Shown in pieces: positions 1 to 64,000 of a stretch of 64,000 bases of DNA; positions within the stretch are counted from its first letter, which is position 1, and each line of letters starts with the position of its first letter. Source of the stretch: Streptomyces rubradiris. Lineage in GTDB: Bacteria > Actinomycetota > Actinomycetes > Streptomycetales > Streptomycetaceae. The translations under genes and the position numbers were made by a program. A model generated the notes under the pieces. It saw only the letters and a list, made by a program, of their open reading frames with translations, made no database searches and was not told where the DNA came from. The DNA is taken from the NCBI RefSeq assembly GCF_016860525.1, contig NZ_BNEA01000015.1, forward strand, positions 1,054,001 to 1,118,000, read 5' to 3'.

Positions 1-1753
1 GGCTGCGGCGCAGACTCTGACGACGCGTTCGGCGGCGGCGATCGCGGCGAGCGCGGAGGAGGCCGACAAGCTGGGTGCCCCGCTGAACAGTGACGCGGCG
101 GACAGCGACGCCATGGAGGGCATGGACGTGGCGCCGGGCGCGGAGACGGACGAAGGTTCCGCGAAGTCCCGGCTGGCCGAACTGGCCGAACGTGCCGCGC
201 AGTTGGAAGGCCCGGAGAAGGACCTCAAGCTGAAGGCGCTCATCAAGCACCTCAAGGCGCTGCTGGCTGACGGCTACAACCCGATCGTCTTCTGCCGCTA
301 CATCCCGACGGCGAAGTACCTGGCCGAGCAGTTGGCGAACGACCCGGAGAAGAAGAAGCGCGGTCCGCTGGGCGCGAAGACGGTCGTGAAGGCGGTCACG
401 GGTGAGCTGTCTCCGCAGCAGCGCATCGAGCGGATCGAGGAGCTGGCGGCGGAGGCCGGCGAGGACGCGGCGGCCCGCCGGGTCCTGATCGCCACGGACT
501 GCCTGTCGGAAGGTGTGAACCTCCAGCACTACTTCGACGCCGTGGTCCACTACGACCTGGCCTGGAACCCGACCCGCCACGACCAGCGCGAGGGCCGCGT
601 CGACCGCTACGGCCAGCGCCGCGACGAGGTACGGGTCATCACGCTCTACGGCGACGACAACGGCATCGACGGCAAGGTCCTGGAGGTGCTGATCAAGAAG
701 CACCGCCAGATCAAGAAGGACCTGGGCATCTCGGTGTCCGTCCCGGACGAGCTCTCCACGGGCGTGACGGACGCGATCGTGGAGTGGCTGCTGATGCGCG
801 GCCGCGAGGACCAGGACGCACTGTTCAGCGCGGACGCGTTCAAGGTGAGCAAGGAGAAGCTGGAGAACGACTGGAACTCGGCGGCGGAGCGCGAGCGCAC
901 CTCCCGCTCCCGTTTCGCACAGCGCTCGATCCACCCGGAGGAGGTGGCCCGCGAGGTCGCCTCGATCCGGGAGGCACTGGGCGGGGCGGGCGAGATCCGG
1001 ACGTTCGTACGGGAGTCTCTGGGCGCGCTCGGTGCCGTGCTCCGGGGCGAGGGCGAGGACTTCACGGCGCAGGTCGGCGGCACGCCAGCGGGCCTGCGGG
1101 ACGCGCTCGCGTCGACCGTGGGCGCGGACGTGATCGAGAAGGACCGCGCGATCCCGTTCCGGACCGATCCGGCGGTGGCACGCGGTGAGGCAGCCCTGGT
1201 GCGCACGGACCCGGTCGTGGGCGCGCTCGCGTCCCACGTCCTGAACGCCGCCCTGGACACCCAGGCGGAGGGCGCCCGCCCGGCCCGCCGCTGCGGTGTG
1301 ATCACGACGGACGCGGTGAGTACGCGAACGACGTTGCTGCTGGTCCGCTACCGCTTCCACCTCACCCTGCCCTCCCGGCACGGCGAGCGCCAGCTGGTGG
1401 CGGAGGACGCCCGGCTGCTGGCGTTCGAGGGCGCACCGAGGAACGCGGTGTGGCTGCCGCAGGAGCGGGCGGCCGAACTGCTGGACGCGACGGCCTCGGA
1501 GAACACGGACCCGCACTTCGGCGAGCGGACGATGGCCCGCATTCTCGGACAGCTGACCGATGTGGACGAGCATCTGAAGGCGTACGGCGAGGAGCTGGCC
1601 GCCGAACTGGACGCCGCCCACCGCCGGGTGCGCGCCGCGTCCGGCGAGATCGTCCGCGGCTTGTCGGTCACGGCCCAGAAGGAAGCCGACATCCTCGGCG
1701 CCTACGTCTACCTCCCCGCCACCACCTCTGTTCCCGCTGGAGCGTCCGCCTGA
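1..1753 (+). CDS. SNF2-type helicase, C-terminal part
   Basis: The reading frame is open from base 2, so the gene starts upstream of the window. What is visible is the second helicase lobe and a C-terminal extension. Motif IV-like FCRYIPTAKYLAEQL, motif V (VLIATDCLSEGVNLQ) and motif VI (NPTRHDQREGRVDRYGQ) are typical of SNF2/SF2 DNA translocases. The remaining 350 or so residues are an extension of unrecognised fold. The stop codon overlaps the methyltransferase start by one base (TGATG), so the two are translated together. A SNF2 helicase followed by a giant adenine methylase is the layout of drmD-drmMI in class 1 DISARM and of helicase-methylase-ATPase type systems. The DISARM hallmark genes drmA and drmB do not follow here. 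Confidence 0.9.
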   Translation, partial: AAAQTLTTRSAAAIAASAEEADKLGAPLNSDAADSDAMEGMDVAPGAETDEGSAKSRLAELAERAAQLEGPEKDLKLKALIKHLKALLADGYNPIVFCRYIPTAKYLAEQLANDPEKKKRGPLGAKTVVKAVTGELSPQQRIERIEELAAEAGEDAAARRVLIATDCLSEGVNLQHYFDAVVHYDLAWNPTRHDQREGRVDRYGQRRDEVRVITLYGDDNGIDGKVLEVLIKKHRQIKKDLGISVSVPDELSTGVTDAIVEWLLMRGREDQDALFSADAFKVSKEKLENDWNSAAERERTSRSRFAQRSIHPEEVAREVASIREALGGAGEIRTFVRESLGALGAVLRGEGEDFTAQVGGTPAGLRDALASTVGADVIEKDRAIPFRTDPAVARGEAALVRTDPVVGALASHVLNAALDTQAEGARPARRCGVITTDAVSTRTTLLLVRYRFHLTLPSRHGERQLVAEDARLLAFEGAPRNAVWLPQERAAELLDATASENTDPHFGERTMARILGQLTDVDEHLKAYGEELAAELDAAHRRVRAASGEIVRGLSVTAQKEADILGAYVYLPATTSVPAGASA

Positions 1754-4700
1754 TGTCCGCCACCACCCGCAACCAGGTGTTCACCGCCATCCACACGGTC
1801 GGGGGGCTGCTGCCGGCCGACATGCTCCTGAGAATCTCGGAGGGCAAGGATGTCCCGGGCTCCAAGCCCGCCGACTACGGCCTGCCCTCCTCGCGCTCGG
1901 TACGGGACGAGGCGGAACGCGGCTGGGAGTACCTCAAGCCGCTGTGGCGGGAGCTGCGCCGACGGCTGCCGGAGAACCGGGAGACGGGCGTGCCCGCCGC
2001 CGACCCGACCGGCATCGCCGACTCCGACTGGCTCACTCCCTTGTGGCGCGAGCTGGGCTTTGGCCGGCTGACGCAGGTCGGCGCGACCGGCATCCCCGCC
2101 GACTCCGACCCGGAGAAGAAGTTCCCGGTCTCCCACCGCTGGCAACACACGCTGATCCACCAGACGCCATGGAACACCGACCTGGACCGCCGCCCCGGCG
2201 GCGCGGGCACGGTGCCGCCGCAGTCGATGCTCCAGGAGTGCCTGAACCGCACGGAGGCCCACCTGTGGGGCGTCCTGACGAACGGGCGGCAGGTGCGGCT
2301 GCTGCGGGACTCCAGCGCGCTCGCCACGGCGTCGTACGTCGAGTTCGACCTCGAGGCGATCTTCGACGGCGAACTCTTCAGCGAGTTCGTGCTGCTGTAC
2401 CGGCTGCTGCACGCCTCGCGGTTCGAGGTGGCGGAGGGGGCGCCGCCGTCCACGTGCTGGCTGGAGGCCTGGCGCACGGCGGCCATCGAGTCCGGCACAC
2501 GCGCCCTGGAGCACTACCGGGACGGCGTGCAGCAGGCCCTGGCCGCGCTCGGCACGGGTTTCCTGCGCCACCCGGACAACACGGCCCTGCGGGAGAATCT
2601 GGACCCGTCGGCACTCCAATCGGCGCTGCTGCGCCTGGTCTACCGGCTGATCTTCCTCTTCGTGGCCGAGGACCGCGACGCCCTGCTGTCACCGGAAGCC
2701 GACGAGCAGGCCCGCGCCCGCTACCACCGCTACTTCTCGACAGCCCGACTGCGTGAGCGGGCCCAGCGCAGGCAGGGCACCGCGCACAGCGACCAGTACG
2801 AGGCGCTACGGCTCGTCCTCACCGCGCTCGGCGACGAACAGGGCCGGCCGGAACTGGGCCTCCCCGGACTCGGCGGCCTGTTCAACACGACGGACGCGGA
2901 CGCACCGCTGCACGGGGCTCGCATCTCGAACCGGTACTTCCTGGAGGCGGTACGCCACCTCGCGCGCGTCCGCGACTCCGGACGCTGGCGCCCCGCCGAC
3001 TACCGTCACATGGGCGCCGAGGAGCTGGGCTCGGTGTACGAGGCGCTGCTGGAGCTGGTGCCGAAGCACAGCGCGGCGAACCGCTCGTTCGAGCTGGTCG
3101 ACCGGGCAGGCAACGACCGCAAGAAGACGGGCAGTTACTACACCCCGTCCGCCCTGACGGAGACGCTCCTCGACTCCACGCTCGACCCGGTGATAGACGC
3201 AGCTGTGGCGCGAGGCGAGGAGCGGGCCCGGTCGGAGGGCCGCCAGGACCCCGCCGACACGATCGTCGAGGAACTGCTGTCCCTGACGATCTGCGACCCG
3301 GCCTGCGGCTCCGGCCACTTCCTCGTGGCGTCCGCCCGTCGGATCGCCAAGCGGGTCGCGTCGGTACGGGAGCGCAATCCCGAGCCGACGGTTGACGCGG
3401 TGCGGCATGCCATGCACGAGGTTGTCGCCCGGTGTGTCTACGGCGTGGACCTCAACCCCATGGCGGTGGAGCTGGCCAAGGTGTCGTTGTGGCTGGAGGC
3501 CATGGAACCCGGCCGCCCGCTCGGCTTCCTCGACGCCCACATCAAGCACGGCAACGGCCTCATCGGCGCCACGCCTGCGCTGATGAAGGACGGCATCCCC
3601 AGCCGGGCGTTCAAGAAGACAGAGGGGGACGACGAGGCGTACGCAAAGAGGCTGTTCGCCGAGAACGAGCAGCAGCGCGCCGGGCAGGGCCTCCTGTTTG
3701 AGGCGGAGGAGCGCGAGCCGAACGTCGCCAATACCGCGTTCGCGACAAGCCTCCGCCGCATCACCTCCGCGCCGGCGCGCACTCTGGCGCAGGTGCGCCG
3801 CAAGGAGGAGGCGTTCAAGGCGTGGTCGACGTCCGCGGAGTATCTGCGGGCGCTGCACCTGGCTGACGCCTGGTGTGCCGCGTTCGTGTGGGTGAAGCGG
3901 GAGGATGCGCCGCCGGCCATCACGCACCGGGTGTTCCGGGGCCTGGAGGATCCCGAGGGTGACGCGGCTCCGCAGTCGACGCACGACGAGATCGTGCGCC
4001 TGCGGGAGCAGTACGCGTTCTTCCACTGGCACCTGGAGTTTCCTGAGGTGTTCAGCGTGCCGGAGGAGCACGCGGACGGGGTGGACCCGACCACCGGGTG
4101 GGCGGGCGGGTTCTCGTGCGTGGTGGGCAACCCGCCGTGGGACAAGGTCGACTTCGAGGACAAGAAGTACTTCAGCGTCGTCGACCCGGAGATCGCCGCG
4201 ATCTCGGGTACGGCTCGGCGGACGCGGATCGCGGAGTGGGAGCGGGAGCACCCTGTGGAGGGGGCGCGGTATCGGGAGGCACGCCGGACTGTTAAGGGGA
4301 CGTTCCATTTCGCGGGGGACTCGGAGGTCTTTCCGCTGTGCGCGAAGGGGTTGACGGTCAAGGGCGTCAACTCGCTTCAGACAGATACCTTGTTCGCCGA
4401 GCGCATGTCGAGCGTGGTGGCGCCGGAGGGGCGGTTCGGCGTCATTCTGCCTACGGCCATTGCGACGGGGGCGGGCTCACAGCACCTCTTCTCGGACTTC
4501 ACACGCCGGGCGGCGCTGGTTTCTCTGTACGACTTCGAGAACCGGCGTCCTAAGAGCCCTGCGCTGCCGAAGGGTGGAAAGTGGTTCGAGAGCGTGCACT
4601 CCAGCTACAAGTTCTGCCTGATCTCGCTCACTGGTCGGGCGGTACGGGAGCCTGCCGCGCGCTTCGGCTTCTTCCTCGCCGAGATCACCGACCTCGACAA

Positions 4701-5901
4701 TCCGGAGCGCGTGTTCGCTCTGAGCCCCAAGGACCTCGCCCTCATCAACCCCAACACGGGCACGCTTCCGGTGTTCCGGACCCGCCGGGACGCGGAGCTG
4801 ACGGCGGGGATCTACCACCGGATGCCGGTGCTGTGGGACGAGAGGCGCCGGGGTGGCAATCCGTGGGGCATGAGTTTCAAAAACCTATGCAACATGACCG
4901 ACGACTCTGACCTCTTCCGTACACGTGAGCAGCTGGAGAACGCTGGCTGGCGAGCGGAAGGCAACGTCTTCCTGCGGTACGGGGAGCGGATGCTTCCGCT
5001 GTACGAGGGCAAGATGGCCCACCTCTTCGATCACCGTTGGAACTCCTACACCGGGACGGGCAACGAGGACCGCCGCCGGTTCGAGTCCACCGAGAAGCAG
5101 GACCCTGCAGTCTGCGCCGACCCTCGCTACTGGATCGCGGAGCGCGGGCCGATCACCACCATCCGCAAGGGCAACGAGGTCGAGGAACGCGGTGTCGCCG
5201 AGCGCCTCGACGAGGTGGCCTGGGACCACGACTGGCTGCTCGGGTGGCGCGACATCTGCCGTACCACTGATGAGCGCACCGCCATCCCGGCCTTCCTCCC
5301 CCGGGTTGCCGTCGGCCACACGTACCCCCTGATGCTGCCCCGCGTGTCCCCACCTCTGGTGGCCGCCCTGGTGGCCACCCAGTCCTCCCTGGTCTTCGAC
5401 TTCGTCAGCCGCCAGAAGATCAGCGACGCCCACATGAAACTGTTCGTGTGGAAGCAACTCCCCGTCCCCACCCCCACCACCCTCGAACCCCACCTCCCCT
5501 TCCTCCTCCCCCGCGTCCTCGAACTCGTCTACACGGCATACGACATGACCCCCCTCGCCCGCGACCTGGGCGACGAGGGCGAGCCGTTCCGCTGGGACGA
5601 GGCGCGGCGGGCGCAGCTGCGGGCCGAGTTGGACGCGTACTTCTTCCACCTGTACGGCATCTCTGCGGAGGACACCGACTACATCCTGGAGACTTTCCAG
5701 TCGGAGTCGGGCGGCCTGAAGAACAACGAGATCGCCAAGTTCGGCGAGTACCGCACCAAGCGACTCGTCCTCACCGAGTACGCCCGCATGGCCGACGCCG
5801 GCCTGACCCTGGAGAAGCCCCTCATCGACGGCGAGACCTACACCTCTCCCCTCACCCCACCCCCAGGCCACGGCCCCCGGCACGAAGGAATCGGAGAGTG
5901 A
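1753..5901 (+). CDS. large adenine-specific N6 DNA methyltransferase (Eco57I/PglX/DrmMI-like)
   Basis: About 1382 residues. The start is the ATG that overlaps the helicase stop; the open frame continues upstream, but that part lies in shadow of the helicase gene. SAM-binding motif I is DPACGSGHFLVA (from about residue 515). The catalytic motif IV is NPPW (about residue 793) inside VVGNPPWDKVDFEDKKYF. Order and size fit type IIG/PglX-like gamma-class methylases that make N6-methyladenine, with a C-terminal specificity region. I saw no nuclease motif in the N-terminal 300 residues, so it probably marks self DNA while partner proteins attack unmarked DNA. It ends in a GTGA overlap with the J-like gene. 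Confidence 0.9.
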   Translation: MSATTRNQVFTAIHTVGGLLPADMLLRISEGKDVPGSKPADYGLPSSRSVRDEAERGWEYLKPLWRELRRRLPENRETGVPAADPTGIADSDWLTPLWRELGFGRLTQVGATGIPADSDPEKKFPVSHRWQHTLIHQTPWNTDLDRRPGGAGTVPPQSMLQECLNRTEAHLWGVLTNGRQVRLLRDSSALATASYVEFDLEAIFDGELFSEFVLLYRLLHASRFEVAEGAPPSTCWLEAWRTAAIESGTRALEHYRDGVQQALAALGTGFLRHPDNTALRENLDPSALQSALLRLVYRLIFLFVAEDRDALLSPEADEQARARYHRYFSTARLRERAQRRQGTAHSDQYEALRLVLTALGDEQGRPELGLPGLGGLFNTTDADAPLHGARISNRYFLEAVRHLARVRDSGRWRPADYRHMGAEELGSVYEALLELVPKHSAANRSFELVDRAGNDRKKTGSYYTPSALTETLLDSTLDPVIDAAVARGEERARSEGRQDPADTIVEELLSLTICDPACGSGHFLVASARRIAKRVASVRERNPEPTVDAVRHAMHEVVARCVYGVDLNPMAVELAKVSLWLEAMEPGRPLGFLDAHIKHGNGLIGATPALMKDGIPSRAFKKTEGDDEAYAKRLFAENEQQRAGQGLLFEAEEREPNVANTAFATSLRRITSAPARTLAQVRRKEEAFKAWSTSAEYLRALHLADAWCAAFVWVKREDAPPAITHRVFRGLEDPEGDAAPQSTHDEIVRLREQYAFFHWHLEFPEVFSVPEEHADGVDPTTGWAGGFSCVVGNPPWDKVDFEDKKYFSVVDPEIAAISGTARRTRIAEWEREHPVEGARYREARRTVKGTFHFAGDSEVFPLCAKGLTVKGVNSLQTDTLFAERMSSVVAPEGRFGVILPTAIATGAGSQHLFSDFTRRAALVSLYDFENRRPKSPALPKGGKWFESVHSSYKFCLISLTGRAVREPAARFGFFLAEITDLDNPERVFALSPKDLALINPNTGTLPVFRTRRDAELTAGIYHRMPVLWDERRRGGNPWGMSFKNLCNMTDDSDLFRTREQLENAGWRAEGNVFLRYGERMLPLYEGKMAHLFDHRWNSYTGTGNEDRRRFESTEKQDPAVCADPRYWIAERGPITTIRKGNEVEERGVAERLDEVAWDHDWLLGWRDICRTTDERTAIPAFLPRVAVGHTYPLMLPRVSPPLVAALVATQSSLVFDFVSRQKISDAHMKLFVWKQLPVPTPTTLEPHLPFLLPRVLELVYTAYDMTPLARDLGDEGEPFRWDEARRAQLRAELDAYFFHLYGISAEDTDYILETFQSESGGLKNNEIAKFGEYRTKRLVLTEYARMADAGLTLEKPLIDGETYTSPLTPPPGHGPRHEGIGE

Positions 5902-7556
5902 CGAGTCCGCCGCCGGCCGGCGGGGCGGGGCAGCCGATGTCGGGGACGCGGGCCGAAGCGGTCGCACGGGAGCGGGAGCGGCTGCGGGCACTCAGGGAGC
6001 GCCGGGAGGCCCTGAGCGCGGACGCGGGAGTCGACGGATTCACCATACGCAGGTGGCGGAAGGTGGGGGTGTTCGGAGCCCAGGCGGTATTACAGGCCCA
6101 CGCTCTGCTCCAACAACTCGCCTCCCTCGCGCGGGACGCGACGCACGACGCCCTGGCCGACGCCCTGCGCGACGAACCGGACGACCGGCTGCTGCCCGCG
6201 GTGCGGACCGTCCTCGAGCGGGCCAACCCCGCCATCGCCGCCGCGACGCTTACGGCGATCCACGCCGGCGGCTTCCTGTGGATGTCGGAGTTCGGGGAGC
6301 AACGGCTCACCGCCCTAACAGCGGGCGACGACGCGCTCGTCGTCTCCGGGAGCGAGGACCCTTCCGGGGCCTTCGCCCTTCTCACGGCTTTCGCGACGGA
6401 CGGTACGGCCACCTTCCCGCCTCGCATGCTGCCGCGTGTGCTTCCCTGGATACCACTGAGCGTCCTCGACGACCTCATCGACGCCGAGGTAGTTGGCCCT
6501 GAGCACCAGCCCTGGCAGTACCGGACTGACGAGGCGAGGCACGCGTACCTCAAAGCCCGTCTGGTTCCTGACCAGGTAACTGCCGAGCAGGCAGCTGCGC
6601 TGGAGTGGACGACCTGGCAGCGGCGGAACGCGTTTCTCGCCGGAGGCGAGCCGCTGCCCTCGGTCGGCGACGTCTACGACCTCTTGGAACTAGTCGCCGA
6701 CGGCGATGCCTCGGTGGTGAAGGAGCTCGAAAGGGAGCTGCCCCGCGATCTGGTGCTCCGGCTGCGCCGGATCCTGGGCGGGGTTAATGTCGGCAACTGG
6801 GACCGGGATATATGGGAAGACAGGGGATTGTGGCGGCTCATTTTCTCTCTCTGGGAGCCCAAGGCAGCCGTCAACCCGTCACGGTCGCCCATGCACGCGC
6901 TCATGGCCCTGCGTCAGGCCTACGCCCTGCTGTGCCTGAACGACCTCGCCCGTGCGTCGTCCCAGATAGACAAGCTGGTGTCGTTCGAGACCGCTGACCC
7001 GGCCTATCGGGCCGAGGCCCTCAACTTCCATGCGTACACGCTGCTGCTCCGAGACGAACTGAACGCGGCGGCCATCGTCCTGAAGGGGATAAGCAGATCG
7101 AACGAGCTGGCCGAGTCCAACCTCCGCATGGTCGAGCAGCGTCGGGCCGTTCCCCGTAACGACAGACTGGCAGCGTCCAACCCCTATCTGGACCTCGGGC
7201 TGCCGCACGGCGCGCCGAGCTGGGAAACCCGGTACCGAGACCTCCGCCGGGAGCATATGCACGACGTGGACATGAGCGCACGGCTCAACAGCGCGATGAA
7301 ACGCATCAGGGACGCCGAGCGCGACGAGGACTGGTCCGGCTTCTTCGTGCTACCACTCGACCCGGACGTGTTCGAGCTTCCGGACGAGGTGCCGGTCACG
7401 CTGGTCCCGCCCCTGGCTCCGCTGACCAGGCGAACGACGCCTCACTCCCCCGAAAGTCTGGCGCTCGTGCGGCAGCGGGCGGTGGCCGATCTGCTGCCTC
7501 ACCTGCTCAACGCGCCCCGGCGCCCCGATCGCAACTCAAGGATGCACACACAGTGA
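5898..7556 (+). CDS. J-domain-like protein of the chaperone module
   Basis: About 552 residues from a GTG that overlaps the methyltransferase stop (GTGA); an ATG at 5937 is the alternative. The N-terminal two thirds is alpha-helical and unrecognised, with a TPR-like helical stretch near residues 330-420. Residues about 428-480 follow the J-domain pattern: NPYLDLGLPHGA, then YRDLRRE in the place of helix II, then a LN-A--RI helix III. The signature HPD loop reads H453-M-H-D456. J-domain proteins stimulate Hsp70 ATPase and hand over clients, and an Hsp70 gene lies two genes downstream. The J assignment is inference from pattern. Residue 65 is a TTA codon (6090-6092), so translation may depend on the bldA tRNA. 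Confidence 0.65.
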   Translation: MTSPPPAGGAGQPMSGTRAEAVARERERLRALRERREALSADAGVDGFTIRRWRKVGVFGAQAVLQAHALLQQLASLARDATHDALADALRDEPDDRLLPAVRTVLERANPAIAAATLTAIHAGGFLWMSEFGEQRLTALTAGDDALVVSGSEDPSGAFALLTAFATDGTATFPPRMLPRVLPWIPLSVLDDLIDAEVVGPEHQPWQYRTDEARHAYLKARLVPDQVTAEQAAALEWTTWQRRNAFLAGGEPLPSVGDVYDLLELVADGDASVVKELERELPRDLVLRLRRILGGVNVGNWDRDIWEDRGLWRLIFSLWEPKAAVNPSRSPMHALMALRQAYALLCLNDLARASSQIDKLVSFETADPAYRAEALNFHAYTLLLRDELNAAAIVLKGISRSNELAESNLRMVEQRRAVPRNDRLAASNPYLDLGLPHGAPSWETRYRDLRREHMHDVDMSARLNSAMKRIRDAERDEDWSGFFVLPLDPDVFELPDEVPVTLVPPLAPLTRRTTPHSPESLALVRQRAVADLLPHLLNAPRRPDRNSRMHTQ

Positions 7557-8167
7557 AGAAGGTGCCCCGTAGCCAGCGGAAGACCACAGTGGCCCCCAAG
7601 CGGGTCACCCCCAAGGGGAACAACGGCCTGAAACATCGTCGGGAGAAGCGGCGGGCGGCGGCCGATGTCCCCAAGGACTCCCCGCTCACCTACCGTCCCG
7701 ACGAACTACTCAGCCCTCCCATGTTGCTTTCCCGTTTCGCCGAGCGGGCGACCGATCTCATGGCCGCTCTCCCCGAGGATGCACAACCCACGCAGGCAGC
7801 TGTGACAGCTGCCTTGCGGCAGGCCGTTCTGGAGGCGTTTCGCTCCAGGGAGGAGTACGTGGCCCGGATGGTCGAGGTCGATCTGCTCGCCGGCGCGCCC
7901 AACCAGAGTGCCCGTTCGCTTCGGAAGGGCATCCGTACCGCATTGCTGGACCAAGGTGTGCGGTGCGTGGACTCACCCGACGGCGAAAGCGAGCTCTTCG
8001 TGGTGGTGGAAGGCGAGGGTAAGGCGTTCGAAGTGCTGCGCCCGGCCTACGTGGACCAGGCCACCGGCAAGTTGGTGCTCTCCGGGCAACTGCGCCGCCT
8101 ACCCGGGCCCGACGGAGGAGACCACTCTGCCGTGGACGACGAGGCAACGGACGGGGAGGGCATGTGA
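7553..8167 (+). CDS. GrpE-like putative nucleotide exchange factor
   Basis: 204 residues, starting at a GTG that overlaps the previous stop and ending in a GTGA overlap with the Hsp70 gene. The first 45 residues are very basic (KRRAAA-type) and probably disordered. A long helical region (about residues 55-130) leads into a beta-rich tail: DQGVRCVDSPDGESELFVVV, then VLRPAYV and LVLSGQLRRL (about 134-185). This resembles the GrpE order of long helix, G-V-x-x-I/V, and a beta domain with LRPA-V. GrpE releases ADP from Hsp70. Similarity is weak by eye, but the place between a J-like gene and an Hsp70 gene supports it. Otherwise it is an orphan small subunit. Confidence 0.55.
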   Translation: MKKVPRSQRKTTVAPKRVTPKGNNGLKHRREKRRAAADVPKDSPLTYRPDELLSPPMLLSRFAERATDLMAALPEDAQPTQAAVTAALRQAVLEAFRSREEYVARMVEVDLLAGAPNQSARSLRKGIRTALLDQGVRCVDSPDGESELFVVVEGEGKAFEVLRPAYVDQATGKLVLSGQLRRLPGPDGGDHSAVDDEATDGEGM

Positions 8168-10281
8168 CCGCCACCGGAATCGATTTCGGCACCACCAACT
8201 CCGTGGTGGCCCAGTGGCTGGGCACCGACGCCGACGTGCTGCTGGACGCCCACCATATCGACGCCGACTGGCGCCATCCCGGCTTCGAGTACCTCTTCCC
8301 GTCTGTGGTGGGCATGAGTTCGCTGCGTCGGGGGGCATTGTTCGGCTGGGAGGCCAAGCTCCGCTCCGAGGAGGCGGCCGAGGCATGCAAGCGACTTCTC
8401 AAGAGCGATGAGTACGTCACGATCCACGGCCGCAGATTCGCGGCCACGACGGTGGCCGCCAGTGTTTTCCAGGCCATGCGGAAGGGTGCGGAGCATAACC
8501 TCACCGCCATCGACCAGGCTGTGATCACCGTGCCCGCCAACGCCACGGGTGCCGCGCGCTATCGCACGCGGGTCGCTGCGCAGTTCGCGGGCATCGACGC
8601 CCTGGCGCTGCTCAACGAGCCTACGGCAGCCGCGATCTCATACGCGCACGATCTACGACATGACCTACATGAGCTACGGAAGGACCCCACCATTCTGGTC
8701 TTCGACTGGGGTGGCGGCACGATCGACGTCACCGTGCTCGACTACCAGGACGGGTTCTTCGAGGAGCTTGCGTCACGGGGTGTGACCGAGCTCGGCGGTC
8801 TGGAGATCGATCGCCGTCTGCGTAACCTCGTCCTCGAACGGGCTCCGGCGCGATCGGCGTGGACGCCCGCGCAGGAGCGGCAGTTCGGGTTGGACGTGGA
8901 GCGCAGCAAGATCCGCCTTTCCTCCGAAGACTCCGTCACCATCAGGACTCCGGACGGTGACACCATCGAGGTGTGGCAGGAGGAGCTGGAGGACGCCATC
9001 ACCGACCTGGTGGACCGAGCTCTCGCACCGGTCCAGCAGTGCCTCACCGACCTGCACATGGCGCCCCTGGACGTGGACGCGGTGCTGATGATCGGGGGCA
9101 CCAGCCAGATCCCGAGCGTGCGGGCTGCGGTCGCCGAGGTCATGCAGCAGCAGCCGGTCGGGGTCGACCTGTGCGATCCCATGACCGCGGTCGCCCGCGG
9201 CGCCTCCATCGCGGCAGCTGTGCTGTCGGGAGAGGTGGACGGCGTGATCCAGGTGGCGACCAGCCATGCCCTGGGTACGGTCGTCACAGACGACACCGGG
9301 CAGCGAAAGTTCAGCCAGATCATTCCGCGCAACTCACCGCTGCCGTGGAAGGAGCGCAAGAACTACACGCCGCGCCGGGACAATGCCCGCAGTCTCGCGG
9401 TGGAGATCTGGGAGGGAGACCCGGAGCGGCCCCTGGATCACCCCGACAACGTGCAGCTGACAGACCTCCGACTCACCTATCAGGAACCCCGGGCTCGTGA
9501 GGACTCCCGGTTCCTGCTGGAGTACACGTACGACACGAACGGGCTCCTGCACGTCAAGGCGACCCTTGAACGCACCGGCGAAGAGGTGCTGAACGAGGAG
9601 ATCAAGAGTTTCAGCTCTGGTGGTCCAACGCCAGAAGTACGCAAGGAGCTTGAGGGTCTACTCGCGGGCAACACAGTCACCAGGCCACTGCCGACGCAGG
9701 CCAGGAAAAAGCCAGCGCCGGGTTCGGCGCCTGCGGTGCTCGTGGTGGACGGCTCCAACCTGGCGTGGATCGGCAGATCGCCTCGGCAACCCGGTGTATA
9801 CGGCAGCGATGACCGGCCGTCGTACACCCAACTGCTTTCCGCCCGCGACGCCCTGGCATCGCGGTATCCCGACGCCGTACTCCACGTGGTCGTCGACGCG
9901 ACTTTCAGGCACAAGGTCGCGGAAGAAGAACGCGCGGCAGTGGACTCGGCGCTCAGCAAAGGAGACCTCATCCAGCCTCCGGCTGGAACCGAAGGCAAGG
10001 GTGACGCGCTTGTCACGGCGATCGCGGAGGACACTCACGGAACTGTCGTCACAAACGACAACTACGTCGAGTTGCACAGCAGATATCCATGGCTGCGGGA
10101 CAAGGAGCGAGTGCTCGGGGTCACGTTGTCACAAGGCATGTGGGTTTTCACACCGCGCACCTGCGTACCACCTCGCCATCGGGTCGTACGAGCGGAGCTG
10201 CCTCAGCAGTCCCGAGCCCTGACTCCTCCGAGCCCGTACCCACTCGCCGAGTTCAGGTACCACCGCCCCCACGAGGAGTAG
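8164..10281 (+). CDS. Hsp70 (DnaK-like) fused to a C-terminal NYN/PIN-type ribonuclease domain
   Basis: 705 residues; GTG start overlapping the preceding stop. The Hsp70 nucleotide-binding domain is complete: GIDFGTTNSVVA (phosphate 1, residues 4-15), NEPTAAAISYA, FDWGGGTID (phosphate 2, about 180) and VLMIGGTSQIPSVR (adenosine motif, about 307). A short substrate-binding-like beta region covers about 375-495. After a linker, residues about 523-680 look like an NYN/Zc3h12a-type nuclease: VLVVDGSNLAW with D529 and N532, VVVDAT with D578, GKGDALV with D614, and VVTNDNYVE with D632. Four spaced acidic residues fit a metal-dependent RNase. Fusion of chaperone and nuclease suggests that ATP-gated client sensing unleashes RNA cleavage, which is inference. 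Confidence 0.85.
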   Translation: MTATGIDFGTTNSVVAQWLGTDADVLLDAHHIDADWRHPGFEYLFPSVVGMSSLRRGALFGWEAKLRSEEAAEACKRLLKSDEYVTIHGRRFAATTVAASVFQAMRKGAEHNLTAIDQAVITVPANATGAARYRTRVAAQFAGIDALALLNEPTAAAISYAHDLRHDLHELRKDPTILVFDWGGGTIDVTVLDYQDGFFEELASRGVTELGGLEIDRRLRNLVLERAPARSAWTPAQERQFGLDVERSKIRLSSEDSVTIRTPDGDTIEVWQEELEDAITDLVDRALAPVQQCLTDLHMAPLDVDAVLMIGGTSQIPSVRAAVAEVMQQQPVGVDLCDPMTAVARGASIAAAVLSGEVDGVIQVATSHALGTVVTDDTGQRKFSQIIPRNSPLPWKERKNYTPRRDNARSLAVEIWEGDPERPLDHPDNVQLTDLRLTYQEPRAREDSRFLLEYTYDTNGLLHVKATLERTGEEVLNEEIKSFSSGGPTPEVRKELEGLLAGNTVTRPLPTQARKKPAPGSAPAVLVVDGSNLAWIGRSPRQPGVYGSDDRPSYTQLLSARDALASRYPDAVLHVVVDATFRHKVAEEERAAVDSALSKGDLIQPPAGTEGKGDALVTAIAEDTHGTVVTNDNYVELHSRYPWLRDKERVLGVTLSQGMWVFTPRTCVPPRHRVVRAELPQQSRALTPPSPYPLAEFRYHRPHEE

Positions 10282-10521
10282 CGGGCAACATTACGAGCCT
10301 TCCGTCGGCCGTCGGCGATACTGCACCAAGGTACTGATCCAGGCCTCGAACGACATGATGGCTGCCCCGGCCACGCCCCCAAACACCCCGCCTGACAGTT
10401 ACTGAATCTCACCGCGTGATGTCGCCGACTGCAGGGCCCGCTGACCTGTAGCGATTGTCGGCCATCAGGCGACACCACACGAAGATCCTCAGTAACCTCA
10501 AAGACAGGAGCGCCCGAGACC

Positions 10522-11697
10522 GTGAGCGACCGGCGTGACCCGCAGCAGCCCGATCGGCTTCCCTCGGACTACGAGCTTGAGGCATGGCGTGCCATCCAGG
10601 AGTTCAAGGGCCGCCCGCTGTCGCGAACCATCCAGAACGCCGGCGAGGCCGTGGGCAACGGCGTCGCGGAACTCGGCAAGCGCGCGTCGAAGCAGCTGGA
10701 GAAGCGCCCGCGTGCCAGGGCGGCGGTCTCGCGGGGACAGGATTTCGTCGCCAAGGGGGCTCAGAAGGTGGGCGCCGGGGCGCGGAGTGCTGCCGAGGTG
10801 ATGCCGGATTGGGGCGGCGCAGCGGTGAACTCCATACGAAGGGCCGTGGGACGCGTCTCGCGGGCCGGGCTCTCCCCCGAGCGGGTGGTGGCGCGCCATC
10901 AGAAGCACGGGCACGAGGTCGAGTCGCTGCGTGACGTGCGGCGCCTCGACTTGAAGCAGGTCGACGCGGTCCGGGGGCGGGCGGCGAGCTGGTACTTCCC
11001 GGCCGCCGCCGCACTCTCCGGGGCGACCACAGGAATCGTGATCTCCGGAGGACAACTTGCCATCGCCGCCTCCGCCGGCGCAGCGGCGGCGCCGTCGGGA
11101 GGCGCGATCGCAGGCGCGTTCGTCGCCGACACCGCGGCCGTCCTCGGGCTCGCTTCCCGCGCGGTCGGCCAGGTCTCGCTGTTCTACGGCTACGACCCCG
11201 AACAGCCCGCCGAGAAGCTCTTCGTGATGTCGGTCGTCAACGTGGGGACGGCGAGTTCGGCGACCGCCAAGAACGCCGCGATGGCCGACATCTCACGGCT
11301 CACCCAGGCCCTGTTCCGCGGCAAGCCGTGGAAGGTCCTGAACGACTCGCTCGTCACCACGGTGTCCCAGCAGTTCGCGAAGGCCTTCGGATTCCGCCTC
11401 ACGAAGAAGAGTCTCGGCAAGGCCGTGCCCCTGGTCGGGGTCGCGGTGGGAAGCACCCTCAACTGGACCACGATGGAGGGAATCGTCGACGCTGCCGAGA
11501 TGGCGTACCGACGACGATTCCTTTTGGAGAAGTATCCGCATCTCGCCGACGAAGAGGAATCCGGCTGGATCACCGCCCCCGACGCGGACGTCCCTGACGA
11601 CGCCGACGAGGAGATCAGCGTGTTGAGTGAGATCGTTCTTGCGGGCGGACCCGACCTCCACTCGTCCGGTGACCCGGCGGCCGAAGAGACCATGTGA
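10522..11697 (+). CDS. EcsC-family protein
   Basis: 391 residues from a GTG preceded by AGGAG. The C-terminal half carries the EcsC-like pattern: a hydrophobic glycine/alanine-rich stretch (about residues 165-215), FYGYDPEQPAEKLFVMSVV, a basic LTKKSLGKAVPLVGVAVGS segment and YRRRFLLEK. The N-terminal 150 residues are charged and helical. EcsC proteins are poorly understood and probably membrane-associated. The gene is 240 bases downstream of the Hsp70-nuclease gene and so may be a separate transcript; a role in the defence operon is only suggested by position. No clear signal peptide is present. Confidence 0.7.
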   Translation: MSDRRDPQQPDRLPSDYELEAWRAIQEFKGRPLSRTIQNAGEAVGNGVAELGKRASKQLEKRPRARAAVSRGQDFVAKGAQKVGAGARSAAEVMPDWGGAAVNSIRRAVGRVSRAGLSPERVVARHQKHGHEVESLRDVRRLDLKQVDAVRGRAASWYFPAAAALSGATTGIVISGGQLAIAASAGAAAAPSGGAIAGAFVADTAAVLGLASRAVGQVSLFYGYDPEQPAEKLFVMSVVNVGTASSATAKNAAMADISRLTQALFRGKPWKVLNDSLVTTVSQQFAKAFGFRLTKKSLGKAVPLVGVAVGSTLNWTTMEGIVDAAEMAYRRRFLLEKYPHLADEEESGWITAPDADVPDDADEEISVLSEIVLAGGPDLHSSGDPAAEETM

Positions 11698-11715
11698 CCG
11701 CCGGGAAGATGCGGT

Positions 11716-11901
11716 TCAGATTTCCGCCGCGAACTCCACGAAACGCGACCAGCCCTCCCGGCCGACCGCGAAGTCGGGGCGGGTGACGTCCTTGGAGTCG
11801 CGTACATGGACGGCCTGCTCGGTCACAGCGACCTCGACGCAGCTGTCACCCTGGCTGCCGCTGTAGCTGGACTTGAACCAGGCCAGTTCCGTCGTGCTCA
11901 T
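11716..11901 (-). CDS. DUF397 protein
   Basis: 61 residues. It has the family signature FKSSYSGSQGDSCVEVA near the N terminus and VRDSK in the middle, followed by a tryptophan-containing helix. DUF397 proteins are found almost only in actinomycetes, next to XRE/DUF5753 regulators, and they act in the same regulatory pathways (the BldB family is related). Its start overlaps the end of the upstream regulator gene by 4 bases, which is the standard arrangement. Because that regulator is frameshifted here, this protein may be without its partner. Confidence 0.93.
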   Translation of the reverse strand: MSTTELAWFKSSYSGSQGDSCVEVAVTEQAVHVRDSKDVTRPDFAVGREGWSRFVEFAAEI

Positions 11902-12769
11902 ACCTCTCCTCGGAGTCGCTCCAGCAGCCCCCGCGAGTCCTTGGCATTGAGGGCCTGCGAGCGCAGTGTGTCATAGCGCTGGCAGAGCAGGCTCACCTCT
12001 TTCACGTCGGAGATCAGGCGGCCGTTCTGCTGCCCCTCGGAGTACGCGAGCCGCACCCCCTTCGGAGTCTCCAGCAGGCGCACAGGCCCATCCAGACAGG
12101 CATGCAACCCCGCCTCCAACGGCACGATCTGAAGCGTCACATTGCGGGGCGCGCTGAGTTCCAGCACGTGGTCGAACAACCCCCGCATCTGCTCCGCGCT
12201 CCCGAATTGCCGCCGGAAGACGTGCTCCTCGACGATGAAGCTGAACGGCGTGGTCGGCCTCTCGAACAGCATCCTCTGCCGCTCCATCCGCCTGACCATG
12301 AAGTCCTCCAGCTGGTCGTCCGGCGCCACGGGTACGGTCCCCTCGAACACCGCCCGCGCATACGCCTCCGACTGCAAAAGCCCCGGCACCAGCCTGCACT
12401 CATACGTGCACAGACTCACCGCCACCTTCTCCAACTGGGCCCACCGCCGGAACCAGACCGCCAGCCCCGCCTCCCCTCGGCTCAGAAACCGAGCCGACCT
12501 CCTCAATGCCCCCGTGTTCCCGGTCGCCTCCTCCGCCCGCTCCACGAAGGACTCGTCCGGCATCCGCCTCCCCAACTCCACCGACTCCACCGTGTGTTGG
12601 AGAACCGCACCAACTCCCCGAACTCGACCCTGCTGAACCCCGCGTGCTCACGCAGGGCCTGGACGACGGCCCCGAAGGTCCGCAGACTGTCCGAGGGGTC
12701 GGGCTCCCGTTCCGGCTCCGCCTCGCAGACCGCCCCCAGGTCGTCGTTCTCGCTCGCACCGTGCGCCAT
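11898..12769 (-). pseudogene. XRE/DUF5753 transcriptional regulator, frameshifted
   Basis: The N-terminal part starts at 12769 with MAHGASENDDLG and runs through the helix-turn-helix (FGAVVQALREHAGFS, then FGELVRFSNT). The reading then jumps frame near 12590-12600 into TVESVELGRRMPDESFVERAEE and a normal DUF5753 domain (VPGLLQSEAYARAV, VEEHVFRR, LQIVPLEAGLHACLDGP). The break lies in an AACACACGG stretch; one extra C would restore the reading AAC-CAC-ACG-GTG. So this is either a recent loss or a single-base assembly error. It is divergent to the ATPase gene at 12938 and coupled to DUF397, the usual Streptomyces regulatory triad. Confidence 0.85.
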
Positions 12770-12937
12770 CCGCGGCCACCTCCAGGTACGTACCCAACCG
12801 TGCGGCATCCCCGCGTTCGACAACACCCAGCGTGACGGCATGACCTCCGTACCATCCACCGATTGTGCCCATACGCTGACACACCGTACGGACCGAGCTC
12901 CTGGATCAGCGCCCCGCGCGCCCGCCACGGTGGCCCC

Positions 12938-13422
12938 ATGAACAGCCCCCCACCCCACATCACCGCTGCGGTAAGGACGTTCGCCCAGCTGCTGTCCTCC
13001 ACCCGCCGCGGCGCCCGCCTGGCCCGACTGCTCGCCACTACTCAGCTTCACGTCTGGGACGTGTCACCGACCGTCACCGAACGCGCCGAGCAGTTCGTCG
13101 CCGAACTCGCCGCGAACGCGGCCCTGCACGGCCGGGTCCGAGGGCGTGACTTCCGCCTCGCCCTCACTCTCGACGCCACGGTCGGCACGCTCCGCATCGC
13201 GGTCAGTGACGCCCGCGGTGACCAGATCCCCGTACCCGCCACGACGGCCCGGCCGGAGGAGGCCGAGTCCGGTCGCGGCCTCCTCATGGTCACCGCGCTC
13301 GCCGACCGCTGGGCACAGAGCCGTACCCACCCAGCGGCAAGACCGTCTGGGCTGAGTGCGACTGCCGACCCGCCGCCCCGGAAGGCGACGCGCACACCAC
13401 CACGAAAACCGAGAAGGCATAA
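12938..13422 (+). pseudogene. anti-sigma-factor-like ATP-binding protein (HATPase), frameshifted
   Basis: It starts with MNSPPPHITAAVRTF and carries the Bergerat-fold N box FVAELAANAALHG and the GRGLLMVTALADRW motif. The frame then slips near 13310. In the shifted frame the expected family ending appears (GTEPYPPSGKTVWAECD), with a stop at 13420-13422. Adding one G to the TGGGCAC run would repair it. Because of the slip, the unshifted frame stays open and runs in frame into gajA, which creates a false 856-residue fusion. Intact relatives are soluble kinase/ATPase-like partners of XRE/DUF397 pairs. Confidence 0.8.
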
Positions 13423-13543
13423 GTCCGTTGACATAGCTAACACACTCATGCCATCCTTCAGCTGTCCACATCTCCTTCATCGTTCCGGCCGTTCGCGCGC
13501 ACCTCACCGAGCCGCCCGCCCCCAGCCGTATTCGGAGACAGGC

Positions 13544-15433
13544 ATGTACCTCGAACGACTTCATCTGCGCGGCTTCCGGTCCGCGGCAGACACCACGGTC
13601 TCCTTCCGGCCGGGCGTCACCGTCCTGGTGGGCGAGAACAACGCGGGCAAGTCCAACGTGATGGACGCGATCCGGCTTCTCACTCTCCCCCTCGACGGCA
13701 AGGGAAGCGGCCTGTACCCCGATCGCGACGACCTTCACCGCGACGGCTGCGAGGACGGTGCCCACACCGAGGAATGCCGTACGACATTCGAGCTGTCCGC
13801 CCGTTACCGGTCCAATGTCCCGGGCGATCTCGACATGTTCAGCCAGGCATTCGACGAGGACGACCAGACCGCGAGCTACCACCTCACCGTCACGCCACCG
13901 CCTACCGGCTTCCGGCGTGCCGCGATGTCCTGGCGGGCGGGTGACGGCGCGACCACCGACCTCGACCCCGAGCCGAGGGCCCGCGAGAGGATCCGGCACC
14001 TCTACCTCCCGCCGCTGCGTGATGCGCAACGGGAACTCGCCTCGAGCAGCGGCGGGCGCATCCAGCTCGTCGTCGAGAGGCTGCTGCGCGACGACGAAGC
14101 ACGGGAGAAGTTCCTCCAGAAGGTCGGCGAGCAGTTCGAGGCCGTCGAGGCGATCGATCCTCTTCCGCAGGCGATCGCCGCCGTACGCACCCGGCTCACC
14201 CGGCTCACGGAGGGCGCACATCCCCAGACGGCCGACCTCGGGTTCGCGGACGCGTCCGTCAGCTCGATCGCGCGAGGGCTGCGGCTCCGCATGGAGCAGG
14301 CCGGCCTCGATCCGCGAGACCTCGCCGAATCGGGCCTCGGCTACGCGAACCTGCTGTTCATGGCCGCCGTCCTCACCCAGCTCCAGGACGCCGCCGAGGC
14401 CGACCTGACCCTGTTGCTGGTCGAGGAGCCCGAAGCCCATCTGCATCCGCAGCTCCAGACCATCCTCCTCCACCACCTCGCGGAGGAGGCCCGCGCGAGT
14501 CACGAGCGACAGCCGGAGCCTGGAAGCCCCTGGCTCGGCAGAGTCCAGGTGATCGTCACCACGCACTCCCCCCATGTGGCCACGGCGGTCGATCCCAGGA
14601 ACCTGGTCGTGCTTCAGCGCCGCCCGTGGCGCCCCCGGCCGGCCACCGACAGCGCGGCGACGGCCGCCCCCGAGGCCGCGGCGCCGTCCCGGCCGTCGTA
14701 CCAGACCACAGCGGTCGCCGTGCACCGTCTGGGGCTGGACAAGCGCGATCATTACAAGATCCGCAGCTATCTCAACGCGACACGCAGCACACTCCTGTTC
14801 GGACAGCGGGTCCTCCTGGTGGAGGGCATAGCCGAGGCCATCCTGCTGCCCGAGTTCGCCCGCCTCACCCTCGCCGACGAGTGCCTCCAGCGGTTCCACG
14901 GAACGGCACTCGTCCCGATCGACGGCGTCGACTTCGAGCCGTACCTGCGCGTCCTGCTGCACCGGGACAGCGAGAGCGGGCAGCGGATCGCTCGGCGCGT
15001 GGCCGTGATCACCGACGGAGACACCGGCTCCGCCAATGTGGAGGCCGCACAGACCCGGATCCGTAAGCTCAGCGCGCTCATCGCCGCGTCGGGAGCACGC
15101 GACATCGCCCGCGTCTTCCACAACGAGTTCACCCTGGAGCCCGAGATCCTCCGGGCCGGCGGGCCCAACCGGAGCCTGCTCATGAAGGCTTGGCAGGAGC
15201 AGCGTCCCAAGGGGTGGGCCGACGACTGGAAGACCGTGGGAGAGGGCTCCCCCGACGAACAGGCGAAGGCGCTGAGCGAGCTGTTGAAGGACAAGAACAA
15301 GATCCGCAAGGGAGATCTCGCCCAGGCGCTCCTCGCCGAAGCCGCCGCACGACCGGCCGAGGCGCCTGCACTGGCCGTCCCGGACTACCTGCGCGACGCC
15401 CTGGCCTGGATCACTGAGGCGACGGCCCGATGA
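13544..15433 (+). CDS. gajA: Gabija protein GajA: OLD-family ATPase/TOPRIM endonuclease
   Basis: 629 residues from the ATG of MYLERLHLRGFRS, the usual beginning of an SMC/RecF-like ATPase. Walker A is VGENNAGKSNVMDAI (about residues 29-43), the ABC-like signature is around SGLGYANLLF, and Walker B is LLLVEEPEAHLHPQ (about 290). A TOPRIM nuclease domain follows with LLVEGIAEAILLPEF (about 424) and the acidic DGD of VITDGDTG (about 490). GajA nicks DNA and is released when nucleotides fall during phage infection. The next gene overlaps by 4 bases (ATGA) and encodes a UvrD-type helicase, the second Gabija subunit. The longer frame upstream is an artefact of the frameshifted ATPase gene. Confidence 0.9.
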   Translation: MYLERLHLRGFRSAADTTVSFRPGVTVLVGENNAGKSNVMDAIRLLTLPLDGKGSGLYPDRDDLHRDGCEDGAHTEECRTTFELSARYRSNVPGDLDMFSQAFDEDDQTASYHLTVTPPPTGFRRAAMSWRAGDGATTDLDPEPRARERIRHLYLPPLRDAQRELASSSGGRIQLVVERLLRDDEAREKFLQKVGEQFEAVEAIDPLPQAIAAVRTRLTRLTEGAHPQTADLGFADASVSSIARGLRLRMEQAGLDPRDLAESGLGYANLLFMAAVLTQLQDAAEADLTLLLVEEPEAHLHPQLQTILLHHLAEEARASHERQPEPGSPWLGRVQVIVTTHSPHVATAVDPRNLVVLQRRPWRPRPATDSAATAAPEAAAPSRPSYQTTAVAVHRLGLDKRDHYKIRSYLNATRSTLLFGQRVLLVEGIAEAILLPEFARLTLADECLQRFHGTALVPIDGVDFEPYLRVLLHRDSESGQRIARRVAVITDGDTGSANVEAAQTRIRKLSALIAASGARDIARVFHNEFTLEPEILRAGGPNRSLLMKAWQEQRPKGWADDWKTVGEGSPDEQAKALSELLKDKNKIRKGDLAQALLAEAAARPAEAPALAVPDYLRDALAWITEATAR

Positions 15434-17349
15434 CGCACCCCGATCTTCCGAGGCTGGGAGACATCATCGCCCTACGCGCTGAGGCCGAAGCCGCCCAGCG
15501 TGCCCTCGTGGACCTGGACACCGTCGCGGGGCGTGTGGTGAGCGCGCAGGCCTGTCCGGGCGCGGGCAAGACCCGGACCGTCGTGGAACGCCACCTCGGA
15601 CGACCCCTGCCACCCCGGCAGGGACGAGCCGTTCTCTCCTTCACCAAGGTGGCCGGCGCCGAGGTTCGCAAGCGGTGTATGCAGGCGGGGCATCCGGAGC
15701 TGACTCAATTCCCGCACTACATCGGCACGTTCGACACCTTCGTCTGGCGTCATTTGGTACGGCCGTATGTGCGACCGGTCAACGGAAGGACCTGGCATCG
15801 GCTCGAATCATGGAGCGATCACCCCAAGGCCCGGCGCGAGGGTGTGACCCTGGACGACTTCCGCTTCGAGTACGCCGACACGGGCACGGTACGCATCATG
15901 AGGCCCAGGCTCAGGCCCGGCCGTCTGCCCCGCAGGCTTCACCGCGACACGAACGCGGCGGCGCGTCTGACGGCATGGGCGAGCGGTGCCATGCGGGAGC
16001 TGTGGGAGGCGGGATACCTGTCCGGCGACCAGCTCCGCGACATGGCCCTGTACCTGCTGACCAAGAGCGACCGCCGTGACCGCATCGCCAGGGTGCTGAG
16101 CACACGGTTCGCCGAGATCGTCATCGACGAGGCTCAGGACTGCTCGTACGAGGATCTGCGGCTCGTCGACCTGATCCGTGAGGCCGGTGTGCCCCTGCTG
16201 CTCGTCGGCGATCCCGACCAGAGCATCTACGGCTTCCGCGACAACCGCCGGCTGCCGGGCGGCAACCGGCCCACGCCGGCCCTCGCCGCGGCGCCGGACC
16301 ACCGGTTGAGGCACAACTGGCGCAGTACGCAGATCATCTGCGACCTCGCCCACACCGTACGCACCTCTGACGCGCCACGCGACATCGCGACCGGCCGCTA
16401 CCACGCCGAGGCGACTCCGGTCGTACTCATCCCCACCACTGGTCGCAGAGAAGCGGAATGGATCGGCGACTTCGGCCGGGAGGCGGGACTGCTCGACATA
16501 CCCGCGCAGCAGCGGCTGGTGGTCGCTCACGCCAACTCCGTCCTGCCCAAAGGGATGACCGGAACCCGGGACGTGCCGACGGCCAGGCTCGACCGTCTCG
16601 TCTGGGCGACGGCCGTGCTGCGTTCACCGGGTGCGTCGACCCGGCGGCAGGAGCTGGCCGGAAGGGCGCTGCGTGAGGCCGTACTGGACCACTGGTACGG
16701 AGAACCACCCGACGCACCGGAACCGGTCGGCCTCGCCCGCCACCGCCTCACCGAACTCGAACTGCGGTTGGTCCAGCAGTCGTTGGTCAGGAAGCTCCCG
16801 CCCCTGAGCACCCCGGCACGTGACTGGAGCCGTGCGGCGTGCAGAGCGCTCCAGGAGGAGGCAAGGCGGCTCGGCATCGAGCCGAAGACCCAGCGCGCCT
16901 ATCCGAGCAGGCGCGGCGAGGCCGCGGCCTGGGAACTGGTGGGATTCGGCGATCCCGACTCCGCCCGGACCGCTGTCGGCCGGGCCGGTACGGTGCACGG
17001 GGTCAAGGGCCAGGAAGCCGATGCTGTCCTGGTCGTCGTCCCGCCCGTCGGCAGGGGCAAGGAATCCCACCGCTCGGACCGGCTGATCGAGGCATGGACG
17101 ACGGGAAGCGGGCCGGGGGACGACCCCGAGACGGCCGAGGCGCTGCGGGTGCTGTACGTCGCGATCACACGAGCCCGCCGACTCGTCGCGCTCGCACTGA
17201 GCGACAGCCATCTGCCCGCCGTGAGGTCCCTTCTCCTCGAACGAGGCATCCCGTACCGCGCCCTTCACGACAAGAGCGGCGAACAGATCATGCTGCCGCC
17301 GGTGCACACCGGCACCGGGCGACCGCCTACCCTCGACCGAGCATCCTGA
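15430..17349 (+). CDS. gajB: Gabija protein GajB: UvrD-like SF1 helicase
   Basis: 639 residues. Superfamily 1 motifs are in order: Walker A ACPGAGKTRTVVERHL, motif II IVIDEAQD, motif III VGDPDQSIYGFRD, motif IV LRHNWRSTQII, motif V TVHGVKGQEADAVLV and motif VI LYVAITRARRLVALA. GajB senses DNA ends and activates the GajA nuclease in the Gabija complex. The start overlaps the gajA stop (ATGA), so the two proteins should be made together. About 140 residues longer than the best-known GajB proteins, which may reflect inserts in the 1B/2B regions. A plain UvrD/PcrA repair helicase is unlikely given the partner. Confidence 0.88.
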   Translation: MTHPDLPRLGDIIALRAEAEAAQRALVDLDTVAGRVVSAQACPGAGKTRTVVERHLGRPLPPRQGRAVLSFTKVAGAEVRKRCMQAGHPELTQFPHYIGTFDTFVWRHLVRPYVRPVNGRTWHRLESWSDHPKARREGVTLDDFRFEYADTGTVRIMRPRLRPGRLPRRLHRDTNAAARLTAWASGAMRELWEAGYLSGDQLRDMALYLLTKSDRRDRIARVLSTRFAEIVIDEAQDCSYEDLRLVDLIREAGVPLLLVGDPDQSIYGFRDNRRLPGGNRPTPALAAAPDHRLRHNWRSTQIICDLAHTVRTSDAPRDIATGRYHAEATPVVLIPTTGRREAEWIGDFGREAGLLDIPAQQRLVVAHANSVLPKGMTGTRDVPTARLDRLVWATAVLRSPGASTRRQELAGRALREAVLDHWYGEPPDAPEPVGLARHRLTELELRLVQQSLVRKLPPLSTPARDWSRAACRALQEEARRLGIEPKTQRAYPSRRGEAAAWELVGFGDPDSARTAVGRAGTVHGVKGQEADAVLVVVPPVGRGKESHRSDRLIEAWTTGSGPGDDPETAEALRVLYVAITRARRLVALALSDSHLPAVRSLLLERGIPYRALHDKSGEQIMLPPVHTGTGRPPTLDRAS

Positions 17350-17395
17350 TCGCACCGGACGACTCCCCGTCCTCTCTCGAAAGGAGCACGTCCTC

Positions 17396-18691
17396 TTGCC
17401 CTTTCCACCTGCTGACGTTGTGGCCTCCTTCGGCAGACATCTGCATTTCCAGACCCTGGAGCGAGCCCTGTGCGAGCGCCATCCCGAGCTGGCCGACCGA
17501 GTCCGTTTCGACGATACGGACGGGCGGATGCTGCTGAAGGTAGCGGTGAACGACAGGCAATCGGTGGGCCTGGCCAACGTCCGCATGGGGCACGCGATCG
17601 TCTGGGCGATCATCGACCCGGAGCTGAACAGCGAGCCTTCCGTCTGGCCGGTCCACACACCCGACGAGGTGCTGGTGGACGCCCTGCACGCCGTGGCCTC
17701 GGCCTACCTTGCGGGCCGGCCCGTCGCCTCACCGTGGCGCTGGCACGAGAGTAACCCCTCAGAGGCGACCGAGCTGGCCGACCTCCTGGACGCCCATGGC
17801 GTACAGGTGCTGCGGGTGGCCGCGAGCAACCGGTACTTCCCCTACGGTCCGCGGCACGCGCCGAAGCTCGACGTGGTGGCCGGCGGGCGGGCCGAAGCGA
17901 TCGTGGAAGCCGCGCTCCCCGACGCCTTCGCCCGTGTGTCGCTCAAGCCCAGCCTTGGCTGGACGGTGGACGTGCACAGCTCTGCCTGGGACGGCTGGAG
18001 CCGTATCGACCTCGGCTGGTGTCTACGCGGCCGGTCCTCTCCCGTACCGGGCATGCCCCGTGCGAAGGTCTCGGTGCCCGAGATCGCGGAGTTGCTGTGC
18101 CGAGGTCCGCAGGCCTGGGACGCCGAGCCGGCGTGGCAGCCTGCGCGGCCCGACGTGCCACTCCGCGCAGCAACGTTGTCGGCACACCAGGAACCGCTGT
18201 TCGCGGAGCCTGTCGAAGAGGAGACCGTACCCGTCTGGTTCGCGGGGCTCCGCGAACTCTGGGACGCCGGCGAGGATCCGGCGCGTCAGGGCGATACCGC
18301 GTCTCTCAGCGCGTCAGAGGTTGCGGAAGCGGTCCTTGAACAGCTCACCGACTTGGGCTTCGCGGACCTCCGGGAAGGAGACACCGACAGCCCCGTCGAG
18401 TCGGACACGTTCCACATCGTCTGGCACAGCGGCCGTAAGTCCCTGTCGACCTCGGACGTTGAGAAGTTGAACGGCCGCGCCGCGGCGGCCGGCGAGGAGG
18501 TCCCCAAGCGACTGATCGTGATCACCGGGACCGGTCTCACACGTCCTGCCGCCGACTTCGCCGATCAGGCCAAGGCGTTCGCCTTCTACCTGGATCGCAC
18601 AACCGGTGAGTTGTCGTCCGAGAACACCCGCGCTTATGAGGCTCTTCTGCCCCGCAAGGATCCGGTCCGTCGCGAGTTGGAGCCCTGGTGA
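17396..18691 (+). CDS. Mrr-like degenerate restriction-endonuclease-fold protein
   Basis: 431 residues from a TTG preceded by AAAGGAG. The N-terminal 280 residues are not recognised. Residues about 305-425 look like an Mrr-type domain: a helix ending LTDLGF, a strand FHIVWHSG, then SDVEKLNG, then LIVITGTGLTRPAADFADQA and FYLDRTTGEL. The last two match the Mrr pattern in which a (T/S)xxGF strand and a long helix are followed by LIDG. The catalytic Q-x-K is not evident at the HIVW strand, so the domain may be inactive or act as a DNA-recognition module. It ends 72 bases before mcrB in the same direction, so it may be an accessory of the McrBC system. Confidence 0.55.
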   Translation: MPFPPADVVASFGRHLHFQTLERALCERHPELADRVRFDDTDGRMLLKVAVNDRQSVGLANVRMGHAIVWAIIDPELNSEPSVWPVHTPDEVLVDALHAVASAYLAGRPVASPWRWHESNPSEATELADLLDAHGVQVLRVAASNRYFPYGPRHAPKLDVVAGGRAEAIVEAALPDAFARVSLKPSLGWTVDVHSSAWDGWSRIDLGWCLRGRSSPVPGMPRAKVSVPEIAELLCRGPQAWDAEPAWQPARPDVPLRAATLSAHQEPLFAEPVEEETVPVWFAGLRELWDAGEDPARQGDTASLSASEVAEAVLEQLTDLGFADLREGDTDSPVESDTFHIVWHSGRKSLSTSDVEKLNGRAAAAGEEVPKRLIVITGTGLTRPAADFADQAKAFAFYLDRTTGELSSENTRAYEALLPRKDPVRRELEPW

Positions 18692-18763
18692 GCCGTCCGT
18701 TGTCAGTGGTGGCCTCTATCGTTTCCGGTGAACGCGATGTGCAGGTGGGGGGAAGTGGTGAGG

Positions 18764-20581
18764 ATGGCCGCCGACAGCACGCAGTACCCGGAGTTCCGGT
18801 TGCGACTGCCCAACGGAGGCCCCGAGGCCCGAGGACGGCTGCTGACCGACAAGGGGACGAACGGCAGCCAGAAGTTCGTCGTCCTGGCCGGGTCGCCCGG
18901 GAGGCCGGAGGTCGTACCGTCGTTTCCCGTTCGTATGCCGTCGTCGTACCGGCTGAGACAGCGGCTGATCGAGGACGGGGTCCTCACGCAGTCGGCCACC
19001 TGGCCCGGCTGGCTGGAGGTCACGCAGGACGTCGAGTGCAACTCGCCGTCGGCCGCGGCGGAGATCCTGGTCGGCCGCAGCGCCAACGGCTGGCTGGAGT
19101 GGAAGTCTGCCGACGGACACCCCCTCTCCGACTACCTCGACCAGGTGTGGTGGGGCCCCAACCGTGCCTGGCTGGTGCGCGGCTCCAACGTGTCGGGCCT
19201 CGATCTCGTCCGCCGGATGTGGCTGCCCGAAGGGCTGGTGACGCTTCAGGCCCGGCACCTTCGTCAGGGCGTGGAGCAGGGGGTCAGCAAGGATCGGCTG
19301 CGGGCCGCCGTGGAGGAGGACTACGCCTCCACGGCGACGTACAACCAGAAGGTCCAGCTGGTCGAGGAACTGCACATGTTCCTCTCCCGGATGAGGCCCG
19401 GCGACACCATGTGCACCATCTCCGGCGGCCGCATCTACGTGGGCAAGATCACGGGCGATGCCGAACAGCTCGCCTCCGAGGACGGCCGGTCCGACCTGCG
19501 TCGGCCGGTGGACTGGGCGGAGCAGGGGCACCCGTACGAGGACGTGCCGGAGGCGCTCCAGCAGAAGCTCTCCGCCCAGCACGACGTGATCGACCTGACC
19601 TCCGTCAAAGACATTCTGGACGGACTGGGGATAAGCGACGAGGACCTGATCGAGGAGGCCGAGGCGGCCGACCGGGACCCGAGCGTGGAGATCCCCGCCC
19701 TCACCGCCCGCCGGGAACTCGAGCTGCCCGTCCCGACGGACGAGCTTGCCGACGAACTCCTCGTGCACGACGTCGACTGGCTCCGGGACGTACGCGATCT
19801 GCTCTGGGACGAGCGCCAGCTGGTGCTCTACGGCCCGCCCGGCACCGGCAAGACGTACCTGGCCCTCAGACTCGCCGAGTTCCTCGGCGGCGGTCCGGAG
19901 CAGGTGAAACTCGTGCAGTTCCACCCCTCGTACGCGTACGAGGACTTCTTCGAGGGCTTCCGCCCCCAGGAGGACCCGCACACACGAGAGGTCGCCTTCC
20001 GGCTCACCGCCGGTCCGCTGCGCGAACTGGCCGATCTGGCCTCCCGGGAGGGCAACCGCCACGTCCCGCACTTCCTGATCATCGACGAGATCAACCGTGC
20101 CAACCTGGCGAAGGTCTTCGGCGAGCTCTACTTCCTGCTGGAATACAGGAACAAGTCCGTACGGCTCACCTACTCCGGTGACGACTTCGCCCTGCCGCCC
20201 AATCTGTTCGTGATCGGCACCATGAACACCGCCGACCGCTCGATCGCCCTCGTCGACGCGGCCATGCGCCGACGCTTCGCCTTCGTCGAGCTTTCTCCGC
20301 GTACCGAGCCGACGAGCGGTCTGCTGCGCCGCTGGCTCGCGCGCGAGGGCCGCGACAGCGAGCCGGCCGACCTGCTCGACGCGCTCAACTCCCGCATCGA
20401 GGAAGCGGACTTCCGCATCGGGCCGTCGTATCTCATGAAGAAGGCGGTATACCGGGAGGGCGGACTGGAGCGGACCTGGCGGACCAAGATCCTGCCGCTG
20501 CTGGAGGAACACCACTACGGCGAGGGCGTGGACATCGAGAAGCGGTACGGGCTGGCCGCGTTGCGGGAGTCGCTCGGGTGA
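18764..20581 (+). CDS. mcrB: McrB-type AAA+ GTPase of a type IV restriction system
   Basis: 605 residues from the ATG at 18764, which has GGGGGAAG about 8 bases upstream; the frame is open further upstream but lacks a better ribosome site. The N-terminal half (1-330) is a DNA-recognition region of unknown fold. The AAA+ motor follows: Walker A GPPGTGKTYLALRLAEFL, FHPSYAYEDFFEGFRP, Walker B IIDEINRANLAKVFGEL, and the sensor MNTADRSIALVDAAMRRRF, all diagnostic of McrB. McrB translocates with GTP on DNA carrying modified bases and recruits McrC for cleavage. Coupled by a 4-base GTGA overlap to mcrC. Confidence 0.93.
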   Translation: MAADSTQYPEFRLRLPNGGPEARGRLLTDKGTNGSQKFVVLAGSPGRPEVVPSFPVRMPSSYRLRQRLIEDGVLTQSATWPGWLEVTQDVECNSPSAAAEILVGRSANGWLEWKSADGHPLSDYLDQVWWGPNRAWLVRGSNVSGLDLVRRMWLPEGLVTLQARHLRQGVEQGVSKDRLRAAVEEDYASTATYNQKVQLVEELHMFLSRMRPGDTMCTISGGRIYVGKITGDAEQLASEDGRSDLRRPVDWAEQGHPYEDVPEALQQKLSAQHDVIDLTSVKDILDGLGISDEDLIEEAEAADRDPSVEIPALTARRELELPVPTDELADELLVHDVDWLRDVRDLLWDERQLVLYGPPGTGKTYLALRLAEFLGGGPEQVKLVQFHPSYAYEDFFEGFRPQEDPHTREVAFRLTAGPLRELADLASREGNRHVPHFLIIDEINRANLAKVFGELYFLLEYRNKSVRLTYSGDDFALPPNLFVIGTMNTADRSIALVDAAMRRRFAFVELSPRTEPTSGLLRRWLAREGRDSEPADLLDALNSRIEEADFRIGPSYLMKKAVYREGGLERTWRTKILPLLEEHHYGEGVDIEKRYGLAALRESLG

Positions 20582-21789
20582 GTCTGGTCGTCGAGCTCAT
20601 CGAGCACGCCCCGGCCCGTTCCGTCCCTCTCCCGGACGCAGTCGGACGTGCGCTGGCGGCAGGCGAGATGGTGGACGCGGTCCCGGATCCCTACACTCCC
20701 GGCCACTGGTCACTGCGAGCGGGCAGCAAGGTGGGTGCGGTGGCCTTCGCGGTGCCGGGCATCGACGCGCCGGTCACCGTGCGCGTCACGCCCAAGGTGC
20801 CCATCGCCCGTCTGTTCTTCCTCATCGGTTTCGCTCTCGACCAAAAACGGATCTGGCGGGAGGGAGATGTGGAGGCGGCAGGGCATCACGACCTGCTGCC
20901 CGCGCTCGCCCATGCCGTGGAGCGGCAGATGGACCGGGCGCTGCGGCAAGGGCTGCTCCAGGGGTACAGAGCCACAGAGGAAGCCTCTCTCGTCGTGCGT
21001 GGCCGTATCCGGGAGTCCGAGCAGATACGGCGGCGGTTCGGCACCGTACTGCCGGTCGAGATCGGGTACGACGAGTTCACCACCGACATCGCCGAGAACC
21101 GCATCCTGCGCGCGGCCGTGGAGCGCCTGCTGCGGCTGCCCGGCGTGCCGGCCGGCGTACGCCGCAGACTCCTCCACCAGCGCGCCCGGCTCGCCGACGC
21201 GGACCTGCTGGTACGCGGGCAACCACTCCCTAAGTGGCAGCCCACACGCCTCAACTCCCGGTACCACCACGCCCTCCGTCTGGCGCAGGCGGTTCTCGAC
21301 GACACGTCGGTCGAGCATGCCGTCGGCGGACTGCGCGTCGACGGGTTCCTGTTCGACATGAACAAGCTCTTCGAGGACTTCGTGACGGTCGCACTGCGGG
21401 ACGCCTGCCGCGCTCACGGACAGTCGGCTCGCCTCCAGGATCCGCACCACCTCGACGAGGCCGCCGCGATCCGCATGAGGCCCGACCTGGTGCTGTACGG
21501 ACCGGACGGCGCGGTGTGTGCCGTCGTGGACGCCAAGTACAAAGCGGAGAAGCGGGAGGGGTTCCCGGACGCCGACCTGTATCAGATGCTCGCGTACTGC
21601 ACCGCTCTCGGCCTGTCCGAGGGACATCTGGTGTACGCCAGGGGCAACGCGTCGCACGCCGCCCACACGGTCCGCCACGCCGGCATCGTCATCCACCAGC
21701 ATGCCCTCGACCTGGACCAGGATCCCGCCGGGCTGCTGCGGGACGTCCGGACGCTGGCCGCCCGCCTGGTGGACACCCCGCGCGTATGA
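20578..21789 (+). CDS. mcrC: McrC nuclease subunit
   Basis: 403 residues, GTG start overlapping the mcrB stop. The middle holds the McrC pattern RGRIRESEQIRRRFG and YDEFTTDIAENRILRAAVERLL. The C-terminal PD-(D/E)xK core is RPDLVLYGPDGAVCAVVDAKYK, where D482-type and D-A-K residues bind metal, followed by ADLYQMLAYC. McrC stimulates McrB hydrolysis and makes the double-strand cut in methylated or otherwise modified foreign DNA. Together with the preceding gene this is a complete McrBC restriction system. Confidence 0.92.
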   Translation: MSLVVELIEHAPARSVPLPDAVGRALAAGEMVDAVPDPYTPGHWSLRAGSKVGAVAFAVPGIDAPVTVRVTPKVPIARLFFLIGFALDQKRIWREGDVEAAGHHDLLPALAHAVERQMDRALRQGLLQGYRATEEASLVVRGRIRESEQIRRRFGTVLPVEIGYDEFTTDIAENRILRAAVERLLRLPGVPAGVRRRLLHQRARLADADLLVRGQPLPKWQPTRLNSRYHHALRLAQAVLDDTSVEHAVGGLRVDGFLFDMNKLFEDFVTVALRDACRAHGQSARLQDPHHLDEAAAIRMRPDLVLYGPDGAVCAVVDAKYKAEKREGFPDADLYQMLAYCTALGLSEGHLVYARGNASHAAHTVRHAGIVIHQHALDLDQDPAGLLRDVRTLAARLVDTPRV

Positions 21790-21829
21790 TCGACCGCGGA
21801 GTGTCCTTTGAGGGTGGGGAGTTCACCTC

Positions 21830-23959
21830 ATGCCGCAGCTCGCGTTCGCCAGCAGTTTCTGGGAGAGCTACGACGTCCTGGAAAAGCCCGTCAGGGCCGG
21901 CGTACGCAAGGCCATGCAAAAGTTCCAGCAGCTCACCGTCCCCGAGCTGCACGCAGACAAGGGACTGCACCTGGAGTCCGTGGAGAACGCACGCGACCCA
22001 CGCATGCGCACCATCCGCATCAACGACTTCTGGCGCGGTGTCGTGCTCGCCCCCGACGACGGCAGCGACGTGTTCCTCCTGGTCAACGTCGTCCCCCACG
22101 ACGAGGCGTACGCGTGGGCGGCGAAGCGGCTGTACACGACGAACTCCGCCACCCGGGCCCTGGAGGTCCGCAACGTGGTCGCGATCGAAGAGCTCACCCC
22201 CGCCCTGGAGAAGGCCACCGCGGCAGCCGACTCGCTGCTCTTCGCCAAGTATTCGGACACCGTGCTGCGCGAACTCGGCATCGACGACCAGGTGCTCAGG
22301 GCAGCGCGGACCATTGTGGACAAGGCACAGCTACGGGCGTTCGAGACACTGTTGCCGGAGGACCAGTGCGAGGTGCTCCAGTACCTGGCCGAGGGCTTCA
22401 GCCCGGAGGAGGTGTACCGGGACGTCGTCGCCGTACGGCAGCCTTTCGACGCCGGTCCCGACCCGGACGAGAGCCTGGCCGTCGCCATCGCGAACACCGC
22501 GAGCCGCATCACGCTGGTCACCGGCCCGGAGGAACTCGCCGACGTCCTCGAGAAGCCGTTCGCGGCCTGGCGGGTGTTCCTGCACCCCTCGCAGCGCCGC
22601 CTCGCCTATCGGATCTCGTACGGCGGGCCGGTGCAGGTCACCGGTGGCCCCGGCACCGGCAAGACGGTCGCGGCACTGCATCGGGTCAAGCACCTGCTCA
22701 CCCGCTCCCCCGACACACGGGTCCTTCTCACCACCTTCACCGGCGCCCTGGCAGCGTCCTTGCGGGAGAACCTGTCCGTCCTGCTGGACGGCAACGCCTC
22801 ACTGCTCGCGCGCGTCGACGTGACTACGGTCAACGCCTACGCCCACGGCATCGTGAGCCGCTTCGACGGCAAGGTGCCCTCCCCCATCGGCGACCGGGAG
22901 GAGCGGCAGGTGTGGCAGCGGGTGGTGAAGAAGCTCGGACTGCCTTGGACGGAGCAATTCCTGGCACAGGAGTACCGGCACGTCATCCTCGCCCAGGATC
23001 TACGGAGCCGGGACGCCTACCGTGCCGCCGCACGGCGTGGCCGAGGCAGCGCCCTGTCGCCCGCGCGGCGGGAACAGCTCTGGCCCGCCATCGAATTGTT
23101 CGAGTCGATGCTGCGTGATCAGAAGGCCACCACACACCTGCGGATATGCGCGCGTGCGGCCGAGCTGCTCGCCGCGTCCTCCCCCACGCACGACCACGTG
23201 GTCGTGGACGAGGCCCAGGATCTGCACCCCGCGCAGTGGCGCGTCCTGCGGAGCGCTGTGCCACCCGGCAGCGACGACCTGTTCATCACGGGCGACCCGC
23301 ACCAGCGGATCTACGACTCCAAGGTGTCGCTCGGCTCCCTGGGTATCTCGGTGACGGGGCGCACCCACCGGCTGCGCGTCAACTACCGCAGCACGGAGGA
23401 GATCCTTTCCTGGTCGACGGGGATTCTGCGCCCCGTCACCATCGAGGATCTGGCCGGTGACGGCAGTGACTCCCTCGCGGGCTATCGCTCGCTCCTGCAC
23501 GGACGCCGGCCGCAGGCCGAAGGGCACGGTTCGGAGCACGCCGAGGTCGCCGCGCTGGTCGAGCGAGTGCAGGGGTGGATCGCACAGGGCGTCCGGCCGT
23601 CAGAGATCGGTGTGTGTGCCCGCTTCAACGTGCTGCTGGACAAGGCGTACGACAAGCTGTCCGCGGCCGGAGTCCCGGTGGCGCGCGTCAGGGACACCCC
23701 GGGGGCGCAGGTGGAAGGCGTGCGGTTGGCCACCATGCACGCCATGAAGGGACTGGAGTTCCGCTGCGTGGCCGTCCTCGGGGTGACCGCGGGTGCGGTG
23801 CCCTTCACTCGTGAGGTCACCCCGGCCTCCGTGGACCCCTTGCAGCATGAATCGGATCTGCTGCGAGAGCGCTGCCTGCTGTTCGTGGCGTGCACCCGGG
23901 CACGGGAGGCCCTGGCGGTGTCATGGAGCGGTCAGCCCAGTCCCTTCCTGCCACGCTGA
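21830..23959 (+). CDS. RelE/ParE-like domain fused to a UvrD-type SF1 helicase
   Basis: 709 residues. The first 120 resemble a RelE/ParE toxin fold: helices with FWESYDVLEKPVR, then MRTIRINDFWRGVVLA, FLLVNVVPHDEAYAWA. A helicase follows: Walker A VTGGPGTGKTVAALHR, motif II VVVDEAQDLHPAQW, motif III ITGDPHQRIY, motif IV LRVNYRSTEEIL, ATMHAMKGLEFR and VACTRAREALAVSW. The gene is 40 bases after mcrC and in the same direction, so it may share its transcript. Fusions of this kind are annotated in many actinomycetes without assigned function. The toxin-like part could bind ribosomal RNA or a nucleic acid end, but I see no test of its activity in the sequence. Confidence 0.85.
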   Translation: MPQLAFASSFWESYDVLEKPVRAGVRKAMQKFQQLTVPELHADKGLHLESVENARDPRMRTIRINDFWRGVVLAPDDGSDVFLLVNVVPHDEAYAWAAKRLYTTNSATRALEVRNVVAIEELTPALEKATAAADSLLFAKYSDTVLRELGIDDQVLRAARTIVDKAQLRAFETLLPEDQCEVLQYLAEGFSPEEVYRDVVAVRQPFDAGPDPDESLAVAIANTASRITLVTGPEELADVLEKPFAAWRVFLHPSQRRLAYRISYGGPVQVTGGPGTGKTVAALHRVKHLLTRSPDTRVLLTTFTGALAASLRENLSVLLDGNASLLARVDVTTVNAYAHGIVSRFDGKVPSPIGDREERQVWQRVVKKLGLPWTEQFLAQEYRHVILAQDLRSRDAYRAAARRGRGSALSPARREQLWPAIELFESMLRDQKATTHLRICARAAELLAASSPTHDHVVVDEAQDLHPAQWRVLRSAVPPGSDDLFITGDPHQRIYDSKVSLGSLGISVTGRTHRLRVNYRSTEEILSWSTGILRPVTIEDLAGDGSDSLAGYRSLLHGRRPQAEGHGSEHAEVAALVERVQGWIAQGVRPSEIGVCARFNVLLDKAYDKLSAAGVPVARVRDTPGAQVEGVRLATMHAMKGLEFRCVAVLGVTAGAVPFTREVTPASVDPLQHESDLLRERCLLFVACTRAREALAVSWSGQPSPFLPR

Positions 23960-23971
23960 GTCAGCCGTCGG

Positions 23972-25648
23972 TCAATCGGGGGGAGGTGCCAGGGCACCGC
24001 TGCTCAGGCCGTCCCGCGCCAGCGTGGCGGCCTCTTTGCTCAGCTCCGCCATCCTTCGTGTCAGCTCCTCGAATTCCCGCAGCGCCCGGAACGCGGCACC
24101 GTAGCGGCGCTGTTCGGCGATAGCCATCTGGGGAATGCGGGCGCCCTTCGTGTCGAACCGGTACGTGCCGCTGGCACTGGTGGAGCGGCGCGTGTTCGCG
24201 GTGCTGCGCAGGAAGCCCTGGAGGAAGTCGGTGTCGAGCTGGTCGCTGACGGAGACCGGCTCCGATTCCCCGTATTCCACGAGTCCTGCACGCGCGAGAT
24301 CGGCGACGCTGACGGACGGGCCGTCCAGAACTCCGACTCCCCCCTCACCGATCAGGTGAGGCAGCAGCTCGGCAAGCCGACGTGCCTGCCGCGTCAGCTC
24401 TTGCCGCACCTGGTCGTACTCGGCGGCGTAGTCACGATGGGACTCCCTGACGTAGCGTCCCGGGGTGAGGTCCACGGTGTCGTCGAGGAGCTCGATCAAG
24501 GGCACGGCCACGGTCTGATTGGGCATCGGCTCCAGCGAGCCGTCCGGTTCATTGTCGGTGAGGTCCACCATGCGGACGCTGGTCGCCTCGTCCCCGGGTG
24601 CCCGCGGCCGGCGCAAGTGCCAGAGGTGCACCGGCAGCGCGTGCGACGCCGCGCTACCAGCCGGCAGGGCGACGACCTCGGTCAGAACACCGCGTCGTAC
24701 GAGCTCGGCCCGGATCCGGCGGCCTGCCTTCCGGTAGGCGACTGATGCAGGCATGACCATAAGTACGCGACCGCCCGGCGCGGTGTGCGCGTAGGCGTGC
24801 TGCAGCCATGCGAGTTCCCCTTCGGCCCGGGACGGTGTGCCGAACTCCCAACGGGAGTCGAGGAGTAGTTCCTCGCGCCCCCAGTCGCTGTCGGCCACCG
24901 GCGGATCGCAGACGACCACGTCTGCTCTGAGGTCCGGCCATTGATCATCACGGAGGGAGTCTCCCTCGACGACATCGACTCCGGTGCGACCGGTGAGCTC
25001 GGCTCGCAACTGCGCGAAGCGAGCGCTCCGTGCGTCAGCCTCTTGACCGTAGCGGCGCGTTCCCTGTTCGGCCCCGACGGCCAGAAGCAACGTTGCGACA
25101 CCGCAGGCGGGGTCGAAGACGGTCGCGTCGGCTGCGACGTCCCCGACGAGGTGCCGCACGGCACGAACGATGCGCGGTGAGGTCGCCAGATCGGATCCGG
25201 CACGGCGGACGGAGTCAGTGAAGCGCTCGGCAAGAGCATCCGCCATCGCTCCTCCCGCGTCCCGCTCCGCCGCGGCGCGGAGCAGCCGGACAGCGTCCGA
25301 CGGCAGAGCGCTGGGCACTTCGCCCACCGGGTCGGACAGCAGTCGAGCCGCGTCAGCGAGCGCGCCGAGCATGTCGTCGCCGTAGGCACCGCGCAACGCT
25401 TGCCACAGCTGCACGTCCTCCGCGACGTCATGCCCCTTACGCTGCCTGTCCAGCCAGGCCTGCACCTCGGCAAGCGCGAAGACCGGGCTGCCCGCGCCAC
25501 TGCTGACGGGCGCGGGAAAGTCGTCGTAACGCCGTCGCCAGTTGGAGACAGCAGCACGGGTGACGCCCGCAAGCCGGGCGATCTCCGAGCCCGTGACCAA
25601 TGGTCCGGCCTGGTGAGCGGGCGTTTCTGACATGCGCCCACCGTACAC
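23972..25648 (-). CDS. HTH-containing N6-adenine methyltransferase with fused specificity-like end
   Basis: 558 residues from a GTG with GGAAAGGAGG just upstream; the ATG at 25633 is a weaker alternative. The N terminus is a helix-turn-helix (GSEIARLAGVTRAAVSNWRR). The methylase follows with FDPACGVATLLLAVG (motif I, about residue 177) and CDPPVADSDWG in the place of NPPY (about 246). The last 180 residues resemble half of a type I S subunit: a target-recognition segment, then IPQMAIAEQRRYGAAFRALREFEEL as a coiled coil (fewer than 20 in each block). No restriction subunit is next to it. It converges with the helicase gene, leaving 12 bases between stops. Confidence 0.82.
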   Translation of the reverse strand: MYGGRMSETPAHQAGPLVTGSEIARLAGVTRAAVSNWRRRYDDFPAPVSSGAGSPVFALAEVQAWLDRQRKGHDVAEDVQLWQALRGAYGDDMLGALADAARLLSDPVGEVPSALPSDAVRLLRAAAERDAGGAMADALAERFTDSVRRAGSDLATSPRIVRAVRHLVGDVAADATVFDPACGVATLLLAVGAEQGTRRYGQEADARSARFAQLRAELTGRTGVDVVEGDSLRDDQWPDLRADVVVCDPPVADSDWGREELLLDSRWEFGTPSRAEGELAWLQHAYAHTAPGGRVLMVMPASVAYRKAGRRIRAELVRRGVLTEVVALPAGSAASHALPVHLWHLRRPRAPGDEATSVRMVDLTDNEPDGSLEPMPNQTVAVPLIELLDDTVDLTPGRYVRESHRDYAAEYDQVRQELTRQARRLAELLPHLIGEGGVGVLDGPSVSVADLARAGLVEYGESEPVSVSDQLDTDFLQGFLRSTANTRRSTSASGTYRFDTKGARIPQMAIAEQRRYGAAFRALREFEELTRRMAELSKEAATLARDGLSSGALAPPPD

Positions 25649-25678
25649 AGAGCCGTCCCTCCTTTCCAAGAGCCACTC

Positions 25679-25693
25679 GTTGACGTCGTCAAC
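25679..25693. promoter_or_regulatory. perfect palindrome upstream of the HTH-methyltransferase gene
   Basis: GTTGACG-T-CGTCAAC, seven-base arms around one base, 31-45 bases before the GTG start on the minus strand. It contains a TTGACG that could be a -35 element. The methyltransferase carries its own helix-turn-helix, so autoregulation through this site is a reasonable inference, as in control of other modification genes. Confidence 0.5.
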
Positions 25694-26101
25694 AAACATG
25701 CAAAGACGTGTGGACCATTCGACGAATGCAGCCGATGCCGTCCACCGACGTGACGCGGGGCACGTAGTCATCACTCCGACTGTGTGTGGAGTGGAACGCC
25801 AACTCCTGCCATGCGCAGGTCATCAGTACGGGAATGCCTTGAGTCGTCCGCCGAAGCTGCGCGCCGTCCTCGTCCGGCCGCAGCATCGCTGACAGGGCGT
25901 CAGTACGGGCGTCACCTGAGCGTCAAGATAACCTGCGGCCGCGCGTGCCTGGACAGATGAGGCGTGTCCCTCACCTACGCGCACCTCGTGAAACGGCAGG
26001 TCAGCGGGGTACCAGGAGCGCGGGCCAGGTTCACGTTGTGCACTCAGGAAAACAAGTCGACCTGACTCGCCCGAAACTCGGAAATCAGAAGAACCAACAG
26101 G

Positions 26102-26176
26102 TCAGCGACCCTTTTCGGCAGGCTCCAGGATCGCCACGCACTCCACATGATGCGTCATCGGAAAGATGTCGGCCTG
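26102..26176 (-). pseudogene. C-terminal remnant of a TrmA/RlmD-type RNA (uracil-5) methyltransferase
   Basis: Twenty-four codons and a stop remain, reading QADIFPMTHHVECV then AILEPAEKGR. FPxTxHVExVAxL is the conserved end of class I SAM-dependent RNA methyltransferases of the TrmA family. Upstream in the same frame there is a stop codon within a few codons, so the rest of the gene is missing. This shows that the defence island joins to, or replaced, the body of a housekeeping gene here. Confidence 0.75.
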
Positions 26177-26518
26177 GGGGCGTCACAGGAAAGGCCAGGT
26201 CAGAGGCGTTTTCTCGGCTCGCTGTGCAGCCTGAGGGCGCACAGAGCGTCAAACGAGCGTCACGGCGGACAGTGCCTGGTCGGTGTCGGGCTACCCGGCC
26301 TCGCGGGCGAGAGAGAGGCGCATCCCTCGGGATGATTTGGGTGCGACAGTCTGTTCCATCTGAGCAGCACGGATGAGGTCGCGCGGCCTGCAGGGTTCCT
26401 GGTTTCGCTTCGGCTTGCCCCGCTCTCGTCGGCGCAACAGGCCGCCCCCTGCAGAACCGCGACCGGCATGCCCGCGATCTCTACGGCCATGTCCGGTCAC
26501 GATTCACGTGTGGCTCTG
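26177..26518. other. non-coding scar between two islands
   Basis: About 340 bases with lower GC and no reading frame that looks like a gene in codon use. The neighbouring stretch 25700-26101 is similar. I see no repeats, tRNA or strong hairpin. It probably consists of decayed junction sequence. Confidence 0.5.
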
Positions 26519-29500
26519 TTACCCGTTGAGCGCCACGCACTCCCGGAGCACCGGTTCCAGGCGCAGCTGGGTGTCCTGGCGGTCGAAAACCTGGAGGGCG
26601 TCAAGACAGTTGACCGTCCACCCTGCCTCGTCCTCGTCATCGATCTTGAGTGCGATGGCGGTCACCGCGCCTTCCAGGTCGAAGAGGTCGTCCTTGAACT
26701 CGTCGTTTAGGGCCCGGTATCCGGCGGCCAGCAGCGGATCCGCGTACACGCCGGTCGCCTCGGCGAATGCGCGGGCCTCGGCCCGGTCCGCGCGGAGGTC
26801 GGCCAGACGGCGCAACACTTCGTCGGGGTCGCCCAATTCCTCGTGCAGATGGTGGGCCCGGTTCACCAAGAGCGGCCATCCGCCCGTCAGTTCGTAGAGA
26901 CGGTCCAGACGGTCTTCCGTGTGGAACATGTTGATGCGCTGGGCCCAGCCGCGCAGACTGCGGTGGTCATGCCTACGCAGCACCACCGGGGCGGCCGAGG
27001 TAGGTTCGGTTCCCGTCAGCAAGGAGCGCCACAAGGCGAGCTGAGCGGGGTCGGTGACGAGGACGACCGCGCGGGTGACCCCCGGAGTGACGGGCAGCAG
27101 CGTCTCGGCCAGGTCGAGTGCTTCGCGGCAGGTCTCGGGCCGGACCGGTTCACGGTAGTTGACGAAGTCGCTGATGACGACCCGTCGTTCTCGGGGGCGT
27201 CCGCCGGTGAGTTCCTGTTTGTAGACGCTGGGCTTGCCCACGGGTGGCAGCGTCCAGCCGTCGATCGGTTCAGCGATCGTACGCAGGGTCCGGGCGACGT
27301 CGGTGACTCCGGTGGCGGTGCTGCCGAGGACGACTCGGGTCCGGTTGGACCGCTCGCCCAGGAGGTCGTCGAGCTGGGTGTTGGTCAGCGGAGCCGGCCG
27401 GCCGTCGGTGAACTCGGGGCGGCCCTCCTGCACGATGCTCTCCTGCAGTTCACAGTCCTGTTCGGCCCTAAGCAGACGTGCCTCGACCTCGTGGGAGGTA
27501 CCGATCATGCGCAGGGCGTTGGGACCGCGCAGATGCCAGCCCAGTCCGTCGTGGTTGGGCGCGAGGATACCGAGACCCACCATCTCGGAGAGATAGGCGC
27601 GGAAACCCTCGGTGTCGAGCTGTTCGAACCCCTTGCGCCAGTACGTCTCGCACTCCTCGCGCAACTCGGTGTCGCTCAGCCGCACCTCCAGGCCGTGATG
27701 GCGGGCGTGGTACGCCAGCACATTGGCGATCACGTCGTAGCGGTGGTCGAGGCTCAGCGTGTCCTTGAAGGCCGCCGAGATGCCGTCCCGGAGTGCGGCG
27801 TCCGACTCCACGATCTCAATGTCGGTCACCTCCACCTCGTAAGGGGGTTCCCCGGCGCCGCGTCGCGTCCGCTTGCGGTGCATCAGCTCGACCAGCCGGT
27901 GCCCGAACATCTGCAGCAGGAACGGCTGGTACGAGCAGTAGCCGAGCACACGGTTGACAAGATCCAGGTCCTTGAACTCGAACCCGAGCGCCCGCATAGG
28001 CTCGACCAGCAGCTCTGCAGCCGACTGAGGAGCCAGCGGGCCGATCACCTTCGGGGTCTGAGCGAGGTGGCCGAACGGCCCGTTGCTCGCGAGCTTGGAG
28101 AAGCGCTGCACGGAGTGCAGTCCTGCGAAGACGACCTTCGCGGCGTCCTTGGTGTCGGACCCGAGGCCCTTGAGCTTCTTGGTCTGATCGAACCGCGGGG
28201 CGTCGGCCTCGAAGAACTGGTCGCACTCGTCGAGCAGGATCAGCAGTCGGCGACGGGAGTCCCCGTTCAGCCAGCTCCGGATGCCGGCGCGCACCCGCTC
28301 TGAGGTCTCCTGTCGCTTTCCGCGCCCCTGTGGCCGGTCATCGAGTACCTGTGCCACGGTCAGCTCCCTCAGCAGGACACTCCACAGCGCCTCCGGCCCG
28401 CGCGAGCTGCCCTTGCCGATGTTCTCCTGGTCGAGGTTGACATACACCGTCTGGTGATAGCCGGGTCGCTGCTCCGTGAACAGTTCCCCGGCATCGGCGA
28501 GCAGCGCCGATTTGCCTAGGCCCCGGCCGCCGTAGATGACCTGGGTGCCGCGCGGGTCGAGGATGCTCTTGCGTTCGGCGTCGCGACCGTAGAACATCTC
28601 GCCGCCGATCCTGCCGCGCTTCTCCCTGATGTACGGGTTGACGCCGGAGAAGGGCAGCAGAGTCTGGGTGGTGGCGCTGACCTGGCGGTTGCCGCGGGCC
28701 GCGAGATAGGCGAGGGCCGCGTCGTCCACCACGAGAAGCGGCTGCAACCGGTCGGACCCAGCGGCGAGTTCGACTCGGGCCTCACGGCTCAACGTGCCGA
28801 AGTAGATGATGAGAAGGCTCGCTCCGCTGGTGTCCCGCTCCGCCCAGCTCATGACGACCTTGGCGGGCGGCCTGCCCCAGACCATCATCACCGGCAGGTT
28901 GCCGCCCTGCTCTTTGATCTGTGAGCCGAACGCGGGCGCCTTCGCCCTGCCGTTGATCTCCACGCCGGTCGCTTCGAAGAGACGGTATTCCCGCCGGTGC
29001 TGGGATCGGTCGTCCAGCGGCCTGGCGCTCTTGGCGTCGTAGCCGAGGAGCTTGAGGAGAGGCGGCACCTGCCGCGTCGGAGCCACCTGGAGCCGGTCCT
29101 TCCGTTCGGTGGCGGCAAGCGCGCGCCACTCGTCGAGCGCGTCGGCCGCCAGCGCCGCCTCGTCGGTGGAGAGGCCGCCGTAGTCCAGGACGGGGACCAT
29201 CGGATGCTTGCCGCCGGACCGCACCAGCTCGACGAGCTCATGGTCGATCCCTGCGGGCAGGCCCTCGGGCACGGCCGGGAAGAACTCGGTCAGATGGGAC
29301 TCGCCGCCCTCGATCTCCGGGACCGGTTCGCCGATCTCGAGGAAGTAGACGAGGTCGGCAGCGGTGGCCAGGTCGTTCGTCTCCAGGCGCCGTAGGACCT
29401 GGGCCCGCTCCTCCACGGAGGGGTCCAGGACGTCGAGCCGAGCCCGGATCCGGTCCGCCGCCTGCTCCCGGAAGGTCGGCAGGCCACTCCGTACCGTGTC

Positions 29501-32500
29501 AAGCGCCCGCCGCACGTGCAGCAGGTCGTGTTGGTCGGCGCTTTCGAGACGGTTGTGGGCGTCGGCGAGCAGCTCCTGAAGACCGAGGTCCTGGTCCTCG
29601 GTCACGGCGCCATCGGCCTGCGCACGGTGCAGCTCGGCGACGAGTGCGTCGTGTACCTTCCGCAACTGCGCACGCCGGGCATTCTCCCTGTCGTCGATCT
29701 CGGCTTTCGCGGGCGGAACGAACTCCGACGCCCCGGCGGCCGGCAGCAGCCCTCGTCCGGCCAGCTCGACGATGTCACGGGCCGCAGTAAACGCGTCGTG
29801 GGAGAGCCGCTCGTTCAGAGCCTCCTGCCAGCTCCGGTGGACCGCGGTCAGCAGTTCGTCGGGGGACGGCCGTTCGTCACGGGTGTCACACACCTTCAGC
29901 AGCTCCGCGTCCAGCACGAGCGCTGGGTCGACGGAACCGTTGGAACGCGTGGTCACAGTGTCGCCGGCCAGCAGAGCGAACAGCTCCTCCATCGAGGCGT
30001 GGGCGGCCCAAGCCATCGCGCCCGAGAGGGCATCCGGGCGCCGCGTCAACCGCTCCAGTTCCCCCAGCGCCGCTTCCCTGCCGTCCAGCAGGGACTGGCG
30101 CAGGGAGGAGATCTCCTTGACCGCCCGGCTGCCGTCGGAACGGTCGCCGCGACGGGTGCCGTCGACCGCCAGACACCACTCCTTGACCAAGCTGACGGCC
30201 CGCTCCACGAGATGCACCAGGTCCTGCCGCCCGGAACCCTGGAGCGGCTTGCCGCTGGACGAGCGGTACCTGCGGTCCATGCGGTCGATCTCGCTGTTGA
30301 CCTCGGCCAGTTTCGACAGCCGATCGGCCTGCTCCCGCACCTGCTGCAGCGCGTGGCGGTCGTCACCGACGACGGTCGTGAGCAGCGATCCGAGCATCCC
30401 GTCGTCGGGGGCGAGCCAGCGCTTGGCGATCTCCGTCGCCCGTGCGAACCGCAGCCGCTGCGGCGCGAGCAGGACACGGCTCTGCTCGCGCAGCTCACGC
30501 AGTCGAGCCTCCGCCTCAGAGACGTCGGCGACCAGTGGAGAGGCACTCAACAAGGCGCCGCTGAGGGCACGGTCGGCAACGGCGGTCGCCGCTTCCCCCA
30601 GCCGGTCCGGGAGCCGGGGCACCAGTGCCTTGAGCTGAGCGCCCGCAGTGTGGTCGCCGGTGATCAGCGCGGTACGCAGCAGGGCAGGGAGCAGGAGGAG
30701 TTCGCTGCCCTCGCTGTCCTGGCCCGCGTATCCGCCGTACTTCTGGAGCAGGTCCGCCGTCAGCCGGGCACTCTGGCTGTCCCCGGAGGTGAGCAGCGCG
30801 GCGGCAGCGGCTAGGCGGATCGCCGCCACCTGGGGCTCGGGGTGGCCAGCGGCCCGCGCCACATGGTGGGCGAGTCCGAAGCGCCGCTCCACGACCAGCT
30901 GCGCCAATACCCCCTCGATCGCGGCCTCATCGGTGGCGTCGTCCGCCGCCTGGGCCGCTTCCCGGACGGGTGTGTCCTGCACGGGAGAAGGCGTCGGTGC
31001 GGCGGATGCCTGGACAGGCACGTCAGCCGACGTAGCGGGCGCCGAGTCGCTGTCGGCGGCCGGCGCGGAGTCTGCGTCAGGGGCGTGAAGCGGCTCGGCG
31101 GTCGTCGTGGCTTCCGGCTCGGCGGCGGGCTGGAGCGCGATCGCCTCGGTCGGTGCGGCCGACTGCACGGTTCCGGGTCCTGCGGTCGTCTCGGCGTCGG
31201 CGTGCTCAGCGGTGCCGTGCGCGTCGTCGATCCCGGCAGGGTGCGGATCACCGTCCACCAGCTGGTCCAGCGTCAGCTCGGGAGCGATGAGCACCGCCAT
31301 GGCGCACGTGGGCAGGACCCGTACGACCTGCACCTGCAGTGCCAGGATCTCCGTCGCGGCATCCGCCTGTCGTCCCAACCTGATGAGCCGGGCCAGGGCG
31401 GCAAGCGCGGCGCTCTCCTCCCGTTGCGGCTCTTCCCACACCGGCAGGTCCAGCAGGCGGCTGGCCGCGCCGCGCACGGCCTCAGCGGCGGCGGCGGCAG
31501 CGGCAGAGCTATCCGGGCGACAGGCGACATCCAGCAGTTCCCGCAGCGGCTCGCGGGCCTGGAGGTCACGCTCCTGCGCTGTCCGGTGTGCGCGTGCGGC
31601 GAGCGACATGTCCTCCAGGCGACGAGGCACCCCCTCGATCCCGGCGGCCCGGAACACCGCGTCCACGTCGTCGAAGACAGTGCTCAGCGCAGCGAGCGGA
31701 GCCAGGTCCGCGTCCTGCGGAGGGCGGCCGTCCATCACCGCGTCGGTGACCTTCTCCGCGGCCTGGCGAGCCCCCGCCAAGGCGGACGCCAGCTGCCGAC
31801 ATGCCTCCTCGGGAGCTGTCCCCGCTGCGATCCCGGTGTTGTCGCACGCGGCAGCGGTCTCCGGTGCGGGGGCCCTGGTGCCCAGCCGGTCGGCGATGGC
31901 AGCGCCCCCTGGTTCACCGTTCTCCGCAAGCGCCAGCCCATCGTCTTCCGCCGCTTCAAGGGCGAAATCGGGGTACGCCTCCACGAGGGGCCGCGCCGCG
32001 GCAGCAACGGCGGCGAGCCGGGCCGCCCCCTCGTCGTCGGCTGTCGCGCCGAACCAGTCCTGGTCCGCCGCCCAGGCAAGGATGTGGGCGTCAGTGACGG
32101 AGGCGTTGCACCACGCGAACACGGTGGCCCGGACCAGCGTGACGCCCCACCGGGCAACAGGGTCGGGAACCGGCTCCCCGTCGTGCGTCAGGACGAAGTC
32201 GCCCACCTGGTTCATCACGGTGACGGTGAGTCCTTTGATCCCGCATGTGCAGGTGTGCTGCCGCGACTGGCGTCGTAGCCTGCTGAGGACGTCCCGGCAG
32301 AGGGCGCTGCTTACCCGTCGAGGAGCCGACATGCGGATGCCCAGACTGGTGAGCAACTCCTGACGGTGCTTGGGCCGCAGGGAGTTGAAGGCGAATTCCA
32401 CCATGTCCGCCGTCAGGTCGTTGAGGGCGGCGGCGGCCGGTGATCCCAAGGCATTAAGCGCGGCGGCCAGGCCTTCCAGGTCCTCGGCCGAGACGCTCGG

Positions 32501-32551
32501 CGGGGACCACGGCGGCCCTGTGACGACGCGGTAGCGGTCCTGCATGTACAC
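26519..32551 (-). CDS. giant STAND-like AAA ATPase (about 2010 residues)
   Basis: The N-terminal 1300 residues are helical and alanine/acid rich, with a cysteine pair (HTCTCGIKG, near residue 100) and low-complexity A/E/P segments near 450-530. An NTPase module starts with FYGRDAER (about 1318), Walker A IYGGRGLGKSALL (about 1335-1347) and Walker B RLLILLDECDQFFEAD (about 1430), then SYQPFLLQMFGHRLVELMHR and winged-helix-like segments. The F-x-GR-E/D then GxRGxGKSAL arrangement is that of STAND sensors. A C-terminal 450 residues follow. No effector domain was recognised. The upstream 764-residue gene ends 93 bases before it, suggesting one transcription unit. In the defence-island context a phage-sensor role is possible but not shown. 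Confidence 0.75.
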   Translation of the reverse strand: MYMQDRYRVVTGPPWSPPSVSAEDLEGLAAALNALGSPAAAALNDLTADMVEFAFNSLRPKHRQELLTSLGIRMSAPRRVSSALCRDVLSRLRRQSRQHTCTCGIKGLTVTVMNQVGDFVLTHDGEPVPDPVARWGVTLVRATVFAWCNASVTDAHILAWAADQDWFGATADDEGAARLAAVAAAARPLVEAYPDFALEAAEDDGLALAENGEPGGAAIADRLGTRAPAPETAAACDNTGIAAGTAPEEACRQLASALAGARQAAEKVTDAVMDGRPPQDADLAPLAALSTVFDDVDAVFRAAGIEGVPRRLEDMSLAARAHRTAQERDLQAREPLRELLDVACRPDSSAAAAAAAEAVRGAASRLLDLPVWEEPQREESAALAALARLIRLGRQADAATEILALQVQVVRVLPTCAMAVLIAPELTLDQLVDGDPHPAGIDDAHGTAEHADAETTAGPGTVQSAAPTEAIALQPAAEPEATTTAEPLHAPDADSAPAADSDSAPATSADVPVQASAAPTPSPVQDTPVREAAQAADDATDEAAIEGVLAQLVVERRFGLAHHVARAAGHPEPQVAAIRLAAAAALLTSGDSQSARLTADLLQKYGGYAGQDSEGSELLLLPALLRTALITGDHTAGAQLKALVPRLPDRLGEAATAVADRALSGALLSASPLVADVSEAEARLRELREQSRVLLAPQRLRFARATEIAKRWLAPDDGMLGSLLTTVVGDDRHALQQVREQADRLSKLAEVNSEIDRMDRRYRSSSGKPLQGSGRQDLVHLVERAVSLVKEWCLAVDGTRRGDRSDGSRAVKEISSLRQSLLDGREAALGELERLTRRPDALSGAMAWAAHASMEELFALLAGDTVTTRSNGSVDPALVLDAELLKVCDTRDERPSPDELLTAVHRSWQEALNERLSHDAFTAARDIVELAGRGLLPAAGASEFVPPAKAEIDDRENARRAQLRKVHDALVAELHRAQADGAVTEDQDLGLQELLADAHNRLESADQHDLLHVRRALDTVRSGLPTFREQAADRIRARLDVLDPSVEERAQVLRRLETNDLATAADLVYFLEIGEPVPEIEGGESHLTEFFPAVPEGLPAGIDHELVELVRSGGKHPMVPVLDYGGLSTDEAALAADALDEWRALAATERKDRLQVAPTRQVPPLLKLLGYDAKSARPLDDRSQHRREYRLFEATGVEINGRAKAPAFGSQIKEQGGNLPVMMVWGRPPAKVVMSWAERDTSGASLLIIYFGTLSREARVELAAGSDRLQPLLVVDDAALAYLAARGNRQVSATTQTLLPFSGVNPYIREKRGRIGGEMFYGRDAERKSILDPRGTQVIYGGRGLGKSALLADAGELFTEQRPGYHQTVYVNLDQENIGKGSSRGPEALWSVLLRELTVAQVLDDRPQGRGKRQETSERVRAGIRSWLNGDSRRRLLILLDECDQFFEADAPRFDQTKKLKGLGSDTKDAAKVVFAGLHSVQRFSKLASNGPFGHLAQTPKVIGPLAPQSAAELLVEPMRALGFEFKDLDLVNRVLGYCSYQPFLLQMFGHRLVELMHRKRTRRGAGEPPYEVEVTDIEIVESDAALRDGISAAFKDTLSLDHRYDVIANVLAYHARHHGLEVRLSDTELREECETYWRKGFEQLDTEGFRAYLSEMVGLGILAPNHDGLGWHLRGPNALRMIGTSHEVEARLLRAEQDCELQESIVQEGRPEFTDGRPAPLTNTQLDDLLGERSNRTRVVLGSTATGVTDVARTLRTIAEPIDGWTLPPVGKPSVYKQELTGGRPRERRVVISDFVNYREPVRPETCREALDLAETLLPVTPGVTRAVVLVTDPAQLALWRSLLTGTEPTSAAPVVLRRHDHRSLRGWAQRINMFHTEDRLDRLYELTGGWPLLVNRAHHLHEELGDPDEVLRRLADLRADRAEARAFAEATGVYADPLLAAGYRALNDEFKDDLFDLEGAVTAIALKIDDEDEAGWTVNCLDALQVFDRQDTQLRLEPVLRECVALNG

Positions 32552-32644
32552 GCACTCCGTTTCAGTGGGTGGCGAAAAGAAGCCTGTGGGTCACGGGAAG
32601 AAGAGAGGGGGCCGGAGCCATAGACACGCGAGAGCCGTGAAAGG

Positions 32645-34939
32645 TCAGCGACCGCGCGCGTGCTCAGTCACGAACGTGTAGCCGTACGGCAGTTCCCAGC
32701 CGTCCGCCTTGCCGAGCCTGCGGCAGTGTTCCCGGAAGGCCGCGCGCTGAAGGTCACTGGGCAGGAACCCTGGTCGCAGGCGGCGCAGGTGACCAGCGAC
32801 GAACTGAGCGCCGCGCAGTCCCTCACCGCCCGGTTCGTCACCGCCCCACGGACGTATCACCCGCGGCCTGACCGGGCGGTAGCCGATGAGGGGAATGGTC
32901 CGCTGCCCGTCACGCGGTGGGAAGTGCGGCTGCCCCCAGGCGTCCCGGCTGCCGAGAGCCGGCTCCAAAAGACGTTCCGCGAGCAGTTCCGCGACGGCCG
33001 AGTCCAGGGCGGCGGCCTGCGACCGGGCGGGTCGGCGCCCATAGACCGCGCTCGGCAGGGCCGACCGGTCCATCAGGGCATGACCGTCCAGGGTGAGCAG
33101 ACCGCAGCGGCGCACGGTGCGCATTACCAGTTGCCGGGGCCCCAGCCCGATCGCGCTGTCACCGTGGCGGCTGCTGCCCGGCACGTCCTCCCTGGTGAGC
33201 ACACGACGGTCGTAGCAGTGCCCCGTCTCACGGTCACCGGCCTGCACGCGTTCGTTCAGCTGCGTCGTAGCGAGGCGGATCACTGTGTCGCCCCGGAGGC
33301 GGCGTAGCTCCAGCATCAGGCCAGGGAAGAAGTCGCCGGGCCAGACGACTCCCGTTAACCGACCCGAGTCCTCCTTGAGTTTGGCCGCGACGTTCTGCGC
33401 CGCCACCTTCTCGTCCAACGTCTCACCAGCATGGTCGAGTTCGAGGCGAAGCGGGGGGTGCGCGCCGTGGGACTGACAAAGCTCCTCCGCGACGAACGGG
33501 TGTAGGGGAAACCAGCCGCCGATGAGATGGGCCAGCCGCAGGGGAGCCCGCCAGACGATCTCCTGCGCGTCGCTTCGCAGGAGTTCTCCGAGGCCGAGGG
33601 CGTCGTCGTCGGCGAGGGGCGCATCTACCGGTTCCAGCTCCACTTCCGTTTCTGGCTCCGGCAGTGCGTGCAGTGTGGAGTTCCAGCCGCACCCGGCCGG
33701 GACCAGAGGGTCTCCGGGTGCCTCTGCGTCACCAGGATGATGGGATCGCCACACCCCTCCGCCCTCGAAGGCATCGTCAAGCGAGATCCGGGAGCCGTTG
33801 CCGAACAAGCCACGGTCGCTATCCCCTTGGACCACGTCGGCGAGCGCCACGTTCGCCCGACACACCGCAGCGGCATACCCCGCTCCCCTGAGCTGCTCCG
33901 CCGCCCCGGGAAAACCCCGAAGCCGTGGTCCGACCGCTGTGTACACAGTGCTCGGAGCGTTGAGGCCGCGTCGTCGCCTCGCCGGGGTGGCCGCGCGCTC
34001 GACCGCGGCCACGAGAGACCTGAGGTCGTCGCCGCCCAGCGGTCCGGTGTCCCGCCAGCAGTCCGCGAGGGAAGAACGAGTCATTGCGTAGTGACCCCAA
34101 GTGCGCAACGCGGCACTGGCGTTGAGAACACCCCGCACCGTGTCGAGGAGACCGAGCAGCCCCGCCCGCAGATCGTCGTCGTGCGTGCCGCCCACCAGGG
34201 AAGCAAGGGAAACAGGGACGAAGGGGCTGAGAAGCTGCTCCCGAGCCGTCGTCAGGAGATGGTCCGCGTACGCCGTCAGATCGTCGCGCCGGGCTGCTTG
34301 GGAGGACGGGTAGCACACGTCGACGACGACATGCCCGTCCTCATTGATCCATCGCCCACGCGTGCGTAAGCGATGAAGCTGGGCCGGTGACAGGCTCAGT
34401 GCCGGGCCGAAGGCGTGGAGGTCCGGGACCAGCAGCTCCCTGCGCCGCGGTTCGGCGTCTACACCCGGCCTGCCCGAGCCCTCGGCACCCGCGGGCGCCC
34501 CCGAAACCCAAGCCGGCACGTCACCGAGTGCGCTCACCTCAGGGTGCGCGCCCTCCCGGTAGACGATTTCGGCGTAGAGCGGGTCCGACCCGGTGGCGAC
34601 ACACACCATGGCACCGACCGGGAGCACGGGAGCGCACTCACCGAAGGTGATGACGGGAAAGTCGTCGAGGCACAGCGGGCTCCCGCCGTAGCCGTCGCCG
34701 CCGAGCTCGTACCCGAAGTACACGGCGTTGAAGGCGACCGTGGTGTGCACCGGCGCCGGACGGGCCGCGACAACCGCTTCAAGATAGCTCTGCAGCCGAC
34801 TGCGTTCCCGGCCGGGGACGGCGTCGTAGCCCTCCGCCATGGCAGAGGTCAGGAGAGCCTGGTCACCGTACGGATCCAGCACCCCCGTCCACTCGCGTTC
34901 TCCGACCCCTATTGCTGACACACACGGCTCCCCACCCAT
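32645..34939 (-). CDS. hypothetical protein, 764 residues, partner of the giant ATPase
   Basis: No recognisable family by eye. Start at ATG 34939; an in-frame GTG lies six codons later. The sequence is a mostly soluble mix: a beta-rich N-terminal 200 residues (FPVITFGECAPVLPVGAMV), a helical centre, and an acidic stretch near residue 440 (LEPVDAPLADDDALG). The last 250 residues include WFPLHPFVAEELCQ and a WELPYGYTFVTEH end. No membrane segment or signal peptide. It lies directly upstream of the giant ATPase gene on the same strand, so it may supply recognition or effector function to it. Confidence 0.7.
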   Translation of the reverse strand: MGGEPCVSAIGVGEREWTGVLDPYGDQALLTSAMAEGYDAVPGRERSRLQSYLEAVVAARPAPVHTTVAFNAVYFGYELGGDGYGGSPLCLDDFPVITFGECAPVLPVGAMVCVATGSDPLYAEIVYREGAHPEVSALGDVPAWVSGAPAGAEGSGRPGVDAEPRRRELLVPDLHAFGPALSLSPAQLHRLRTRGRWINEDGHVVVDVCYPSSQAARRDDLTAYADHLLTTAREQLLSPFVPVSLASLVGGTHDDDLRAGLLGLLDTVRGVLNASAALRTWGHYAMTRSSLADCWRDTGPLGGDDLRSLVAAVERAATPARRRRGLNAPSTVYTAVGPRLRGFPGAAEQLRGAGYAAAVCRANVALADVVQGDSDRGLFGNGSRISLDDAFEGGGVWRSHHPGDAEAPGDPLVPAGCGWNSTLHALPEPETEVELEPVDAPLADDDALGLGELLRSDAQEIVWRAPLRLAHLIGGWFPLHPFVAEELCQSHGAHPPLRLELDHAGETLDEKVAAQNVAAKLKEDSGRLTGVVWPGDFFPGLMLELRRLRGDTVIRLATTQLNERVQAGDRETGHCYDRRVLTREDVPGSSRHGDSAIGLGPRQLVMRTVRRCGLLTLDGHALMDRSALPSAVYGRRPARSQAAALDSAVAELLAERLLEPALGSRDAWGQPHFPPRDGQRTIPLIGYRPVRPRVIRPWGGDEPGGEGLRGAQFVAGHLRRLRPGFLPSDLQRAAFREHCRRLGKADGWELPYGYTFVTEHARGR

Positions 34940-35326
34940 GACACCTCCGCCGCACTACAGGTCGCCCCGGCCCGCTTGCGGTGATTCCCGCAGAGTATGC
35001 CCATCCTTGGGTTTCCTGTGGCGCTTTCATCACTTTGCGATGGCCCACGACGCTCAAATCCGCCCATTGCTTTCACGCACGCCGTAGAACCGGAGCGTTA
35101 ACGCCACGAACACGGCCCGGCCGGAGAGGTACACCAGCGCCACCACCTGCCGCGACAGGGAAGCTCCTACCAGCAGGAGCGGGCCAGCCGGCCACGCAGT
35201 AGGCCGATCCCATGGCGGCATGACAAGCTCCAGGCGGATCCTTGCGCCCACCCCTGGCCGTACGACAGTGATGGCCGCTGGACGCCGCCCGACGAAGCGC
35301 TCACGGAACCCTCTTGAGTGCGCGAA
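34940..35326. other. intergenic region, no gene seen
   Basis: About 390 bases between the 764-residue gene and the integrase remnant. Only short frames without coding-like codon use are present. The promoter of the minus-strand ATPase unit is expected just above 34939, but no convincing -35/-10 pair was found. Confidence 0.5.
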
Positions 35327-35364
35327 CGCCTCCGCCCTGTCCTTGAGGGGACAGGGCGGAGGCG
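35327..35364. terminator. strong hairpin terminator
   Basis: Sixteen-base arms (35327-35342 and 35349-35364) with a six-base loop, GC-rich, placed just after the stop of the minus-strand integrase remnant at 35368. It can work in either direction. Confidence 0.8.
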
Positions 35365-35367
35365 TGT

Positions 35368-36455
35368 TTACGCGGCGATGACGAGCGGGGAGTCCAGGCG
35401 CTGCCACGCGCCGAGGACGGCCTTGTGGGCGTCGGGCTGGAGGTGGGCGTAGCGCTGGGTGGTCTGGAAGCTCTCGTGGCCGAGGAGGTGCTGGACCTCG
35501 TAGAGCGAGACTCCCTTCTGCACCAGCCATGAGGCACAGGTGTGGCGCATGGAGTGCGGCGGATAGTGCGGGACGGGCTGCTGTTCGCCGTCGCTGTCGA
35601 AGTAGCAGGCGGCGTCGACGGCCGGCCACCAGGTCTGCCGGCGCCAGTTGCCGTCGTCCAGGCGGCGGCCGGCCCGGCCCTTGGTGATGGTGGTGAAGAC
35701 CAGCGCGTCACGGTCGAGCCGGTGGATGTGGCGTTCGAGCGCCTCCAGGACGTGAGGCGGGAGCGGGACCTCGCGTCGGCTCTTGGAGCTCTTGGGGTAC
35801 TCCTTGATGCCGCTCTTGGTGTTGACCTCCACCACGAACAGGCGCGAACGGCGCCGGTCGATGCGGTGGCAGTGCAGCCCGGAGAGTTCACCCCAGCCGA
35901 GCCCGGTGTAGAAGCCGAGCAGGCACATCGTCTTCCACGCGGTGGGGAGTTCATCCAGGATGCTCTGCGCCTGGTCGAGCGTGAACCACTGCGGCGGCTT
36001 CACGGCTATCGGGGGCAGGTCGATGCTGCGGCACGGACTCACCGCGATGACGTCGTCGTCGACGGCCGCCCGCATGATCGAGACGTCAGGTTGTAGGCCC
36101 GTTTGATGGCCGCGGGGCCCGTGCCCTTCTCGATCAGGGACCGGATCCAGCTCTGGACGTCCATGCGGGTGATGGCCCGCATCTCCCAATCCGCCCAGTA
36201 GGGCAGAACGTGGTTCTTGATGCTGGAGGCGTCTCCCCGTAGGGTGTGGGGCTCGACCACACGGGCGTTCCACCACCGGTCGTGCCACTCGCGGAAGGCC
36301 ATTTCACCGGCCCGCGGATCACGCATGGTGCCGCGGGCGAACTGGGTCTCCATCTCGATACCCCAGGCACGGGCCTGGGCTTTGAGCGGGAAGCTCTCGC
36401 TGAACCGGTCTCCGCTGCGGTTGCGTACGGTCGCCTGCCACTTGCCTGACGTCAA
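35368..36455 (-). pseudogene. tyrosine integrase, frameshifted and missing the first catalytic arginine
   Basis: The N-terminal part (WQATVRNRSGDRFSESFPLK, a core-binding domain, RAYNL) runs from 36455. It then shifts frame near 36085 into VSIMRAAVDDDVIAVSPC and the catalytic domain. One extra G in CTGACGTC would repair the frame. In the catalytic domain the first arginine motif reads FYTGLGWGELSGL; the usual GLRWGEL has arginine where this has glycine (GGC for CGC). The HSMRHTC box and the tyrosine of LGHESFQTTQRYAHL remain. Loss of arginine I and the frameshift together make it very unlikely to be active. The start codon (TTG) is uncertain. Confidence 0.85.
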
Positions 36456-36518
36456 CTTGCGCAGGTACGCGGTACTACTCCTTTGTTCGGGGATGGGGGA
36501 CAGGCTGACAGCACGAGG

Positions 36519-36724
36519 TCAGCGACGGTTGCGCGGGGAAATGGCCGACCTGCTGGCGATGAACTCCTCCAGCCCGCCGACAGGCACACGGACACGGGAG
36601 CGGCCGTTCCGGTACGCAGGTCGACAACCGGCAGTTCCCCGGCGGCGATGAAGCGGTAGACGGTACGCCGGTCGACGTCCAGAGCGGCGGCTACGGCAGG
36701 AACGGACAGCAAACGGGCAGGCAT
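36519..36724 (-). pseudogene. excisionase-type MerR/HTH protein, frameshifted
   Basis: From MPARLLSVPAVAAALDVDRR through TVYRFIAAGELPVVDLRTG it is a typical helix-turn-helix excisionase. In the next frame the rest of the family end is found (GRSRVRVPVGGLEEFIA, stop at 36519). Adding one G in AACGGCCGC restores one frame. It lies directly upstream of the frameshifted integrase, the usual xis-int order in Streptomyces integrative elements. Confidence 0.75.
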
Positions 36725-36896
36725 CGATGAGTCCTCGCGGGAGCTGACGAGGGAAAAGGGGCAGCCGGCGTTCCGGCCCAGCCGGGCAACGAGACGGACC
36801 AGGACGAAGGTCATTGCCGTCAGAGCAACCGCCGCTCCAGAGGCGTGGTGTGTGGGGCCCCGCCTTCGCGCGCCGGCCGGGGACCGGGGCGGGAAA

Positions 36897-37577
36897 TTAC
36901 CGGTTGAGCGAGTCGGGCAGAGCCGTGAGCTTCGCCAGGTGCTCCCAGTCGAGTTCGACGTCCTCTACCCGGAAGCGATGCGGGTAGCGCTGAGCGAACC
37001 AGCTAGCGCTCAGGCCAGCCCATTCAGCGACAACCCAGACAGGCACACCCGCCTTGAGCCACAGATCCAGGCAGGACTCGCGGAGAATCGCTACCCTCTC
37101 CCCCACTCCCGCTTCACGCTCCTCGCCGCTCAGCACCGCCCCGCACGCCTGCTTCCACGCCTTCCGGTACACCGAAGACGCAAGCGGCCCACCGCGCTCG
37201 CCGGGGAACAGCAGATCACCCGGCTTCAAGCCGGCCTGGTCGATCCACTGCCGCAGCACACCCACGATCTCCGGGGTGAGAGGAACGCTGCGGCTCTCAC
37301 CGGCGCGGACCCGGACCTCACCGAACCCCTTCTCCGGGAGCGTCACATCGTGCACCCGGAGCCGGGTGGCCTCACCAGGCAGCAGGGCCGCACCCGCCAT
37401 GGAAGCGAGGAAGGGAAAGACCGCCCCCGGTATCCCGGCATTCTCCTGCGCCCACCGCAGCAGGGCACCGATGCGCCGCTCGGAAAGCAAGGTCGATTCG
37501 TCTATTGCGAGCTGTGACAAAACTGCATGACTCCTTACACGAGATATCGGGACGCACTGCGTCCCCTGGTTATTCAA
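36897..37577 (-). CDS. catalytically degenerate tyrosine-recombinase-like protein
   Basis: 226 residues if the TTG at 37577 is the start, which is uncertain. It is a paralogue of the intact integrase at 38196: both have TLPE-G-GE and LLFPGERGG-LA-SV-R--W in the same order. Key residues differ: the arginine I region reads ALLPGEATRLR, the HxxR box reads AILRESC (R kept, first H lost), and the last region reads WAGLSASWFAQRYPH with a possible tyrosine. It also lacks the arm-type N-terminal domain. It may be decaying or may have become a DNA-binding regulator. Followed by no obvious partner gene. Confidence 0.65.
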   Translation of the reverse strand: MNNQGTQCVPISRVRSHAVLSQLAIDESTLLSERRIGALLRWAQENAGIPGAVFPFLASMAGAALLPGEATRLRVHDVTLPEKGFGEVRVRAGESRSVPLTPEIVGVLRQWIDQAGLKPGDLLFPGERGGPLASSVYRKAWKQACGAVLSGEEREAGVGERVAILRESCLDLWLKAGVPVWVVAEWAGLSASWFAQRYPHRFRVEDVELDWEHLAKLTALPDSLNR

Positions 37578-37590
37578 TGGTCCGAAGAAA

Positions 37591-37630
37591 CGCCGGTTTG
37601 GCCAACCGGCGATCGTCGGGTATGTTGCGC
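37591..37630 (+). promoter_or_regulatory. promoter-operator repeat, copy A
   Basis: Forty bases shared with 40096-40135 at 36 of 40 positions. It contains the inverted repeat CGCCGGTT-TGGCC-AACCGGCG. It also reads as a promoter on the plus strand: TTGGCC (37598-37603), 17-base spacer, TATGTT (37621-37626). A repressor bound to the palindrome would cover the -35. No intact gene follows on the plus strand before the tRNA fragment. Confidence 0.6.
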
Positions 37631-37903
37631 CCAGTCCGGCGCTCGGCGCACCCCGCTGATACGCCTAGGACATGAGATAGGTCACCGGGATTTCCCAGGA
37701 CCGCTCTAGGTTTACTTGCTTCGCCGCCGTATTCCAGTCCCTACCGGCGGCAAATGTGTCTGCCATCGGCGAATCAACGTCCTCAGCCATGACGAGTCGG
37801 CCAGAGGAGCCGTCTGCCACCACCCCGCCAGCAGGGGCAGCGGCAGAGCGCAGCACACGGATAGGACCGGCAACTCTCGGAATCGCTGGTGTACGCCAGA
37901 ACA

Positions 37904-37958
37904 GAGCAGGCGCCTTCTAAGCGCTTGGCCGCAGGTTCGAGTCCTGCCGGGGGCGCCA
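37904..37958 (+). tRNA. 3' fragment of tRNA-Arg(TCT), probable attachment site
   Basis: The anticodon arm is intact (stem GGCGC, loop CTTCTAA, anticodon TCT, stem GCGCT) and so is the T arm (GCAGG, TTCGAGT, CCTGC). A 3' acceptor strand CGGGGGC, a G discriminator and encoded CCA follow. The 5' acceptor strand (GCCCCCG expected) and a proper D arm are missing upstream. A tRNA 3' half ending in CCA beside an intact integrase (stop at 38196) is the classic core of an att site, where the element carries the copied tRNA end. Confidence 0.8.
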
Positions 37959-38153
37959 CTGACACTCTGCGAAGAGGGCGCCGTTTTCGCAGGTCAGAGG
38001 GGCTTTCCCCTGCCCTTTCGGTCACTAGCACGTCACCGGTCTGGAGCCCCGCGAGTCCGGTTGGCACCGGCTGGAACCACGTCTCTACGGGTGTCCGTCC
38101 CCCATGCGTCCCCCAGTCCTCCCCCCGCCGCCGGCCCTCTAGCAACTACGACG

Positions 38154-38197
38154 AAAGCGGTTGGGAGGGCCACTTTCGTGGCCCTCCCAACCGCTTT
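38154..38197. terminator. strong hairpin terminator after the intact integrase
   Basis: Perfect 20-base arms (38154-38173 and 38178-38197) with a TTTC loop. The hairpin overlaps the integrase stop codon (38196-38198). Confidence 0.85.
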
Positions 38198-39584
38198 ACG
38201 CCGCACTCGGCAGGTATCGGATGCCTTCGATCCGCTTGAGGTAGTCGGCCAGCTGGCCGACGATGCAGCGAGCGTAGATCGCCAGCAGGACCGGCACGCT
38301 GTTACCTGCCCACTCGGCGACCTGGGCGGGCGGGATGCCTTCGTTCAGCCAGCCGGTAAGGCAGGTGTGACGGCAGTCATACACCCGCTTCCCCGCAGGA
38401 GACTCGTATTCGTGGGGCGGCAGGACGGCCTTGCGCGCCTTGTCCCACACGCGGCGGAAGACGGAGCCGGCAAGCATGCCTCCACGTTCACCCGGAAAGA
38501 GCAGGTCGGTCGGGTCCAGCTTGTGCTTCGCGATGACCTCCCGCAGCAGGGCCACGAGATCGGGGTGAATGGGCACTGTCCGCGTGTCGCCTTCGGCCCT
38601 CCCCTTCAGGTCACGCTCCTCGTGAACCTCACCCGTATCCGTCCACTGGCTGCCCACCTCAGGCTGAGCCTCGTGGACGATGAACTCACCCCAGCCCACC
38701 TCGGGGAGGGTTGCGTCGCTGACCCGGAGGGCGACAGCCTCCTCCGGGCGAAGGCCGGCGTAGCAGAGCGTGGCGAAGAACGCCTGGTAGAGCAGACCTC
38801 GGCGAGGCCGCTTACCTATCCATTCGAGGAGCGCTGCGACCTGCTGCGGGTTGAGCAAGGAGCGCTTGTCGATAGCCTGGGCAACCTTTGGGCCTGCACC
38901 CTCGGTTTTGCCCTTCGGCAAGGGGTTCGACCGCAGGATGCCGTGCTTGATCGCATAGCCGATGACCAAGTTCATGATCCGGCGGTTCCGGGACACTGAG
39001 CTGGCCTTCGCGGCGGTGCCATCCAGAAGAGTCCCGAGGGCGGAGACGGCAGCGTCCACCTTCTCGGGATCTTCCCACGCGGACATCGGGAGCGTGTTCC
39101 TCTGGACCCAGTCCAGGATCACTCGGACATCGTCCGGCATGGGTCGGCCGGGGTCCGTCCGACGCTTGTGGTTGAAGGCCCACTCCCGGAGGGCAGTGCG
39201 GACCTTCACCGGTTCGAACTGCTTCGGCGGCGTCCGCAGTAGCGCAACCGTGACTGCTGTGAGCGCCTTGGCGACGTTCTTCCGGTGGTTTGCCGACGTG
39301 CGCGCCCATGTCCGGTCGACGTACTCAACCGCGAAGTCGTACCAGTTGGTCTCCGCCGCCTTGCTGGAGTACGACACCGGCAACCCGGTAACGGGGCTGA
39401 ACGGCTCTCCGCGCTTGACCGCTGTCAGCAGCTCAGAACGCCGAGCATCCGCGAGGGCCTTAGTGCCGTAGGTTTTGCTGTGCTTCTTGCTGGCTACCTT
39501 CCATACGACCTTGTATGTGTAGCCGTTTGCCCGCTTACGCGGCTCGATGCCGTAGACACGGACGTCAAAGGTTCCCTCTATCAG
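38196..39584 (-). CDS. tyrosine-type site-specific integrase, intact
   Basis: About 462 residues. The first conventional in-frame start (TTG 39383) would cut off a clear arm-type DNA-binding domain (TFDVRVYGIEPRKR, YTYKVVWKV, KTYGTKALADARRSELL). Translation must therefore begin near 39584, probably at a CTG that overlaps the stop of the excisionase gene. Core-binding domain in the middle; catalytic residues are R of YAGLRPEEAVALR, the CRHTC box (usual HxxR has Y-D-C-R here, common in this Streptomyces family), and Y of LLAIYARCI. A 20-base hairpin follows. The tRNA-Arg fragment 240 bases downstream is the likely att core. Confidence 0.88.
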   Translation of the reverse strand: MIEGTFDVRVYGIEPRKRANGYTYKVVWKVASKKHSKTYGTKALADARRSELLTAVKRGEPFSPVTGLPVSYSSKAAETNWYDFAVEYVDRTWARTSANHRKNVAKALTAVTVALLRTPPKQFEPVKVRTALREWAFNHKRRTDPGRPMPDDVRVILDWVQRNTLPMSAWEDPEKVDAAVSALGTLLDGTAAKASSVSRNRRIMNLVIGYAIKHGILRSNPLPKGKTEGAGPKVAQAIDKRSLLNPQQVAALLEWIGKRPRRGLLYQAFFATLCYAGLRPEEAVALRVSDATLPEVGWGEFIVHEAQPEVGSQWTDTGEVHEERDLKGRAEGDTRTVPIHPDLVALLREVIAKHKLDPTDLLFPGERGGMLAGSVFRRVWDKARKAVLPPHEYESPAGKRVYDCRHTCLTGWLNEGIPPAQVAEWAGNSVPVLLAIYARCIVGQLADYLKRIEGIRYLPSAA

Positions 39585-39778
39585 GGGTGGTCCTCACAAT
39601 CGGTAAGCCAATTTTCCAAATCTCCCCGACGCACGCGCAGCGCGCCATTAGGGAGACGAATACAGCGAGGGGCTCGCCCCTTTTGCCGCCACTCGTAGAA
39701 GGTCGAACGCGCGATTTGCAGCTCGGCGCAAACCTCGTCCACCGTCAGCTTCTGCGCTAGCCTGCCAGCTACCGACAC
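39581..39778 (-). CDS. excisionase-like helix-turn-helix protein
   Basis: 65 residues from MSVAGRLAQKLTVDEVCAEL. The pattern LTVDEVCAELQIARSTFYEW, then RLPNGALRVRRGDLENWL is that of MerR-type HTH excisionases that direct integrases of Streptomyces elements. Its stop overlaps the inferred start of the integrase, so the two are coupled. Confidence 0.85.
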   Translation of the reverse strand: MSVAGRLAQKLTVDEVCAELQIARSTFYEWRQKGRAPRCIRLPNGALRVRRGDLENWLTDCEDHP

Positions 39779-40095
39779 AGGGCGGCCTCACCCTTCAGGC
39801 AGGGCATGGCATCACCATGTCGTTTACGGAACCTGATCAGCCCGCGGTCGACAAGGGCAGGGCAGATCACCGGTGGGTACATGGATCGGATGTTCCTTGC
39901 TCGGAGACGAGGAGAGACGGGACAGAAGCGACAGCCTCGGCATCGCGCGCAACACGCGAAGCGGTTCCTCCTCTGCGGAGACGCTGTCAAGCAGGGCCCT
40001 TAGCGACTCTCCTTCGCTCACGCGGGCCCCTGCATCCGCTACGGCTCCACCGCCAAGAGCAGCCGAAGACGAACACCATCAATGATGATGATGAT

Positions 40096-40135
40096 CGCCG
40101 GTTTGGCTAACCGGCGATCATCGTCTATGTTGCGC
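40096..40135 (+). promoter_or_regulatory. promoter-operator repeat, copy B
   Basis: Second copy of the 37591 repeat. The inverted repeat is longer here: 14-base arms 40090-40103 and 40109-40122 around TGGCT. Promoter-like TTGGCT (40103-40108), 17 bases, TATGTT (40126-40131). A short leader-type reading frame starts at 40226. The repeat is in the same orientation as copy A, about 2.5 kb away, with the excisionase and integrase genes between. Confidence 0.6.
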
Positions 40136-40225
40136 TCGCCGCCCAGCTAGGTGACCCGTCTCGCTACCCGCGGAGCCGGTGGAAGGCCCCGCCGACGGTC
40201 CAGGCAGCACCCAGTGGAGGATGCG

Positions 40226-40255
40226 ATGAACGCTGTGACCTCCCACTGCCACTGA
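40226..40255 (+). CDS. possible leader peptide (MNAVTSHCH)
   Basis: Nine codons with GTGGAGG five bases upstream, about 90 bases after promoter copy B. Short cysteine- or histidine-bearing leader peptides occur before regulated actinobacterial genes, where ribosome stalling controls the downstream gene. Here no intact downstream gene remains on this strand, so it may be a relic. Low certainty because the frame is so short. Confidence 0.35.
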   Translation: MNAVTSHCH

Positions 40256-40381
40256 CACCTCGGCGTGCGAGCCAAACGGGAACCACGACACCGTGACGGA
40301 ATGGAAAGTCCGTACGTTGAGATCGGGAACTCCTCCGTCACTACCCGGCGCTACGGTCTCCTGCTGCTTTCTTCCGGCGTG

Positions 40382-40671
40382 TTATACGTTGACATAGCAC
40401 TGGGCAGGTGTCCAGTCTTTTGCACGCCTTACTCGTCTGCCGTGAGCGAATGCCGACCATGTGGAGACTTCAGCGCTCCTGGGCAATTCTGTACAGCCTG
40501 GCGAACAGTCTTGCCGCATCCAAAAGGCATTTGAAGGTTCGGTCTCGAATCCGGAGATCCGACCGTGGTCAAGGACGACGATACGGTCCACACTGCGGGC
40601 GTTTTTTCCAGGTTATGGGTCACGAAGATGGCGGCTTCGCCGACGGCGTGTTCCCGAAAGCGGTCCAGCAC
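40382..40671 (-). pseudogene. ABC-transporter ATPase C-terminal remnant
   Basis: Two frames together give a recognisable end of an ABC ATPase: LDRFREHAVGEAAIFVTHNL (H-loop region of exporters) in one frame, then MDRIVVLDHGRIS in the next, with a frameshift between. The Walker A and Q-loop parts are absent. Neighbouring sequence has no other transporter part. Confidence 0.7.
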
Positions 40672-40684
40672 TCATGAGCGTGAG

Positions 40685-41128
40685 ATGGCGGTACGGAAGG
40701 CGTCGGAGGCGAAGCCCGAGGAAGCGCTGGTGCGGGTCGTCGTCCGTTCCGCCCGCCTCGACGGGGCCTGGACGGTGTGGCCCGCCACGGTGGCCGAAGC
40801 GGACGACCTGCTCGGCTCCGTTCCCCTGGCAGCTGACGCCGTGACCGCCGCGTTCGCCCGCAACGCCGAGATCGAGGCGGCCGACCCCCACCACACCCCG
40901 GCCCACCTGAACGCCGACCGCATCGCCTCTCATCCCACCCAGCGCTGGGGGCTCCCCGAGGGATGCGACCGGGCCGTGCTCGACGCGGCGGCCCGGGACC
41001 GGGCATTCCGCGACTTCGCCGGCGCCGTCGAAGTGGCCCGAGCGTTCTACCTCTCCGCCCGCGCCATGGACACGGACCCGTCGGCGACCTTCGTCCCCTC
41101 CAGCGCGAGGCAGAGCCCTCGGACCTGA
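40685..41128 (+). CDS. hypothetical protein, 147 residues, possibly truncated
   Basis: Start ATG at 40685, with GAG upstream but no strong ribosome site. The sequence LVRVVVRSARLDGAWTVWPATVAEADDLLG is followed by helical segments (FRDFAGAVEVARAFYLSARA). No family recognised. The last residues (FVPSSARQSPRT) overlap an antisense MFS remnant, which suggests that recombination replaced the true 3' end. Confidence 0.5.
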   Translation: MAVRKASEAKPEEALVRVVVRSARLDGAWTVWPATVAEADDLLGSVPLAADAVTAAFARNAEIEAADPHHTPAHLNADRIASHPTQRWGLPEGCDRAVLDAAARDRAFRDFAGAVEVARAFYLSARAMDTDPSATFVPSSARQSPRT

Positions 41129-41490
41129 GCAATGGCCAGTGGGACGATGGCGGCGGCCGTGATGATCAGGGCGCCCGTCGCCAGGGTCGTGCGGAGCCCG
41201 ACCAGGTGAGAGGCGGGGCCGGCCAGGAGATAACCGAAGGGCACGGGCAGGAGCTGCCCGAGCGTCGAGTAGGACAGGGTCCGGCCCAGCCGGTCCGCCG
41301 GAATCCTCTCCTGCACCAGCGAGGCCCACACGGTCATGCTGACCGCCAGCCCCGTGCCCGCCATCGCCGTGGCGACCACGAGCACGAGCAGCGGCACGGT
41401 CGTGGCCATCGCTGCCAGCGGCACCGCCATGGAGCCGGTGCCCGCGCAGACGACGATTCCGGCCTGGCGCGGCTTCCAGATCATCCCGGC
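41100..41490 (-). pseudogene. MFS transporter C-terminal remnant
   Basis: The minus strand reads about 130 residues of a 12-helix MFS exporter: VQERIPADRLGRTLSYSTLG, LLPVPFGYLLAGPAS, then LATGALIITAAAIVPLAIA. Only the last few transmembrane helices are present, without a start or N-terminal half. Confidence 0.75.
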
Positions 41491-41691
41491 AGCGAGACGC
41501 CACCGGGAAGGTCGTCCCGACTCTAGAGCGACCCGAAGATCGTGTTCCGCAGACGCACCAACAGCCACCCGGCAGAGCCGTCGCGCCGGTGCGCGAACCG
41601 GAACCACTGCTACCGCCTACCGCTGTCTCATCCATTACCGCAGCCGTGCCGCGCCTGGAGCAGACGGCCACCAAGAGAACTTGCCTTACTT

Positions 41692-41840
41692 GGTAGAGGC
41701 TCCGGTCGACATTCCCGCCCCGACCGGCGGCGGTCCGCTGAACACTCGGCTGGCCACCGCCCGCGCACTGTGCGACGAAGGCGCGCACGGACGTCTGCTC
41801 GCCGTCATGCCCGGCATTATCGGTGACGGCACGCCGCTGC
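41692..41840 (+). pseudogene. fragment of an XRE-TPR regulator
   Basis: The translated piece DIPAPTGGGPLNTRLATARA then GAHGRLLAVMPGIIGDG matches the regulator at 44062 (DTPAPTGGGPLDARLATARE, GAHGRLLAVLPGLIGDG) at nearly every position. The helix-turn-helix and the TPR end are absent. It is a diverged partial copy. Confidence 0.75.
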
Positions 41841-41977
41841 CCGCGTCACGGACGCCGGCGTCGGCCGCTACCGAGGGGACCGACAGAGGGCTGGACACAT
41901 GTGCGACGGAACCTGAATATGATGAATCCCGCGGGAGATAATGCACACGCCGACACGGGCGACGCCATTGTCTTGGC

Positions 41978-42421
41978 ATGAGGAAGCTCACGGCATTCAC
42001 ATCACCCGTCGCCGTAGCGGCGCTCTTTCTCAGCGGTGCCGCCTTCCCCGTGCACGCGGGCCCCTACTGGAACAAGCGCATCAAGTGTGAGGCGACCGAC
42101 CCGGATGGCCGCCGGATTCCCACCCGTCTGGGCAACGGCGTGCTGGGCTGGAACCATTTCTCCGGTAAGCACAACATCAAGAAGTGCGCGCTCGTCAACA
42201 TTCCTCTCCGGGACAAGGTTGACAAGGTGGACGGGCACAACCTCCAGTACTGGGGATGGGCCTCGGACCGGGCTCACGGTCGCGTCAAGATCATCGTCAA
42301 GGCCCGCTACGCTCGCCTGACGGACGACGGGCGCTACGACGCCGGAGAAAGGCAGGTGATCGGCGTGATCACCGCGTACTGCAAGGGCATGCGGAAGTGC
42401 CCGAACTGGGTGAATGGGTAA
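41978..42421 (+). CDS. small secreted protein, unknown function
   Basis: 147 residues. A Sec signal peptide is clear: MRKLT, a hydrophobic FTSPVAVAALFLSGAAFPV and a cleavage site at VHA-G. The mature part is basic with four cysteines (about residues 37, 69, 134, 140), likely two disulphides. The block LGNGVLGWNHFSGKHNI resembles the tryptophan/HF/KHN patterns seen in some secreted toxin domains, but the family is not recognised. The next gene overlaps its stop by 8 bases. Confidence 0.7.
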   Translation: MRKLTAFTSPVAVAALFLSGAAFPVHAGPYWNKRIKCEATDPDGRRIPTRLGNGVLGWNHFSGKHNIKKCALVNIPLRDKVDKVDGHNLQYWGWASDRAHGRVKIIVKARYARLTDDGRYDAGERQVIGVITAYCKGMRKCPNWVNG

Positions 42422-43079
42422 CCCGGTGGACGAAGTCGAGCGTGAGATCGCGGACCGCCAGGTCGAGGTGGCCTCCCTCCTGTCGGACCACGTCTACGCC
42501 CCGCTCCTGGAGGACCAGCACGTACGCGGAGTCCTGCCCGCCCCGTCGCAGGCGCCGGCCGTCCGGGGAGTGCTGGGTGACCGGGGTGAGACCAGGCCGG
42601 AACGGCTGACTGCCTACGAGATCCCACTCCGGGACGGCGAGGATCTGCGTACGCCGCACGACGTCGTCGCACTGCTCCGGGCCGCGCACACCGGCACCCA
42701 CATCTACCCGCGCAGCCGGGTCACCTCGGTCATGGGGATGGACCTCTACCTGGTCGACCCGGCCGATGTGACGGAGGCCCCGTTCACCACGGACGACTGG
42801 GCCGCCACACTCCTGCGCTGCCTGGCCCGTCCGACTGATCCGGCCGAGGACCGGCACGGGGCGCGACTACGCGGCTTCCTGTTCCGCGAGGAGGGTCTGC
42901 TGCGCCTGTACATGGACAGCGACGAGGTTCCCGGAGTGATCGCCGCCGACGTACGCCCGGGTGGTGCGCTGACCGCTGTGCTGGCGGCTCTGCCGTCCCT
43001 GCTCGATGAGGAGTACCGAATCTCGAAGGACGCGATCGATCCCCACTGTCGGTACGTGGTGGACGTCACCGACTGGTGA
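42414..43079 (+). CDS. hypothetical cytoplasmic protein
   Basis: 221 residues from an ATG that overlaps the secreted-protein stop; the GTG at 42426 is an alternative start. Soluble, acidic, alpha/beta, no signal peptide, no family recognised. It is translationally coupled to the secreted protein, so it may act on or protect from it. That link is only positional. Confidence 0.6.
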   Translation: MGNPVDEVEREIADRQVEVASLLSDHVYAPLLEDQHVRGVLPAPSQAPAVRGVLGDRGETRPERLTAYEIPLRDGEDLRTPHDVVALLRAAHTGTHIYPRSRVTSVMGMDLYLVDPADVTEAPFTTDDWAATLLRCLARPTDPAEDRHGARLRGFLFREEGLLRLYMDSDEVPGVIAADVRPGGALTAVLAALPSLLDEEYRISKDAIDPHCRYVVDVTDW

Positions 43080-43207
43080 CTGCACCGCACTTGGCCTGGA
43101 TGTCGCGGACGTAGTCCTCGATGACGGAGGTCCGCACGTTGCGGTTGTGGGTGTTCCGGCGAAGGAGCCGGGAGGCCATCACGGGCTGAAGGATGATGAC
43201 GCGGGCG

Positions 43208-43453
43208 CTAGGCGCGCCGTCGTTCGCCAGCAGGGTGTCCAGCTGCTTGAGCGTCGTCGGGCTGGCGTGCTGCGGCAGGTCCAGGCGACGTGCCGGTGGA
43301 CGCGCTCTCGGGCTTGTCTGGGATTCGGTAGACGATCAGGTGCTCTTTTTCCCTGCCTCGCGCATCCGTCTTAGCGTCGAACCCCTTCTCGGCGAGGTAG
43401 CGGGTCAGCCGGCGCAGGCCCTCGCGGAGCTGGCGCACGTCTTCTGCCGTCAT
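43208..43453 (-). CDS. small hypothetical protein
   Basis: 81 residues from MTAEDVRQLREGLRRLTRYL. The first 50 form a charged helix and strand (GFDAKTDARGREKEHLIVYR); the rest is low complexity. Its start overlaps the stop of the zinc-ribbon protein (ATGA). Function unknown. Confidence 0.55.
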   Translation of the reverse strand: MTAEDVRQLREGLRRLTRYLAEKGFDAKTDARGREKEHLIVYRIPDKPESASTGTSPGPAAARQPDDAQAAGHPAGERRRA

Positions 43454-43866
43454 GGGGTCTGCGAGGCTCGGCGACGCCGTTTGGCCGGCCCCAGCGCGTA
43501 GTGGACCCGGACACACAGGTCGGCGCCCTCGATCCACTCGTCTTTTCGCATGGCCTCGATCCAGCAGAAGTCGGGTCCGTTCTTCCAGGCGTCAGCCCCC
43601 GGTTCGTGCGCGAAGCCGCCTTCCAACAGCAGGGGTGCGATCTCCGCGGGCCCCCATGTGGTGTTCTCCGGCTTGGCCTCCCAAGACGGGCGAGACGGGT
43701 GTTCGGCCGGCTTCGAGCACTCGGGACACAGGTCGCGGTCCCCGCCCACCTTTGCCGACACCCAACCGGCCGACTTCAATTTCTTCTCGGCGGCTTCAGC
43801 CGAGCGCACGGTGATTTCAACAACTCGTGCGCACTCGCGGCAGGTCACCTTGGCAGTCAGTTCCAT
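43450..43866 (-). CDS. zinc-ribbon-like small protein
   Basis: 138 residues from MELTAKVTCRECARVVEITV, with GAGG 5 bases upstream; an ATG at 43887 is an alternative. CRECA and CPEC pairs about 40 residues apart form a likely zinc ribbon. The second half has several aromatic residues (CWIEAMRKDEWIEGADL). Family unknown. It is coupled to the small gene that follows. Confidence 0.6.
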   Translation of the reverse strand: MELTAKVTCRECARVVEITVRSAEAAEKKLKSAGWVSAKVGGDRDLCPECSKPAEHPSRPSWEAKPENTTWGPAEIAPLLLEGGFAHEPGADAWKNGPDFCWIEAMRKDEWIEGADLCVRVHYALGPAKRRRRASQTP

Positions 43867-44061
43867 AAAGTCCTCATCGAACAACATGCGGGCGGCGCTC
43901 CACAGCCTGGGACGCTGCGCCCAGGACACTGTGGCGGCTGGCACCGTCGAGGTCAAACACCGTGCCCCGCAAGGGATTTGCACTTCGTGCAAGCCGTCTC
44001 GACGGCGCTCTCCGGCACCCGTACCGTGGGGGCCCCGGTCGTGCGGCGTGGGAGGGGACCT

Positions 44062-45348
44062 GTGCCCGGTGACCCATGGAACACCCCCAAGGCGCGCGAG
44101 TTAGCCGAGCGGCGGCGCCCCGGCGCACTCATCCGTCTCGGCCGTGAACACCGCGCCTGGACACTTGCCGACCTCGGTGAACGACTCGGCTGTTCGCCGG
44201 CCACGGTGTCCCGGCTGGAGCGCAGCACCCGGGTCGTCGACCTGACCCTGGTACACCGCGCCGCACTCGAAGTCGACGTCCCACGACACATCTTGATGCA
44301 CTCCTTGGCGCCAGCCGCCCCGGCGGCACCGGAGGCCACTAGAGTGACGGCCAGCCCGCACGCCGAGGAGGACCCCATGCGCCGCCGAACGCTGCTCGCC
44401 GCCACGGCGGCCGGACCGGCCGCCCTGCTGATGGGCCTGGACGAGGCCCTGGCCGACACCCCCGCCCCGACCGGCGGCGGACCGCTGGACGCCCGGCTGG
44501 CCACCGCCCGCGAGCTGTACGACAAGGGCGCGCACGGTCGTCTGCTCGCCGTCCTGCCCGGCCTGATCGGCGACGGGCACGCCGCCGCCTCGTCTCGCCG
44601 AGAACTCGACCAGGCCCGGCTCTCCTCCGTCTACAGCCTGGCCGCCGCGGTACTGGTCAAGGTCGGCTCCTACGAGCAGGCACGGCTCACCGCGGACCGA
44701 GCCCGCACCTGGGCCGAAGTATCCGGCTCCCCCCTCGCATCCGCGGCAGCCGTCCGGGAACTGGCGATCGTGCTGCGCCACCAGGACCGCAACGAAGAAG
44801 CCCAGCGCCTCATGACGGCAGCGGCTGCACGAGTAGAAGCCACGGGTCTACGCACCGAAGCCTCGACGTCGGCGTACGCACAGATGCTCTGCACCCTGGC
44901 CTACACCGCCGCCCGCGGCGGGCGTCGCACCGAGGCCCTGGCGATGACCGAGGAAGCACGCCGCGCCGCCCGCCGGCTACCGGCGAGCGCTCCAGCCGGC
45001 CGCCTGTTCCCCATCGCTCCGGCCGCCGTCGACCTGTACGCCGTCGGCGTGCACTGGGCACTCGGCGACGCCGGCGCCGCCCTGGAAGCCGGCAAGGACC
45101 TGCGGCCCGCCCAGTTCACGACAGCCGAGCGGAAGGCGCGCCTGGGCACCGACATGGCACGGGCCTGGTGGGCATGGCAGCGCCCCGCCCAGACGGCCCA
45201 GGCCCTGCTGTCCGCATACCGCGCCAGCCCCGGGGAAGTCCGGGACCGGCCCACCATCCGCAGCATCGTCACCGAGCTGGCAGAACGGCACCCGCGCACT
45301 GCCGGGGTTCGGGAACTGCACACCGCCGTCTTCTCGCCGTCGCGCTGA
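44062..45348 (+). CDS. XRE-family regulator with TPR-like C-terminal domain
   Basis: 428 residues from a GTG with GGAGGGG upstream. Helix-turn-helix at residues about 22-60 (TLADLGERLGCSPATVSRLE). Next come a TAT-like basic patch MRRRTLLAATAAG (about residue 105) and about 280 residues of alpha-helical repeats with TPR character (AEVSGSPLASAAAVRELAIV, RGGRRTEALAMTEEARRAAR). Such proteins are common actinomycete regulators, often with unknown ligands. A long terminator hairpin follows. A partial copy sits at 41692. Confidence 0.85.
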   Translation: MPGDPWNTPKARELAERRRPGALIRLGREHRAWTLADLGERLGCSPATVSRLERSTRVVDLTLVHRAALEVDVPRHILMHSLAPAAPAAPEATRVTASPHAEEDPMRRRTLLAATAAGPAALLMGLDEALADTPAPTGGGPLDARLATARELYDKGAHGRLLAVLPGLIGDGHAAASSRRELDQARLSSVYSLAAAVLVKVGSYEQARLTADRARTWAEVSGSPLASAAAVRELAIVLRHQDRNEEAQRLMTAAAARVEATGLRTEASTSAYAQMLCTLAYTAARGGRRTEALAMTEEARRAARRLPASAPAGRLFPIAPAAVDLYAVGVHWALGDAGAALEAGKDLRPAQFTTAERKARLGTDMARAWWAWQRPAQTAQALLSAYRASPGEVRDRPTIRSIVTELAERHPRTAGVRELHTAVFSPSR

Positions 45349-45469
45349 TACGACTGGCCGCTCGGGGACAGCGGGTAGGACACGTGTGTGCGAAGCAGCT
45401 CCTTGCAAAGTCTTCCTGCGGCTGATCAGGCAGGGGTACGCTCCACTAACCCATAGGTACGGCTGTACG

Positions 45470-45518
45470 AGAGTGGCCCGTCTCCCCCCGTTGAGGGCGG
45501 GGGGAGACGGGCCACTCT
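45470..45518. terminator. strong bidirectional hairpin terminator
   Basis: Perfect 20-base arms (45470-45489 and 45499-45518) with a nine-base loop, ending in a run of C/G. It lies between convergent genes (45348 plus and 45536 minus), so it can serve both. Confidence 0.88.
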
Positions 45519-45535
45519 GCGTATCGGTTGCTCGA

Positions 45536-45748
45536 TTACGCGCTGAAGTGTCCGTTGTTCACGCTGGCGATGAACTGAGCCCAGGAGTCAGCCGGGACCA
45601 CGAAGGCTGCACCATGCGGGATCTTGGAGTCGCGGACTGCCATCGAGCCGTTGGGCATCCGACCACCTTCCACGCAAGCACCCCCCTGGTCGTTGCTGTA
45701 GCTCGATCGGAACCAGTTGACCTGGAGGTCGTCGGCCCTGGTGTGCAT
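45536..45748 (-). CDS. DUF397 protein
   Basis: 70 residues with the signature WFRSSYSNDQGGACVEG and AVRDSK. It follows and overlaps the XRE/DUF5753 gene by one base. DUF397 proteins form regulatory pairs with such XRE proteins in Streptomyces. This pair is intact, in contrast to the one near 12 kb. Confidence 0.94.
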   Translation of the reverse strand: MHTRADDLQVNWFRSSYSNDQGGACVEGGRMPNGSMAVRDSKIPHGAAFVVPADSWAQFIASVNNGHFSA

Positions 45749-46650
45749 TACATCTCCTTGCTTACGTGGTGGATCATGCTCAGGGACTTCTGGTAGCCCG
45801 GAGCAAGTGCTTGAAGGTCGCTGAATGCCGCCTCGTACTTCTTCACGTCGTCATCGCGACGGGAGACACCGGCGCCCACGAGGTTTTCGAGGTAGACCAT
45901 CGGTTTCAGGTTCGGCACGCCGAACTTGAGCACGATGAACGGGCCGTTCATGCCAGGGTGAGCACCGATGTCGAACGGCACGACCTGGACCTTGATGTTG
46001 GGCACGGAGCTGGCGAGGTCGACGATGTGCTCAAGCTGCTTCTTCATCACCTCGCGGCTGCCGACCACACGCCGCAGGACCGCTTCGTTGATGATCGCTA
46101 TGAAGCCGAGCGGGTCAACCTCACGATGGAGAACCTCTTGACGGGTCATGCGAACGGCGACGAGGCGATCAATCTGCTCAGCGGGAAGGCCGGTGTGCGC
46201 CCGCGTATGGATGGCGCGGACGTAGGGCTCGGTCTGGAGCAGGCCAGGGATGTACTCGCTCTCGTAGTTCTCCAACTTCTCGGCTGTCGCCTCCAAGTCG
46301 AGGTACGCCTTGAAACCGGGCTGGATGACGTCGCGAACCTCAGGTGACTGCCACCAGTCCTTCTTCGTCTTGGTGACGGTCGCATACCCGACGAGGACTC
46401 GCTGCTTCTCTGGTGCCGCTCCGTAGATCTGGCACAGAGCGATGACGTCCGCCGGTTCCACAACGCCGTTGTCCGCTGTCTCCAGCCGCGTCAGCTTCGA
46501 CGCCGCCCAGGAGAGTAGACGACATACCTCCGCACCCGTCATCTTCTTCTGGTTGCGCAGCTGTCGAAGCTCGCTACCGAGTTGCAGCCGACACAAGGCA
46601 GGCGTTGCTGCTTCGAAGGCCGGCGTCGCCGACTCAGCGGTCTCGATCAT
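45748..46650 (-). CDS. XRE-family regulator with DUF5753 domain
   Basis: 300 residues from MIETAESATPAFEAA; GGGAGGG precedes the ATG. Helix-turn-helix at about residues 25-65 (LGSELRQLRNQKKMTGAEVC). DUF5753 follows, with YIPGLLQTEPYVRAI, NEAVLRRVVGS and VQVVPFDIGAHPGMNGPF. It overlaps the DUF397 gene. The upstream region (46651-46850) has repeated AACGTTCGAG boxes that may be operators. Confidence 0.92.
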   Translation of the reverse strand: MIETAESATPAFEAATPALCRLQLGSELRQLRNQKKMTGAEVCRLLSWAASKLTRLETADNGVVEPADVIALCQIYGAAPEKQRVLVGYATVTKTKKDWWQSPEVRDVIQPGFKAYLDLEATAEKLENYESEYIPGLLQTEPYVRAIHTRAHTGLPAEQIDRLVAVRMTRQEVLHREVDPLGFIAIINEAVLRRVVGSREVMKKQLEHIVDLASSVPNIKVQVVPFDIGAHPGMNGPFIVLKFGVPNLKPMVYLENLVGAGVSRRDDDVKKYEAAFSDLQALAPGYQKSLSMIHHVSKEM

Positions 46651-46690
46651 CCCCGCACCCTCCCGAGTATCGCTCCACAGTCTGACGGTG

Positions 46691-46740
46691 AACGTTCGAG
46701 GAGCGCAACGCAGGTTCCACGACGTCGCGCAACGTTCGAG
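46691..46740. repeat. AACGTTCGAG boxes upstream of the XRE gene
   Basis: AACGTTCGAG occurs at 46691-46700 and 46731-46740, each with CGCAAC nearby, and related TTCGAG and CTCGAA pieces lie further up to 46780. The boxes are 40 bases apart, about four helical turns. They sit 41-90 bases before the XRE start. Autoregulation is plausible but unproven. Confidence 0.45.
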
Positions 46741-46965
46741 CGATTCGAGCAACTTCCCACCCTCGAAAGAAAGTTCGTCAAGCAACTCGTCTCGCAGAAT
46801 TCTGTCTACAGGGTTCCACCGTAGACGTTCTACTGGCATGCTGTCTGCGGGTTGAGTGCACTGTGCCACCTCGCCGCCACTCAGCGTGCCCATCCTTCGC
46901 GTTGCGCACCCACCACGTGACGCATCGTGTTCGAACCCACGAACCTCACGAAGCCGAGGCCAGCA

Positions 46966-47475
46966 ATGCGCCAGAGCATCACCAGCAGGAACCAGACCCG
47001 GATGGACAGGGTCCGCGAGTACGAAGCGCCGTTACATGCCTTCCGCGCCGCTGTCGAAGCCGATCCGTTCGTGCCTGCCGCGGCTGCGCGGCGCGAGCAC
47101 CTTGAACGAGTTGTCGCGCGGGTTCGCGCCAGAGGCCGGGAGCCGAGGGTGTGCCTGTACGCGCTCTCCTTCCGCGGGCACGAACCGCGGCACTCTCTCG
47201 ACGCGTTGGCGGACTACGCCCGGTGCCAGTCCTGGCAGGTGGGCGCGGAGCAGTCCTACACGGACCATGACGGCGCGGTCGCGCCCGACTTGCGGCCGGG
47301 CTGGGGCCTTGTGCGGCAGCAGATCCGAGCCGGGTACGCGGACGGGGTCGTGGTGGTCACCGCTTCCGTCATCAGCACCCAGCTCGGCGAGTACCGGCGG
47401 GAGATCGACTGGTTCGGCCAGCACTGCGGGTTCGTTGCCCTGGTGGTCCCCGAGGCCCACAGGGGGCGGGCATGA
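46966..47475 (+). CDS. serine-resolvase-fold protein without the catalytic serine
   Basis: About 169 residues; start ATG with GAGG upstream, another ATG 13 codons earlier. The core is VCLYALSFRGHEPRHSLDAL, YARCQSWQVGAEQSYTDHDG, then LRPGWGLVRQQIRAG and GVVVVTASVIS. This is the N-terminal resolvase fold. The catalytic serine expected shortly after the first strand is not at its normal place. Relatives sit in regulatory operons in many Streptomyces. ATGA overlap with the next gene. Confidence 0.65.
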   Translation: MRQSITSRNQTRMDRVREYEAPLHAFRAAVEADPFVPAAAARREHLERVVARVRARGREPRVCLYALSFRGHEPRHSLDALADYARCQSWQVGAEQSYTDHDGAVAPDLRPGWGLVRQQIRAGYADGVVVVTASVISTQLGEYRREIDWFGQHCGFVALVVPEAHRGRA

Positions 47476-47942
47476 AGGTCCAGGCACCCGACACCGGGTC
47501 CGCTCCCGTGAGTTCGGCCACCGCCGACGAAGCGTCGGCTGAAACGCCGGGGCCGCAGATGCCGTACGCCTTTGAGGTGGTCATCGCCCCGGACCCGTTC
47601 CGCGTCGCCCAGATCCGGCGTATCACCAGGGCCACCCTGCGGTACCGAGCCCTGCCCACCCCACTGGTGCAGGACGTTGTGCTGGTCGTCTCGGAGTTGG
47701 TCACGAACGCGATCGAGCACGGACACGGGACGGTCCGCCTGCGGGTCCGCCACACCGGGGGCTCCCTCCTGGTGGAGGTCATCGACAACAACCCGGCCCC
47801 CGCCCGGCTGCGCACCCCGACCGCCGTCGCTGAGCGCGGCCGGGGGCTGGTCCTCGTATCGGTCGTGGCGCAGGCGTGGGGTGTCAGCCGTGACGGCAAG
47901 ACGACGTGGTGCCGCTTCCGCGTCCCCGCGGGGAGGCCGTGA
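47472..47942 (+). CDS. anti-sigma-factor-like ATP-binding protein (HATPase)
   Basis: 156 residues. Bergerat-fold motifs: N box VSELVTNAIEHGHG, VIDNNPAP, and RGRGLVLVSVVAQAWG. Ends with TTWCRFRVP. Members of this family bind partner proteins or phosphorylate them, in sigma-factor control. It overlaps the neighbours on both sides by 4 and 1 bases, so it belongs to one unit with them. Confidence 0.9.
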   Translation: MKVQAPDTGSAPVSSATADEASAETPGPQMPYAFEVVIAPDPFRVAQIRRITRATLRYRALPTPLVQDVVLVVSELVTNAIEHGHGTVRLRVRHTGGSLLVEVIDNNPAPARLRTPTAVAERGRGLVLVSVVAQAWGVSRDGKTTWCRFRVPAGRP

Positions 47943-48412
47943 TGGTCGCCGTAGACCAGAGCACCGCCGCCGTCCTGCTGAGTCAGCCGGCCGCCTCGGA
48001 AGTGGGGACGATACAGCAGTACCTGTCCTCCCTCCGCCGATCGCTCGTCGCCGAAGGGATCAGCGACGACCTGTATGACGCGTTGGACAAAGCGCTGGGC
48101 GAAGACCCAGATGCCGCACCCGGCGCCCCTCGCCGCGTGTGGGCCGTGCTGCGCCGCCGCTCAGGCAGGGCTCCCTCCTTGACCGTGGACGAGGCCACGC
48201 GGATCTGCGACAGGTTCCGCAGAGCGACCACCCAACTCGTACAGGTCGTGCCGTACCGCGTGTCGTGGACACCGACGGAGAAGCTGCACCTGCTGCGGGT
48301 CTTACGCGGTCAACAGCCGGACCTGGGGAACCCCGTCGAGTACCTGCCCTATTTACGGCGGTACGCCCTCGCCATCCTCGACGTGCTCGACGCCATGGGG
48401 GATGACACATGA
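47942..48412 (+). CDS. DUF6415-like helical protein
   Basis: 156 residues from an ATG overlapping the ATPase stop (TGATG). All-alpha, with RRVWAVLRRR and LTVDEATRICDRFRRAT, and the YLPYLRRYALAILDVLD end common to such Streptomyces proteins. Two TTA leucine codons occur (48302-48304 and 48353-48355), so its translation should need the bldA tRNA and fall mainly in late growth. Function unknown. Confidence 0.65.
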   Translation: MVAVDQSTAAVLLSQPAASEVGTIQQYLSSLRRSLVAEGISDDLYDALDKALGEDPDAAPGAPRRVWAVLRRRSGRAPSLTVDEATRICDRFRRATTQLVQVVPYRVSWTPTEKLHLLRVLRGQQPDLGNPVEYLPYLRRYALAILDVLDAMGDDT

Positions 48413-48467
48413 CGCGCCGTTGCCCTGCCAGCCGGAACACCAGGCACCTGCACAGAGGAGTTGAACA

Positions 48468-48935
48468 GTGACCACCACGGCCGCCACGATGATCAGCCTC
48501 TCGCCCCGGGAGCGGCAGGTGCTCGAACGGCTGGCCACCGGCGACACGGTGGCCATGGTGGGGCAGGACCTCCGCCTCAGCGAGGGCACCGTCGTCAGCT
48601 ACCTGCGGAACGCGAAGGACAAGCTCTACGGCGTCAGCGAGACCGAGGCCGCGGTCGCCATCGGCCTTGCCTTGGAAGTCATCGCCCGGCCCCCGCTCGA
48701 AGACCCAGAGCAATTGTTCATGCCGCGGGAGCAACGAGACCTCGTGCCGTATATCGCCCGCGGCATGACCGCCGAACAGATGGCCGCACAACTGCGCCGG
48801 CCGGTCACCGATGTCCGCGCGGACAGCCGCGATCTCCTCAGCACCCTCAACGCCCGCAACCGACCCCACCTGATCACCCGCTCATGGCAGTTCCGCCTCC
48901 TCACCGCGGAGCAGGTGATCAAGTGGTACCGGTGA
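48468..48935 (+). CDS. LuxR-type helix-turn-helix protein
   Basis: 155 residues. The LuxR HTH is at residues about 10-60: LSPRERQVLERLATGDTVAM then LSEGTVVSYLRNAKDKLYG. A second, weaker HTH-like block follows near residue 95 (VPYIARGMTAEQMAAQL). No receiver or sensor domain, so it acts as a small DNA-binding protein. It ends in a GTGA overlap with the next gene. Confidence 0.85.
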   Translation: MTTTAATMISLSPRERQVLERLATGDTVAMVGQDLRLSEGTVVSYLRNAKDKLYGVSETEAAVAIGLALEVIARPPLEDPEQLFMPREQRDLVPYIARGMTAEQMAAQLRRPVTDVRADSRDLLSTLNARNRPHLITRSWQFRLLTAEQVIKWYR

Positions 48936-49330
48936 CCTCCCCCGCTTTCGACGAGGAGCAGATCCTCGCGGCCACCGGCTTGGTACTCGACTGGGACCTC
49001 GACGGTTCCAGCCTCCCGCCAGTCGATGAAGCGCTGGGCCTGGTCGAACAGTTCACCACCTTCGGCCGGGACCTCGCCGGTGACCTCCGTGATCTGTGCC
49101 TGGGCCTTCCCGACGATTCGCGAGTCGGGCAGGCCGCGCACGTCACCCTCGGCGAAGCGTCCGGCCGACTGTACCTTCCGCCTCCGGCCGGCACCCCCCG
49201 GGCAGCCGCCCACCGGGCGCAGAACCTCGCCCGCCTCTTCGAAGCGTTGCTCCGCGCGGTCGAAGCCGTCAGCAACGAACGGGACCGCACCGGCCGACAC
49301 CAACACTCCGCTGCGAAAGGCATCCGATGA
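48932..49330 (+). CDS. hypothetical small protein of the regulatory operon
   Basis: 132 residues, GTG start overlapping the LuxR stop. Helical, with HVTLGEASGRLYLPPPAGTP and a final helix LARLFEALLRAVEAV. Resembles the DUF6415-type neighbours in length and order, but not enough to name. Overlaps the next gene by 4 bases. Confidence 0.6.
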   Translation: MTSPAFDEEQILAATGLVLDWDLDGSSLPPVDEALGLVEQFTTFGRDLAGDLRDLCLGLPDDSRVGQAAHVTLGEASGRLYLPPPAGTPRAAAHRAQNLARLFEALLRAVEAVSNERDRTGRHQHSAAKGIR

Positions 49331-49788
49331 AGATCCCCACCCCTGCCGCCGTCCTCATTGCCTCTGCCGTCGGAGCCGTCGGCATCTGGCGGCTGGAGCA
49401 GCACAGCCAGCGGCGGAACGCGCTGCACGCCGCGCAGATGCACCAGGAGCTGATCGCCGAGGTGGCGGCGAACCCGGAGATCCAGGAGGTCTGGATGCCG
49501 CCGGGCGGCGAACGCAGCGAGTACACGCTGCTCCTGCACGTCAACCGGCTGGTCAGCTTCCTGTCCGTGAAGTTCCGCGTGGGCCTGCTCAACGAGGAGT
49601 CGCTGGGGGTCCAGGCGAAAGCGGCCATGGAGCGCGAGGCCGTCCGCAGGTACTGGGAGACGTACGGCGGCTTCCGGGAGGAAGAGGCGATGGACTCCAC
49701 GGACGCCAGGTTCAACGAGATCATGTCCGCCGCGTATGACAAGGCCGTCCGCCCGTCCCGGCGCCCACAGGCGGAGGCCGCTGCATGA
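49327..49788 (+). CDS. DUF6082-like membrane-anchored protein
   Basis: 153 residues. One N-terminal membrane helix (AAVLIASAVGAVGIW), then a soluble helical part with LHAAQMHQELIAEVAANPEI and RRYWETYGGFREEEA. This pattern fits DUF6082, a Streptomyces family of unknown function. Overlapping starts and stops join it to both neighbours. Confidence 0.75.
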   Translation: MKIPTPAAVLIASAVGAVGIWRLEQHSQRRNALHAAQMHQELIAEVAANPEIQEVWMPPGGERSEYTLLLHVNRLVSFLSVKFRVGLLNEESLGVQAKAAMEREAVRRYWETYGGFREEEAMDSTDARFNEIMSAAYDKAVRPSRRPQAEAAA

Positions 49789-50453
49789 CGACAACGGCCG
49801 AGATGCTGAGGAACGTCCCGTACGTCACCTCTCGCGAGGGTGAGGAACCGGACCCGTGGTCCCGCCTGACCGTCGGCCTGGGCCCGGACCTCTCGATGGG
49901 GCTCGCCTACCAGGACGAGACGGCAGACGACCGCGGTCCGCGCGGTGAGCTGTGGGAACGCTTCCGGCAGTCACTCGACACCTTCGGCCAGCCGACCGGC
50001 CGGCCGAAGTGGCGCCTGGTGCACCCCGTCCGGCAGCGGAAGGCGATGAGGTTCCTGCGGTGCCAAGTCCGGGCCTGCCCAGCCAAGTTGTCCTCCGGCG
50101 GTTACCTCTTCCTGGAGACAGCCGACGAAAAACCGCGTGAGCCTGGTCAACCGGTGAGGACCGGCCAGCCGCCGGTGTGCCTCGAACACGCACACCTCGC
50201 GGTCTCGCTGTGCCCCCGGCTCAGCAAGGGCCACGTCGCCTTCCTCGCCCGCAAAGCCCCCCTGTGGGGGGTCATCGGCACCCGGTACCGGTTCGGCTCG
50301 CTCGGGCTTACGCCTCTGCCTGCGGAGGAGCAACTGCCCATGCCCTACGGTCACCCCCAGCTCGGCTGGTTCCTGGCCTCTCAGCTCGTGCGCGAGCTGA
50401 CGGAGTACGACGTCGTCAGTCTCGACGACCTCAAACCCGTCGCGCGCCGGTAA
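49785..50453 (+). CDS. hypothetical protein, end of the regulatory operon
   Basis: 222 residues from an ATG overlapping the previous stop. It has a possible metal site (CQVRACPAKL and a later C of VCLEHAH and LCPRL) in residues about 85-145. Other parts are unrecognised. A GC-rich hairpin 150 bases downstream probably ends the transcript. Confidence 0.6.
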   Translation: MTTTAEMLRNVPYVTSREGEEPDPWSRLTVGLGPDLSMGLAYQDETADDRGPRGELWERFRQSLDTFGQPTGRPKWRLVHPVRQRKAMRFLRCQVRACPAKLSSGGYLFLETADEKPREPGQPVRTGQPPVCLEHAHLAVSLCPRLSKGHVAFLARKAPLWGVIGTRYRFGSLGLTPLPAEEQLPMPYGHPQLGWFLASQLVRELTEYDVVSLDDLKPVARR

Positions 50454-50608
50454 CGGCGAACGGCACAGACCGGGGCTTCCTCTCGGCTTCGTGCACCACC
50501 GCGCCGGTGCGCAGTGGGCCACGAAGTCCCCACGCGGGGGAGGAAGCGGCGCCCGGCCAGCGCCCCGGCCGCACTCCGTGGGGAAGATCAGCGGCCGGCC
50601 CACAGCCG

Positions 50609-50652
50609 CCCGCCCGCCGACCGGTGCATGACGGTCCCGGTCGGCGGGCGGG
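50609..50652. terminator. hairpin terminator
   Basis: Sixteen-base arms (50609-50624 and 50637-50652), 12-base loop, all GC-rich. It separates the small regulatory operon from the biosynthesis-like genes. Confidence 0.75.
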
Positions 50653-50800
50653 TGCACCACCCGGTACAAGACCTGGAACACGGCTCGGTACCGGATGACG
50701 CGTGGGGAGGGACAGCACCTCCTCCCTGTCCCTCCCTCCGCACCCCCTCCCCCCTCAACCCGCTCTGCACGTCCTGCCCTCTCCTCCTCGGGAACGACAC

Positions 50801-50938
50801 ATGACCAGCACCACGCCCTCCTCCGGCACAAGCCCCCTGTCCCCCGCCGTTGTCACAGACAGGCAGGTCATGCAACGCGACCAGTCGCTGTTGAGCGGCC
50901 GGCGCGGCGCCCTCGTCCTCCAGCGCCCTCGCGCGTGA
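50801..50938 (+). CDS. possible 45-residue peptide
   Basis: ATG with a weak GGGAAC upstream. The sequence opens with Ser/Thr-rich MTSTTPSSGTSPLSPAVV and ends basic (SGRRGALVLQRPRA). It lies 18 bases before the PLP-enzyme gene. It might be a precursor peptide or simply a leader frame; codon use is not decisive. Confidence 0.3.
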   Translation: MTSTTPSSGTSPLSPAVVTDRQVMQRDQSLLSGRRGALVLQRPRA

Positions 50939-50955
50939 GATCGGCGGCCACCACC

Positions 50956-52035
50956 ATGGCGACGTTGACGCACCACGACGTGCTGTACGCGGCCCAGCGG
51001 TTACGCGATGCCGTCGTGCGCACCCCGCTCCTGACCTCCTCGGCGATCGACCACCTCGTGCACCGCAGGGTCTTTTTGAAGGCGGAGACCCATCAGCTGA
51101 CCGGGTCGTTCAAGTTCCGCGGCGCCTACAACGCGCTGGCCCTGGGCAGAACAGAGCGCGAAGCAGGGGTCGTGGGAGCTTCCGCCGGCAACCACGGTCA
51201 GGCCCTCGCCCTGGCCGCCCGCATGCTGGACACCTCGGCCACGGTCCTCCTCCCCACCGATGTGCCCACCGCGAAGCACGAAGCCATCCGGGCGCTCGGC
51301 GCGCGGATCGCTACCTATGACCGGTTCAGCGACCACCGCGACGCGATCGTCCACCAGATCGCGCACCGCCACAAGCTGACCGTCGTGCCGTCGGCGAACG
51401 ACCCGAAGGTCATCGCCGGCGCGGGCACCGTCGCCTTGGAGATGGTGCAGGACCTGCCCGACTTGGCGGCGATCCTGGTCCCCGTGGGCGGTGGTGGCCT
51501 GGCCGCCGGCACCGCGCTCATCGCCTCCGCGCACAACCCGCGGCTGAGGGTGTTCGGGGTCGAGCCCGTCGGCGCGGACGACACCCACCGGTCACTGCGG
51601 GCCGGGAGGATCACGTCGATAACGCCTCCGGCGACGATCGCGGACTCCCTGCGCCACACCGAGCCGGCGAAGATCGCCTTCGCCATCAACCAGAGGTTCC
51701 TCGCTGACGTCATCACGGTCTCGGAGACCGACATCGCCGACGCGATGGCCCTTCTGTGGCAGCACTGCCACCTCGTCGCCGAGCCGTCCGGTGCGGTAGC
51801 CCTCGCCGGACTGATACGTGCCGCACGCCGTCTCCCCGAAGGCCGCATCGGCGTGATCATCTCCGGCGGAAACGTCGACTGGGACCTGTACCGCAAGGCG
51901 CTCGACGTCTCCCTGGAACGGCCAAGACGCGCCACCCGGCAGCCCGCGGTGCGCCGCTCCCCCGCGCAGGCGGCCAGCCGGCCAGCCAGCAGCGCGCTGG
52001 TGGGCCTGTCCGGCTCCGGCCGCACCAGCGGCTGA
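50956..52035 (+). CDS. fold-type II PLP enzyme, threonine dehydratase/serine racemase-like
   Basis: 359 residues. PLP lysine K53 in TGSFKFRGAYNAL, asparagine loop SAGNHGQALALAA, glycine loop PVGGGGLAAGTALIA and the tail AEPSGAVALAG. These fit deaminases or racemases of threonine/serine. No ACT regulatory domain, so probably catabolic or part of a pathway for an unusual amino acid. A TTA codon is at 51001-51003 (residue 16), so bldA may control translation. GTG 50935 is an alternative start. Confidence 0.88.
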   Translation: MATLTHHDVLYAAQRLRDAVVRTPLLTSSAIDHLVHRRVFLKAETHQLTGSFKFRGAYNALALGRTEREAGVVGASAGNHGQALALAARMLDTSATVLLPTDVPTAKHEAIRALGARIATYDRFSDHRDAIVHQIAHRHKLTVVPSANDPKVIAGAGTVALEMVQDLPDLAAILVPVGGGGLAAGTALIASAHNPRLRVFGVEPVGADDTHRSLRAGRITSITPPATIADSLRHTEPAKIAFAINQRFLADVITVSETDIADAMALLWQHCHLVAEPSGAVALAGLIRAARRLPEGRIGVIISGGNVDWDLYRKALDVSLERPRRATRQPAVRRSPAQAASRPASSALVGLSGSGRTSG

Positions 52036-52081
52036 GCTGTCGCGCCACGTGACCGACAAGTCGCCAATGAGGAGGAACCCC

Positions 52082-53065
52082 GTGGCATCCGACGATGATG
52101 AGTACGGCGAGCCCGTCGTGAGGCTCGTCATCTACAACCTGAAAGAGGACGGCGGCAAGGACAGGCCGGGCGGGTTCTTCCCCCAGGACTGGGAGGAGGC
52201 CCACCAGTTCCTCGCCGGCCTCAAGCCCGACGTGCTGCTGAGGCAGGAGGCCACCTACAGCCACCTGCGAGAAAACGCGCGTCTGAAAGCGGCAGGGGAA
52301 ATTCTGGGCATGCGGGGCTACCTGGCGCGCAACGGCGCGGGGAGGCACCCGACCGCCCTCTTCGTCCGGCCGGCCACCTTCCCGGTCAGCGAGCGCGTCG
52401 ATTACGACGCACGGTTCTGGCGGACCCCGCCGACGATCGTCTCCGCGCGCTTCGCTGACGTCCCCGAGACCGAGGTGCTGCTGATGTCGTGGCACGCCGC
52501 GTACAACAGCCCCTCAGGCCGCCAGAGGGAGGCCGACGAGGTCACCGCGTTCGTGGACCGGATGGCCAGACGTGGCGGAGGATTCATCGGCGGCGGGGAC
52601 TGCAATGAGTACCCCGTCCCCGAGGGTGAGGTCCTGGTCCCCGAGGGTGAGGTCCAGCCGCCCGTCGACTGGTCGACGGTCACGGACACACGTCACCTCC
52701 ACCACCGCACGACCCTAGCGCCCGACGGGTCCCGGGTCAGCTGCACCTATTGGGACCGGGCGCTGGAGACCGTGGGGCTGCGCGACGCCGCACGCTACGC
52801 CGCGCATGAACTCGAGCAGACCGGCGCCCTCGCGGCGACGGCGGGGCACGACCGGCCCGACCAGGGTGGACCGATCCGGATCGACCGGCCCTACTCCGAC
52901 GCGTACCTGACGCGGGCTGTGCTGCGTGTCCGCACACATCGGACCCCATGGAGCGACCACGACGCCGTCGAGACCGTGTACTCCCGCCGCCTCTTCACAC
53001 AGGCGCTGCGGCGGGAGGTCGATCCCGTGCCGTCGCCGCAGTGGGCCGCCTTCCCACCATCGTGA
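52082..53065 (+). CDS. endonuclease/exonuclease/phosphatase family protein
   Basis: 327 residues from a GTG with AGGAGGA just upstream. EEP motifs: VIYNLKEDGG, LRQEATY (metal-binding E), GGDCNEYP, RIDRPYSDAYL and SDHDAVE. The metal-dependent fold cleaves phosphodiesters, but the substrate can be DNA, RNA or a small molecule. A 21-base direct repeat at about 52617-52655 encodes two copies of EGEV. In a biosynthetic-type setting a small-molecule phosphodiesterase or phosphatase is also possible. Confidence 0.85.
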   Translation: MASDDDEYGEPVVRLVIYNLKEDGGKDRPGGFFPQDWEEAHQFLAGLKPDVLLRQEATYSHLRENARLKAAGEILGMRGYLARNGAGRHPTALFVRPATFPVSERVDYDARFWRTPPTIVSARFADVPETEVLLMSWHAAYNSPSGRQREADEVTAFVDRMARRGGGFIGGGDCNEYPVPEGEVLVPEGEVQPPVDWSTVTDTRHLHHRTTLAPDGSRVSCTYWDRALETVGLRDAARYAAHELEQTGALAATAGHDRPDQGGPIRIDRPYSDAYLTRAVLRVRTHRTPWSDHDAVETVYSRRLFTQALRREVDPVPSPQWAAFPPS

Positions 53066-53120
53066 CCGCGCTCGGCAGGCCCAGCGTTTCGAACGCATCA
53101 CACTCAACGAGGAGAACAAC

Positions 53121-54047
53121 GTGACGGGGACAAACCCGATGCTGGCGGAGGACTCTTGGGGGCGCCCCGCCGTCGCGCGGATCGACAACTGGATGCTCGG
53201 GGAGACAGAAAACTTCGAGTTCGACCGGGAGCTGGCGCGGAAGCTCCTGTATTCGGCACCGTGGTTGAAGGACATGGTCGAGATCAACGGCCAGTACCGT
53301 CCTCGCGTCGTCCTCGTTCTCGCTCGTGACTTCGGCATCACCCAGTTCGCCGACCTGGGATGCGGGTTGCCGCCCAGGTGGAGCCGGGCACGGAAGCGCT
53401 ACGAGCCTGGGGCCCCCGTGTACGACGCCGCGAGCGCCGTACACGACGAGCCCCGGGTCGTTTACGTCGACAACGACCCAACAGTGTGCGGGCACGCCCG
53501 CACGGTGCTGGACGAGTACCCGACGACCGCGGCCGTCGAATGCGACATCCGCGACGTCGACAGACTGCTCGACCACCTCGGGAACGCCGGTCTGGACCGG
53601 GGTGCGCCGATCGCCGTTCTCCTCCACGACCTGCTGCCGTGGCTGAACGACGCGGAGGCACATCTGGTGATGGCGACGCTGCGGGAGTGGTTGCCGGCGG
53701 GCAGCGCCATCTCCGTCACCCATGCCACTGCGGACTGGGCACCCGAGACGATGCAAGAACTCGTCGGCCACTACGCGGCAGCCGACATCTCGTACCGGCC
53801 GCGCTCGCTCGGCGAGATCACCGACCTGCTGGGCCCGTGGGACCTTCTGCCGCCGGGCATCGTCCTGACCGGCCAGTGGCGGCCGACCGAGGAGGCCGGG
53901 CTGCCCCCCGGGGAGCACTCCCACGCCTACGCCGCCGTGATCACCAACGGGGCGGCGCCGGTACGCGACCCGTGCAGCCCCAGCCCCCGGGCCCTGCCGA
54001 CCGAGAGCACAACGCCTTCCGGCGCCTATCCGGTCACGGCCCCATGA
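53121..54047 (+). CDS. SAM-dependent methyltransferase (DUF574/Methyltransf_19-like)
   Basis: 308 residues, GTG start with GAGGAG nearby. Family features: RIDNWMLGETENFEFDRELA, then FADLGCGLPPR (motif I), VYVDNDPTV, AAVECDIRDVD and LLHDLLPWL. It belongs to a Streptomyces-rich family often placed near secondary-metabolism or regulatory loci. Substrate unknown. Confidence 0.88.
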   Translation: MTGTNPMLAEDSWGRPAVARIDNWMLGETENFEFDRELARKLLYSAPWLKDMVEINGQYRPRVVLVLARDFGITQFADLGCGLPPRWSRARKRYEPGAPVYDAASAVHDEPRVVYVDNDPTVCGHARTVLDEYPTTAAVECDIRDVDRLLDHLGNAGLDRGAPIAVLLHDLLPWLNDAEAHLVMATLREWLPAGSAISVTHATADWAPETMQELVGHYAAADISYRPRSLGEITDLLGPWDLLPPGIVLTGQWRPTEEAGLPPGEHSHAYAAVITNGAAPVRDPCSPSPRALPTESTTPSGAYPVTAP

Positions 54048-54060
54048 GCCCACCCGGCTC

Positions 54061-54102
54061 GGGATGGGCCCGCCTCCGCCAGACGACGACCGGGCCCATC
54101 CC
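54061..54102. terminator. hairpin terminator
   Basis: Twelve-base arms (54061-54072 and 54091-54102) around an 18-base loop, 14 bases after the methyltransferase stop. Confidence 0.65.
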
Positions 54103-54223
54103 GGCCCCGCAACTGCGCGTGCAGAACCTGCAAACGGCGTGCACGAGCTGACCACCGATCACCACCGCCGCCGTGCCGATGGTGCCCTGGTACCAGTCGG
54201 CCCCAAGCAAGGAGGACTGCTCC

Positions 54224-55519
54224 ATGGATCGGTACTTACCCCGCCGCGAGCGGCTGCTGACGTCGTCCAGACCCATGGCGGACTTCGAAGTCACAGCTGC
54301 GAGCGGACCCTGGCTCCACCGTGCCGACGGCCGGCGGGTCTTCGACGGATCGAGCGGTCTCCTGTGCGCGAACGTGGGGCAGAGCAGCCCCAAGGTCCTC
54401 GTTCGGGTCGAGGAGCAGTTCTTCCGTTACTCGTTCGGGGGCGCCGCCGTGGTCCAGCCGCATGTCCAGATGGAGTTGATGGATCGCCTGTGCCGTGCCG
54501 TGGGGCGCCCGCAGGACTCCGTCGCTCTGACCACATGCGGAACGCTCGGCGTGGAGGTCGCCGTGGGCCTGGCCCGGAACATCACCCGGGTACGCGGCAA
54601 GGGAAAGCGGCGGGGGGACATCCTGACGTCCACCCTGAGCTACCACGGGAACAGCGCGCTCACCCTCGCGCTCGCCGGGAACCATGCCCGTCGGCCCCGT
54701 CCGGAGGATGGGCTCGGTCTCGGTCCGGCCTTTCCCGCGCCCTACCCGCCGACGCACGGCCATGAGGGGCGGGCGTGCGATGCCTCGTGTGCCGACGAAG
54801 TGGCGACCGCGATCGACAGCAGGGGTGCGGAGAACGTGGCCGCGGTTCTGATCGAGCCCGTCAACGGCACGACCGGTGGTGCCTACGTGCCGCCCGACGG
54901 ATACCTGCGACGTGTCTCGGAGATCTGCCGGGAGCGGGAAGTCCTTGTCATCCACGACGAGGTGCTGACCGGGCTGTGGCGCACCGGCACCCCCCTGGCC
55001 AGCACCCACTGGGACGGTGCCGAACCGGACCTGTGCATCCTGTCCAAGGGCCTGGGAGCCGGGTACACCGGGGTCGGCGCCGTGCTGGTGTCGCCCGAGA
55101 TCGCGCCGCTGCTCCGGCACACGGAGGCGGACCCGCTGCCGGCGATGGGCACCATGGCCGCGCACCCGCTCCAGGCGGCGGCCTGCCTCGGCGTCCTGGA
55201 CGAGCTGGAGTCCATGGACCTCGACGCCTTCACGGCCCGCGGGGTACGGCTCGGGGAGTCCCTGCGGGCCCTGACCGGGCTGGGGCCGGTGCGGGAGGTG
55301 AGGGGCCTGGGGCACCTGTACGGGGTCGAAGTCGAGCCCGGCCTGCTCTGGCCCCTGATGGAGGAGGCCGAGAAGCGCGACGTCTTCTTCTACCCGTTCA
55401 CCGGAGCCGGTCACCCGCGCAGCGAGGGCCTGGTCGTCGCGCCTCCGCTGACCTCGACGGACGAGGAGATCACCTTTCTGACCACGGCGCTTTGCGATGC
55501 GGTGAGCGCCCTGGGCTGA
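54224..55519 (+). CDS. class III PLP aminotransferase
   Basis: 431 residues from an ATG with AAGGAGGA upstream. Key residues: VIHDEVLTGLWRTG with D245 that contacts the PLP ring, CILSKGLGAGY with Schiff-base K275, and LIEPVNGTTGGAYV. Class III enzymes convert omega-amino acids or make amino sugars and diamines. Near the UDP-sugar dehydrogenase it may supply an amino group in a small-molecule pathway. Clear separate transcript from the gene before, judging by the hairpin. Confidence 0.92.
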   Translation: MDRYLPRRERLLTSSRPMADFEVTAASGPWLHRADGRRVFDGSSGLLCANVGQSSPKVLVRVEEQFFRYSFGGAAVVQPHVQMELMDRLCRAVGRPQDSVALTTCGTLGVEVAVGLARNITRVRGKGKRRGDILTSTLSYHGNSALTLALAGNHARRPRPEDGLGLGPAFPAPYPPTHGHEGRACDASCADEVATAIDSRGAENVAAVLIEPVNGTTGGAYVPPDGYLRRVSEICREREVLVIHDEVLTGLWRTGTPLASTHWDGAEPDLCILSKGLGAGYTGVGAVLVSPEIAPLLRHTEADPLPAMGTMAAHPLQAAACLGVLDELESMDLDAFTARGVRLGESLRALTGLGPVREVRGLGHLYGVEVEPGLLWPLMEEAEKRDVFFYPFTGAGHPRSEGLVVAPPLTSTDEEITFLTTALCDAVSALG

Positions 55520-55701
55520 TACGGCCAGCCCGGCTCTACCGGCCGGCACCGGCATCACCCAGGCGCCGCATCGAGCACCCGGCGGCATCCCGCCGCCGCT
55601 GCAACGAGGCGAGCAACGCCCTCGTTGACCACCAATCACCTGTTCTTCCGGACTGCCGTGCGCGGACCGCGCGCAGGCTGCTGCCATCGAGGAGGACCAT
55701 C

Positions 55702-56943
55702 GTGTTCCTGCCCCACCCCGTGTGTGACTCGCTGACCCCCGAACAGGTCCGTATGTGGGACGCCCACTTCTCCCCCGAGGCCGGCGGGCAGCGTCGCCCG
55801 GCCATCGAGGAGGGAATCTGGAGGCGCACCCAGGAGCCGGGCAACCGGGAGCTGTCCGGGTGGACCGAGGAGGAGTCCGGGCGCCGGCGCGTCGTGCACT
55901 ACCGGCTCCACTACGGCCTTGACCGGACCCAGCCGATGGAGCGCCTGGTCCTGGAGGACCTGTACCTGTTCGTGTCGTGGCTGGCCCCGGCCGCCGAGAT
56001 CGAGGCCCACCGGCGTGACCTGGACAAGTGGCTCGCCGACGGCCGGTGGAAGCCCGCCGGGGAGGACGGTTCCTGGCGCCGCGGCGACCTGCGCGTCACG
56101 ATCAACGAGTACGCCGTCCACCCGCAGGACGAGCGCGCCGACCGGGACACCCCCGAGGGGTTCGCGTCGGTCGACGTCACGATCCACTCCGAGGACTACA
56201 CCCTCACCCGGGCCGCGCGGAACCTTCCGTGGGACGTGCTGGCGGGCGGCATGCGGGTCAAGGAGCAGCGCGGGAACCCGACCTACGCCGACGACCTGTC
56301 CGGTCTGCTGGACCACCTGCCGTTCGTCGTGGAAGCCGGGTGCGGCACCAGCATCGAAGCCGGCATCCCGCCGCTGCACTGGCTGCACGAGGTCTACCGG
56401 GTCACCGCCCGCACGGGCAACGACCTCACCCAGGGCTACGCCTTCACCCTCGCCCCGGCCGACGACATCCTGGTCAAGGAGGTCCTGACCGACACGGCCC
56501 GCAAGGTCGACGACATGGTGAGCATGTTCCGCACCGTGGTCCTCGCCGAGCCGACCAGCGCGCACCGCGTCCTGAAGGCACTCCACGACGCCGGCCACAT
56601 GGTCGGCCCCGTGGCCACCCACAACTTCGACCGCCTCTTCGCCAAGGCCGGGCTGCCGGAGGCGTTCATGCGCCGCTACGACCAGCGCACCCCGCACATG
56701 CCCTTCCCCGACGAGGCCAAGGCCCTGCTCGTCATCGGCCTGCACGCCGACCGGCGCGCGGTCCAGGCCCGCGCCCGCGAGCGCGGCCTGCCGATCTTCT
56801 ACCTGGACACCGAGGGCGTCACCGAGAACGGCGTCCACAAGCCCTACCTCATCGAGGGCGCCCGGGAGGGCGACATCGTGGTCCGCTCCGAGGCCACCCC
56901 CGCCCTGCTTCACCTGGCCGAACTCCTCAACGTGCACATCTGA
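55702..56943 (+). CDS. SIR2-like protein with N-terminal extension
   Basis: 413 residues, GTG start with GAGGAGGA upstream. The C-terminal half follows the sirtuin layout: VVEAGCGTSIEAGIPPLH (about 210) for the usual GAG-S-SGIP, VATHNFDRLFAKAG (about 304) for TQN-D-L, ALLVIGLHADRRAV for the GT/S loop, and DIVVRSEATPALLHLAELL at the end. An N-terminal 190 residues is unrecognised. The usual catalytic histidine is not obvious, so it may be an NAD-binding or NADase-like enzyme, not a deacetylase. Confidence 0.7.
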   Translation: MFLPHPVCDSLTPEQVRMWDAHFSPEAGGQRRPAIEEGIWRRTQEPGNRELSGWTEEESGRRRVVHYRLHYGLDRTQPMERLVLEDLYLFVSWLAPAAEIEAHRRDLDKWLADGRWKPAGEDGSWRRGDLRVTINEYAVHPQDERADRDTPEGFASVDVTIHSEDYTLTRAARNLPWDVLAGGMRVKEQRGNPTYADDLSGLLDHLPFVVEAGCGTSIEAGIPPLHWLHEVYRVTARTGNDLTQGYAFTLAPADDILVKEVLTDTARKVDDMVSMFRTVVLAEPTSAHRVLKALHDAGHMVGPVATHNFDRLFAKAGLPEAFMRRYDQRTPHMPFPDEAKALLVIGLHADRRAVQARARERGLPIFYLDTEGVTENGVHKPYLIEGAREGDIVVRSEATPALLHLAELLNVHI

Positions 56944-57036
56944 CCGAAACCGGGGCGCGTCCGGCCCCGGCCCCGCACCGCTAGCTTCCGGGGGCACATC
57001 GAGCACGGTGTGCCCCCTCCCAGACAAGGAACTGCA

Positions 57037-58359
57037 ATGCGCCTTTCCGTGATCGGCTGTGGCCACCTCGGCATCCCGCACGCGGCGGCGATGGCCGAAC
57101 TCGGCCACGAGGTCATCGGCGTCGACGTCGACCAGGCCAAGGTCGACCGGCTCAATACCGGCTCGTGCCCCATCTACGAAGCCGGCCTGCCCGAACTGCT
57201 CGCCCGCCACACCGCAAGCGGGAGCTTGCGCTTCACCACCAGCATCCGCGAGGCCGCCGACTTCGCCGACCTGCACTTCATCGGCGTCGGCACCCCCATC
57301 GACGCCGACGGCCGCTCCTACGACACCGCACAGGTCTACGGTGCCATCCGGCAGCTCGCCCCCCACCTGAACCGGCCGTGCACGATCGTCGGGAAGAGCA
57401 CGGTCACCGTCGGCACGACCAGCCAGATCACCGCTCTCGCCCAGCGCCTGGCCCCCGTCGGCACATCCGTCGACGTCGTGTGGAACCCGGAGTTCCTTCG
57501 CGAAGGCCATGCCGTCCAGGACACACTGCGCCCGGACCGCATCATCGCCGGTGTCACCACCATCGAGGGCGAGAAAGCGGTCCGGGCCGTCTACGCCCCC
57601 ATCCTGGACGCCGGTGTCCCCCTGTTCGTCACCGACCCGCCAACCGCTGAACTCGCCAAGGGGGCCGCGAACACCTTCCTCGGCCTGAAGATCTCCTACA
57701 TCAACGCCGTCGCCGACATGTGCCAGGCCGCGGGCGGCGACATCTCCCAGATCGTGGACATCCTGGGGATCGACCCGCGCATCGGCAGCGGCGGCATGCG
57801 GCCGGGCCTCGGATACGGCGGAGGATGCCTCCCCAAGGACATCCGCGCCTTCACCGCCTCCGCCCGGCAGCTCGGCGCCGACCAGGCCGCGACTCTCCTG
57901 CGCGCCGCCGAGAAGATCAACGAAAGCCGCACCGACGTGGCCATGGGCTTCATCACCCAGGCCCTGGCCGACCGCCCCGTCCAGGGGACGCGGGCCACCG
58001 TGTGGGGCGCCGCCTTCAAGCCGGGCACCAACGACGTCCGCGAGTCCCCGGCCCTCTCACTCGCCCACGCCCTGCGGCAGGCCGGCGCCAACGTCACCGT
58101 CCACGACCCGCAGGCCGTGGCCACGGCCATGAGGCGTAGCCCCGAGTTCGACTACACCGACGACCTCGCCGCCTCCGTCGACGGAGCCGACCTCATCGTC
58201 CTGGCCACCGAGTGGCCCGAGTACCAGCAGGCCGACCCCCAGGCCCTCGTGGACCGCCCCGCCACCCCGCTGCTCGTCGACTGCCGCACCACCCTCGACC
58301 CTGACCCGTGGCGGACGGCCGGCTGGACCGTCCACCAGCTCGGCCGCCCCGGGAAGTAG
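57037..58359 (+). CDS. UDP-glucose/GDP-mannose dehydrogenase family protein
   Basis: 440 residues. NAD-binding VIGCGHLGIPHAAAMAELGH, catalytic C264 in GYGGGCLPKDIRAF, FKPGTNDVRESPALSLAHAL, and active-site KGAANTFLG. It oxidises the C6 of a nucleotide sugar twice, giving a uronic acid. RBS AAGGAA precedes the ATG. It stands between the SIR2-like and GNAT genes in one direction, so it is probably part of the same pathway. Confidence 0.92.
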   Translation: MRLSVIGCGHLGIPHAAAMAELGHEVIGVDVDQAKVDRLNTGSCPIYEAGLPELLARHTASGSLRFTTSIREAADFADLHFIGVGTPIDADGRSYDTAQVYGAIRQLAPHLNRPCTIVGKSTVTVGTTSQITALAQRLAPVGTSVDVVWNPEFLREGHAVQDTLRPDRIIAGVTTIEGEKAVRAVYAPILDAGVPLFVTDPPTAELAKGAANTFLGLKISYINAVADMCQAAGGDISQIVDILGIDPRIGSGGMRPGLGYGGGCLPKDIRAFTASARQLGADQAATLLRAAEKINESRTDVAMGFITQALADRPVQGTRATVWGAAFKPGTNDVRESPALSLAHALRQAGANVTVHDPQAVATAMRRSPEFDYTDDLAASVDGADLIVLATEWPEYQQADPQALVDRPATPLLVDCRTTLDPDPWRTAGWTVHQLGRPGK

Positions 58360-58373
58360 CCGCATACCCAGCC

Positions 58374-58399
58374 GTGGGACACCCGCGCGGGTGTCCCAC
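58374..58399. terminator. perfect GC-rich palindrome
   Basis: Thirteen-base arms meet without a spacer (GTGGGACACCCGC and its complement). It lies 15 bases after the dehydrogenase stop. A terminator is likely, though a protein-binding operator cannot be ruled out. Confidence 0.65.
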
Positions 58400-58424
58400 C
58401 CACCGCATCCCCATGGAGCCGACC

Positions 58425-59324
58425 ATGACCACCAGCATCGCCCGCCACCACCTCGGCGACCTGGCCGATTGGCATCTCACCGACGACCTGAACCACTTCC
58501 TCACCCGGGCCGAGCCCTTCATACAGTCGCGGCCCGTACTGCACACCCTCCCATTGACGCTGACGGAGACAGTGCGGATGTGCGGACCGCACGCCTACGG
58601 GCCCGAGACCCCCCTCCTGGGCCTGCTGGAGCACGCGGGCACAGTCCGGGCCACCCTCTTCCACGCGCCGCCGCACCGCATGAACCTCACCCCCCTCACA
58701 GCCGAGGAAGCCGACACTCTCGCCCTCCACCTGGCTGACCTCGGCCACCGGCTCCCCGGCGTCTACGCCGACCACGACACCGCCACGGCGTTTGCCACCG
58801 CCTGGCACCGCCACACAGGCGCCCTCCGGACACTCCACGAGCGGCAGTGCCTGTACCGCCTGGGCACCCTGACCCCACCACGGCCGTTGCCGGAAGGCCG
58901 TGCCCGCGTTGCCAACGAAGGGGACCGGGAGAAAGTCGCGCGCCTGTACCGGGACTTCGCCCAGTCCATCGGCGAACCGCCCACCAGGGAGCCCTTGCAG
59001 TGGGCGGACACGCGCATCGCCTTCGGAGGAGTCACGTTGTGGGAAGCCCCGGACGGCACCCCCTTGGCGATGGCTGGCACCAACCCGATGGTCGCGGGCC
59101 AGATCCGTCTGTCCATCGCCTACACCCCCGAGCCTCTACGAGGCCGCGGCTACGCCGGAGCCGTGATCAGCGAGGTGACGCGCGCTGCTGTGATCGCTGG
59201 TGCGCAGGACGTGCTCCTCTTCACCAATCTGGCCAACCCCACCAGCAACGCCCTGGTGCAACGGCTCGGGTACCGTCCCGTCGCCACCTTCGCCCTGTAC
59301 GACTTCTCACCCGCCGATGCCTGA
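58425..59324 (+). CDS. GNAT-family N-acetyltransferase
   Basis: 299 residues, ATG with GGAG upstream. The C-terminal 150 residues are the acetyl-CoA-binding fold: LSIAYTPEPLRGRGYAGAVI (motif A), and LFTNLANPTSNALVQRLGYR (motif B), ending FALYDFSP. The N-terminal half is an additional domain seen in some Streptomyces GNAT proteins. Substrate could be an amino sugar or amine made by neighbours. Confidence 0.88.
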   Translation: MTTSIARHHLGDLADWHLTDDLNHFLTRAEPFIQSRPVLHTLPLTLTETVRMCGPHAYGPETPLLGLLEHAGTVRATLFHAPPHRMNLTPLTAEEADTLALHLADLGHRLPGVYADHDTATAFATAWHRHTGALRTLHERQCLYRLGTLTPPRPLPEGRARVANEGDREKVARLYRDFAQSIGEPPTREPLQWADTRIAFGGVTLWEAPDGTPLAMAGTNPMVAGQIRLSIAYTPEPLRGRGYAGAVISEVTRAAVIAGAQDVLLFTNLANPTSNALVQRLGYRPVATFALYDFSPADA

Positions 59325-59511
59325 CAGCCGGTGATCAGCAGCCGCGCCGGCACGGTCCGGCGCATGCTTCCGGTCGCTCTGAGCGAACCCGGGGAGCCGC
59401 CACCCGGCCGACGAGTCACTGGGATCCGCCGCATACCGTCCGCGGCCCGCATCGCGGCGAGTACGGCGAACCTCCGTCGGCGCCGACCGAATCCGGTCTA
59501 CCGTGTCGCGG

Positions 59512-60342
59512 ATGAAAGCTCTGATCATCGGCGGCAGCGGCTTCCTCGGGACCGAACTGGTCCAGCAAGCGACAGCGGCCGGGCACATCACGGCAGCCAC
59601 GTACGCCACCAAACCCGGCGACGCCTCCCAGGCGGTCTGGTACTCCCTTGACCTGCGGGATCACGAACGACTGGACGCCGTCGCGGCCGAGGTAAGCCCG
59701 GATGTCGTCGTGAACACATCGAGCGGCGGTGCCGACTGGGCCGTTACCGCGGAGGGCCCCGCCCGACTCGCCCGGGCGGCGGCAAAGCACGGAAGCCGCC
59801 TGGTCCACGTGTCCAGCGACGCGGTTTTCTCCGGCGCCCGAGTCACCTACGACGAGACCAGCCTCCCGGACCCCGTCACTCCGTACGGAGCCGCGAAGGC
59901 GGCGGCGGAGACCGCGGTCCTCGCCGTGAATCCGCAGGCCGCTGTCGTCCGCACCTCGTTGATCATCGGCCACGGGCGCTCCGTCCATGAGCAGGTCGTG
60001 TACGGCCTCGCCGCCGGCACCCGCCACGGTGTCCTGTTCACCGACGATGTCCGCTGCCCAGTGGACGTCTCCGACTTGGCCGCCGCCCTTCTGGAACTCG
60101 CGGTCCGCGATGACGCGCACGGTGTTCACCATCTGGCAGGCGCCGACGCTGTGAACCGTCACGAGCTTGGCGTCCTGATCGCCCAGCGCGACGGGCTCGA
60201 TGCCTCCCGGCTGCCCGCGGGTCTCCGGGCAGACAGCGATCTTCCGGGGGCGCTCGACGTGCGTCTCGACAGCCGCGCCACCCAGCGCAAGATCCGCACC
60301 ACGCTGCGCGGCGCCCGCCAGTTCCTCACCAGGAAGGGTTGA
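59512..60342 (+). CDS. RmlD-like NAD(P)-dependent sugar/epimerase-family reductase
   Basis: 276 residues from MKALIIGGSGFLGTELVQQA; GTG 59503 is the alternative. Cofactor motif GGSGFLG, catalytic region VHVSSDAVFSG and YGAAKAAAE for the YxxxK pair, then VRTSLIIGHGRSVHEQV. dTDP-4-dehydrorhamnose reductases have this order. It may finish a deoxysugar or other keto-reduction in the local pathway. It runs convergent to the PAP2-like gene. Confidence 0.87.
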   Translation: MKALIIGGSGFLGTELVQQATAAGHITAATYATKPGDASQAVWYSLDLRDHERLDAVAAEVSPDVVVNTSSGGADWAVTAEGPARLARAAAKHGSRLVHVSSDAVFSGARVTYDETSLPDPVTPYGAAKAAAETAVLAVNPQAAVVRTSLIIGHGRSVHEQVVYGLAAGTRHGVLFTDDVRCPVDVSDLAAALLELAVRDDAHGVHHLAGADAVNRHELGVLIAQRDGLDASRLPAGLRADSDLPGALDVRLDSRATQRKIRTTLRGARQFLTRKG

Positions 60343-60474
60343 GGAGGAGCCGTCCGACAGCTGCTGGCCAAGCGCGATGGACTGTACGCCGGATCCACCG
60401 TCTGCAGGACGAGATAGAGGGCTGAGGCCCCATGTCCACGCAGACGCGGGCAGATGAGCAATCGGTGGTGGCTG

Positions 60475-61074
60475 TCAGCGGAGCGCGGCGAAGATGGCTG
60501 CGGCGACCGCGGAGCCGAGGATGGTGCCGGCGATCACCTGGGCGGGGGTGTGGTCGCGCAGCGCGACGCGTGACCATCCGACGACGGCGACCAGGGCGTA
60601 GCCGCACAGGGCCCAGGGGCCGTAGGTCTGGGCGAGCATGATGACGGCGCCGGCGGAGACGGCCTGGTGCACGGATATCTTCCAGGTCAGCGTGACCAGG
60701 GCGAGCGCAGCGAGTGTGGCGATCATGCTGGCGACCAGGGCGATCAGGGCGCGGGGGGCGTGCAGGGTGGCCATGAGGGTGAGGCAGGTCAGCACGGAGG
60801 TGAGGATGACCGCCATTACCAGCAGCCGTGCCCGTTTCGCGCCGACGTTCCTGTCGCCCCATCGGCCCTTCTTGATGCCGTGGTCGATGAACAGGATGGG
60901 GATGACCGCGGCGAACACCACCGCGACGAGGCTCCACGTCAGGCCGCTCCAGCGGTCGACGTGCCAGCCGATGGCGAGGCAGACGATCACGATCCACGTC
61001 TTGGGGTGGAGCCGGTCGCTGATGGTCCGGGCGATGTCCTGGCGGGTGGTCGGTGCTGTCGACGTGAGGCTCAT
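60475..61074 (-). CDS. PAP2-like integral membrane phosphatase
   Basis: 199 residues with about six transmembrane segments (TWIVIVCLAIGWHV, WSLVAVVFAAVIPILFI and others). Near the end are WKISVHQAVSAGAVIM and GWSRVALRDHTPAQVIAG, which hold the conserved S/R--H-x-H-type PAP2 residues (SRVALRDHTPAQ). Start overlaps the stop of the DUF6545-like gene. It probably dephosphorylates a lipid or isoprenoid phosphate. Confidence 0.82.
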   Translation of the reverse strand: MSLTSTAPTTRQDIARTISDRLHPKTWIVIVCLAIGWHVDRWSGLTWSLVAVVFAAVIPILFIDHGIKKGRWGDRNVGAKRARLLVMAVILTSVLTCLTLMATLHAPRALIALVASMIATLAALALVTLTWKISVHQAVSAGAVIMLAQTYGPWALCGYALVAVVGWSRVALRDHTPAQVIAGTILGSAVAAAIFAALR

Positions 61075-62255
61075 GCGGGCTGCTTCCGGGTCTGGTCCTG
61101 GAGGTGGGCGGCCTCGGCTCGGGCGAAGGCCGCGACGCTGGGACAGCGGTCGAAGGCGGCGCTGACCTGGCAGGTCCACCGCAGTTCGGCCGCCGGGCTC
61201 AGGCCGTCACTGCCCGAGCGGGGGTGCTCGCCCTTGTAGGGGGCGGAGGAGGAGGCGATGAGCACGGCGGTCTTCAGCCAGGCGGCCTCGGCGACGGCGG
61301 AGCGCGCCCGTGGCGGGTAGCCGGCGCTCCTCGCCATATCCAGGGCGCGGTGCTGCAGGTCGGCGGGGACGTATTCGCGCAGGGTGAGGGTGGCGTCGCT
61401 GATCTCCACGAGCCGGCGGTGGAGCAGCAGGCGGGTGCGGGCTTGCCCGGGGTTGATGGGCAGCACGACGGACGGCACGGCGTCGGTCAGGGTGCGCCAG
61501 AGGGGATCGAGCCGTGGAAGGGCCCGTCGCTGCCGCAGGGCGGTGGCCGCGACGGACAGGGGCGAGAGGCAGCTGCCGGCCGTGATAGCGGCGATGGCGG
61601 CGACCTTCAGGGTGGTCGATACGGCGTCCGCACGGTGGACGTCGGCTGCCGTGGCGTCGCCGGTGGCGATGTGGGCGAGGTGAACGAGGCGCTGCAGGGC
61701 ATACAGGACACCGATGGCGCCTCCGAGGCTGAGCAGGCTGTGCCCGGCGCGGATCCACCGGTCGCGGGCGTGGCGGGCCGCGTGGAGGAAGAGGACGGCC
61801 GTCATCGTCATGGCGCAGCCGATGTACAGGGTGAAGACGCCGACGTGCAGCAGTGCCCACCGGGAGGTGTCGTGGGCGAAGACGATGGCGTCGGGGACTC
61901 GGGCGTCGTCGGGGGCCAGGGCGAATGCGGCAGGCATGAGGAGCAGGCACGCGGCTTCGAGCCCGTGGCGGGAGCGCTGGAGGAACCCTTGGGGGCGGAC
62001 CACGGCGATCACGAATTCCAGGACCGCCGCGGCCGAGATCAGCCCGAGCATGTGCTTGAGCAGGTAGGCGGTGCTGGCGATGCCAGTCACGGAGTCGAAG
62101 CGCGCCGAGACTGCGGGCACCTCCAGGGTCATCGCCGCGGCGAGGCTGAGGAAGGCCAGGGAGATGGCCCGCTGCTTGCGGGAGTGGCGCAGCGAGGGTG
62201 CCCTCCACAGAGCCACTGCCCACAGCATGGTGGCGACAAGGATCTGGTGGCTCAT
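61071..62255 (-). CDS. DUF6545/MAB_1171c-like membrane protein
   Basis: 394 residues. Seven or eight transmembrane helices in the first 250 (ILVATMLWAVALWR, FLSLAAAMTLEVPAV, TLYIGCAMTMTAVLFL and others), then a cytosolic helical tail with LDPLWRTLTDAVPSVVLP and LTLREYVP. This layout is that of a family often found with ImmA/IrrE-type proteins in Streptomyces. Function unknown. Overlapping ends with both neighbours show one operon. Confidence 0.8.
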   Translation of the reverse strand: MSHQILVATMLWAVALWRAPSLRHSRKQRAISLAFLSLAAAMTLEVPAVSARFDSVTGIASTAYLLKHMLGLISAAAVLEFVIAVVRPQGFLQRSRHGLEAACLLLMPAAFALAPDDARVPDAIVFAHDTSRWALLHVGVFTLYIGCAMTMTAVLFLHAARHARDRWIRAGHSLLSLGGAIGVLYALQRLVHLAHIATGDATAADVHRADAVSTTLKVAAIAAITAGSCLSPLSVAATALRQRRALPRLDPLWRTLTDAVPSVVLPINPGQARTRLLLHRRLVEISDATLTLREYVPADLQHRALDMARSAGYPPRARSAVAEAAWLKTAVLIASSSAPYKGEHPRSGSDGLSPAAELRWTCQVSAAFDRCPSVAAFARAEAAHLQDQTRKQPA

Positions 62256-62824
62256 CGGCAGTTCCTTCGCGGATGGGCCATCGTGGCGTCCACGCGGTCC
62301 AGCAGACCGTGCGGAGAGGCGGACGGCGCGGTTGGCAGCTGGTCCACGATCTCGTCGAGGATGGTCGCCGTCAGTTCGGCGTCGTGTTCCTGGTCAGTGG
62401 AGTAGTTGGTCCGGCCGAAGACCGCGCTGATGCGGGACGGCGCGATCTCCGGCGGCAGGGCCGCCAGCAGGCTCGACACGGCGGAGCTGCCCTTGTGGTC
62501 GAGCAGCATGTGCGCGATCTCGTGGAAGACGACCTGCTGGCGGTGGCGCTGGCTGGTGGCGGCGATGTGCCAGATGTGGTCCTCGTCGGGATAGGCGACC
62601 CACAGGCCGCACGGCAGCCGCAGCCCGTCACTGTCCGGCAGTTCCCGAAGGACCAGCTGCCGGCCGCGCTGCGCCGACAGCGCCTCGCAGAACGACTCGA
62701 TCGTGAAGGGCCGTTGCACCCGCACGCCCCGCAGGGCGTCCTCGCATACGCGCCACAGCCGGGACTCGTGCTCCCCCAACCCCGTTACGCGGGCGCGCTT
62801 TTCATGCCTCCGGCGAAGAAACAT
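62252..62824 (-). CDS. ImmA/IrrE-like metallopeptidase-fold protein
   Basis: 190 residues. The zinc motif HEIAH (H101, E102, H105) stands in VVFHEIAHMLLDH. ImmA/IrrE proteases cleave XRE repressors that control mobile or stress genes. It is the first gene of an operon with the DUF6545-like and PAP2-like genes (4-base overlap). The divergent XRE gene at 63400 is the natural partner. Confidence 0.85.
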   Translation of the reverse strand: MFLRRRHEKRARVTGLGEHESRLWRVCEDALRGVRVQRPFTIESFCEALSAQRGRQLVLRELPDSDGLRLPCGLWVAYPDEDHIWHIAATSQRHRQQVVFHEIAHMLLDHKGSSAVSSLLAALPPEIAPSRISAVFGRTNYSTDQEHDAELTATILDEIVDQLPTAPSASPHGLLDRVDATMAHPRRNCR

Positions 62825-63218
62825 GGGTGGTCCTTAACTGCACGGAACTGGATTATCTGCTCAGGGCGGTGACCGGCGCACAGGCGTCCACAGGGCTCTC
62901 GGTCCAGCGGTCCACGGAGCAACTCCGGGCGGCGCTACACCCGCAGGGCACCACGGCCCGGCCACGAATTGGTGAGCCAGTCGATGCCTGTGCGCACGTA
63001 GCGGGTCAGCGACCGAGAGGCGAACGTTCGGTCCGTTTCCTCCGTCGCCTGGCGGGCGGTGGAAGGGGGTCAGACGGCTGACGAGAAACGGGCGGCTTCA
63101 TATAACGCACGTACGCGCCACATGACTTGACCGCCTTCCTCTTCCTCGGAATTCCCCAACTTCTCCCCCCGGAGAGAATCTTAGGCGCATCACCCCACCC
63201 CGCGCAGGGGCAAGATCA

Positions 63219-63256
63219 CGTAAGGGGAACTGACAGTTCCCCTTACGCTGTACAAT
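63219..63256 (+). promoter_or_regulatory. palindrome overlapping a possible promoter of the XRE gene
   Basis: Arms of 13 bases (63219-63231 and 63235-63247) around GAC. CTGACA at 63230-63235 and TACAAT at 63251-63256 could be a -35/-10 pair with a short 15-base spacer. The palindrome would hide the -35, so a repressor at this site is likely. The remaining intergenic DNA (62825-63218) shows no gene. Confidence 0.55.
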
Positions 63257-63399
63257 GCGAGTACGGTTGAACGTTGAACCAAGATACAGGACGATCGGTC
63301 CGTTACAGCCCGACATTTCGCCCTGTTAACCTTCCCGGCGGGGGAAAGCCGCCAAGAGGTCACCACCAGCTGTGACCTATATCTCAAGACCGACGAGCT

Positions 63400-64000
63400 A
63401 TGCCTGAGACCAACTCCCCTGACCTCGCGCCGCGCACGACGATTACGCGGATTCTGCGCCATGCCCGGCGTCGCATCGATCCTCACGACATTCCGGGGGC
63501 CGCCGCGCTTCTGGGCCCGCATAGCGGCCCCGGCCTCACACAGGATGCGGTTGCCCAACTTCTCGGCGTGTCCACGAAGTGGTACCGGAACCTGGAACTG
63601 GGCAAACCCCGAACCTTCTCCAAGACGCTGCTGGAGCGGGTGCGCCGCATCCTCGCCCTGACCGAGGACGAGTGGGAGACCGTCTGGCAGCTGACGTACG
63701 GCAGACCGGCGCCCGACGCCGGTGAAGAGGGAGCGCCCGCCCGAAGGCCGGCCCGCCAGACGCCTCCGCCGGCGGTGCGGCGGTTCATCGAATCGCAGCC
63801 CTGGCCCGCATATCTGCGGGACCGCCACTGGGAGGTCTCGCTCTTCAACCGTGCGGCGGGCCGCGATTTCCCGTGGATGCTCTACGGGACGAATGTGGCG
63901 GTCTGGGTTCTCACTTACCCGGAGGCTCGCACCCAGCTCATCCGCTGGGAGGAGGACTGGGCGATTCCGATGATCGCCGAACTGCGGCTGGAGGCCGAGC
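63400..64000 (+). CDS. XRE-family regulator with MmyB-like domain, 3' end outside window
   Basis: Starts at ATG 63400 (MPETNSPDLAPRTTITRI) and is still open at the window end, so it is partial. Helix-turn-helix around GLTQDAVAQLLGVSTKWYRN and LELGKPRTF. The following PAVRRFIESQPWPAYLRDRH and SLFNRAAGRDFPWMLYG match the MmyB ligand-binding layout. It is divergent to the ImmA/IrrE-like operon and probably regulates it. Confidence 0.85.
   Translation, partial: MPETNSPDLAPRTTITRILRHARRRIDPHDIPGAAALLGPHSGPGLTQDAVAQLLGVSTKWYRNLELGKPRTFSKTLLERVRRILALTEDEWETVWQLTYGRPAPDAGEEGAPARRPARQTPPPAVRRFIESQPWPAYLRDRHWEVSLFNRAAGRDFPWMLYGTNVAVWVLTYPEARTQLIRWEEDWAIPMIAELRLEAE

Follow-up and report, generated by a model that had tools for sequence, protein, structure and literature searches.

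The J-like, GrpE-like and Hsp70-NYN genes in the window, the whole stretch of 64,000 nucleotides of Streptomyces rubradiris DNA analysed here, constitute a separable, portable three-gene module. The chaperone-RNase module appears to be joined to the 3′ end of an ARMADA type I-like system, and the combination looks like an established kind of DNA-targeting defence to which an ATP-driven RNA-cleavage switch has been added. The prediction that an orthogonal Hsp70 switch gates the RNase as a second line beside this defence has about an even chance of being right. Somewhat more tentative is the fuller reading of a portable orthogonal Hsp70 with a ZC3H12/KHNYN-type RNase lid, insulated from DnaJ by the loss of HPD, R167 and VLLLD, which would act as a guard clocked by ATP, switching on RNA cleavage and combining with the YprA-helicase defences ARMADA and Druantia.

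Operon layout and the ARMADA type I-like trio

Five genes overlap end to start and encode the SNF2 helicase, the methylase, the J-like protein, the GrpE-like protein and Hsp70-NYN. This arrangement, claimed in a first-pass annotation, is real, and the operon is larger than described there: the window truncates it, and the kinase-YprA gene lies upstream together with the 5′ portion of the SNF2 gene (Table 1). The EcsC-family gene may or may not be a member of the operon. The defence neighbourhood that had been sought is present in the form of nearby GajA/GajB-like and McrBC-like genes.

Table 1. Genes of the operon and the gene that follows it
Feature	Position	Strand	Remarks
Kinase-YprA helicase, 2,100 aa	G000:C15:1046485-1052787, upstream of the window		Pkinase 8.8e-47, DEAD, Helicase_C, MZB; DruE-like, 337 bits
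SNF2-type helicase, 3′ part	1..1753	+	Start upstream at G000:C15:1052817; 978 aa in total
Eco57I/PglX/DrmMI-like adenine DNA methylase, 1,382 aa	1753..5901	+	Eco57I 2.6e-14; DrmMI 236 bits
J-like protein	5898..7556	+	552 aa from GTG 5898, 539 aa from ATG 5937
GrpE-fold protein, 204 aa	7553..8167	+	
Hsp70-NYN, 705 aa	8164..10281	+	NBD/SBD ~1-490; NYN ~524-670
EcsC-family protein	10522..11697	+	EcsC 7.3e-25; 240 bases downstream of Hsp70-NYN

Judged by gene order and PADLOC scores, the kinase-YprA, SNF2 and methylase genes match an ARMADA type I-like trio. The sections used here of the bioRxiv preprint of Bell et al. 2025 (PMC12458937) give the type I order as a YprA helicase, a BrxHII/RapA-like SNF2 helicase and a PglX-like methylase, and the same succession of a YprA-like helicase, a BrxHII-like SNF2 helicase and a PglX-like methylase is seen here. 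Likewise, the YprA gene of ARMADA type I is, as here, most like Druantia DruE. The helicase-methylase pair is therefore not new. The present locus differs in the protein kinase fused to the YprA N-terminus and in the chaperone-RNase triad that follows the trio. The preprint's main text has no mention of kinase, Hsp70, DnaK, GrpE, NYN or chaperone, and the phage protection it tests is that of ARMADA type II, in E. coli. The kinase-fused YprA helicase would be a further ARMADA variant that can be tested separately.

YprA proteins of ARMADA type I carry a C-terminal Vsr-type nuclease; the C-terminus of the present YprA protein looks Vsr-like by eye, with neither a useful PDB sequence match nor a Pfam match. 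The full SNF2 gene scores 1956 bits with PADLOC model PDLC02853, 276 with DrmD and 190 with BrxH; despite the DpdE label of the first model a true DpdE is rejected, the part in the window reaching 59.7 bits against an NCBIfam cut-off of 500. NPPW and SAM motifs of the methylase are recognised by eye. Of the DISARM- or Hma-type pair suggested earlier, it can be said that the pair is closer to ARMADA and DISARM than to Hma. Filing as class 1 DISARM or as Hma is ruled out by gene content. DISARM DrmA is accompanied by a separate DrmB (DUF1998) and DrmC, whereas here MZB lies within the helicase protein itself and no separate drmB or drmC is seen from the kinase-YprA gene to the EcsC gene.

The chaperone proteins and the RNase domain

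The ATPase motifs, the catalytic lysine and the SBD-beta of the Hsp70 are all present, in keeping with the complete motifs reported before; the helical lid is absent and an NYN domain takes its place. The C-terminal NYN assignment is also upheld, as the domain lies above the Pfam cut-off, its four acidic residues are present and are invariant across 30 aligned proteins, and the ten best matches of its profile among PDB sequences are only KHNYN and ZC3H12A/B/C. The likeness to these ribonucleases is in the sequence of the NYN domain; the difference is its fusion to an Hsp70 with GrpE-like and J-like partners of its own. By loose patterns, all four NYN motifs occur in 99 of the 120 Hsp70 homologues among the matches listed, and at least one is missing in the remaining 21, some of them fragments. 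The position of DnaK R167 is A, T or M in 117 of these 120 listed homologues (3 not scored), and the VLLLD linker is not retained in the Hsp70.

The J-like protein is alpha-helical, with a TPR-like middle, a degenerate C-terminal J domain devoid of HPD and a conserved tail. Its J-domain homology is weak (probability 23 %). HPD is missing in 34 of 34 aligned J-like proteins and Pfam DnaJ matches are found in 0 of 29; among the matches listed, 2 of 85 J-like proteins contain HPD, but in the tail, away from the J position. The DnaJ set covers 17 of 31 loci, the domain being found by a simple motif pattern. Foldseek with the whole model yields only weak rows, at E 0.15 or higher and mainly of TPR type, and matches no J-domain structure to the C-terminal part; a PDB sequence search with the J-like profile gives nothing useful. 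A canonical J protein is excluded by the missing HPD between helices II and III, and the earlier J-like assignment stands for a degenerate form. Canonical J action is unlikely because HPD is absent, and since the Hsp70 has lost its partner arginine R167 and VLLLD as well, neither protein retains its side of the canonical J-Hsp70 contact.

The GrpE-like protein has the GrpE fold of a long helix and a beta domain, which supports its assignment. The sequence profile comparison with GrpE is weak (probability 13 %), yet lies above 60 of 60 shuffles; searching PDB sequences with the GrpE-like profile gives nothing useful. The GrpE set is 6 of 16 loci, again with the domain found by a simple motif pattern.

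Distribution and alternative readings

The module is patchy: of the 246 genomes of the genus, 17 have it, and in 13 of these it has no ARMADA beside it. The SNF2 gene is present in 38 of the 246 and has the module within 10 kb in only 4, leaving 34 ARMADA loci without it. A strict five-gene system is thus rejected, and with it the view of the five genes as one unit. The triad is optional beside YprA-family helicases (4 of 38 ARMADA and 3 of 16 Druantia IV loci). With the window counted, such a helicase adjoins it in 4 of 17 triad genomes of the genus sample and in 5 of 7 of the class sample, the distant type excluded; these neighbours are ARMADA, Druantia IV and a DruE-like gene. The ARMADA SNF2 gene is found in 8 of 17 module genomes versus 30 of 229 others (Fisher 0.0014, which kinship makes optimistic; 0.004 with the window's genome left out). 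Some of the co-localisation could be due simply to the sharing of defence islands. Plasmid records hold no Hsp70-NYN match (E limit 1e-100) and phage records no J-like match (E limit 1e-5).

Druantia type IV is described, in the section of the PADLOC paper used here (PMC8565338), as DruE, DruF and DruL only. In relatives L086-L088 all three are present and the J/GrpE/Hsp70 core of the triad follows druF-druL-druE, but their Hsp70s lack NYN; the window in turn lacks DruF and DruL, and its genome has no DruE4 at E 1e-150. A general Druantia IV-triad link is rejected at 3 of 16, the other 13 having been read ~9 kb downstream only, less at contig ends. As NYN is missing from these Druantia IV triads and degenerate in one clade, the RNase is not always needed. 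Occurrence in non-defence, core contexts only, the refutation envisaged in the first-pass annotation, is seen in part: a distant relative without NYN lies beside genes that are housekeeping-like by eye in two genomes (L089 and L090; the Hsp70 tree leaves out row E_L090).

The triad may instead be a dedicated chaperone that folds or assembles the very large YprA helicases (1,800-2,100 aa), with NYN added later to clear aberrant or ribosome-bound mRNA. The lack of NYN directly after DruE4 and the tight overlap of the triad genes with the helicase operon favour this, but it is rendered quite unlikely by the absence of a YprA helicase near most triads, the absence of the triad from most DruE4 and most ARMADA loci, and its retention at three clade A loci that lost the ARMADA genes. 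That retention would also fit a self-standing defence or toxin-type system whose only link to ARMADA and Druantia is a common island location, with chance insertion behind the gene overlap in the window; the module is also seen alone, near HsdM genes or, at 11 of 21 loci, with an SF1 helicase. Independence is nonetheless unlikely, as one helicase family is the neighbour in several arrangements and the chance of co-localisation is roughly estimated at ~6e-4 even with a 30-fold island effect.

In animals, ZC3H12-type NYN proteins regulate host mRNA. The module could similarly be a stress or developmental regulator outside defence, with Hsp70 as the sensor of proteotoxic stress and host transcripts as the RNA that NYN trims, and the housekeeping-like neighbours of the NYN-less relative agree with this. 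Patchy distribution, defence-like neighbours and the loss of the canonical J contact, which speaks against general unfolded-protein sensing, make such a role very improbable.

Proposed switch and related systems

In the preferred reading of an Hsp70-gated RNase, the Hsp70 with NYN instead of the helical lid would be an ATP-driven switch that the GrpE-like protein resets through nucleotide exchange. The TPR/J-like protein may tether a trigger or partner rather than act as a canonical J protein. With its arginine and linker lost, the Hsp70 should not be driven by general host DnaJ, and ordinary unfolded protein would therefore not fire the RNase. The right client at infection might be a phage protein, a stalled complex or the state of the adjoining helicase system. 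In the predicted direction of switching, client binding would free NYN to cut RNA as a second line beside the DNA-targeting defence. The phage-protein sensing and RNA cleavage proposed earlier would fit here, and methylation may mark self. If true, the Hsp70 folding cycle would be an immune RNase trigger whose rewiring should keep ordinary proteotoxic stress from firing it, and ARMADA and Druantia would accept exchangeable add-on modules. With HPD and R167 absent, these natural Hsp70/J-like pairs could also be used to test how J proteins drive Hsp70.

The chaperone-RNase composition was not found described in the papers searched, which agrees with the earlier statement that no described system has it, and none of PADLOC's models covers the triad proteins. 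CoCoNuT, in the sections of Bell et al. 2024 (PMC11090510) used here, likewise has an Hsp70-like domain (CnuD/CnuCD), there within a restriction-type system for which action on RNA has been proposed. The Walker A-like motifs of CnuD are degenerate and it lacks a GrpE or J of its own, whereas the Hsp70 described here retains its ATPase motifs and is itself fused to the RNase. The GAP1-N2 double-GTPase conflict systems, as covered by the parts of Kaur et al. 2020 (PMC7159879) used here, combine HSP70, GrpE and a J or TPR protein (DnaJ/TPR) in actinobacterial conflict operons with two GTPases, a feature shared by the clade A relatives. Those systems also comprise GAP1 and FNIII-repeat components together with DO-GTPases. 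Here NYN is fused to Hsp70, and no GAP1 or FNIII-repeat domains occur among the Pfam-scanned proteins, which cover part of the neighbours. In nine distinct clade A relatives the two GTPases occupy the EcsC position, and they match MMR_HSR1/Dynamin_N in Pfam.

The operon and its altered J contact

The five genes that the first-pass annotation read as overlapping end to start (helicase, methylase, J-like, GrpE-like, Hsp70-NYN) form a real set with overlaps of 1-4 bases. The SNF2 helicase gene is truncated by the window edge; judged from upstream contig stretches, it probably begins at contig position 1052817. It is preceded by a gene whose product has a protein kinase domain (Pfam 8.8e-47) together with a DEAD/Helicase_C core and an MZB zinc domain. 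By eye, the kinase HRD and DFG, the helicase Walker motifs and the methylase SAM and NPPW motifs are apparently intact. The YprA gene most resembles the Druantia DruE models (PADLOC, 337 bits) and the methylase is most like DrmMI. For the SNF2 gene the PADLOC model labelled DpdE scores 1956 bits, with DrmD next and then BrxH, and the portion inside the window falls below the NCBIfam cut-offs for DpdE and DrmD. The helicase-methylase order and composition match those of ARMADA type I, as described in a preprint (PMC12458937) whose main text has no match to kinase, Hsp70, DnaK, GrpE, NYN or chaperone.

According to PMC8215388 and PMC13012618, D35 of the DnaJ HPD motif bonds R167 of DnaK, and H33 bonds the linker residue L391. 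The module has lost all three elements: the HPD, R167 and the VLLLD linker. Among the homologues listed, 117 of 120 have A, T or M where DnaK has R167, the other three being unscored, and the linker reads VIQVA or similar in eight aligned relatives. The host's own DnaK keeps R. Because these contact residues are lost and the ATPase residues kept, the module Hsp70 probably hydrolyses ATP, yet ordinary J proteins are unlikely to drive it. The rewired contact may predate the RNase fusion, since L089 and L091, relatives without NYN, show R167 changed likewise and in L089 the short J-like protein is without HPD. The distant, NYN-less chaperone set of L089 and L090, a possible ancestor of the triad, comprises an 836-841 aa protein, a small GrpE-like protein (by eye, L089), an Hsp70 and the short J-like protein; the two genomes share its housekeeping-like neighbours.

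Coordinates and loci of features in the window's genome (G000, contig C15) and in fetched loci of relatives (L numbers)
Feature	Location	Remarks
Window	G000:C15:1054001-1118000	within 9.05-Mb genome
Kinase-YprA helicase, 2,100 aa	G000:C15:1046485-1052787	upstream of window; ends 29 bases before SNF2 likely start; Pfam
N-terminal Ser/Thr kinase on ARMADA type I-like YprA helicase	G000:C15:1046485-1052787, L054, L159-L178	loci surveyed; one frame with YprA, or in more distant loci a separate gene facing away or none seen
GajA/GajB-like pair	window:12863-17349	PADLOC 608 and 358 bits
McrB/McrC-like genes	window:18728-25774	
2,010-aa protein	window:26519-32551 (-)	weak AAA_22 the sole domain match; no PADLOC match
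Kinase remnants	L012:9505-9885, L014:9609-9977, L015:9696-9884	
Degenerate NYN	L060:12250-14307, L061	most catalytic acids gone (by eye)
HsdM-like gene	L018, L020, L021, L023, L026-L028, L055, L056, L059, L061	opposite strand

Mobility of the module and its link to YprA helicases

A scan of named genomes with the J-like profile found 21 loci, where the J-like gene is present by construction; GrpE-like, Hsp70 and NYN follow in the same order in all 21. ARMADA genes lie directly upstream in five (L008-L011, L013). They are missing from L012, L014 and L015, which retain the triad and, of the kinase, only its initial 50 to 65 residues; in L012 and L014 the methylase C-terminus continues this open frame. 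An SF1 UvrD-like helicase of ~1,200 aa (Pfam on one) is upstream in 11 loci (L017-L026, L028), and neither type of neighbour in L016 and L027. Judged by these sequence contexts, the module moves independently of its neighbours. A conserved HsdM-like gene, in some loci with HsdS/HsdR, lies upstream of the triads of clades B, C and D, a neighbourhood that appears to be a shared insertion hotspot.

Named homologues come from Streptomyces and a few other Streptomycetaceae. Of 246 genomes of the genus, 17 carry an Hsp70-NYN of the module type. Leaving out the window's genome, the J-like gene is present in 15 of 16; tblastn finds the GrpE-like gene in 13, and reading the gap adds two. L053 has a truncated Hsp70-NYN alone, and in two of the 16 (L060, L061) the NYN is degenerate. 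The triad lies within 10 kb of ARMADA genes in four of the 17, in one operon in the window, G226 and G143 and facing away in G144 (L054). Ten of 394 genomes sampled across the class match the J-like profile, three of them of the distant type (G306, G320, G324); a YprA-family helicase adjoins the triad in five of the other seven, window included, and is not next to it in G491 and G513. In L084 a DruE-like gene follows NYN, and in L086-L088 the triad immediately follows druF-druL-druE of Druantia type IV. In the reverse view, a triad is nearby in 4/38 genomes with the ARMADA SNF2 gene and 3/16 with DruE of Druantia type IV. The ARMADA SNF2 gene is carried by 8/17 triad genomes versus 30/229 others (Fisher 0.0014, or 0.004 without the window's genome, values made optimistic by relatedness among the genomes). 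On this sampling, the helicase-triad link is recurrent but optional.

The triads after Druantia IV are without NYN. NYN was perhaps lost in this branch, because the tree joins their Hsp70s with those of two loci with degenerate NYN (L060, L061; support 100/100); the group with intact NYN is moderately supported (77/79), and where the root lies is unsure.

Kinase fusion and GTPase partners

The ARMADA SNF2 gene is present in 38/246 genomes of the genus (E 1e-120), and the methylase follows it in all 20 loci fetched, which were picked away from any triad. In L092-L111 the methylase matches the window's at 56-73 %, below the 74-94 % of its SNF2 partner; such lower conservation would be expected of a methylase with changing target recognition. 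Upstream of close SNF2 genes (75-94 %), 12 of 13 loci have kinase and YprA fused in one frame of 2,097-2,133 aa, and the contig of the thirteenth begins too late to tell. Among seven loci further removed (52-59 %), four carry a ~315-aa kinase as a gene of its own just upstream, facing away, and no kinase was seen in three. The fusion probably arose inside the lineage with close SNF2 genes.

Two GTPase genes immediately after Hsp70-NYN complete the operon, as read from gene order, in all eight clade A loci (L008-L015) and G226 (L046); those of L012 are MMR_HSR1 proteins, one with Dynamin_N (Pfam). In the window they are absent, and EcsC takes their place. The pair recalls the double-GTPase conflict systems described in Kaur 2020 (PMC7159879), some of them with HSP70, GrpE and DnaJ/TPR proteins; the proteins scanned showed neither a GAP1 nor an FNIII domain.

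A proposed Hsp70-RNase switch

In the favoured reading, Hsp70 would be an ATP-clocked switch that holds or releases the RNase, the module's own exchange factor would reset it, and the TPR/J-like protein would serve as adaptor. The RNase could then be a second line beside DNA-targeting ARMADA, paralleled by the RelE-like RNase domain on the fourth protein of ARMADA type II, of which one system is reported to give non-abortive protection in E. coli (PMC12458937, preprint). To the observed genes, folds, conserved residues and distribution we thus add by inference a trigger, a direction of switching, an RNA target and protection. The main rivals leave the same observations to other roles: the triad may serve the giant helicases as a dedicated chaperone, be an independent system that merely shares islands with them, or act as a stress regulator.

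The literature searched, with few subscription papers and no supplements covered, yielded no description of the window operon's composition and no paper combining Druantia with GrpE. ARMADA and HSP70/GrpE/J conflict operons are already described, separately; the new element is the putative Hsp70-NYN switch with its rewired J contact.

On the 3' side of the triad, the window holds the EcsC protein, a GajA/GajB-like pair, McrB/McrC-like genes, a UvrD-like helicase and an N6 methylase. As listed, the frame of the GajA-like gene starts with a histidine-kinase-like ATPase stretch, and the UvrD-like helicase beside the McrB/McrC-like genes has, by eye, a RelE-like N-terminus. McrB/McrC-like genes with a UvrD-like helicase or N6 methylase recur downstream of ARMADA in other genomes (L100, L105-L108).
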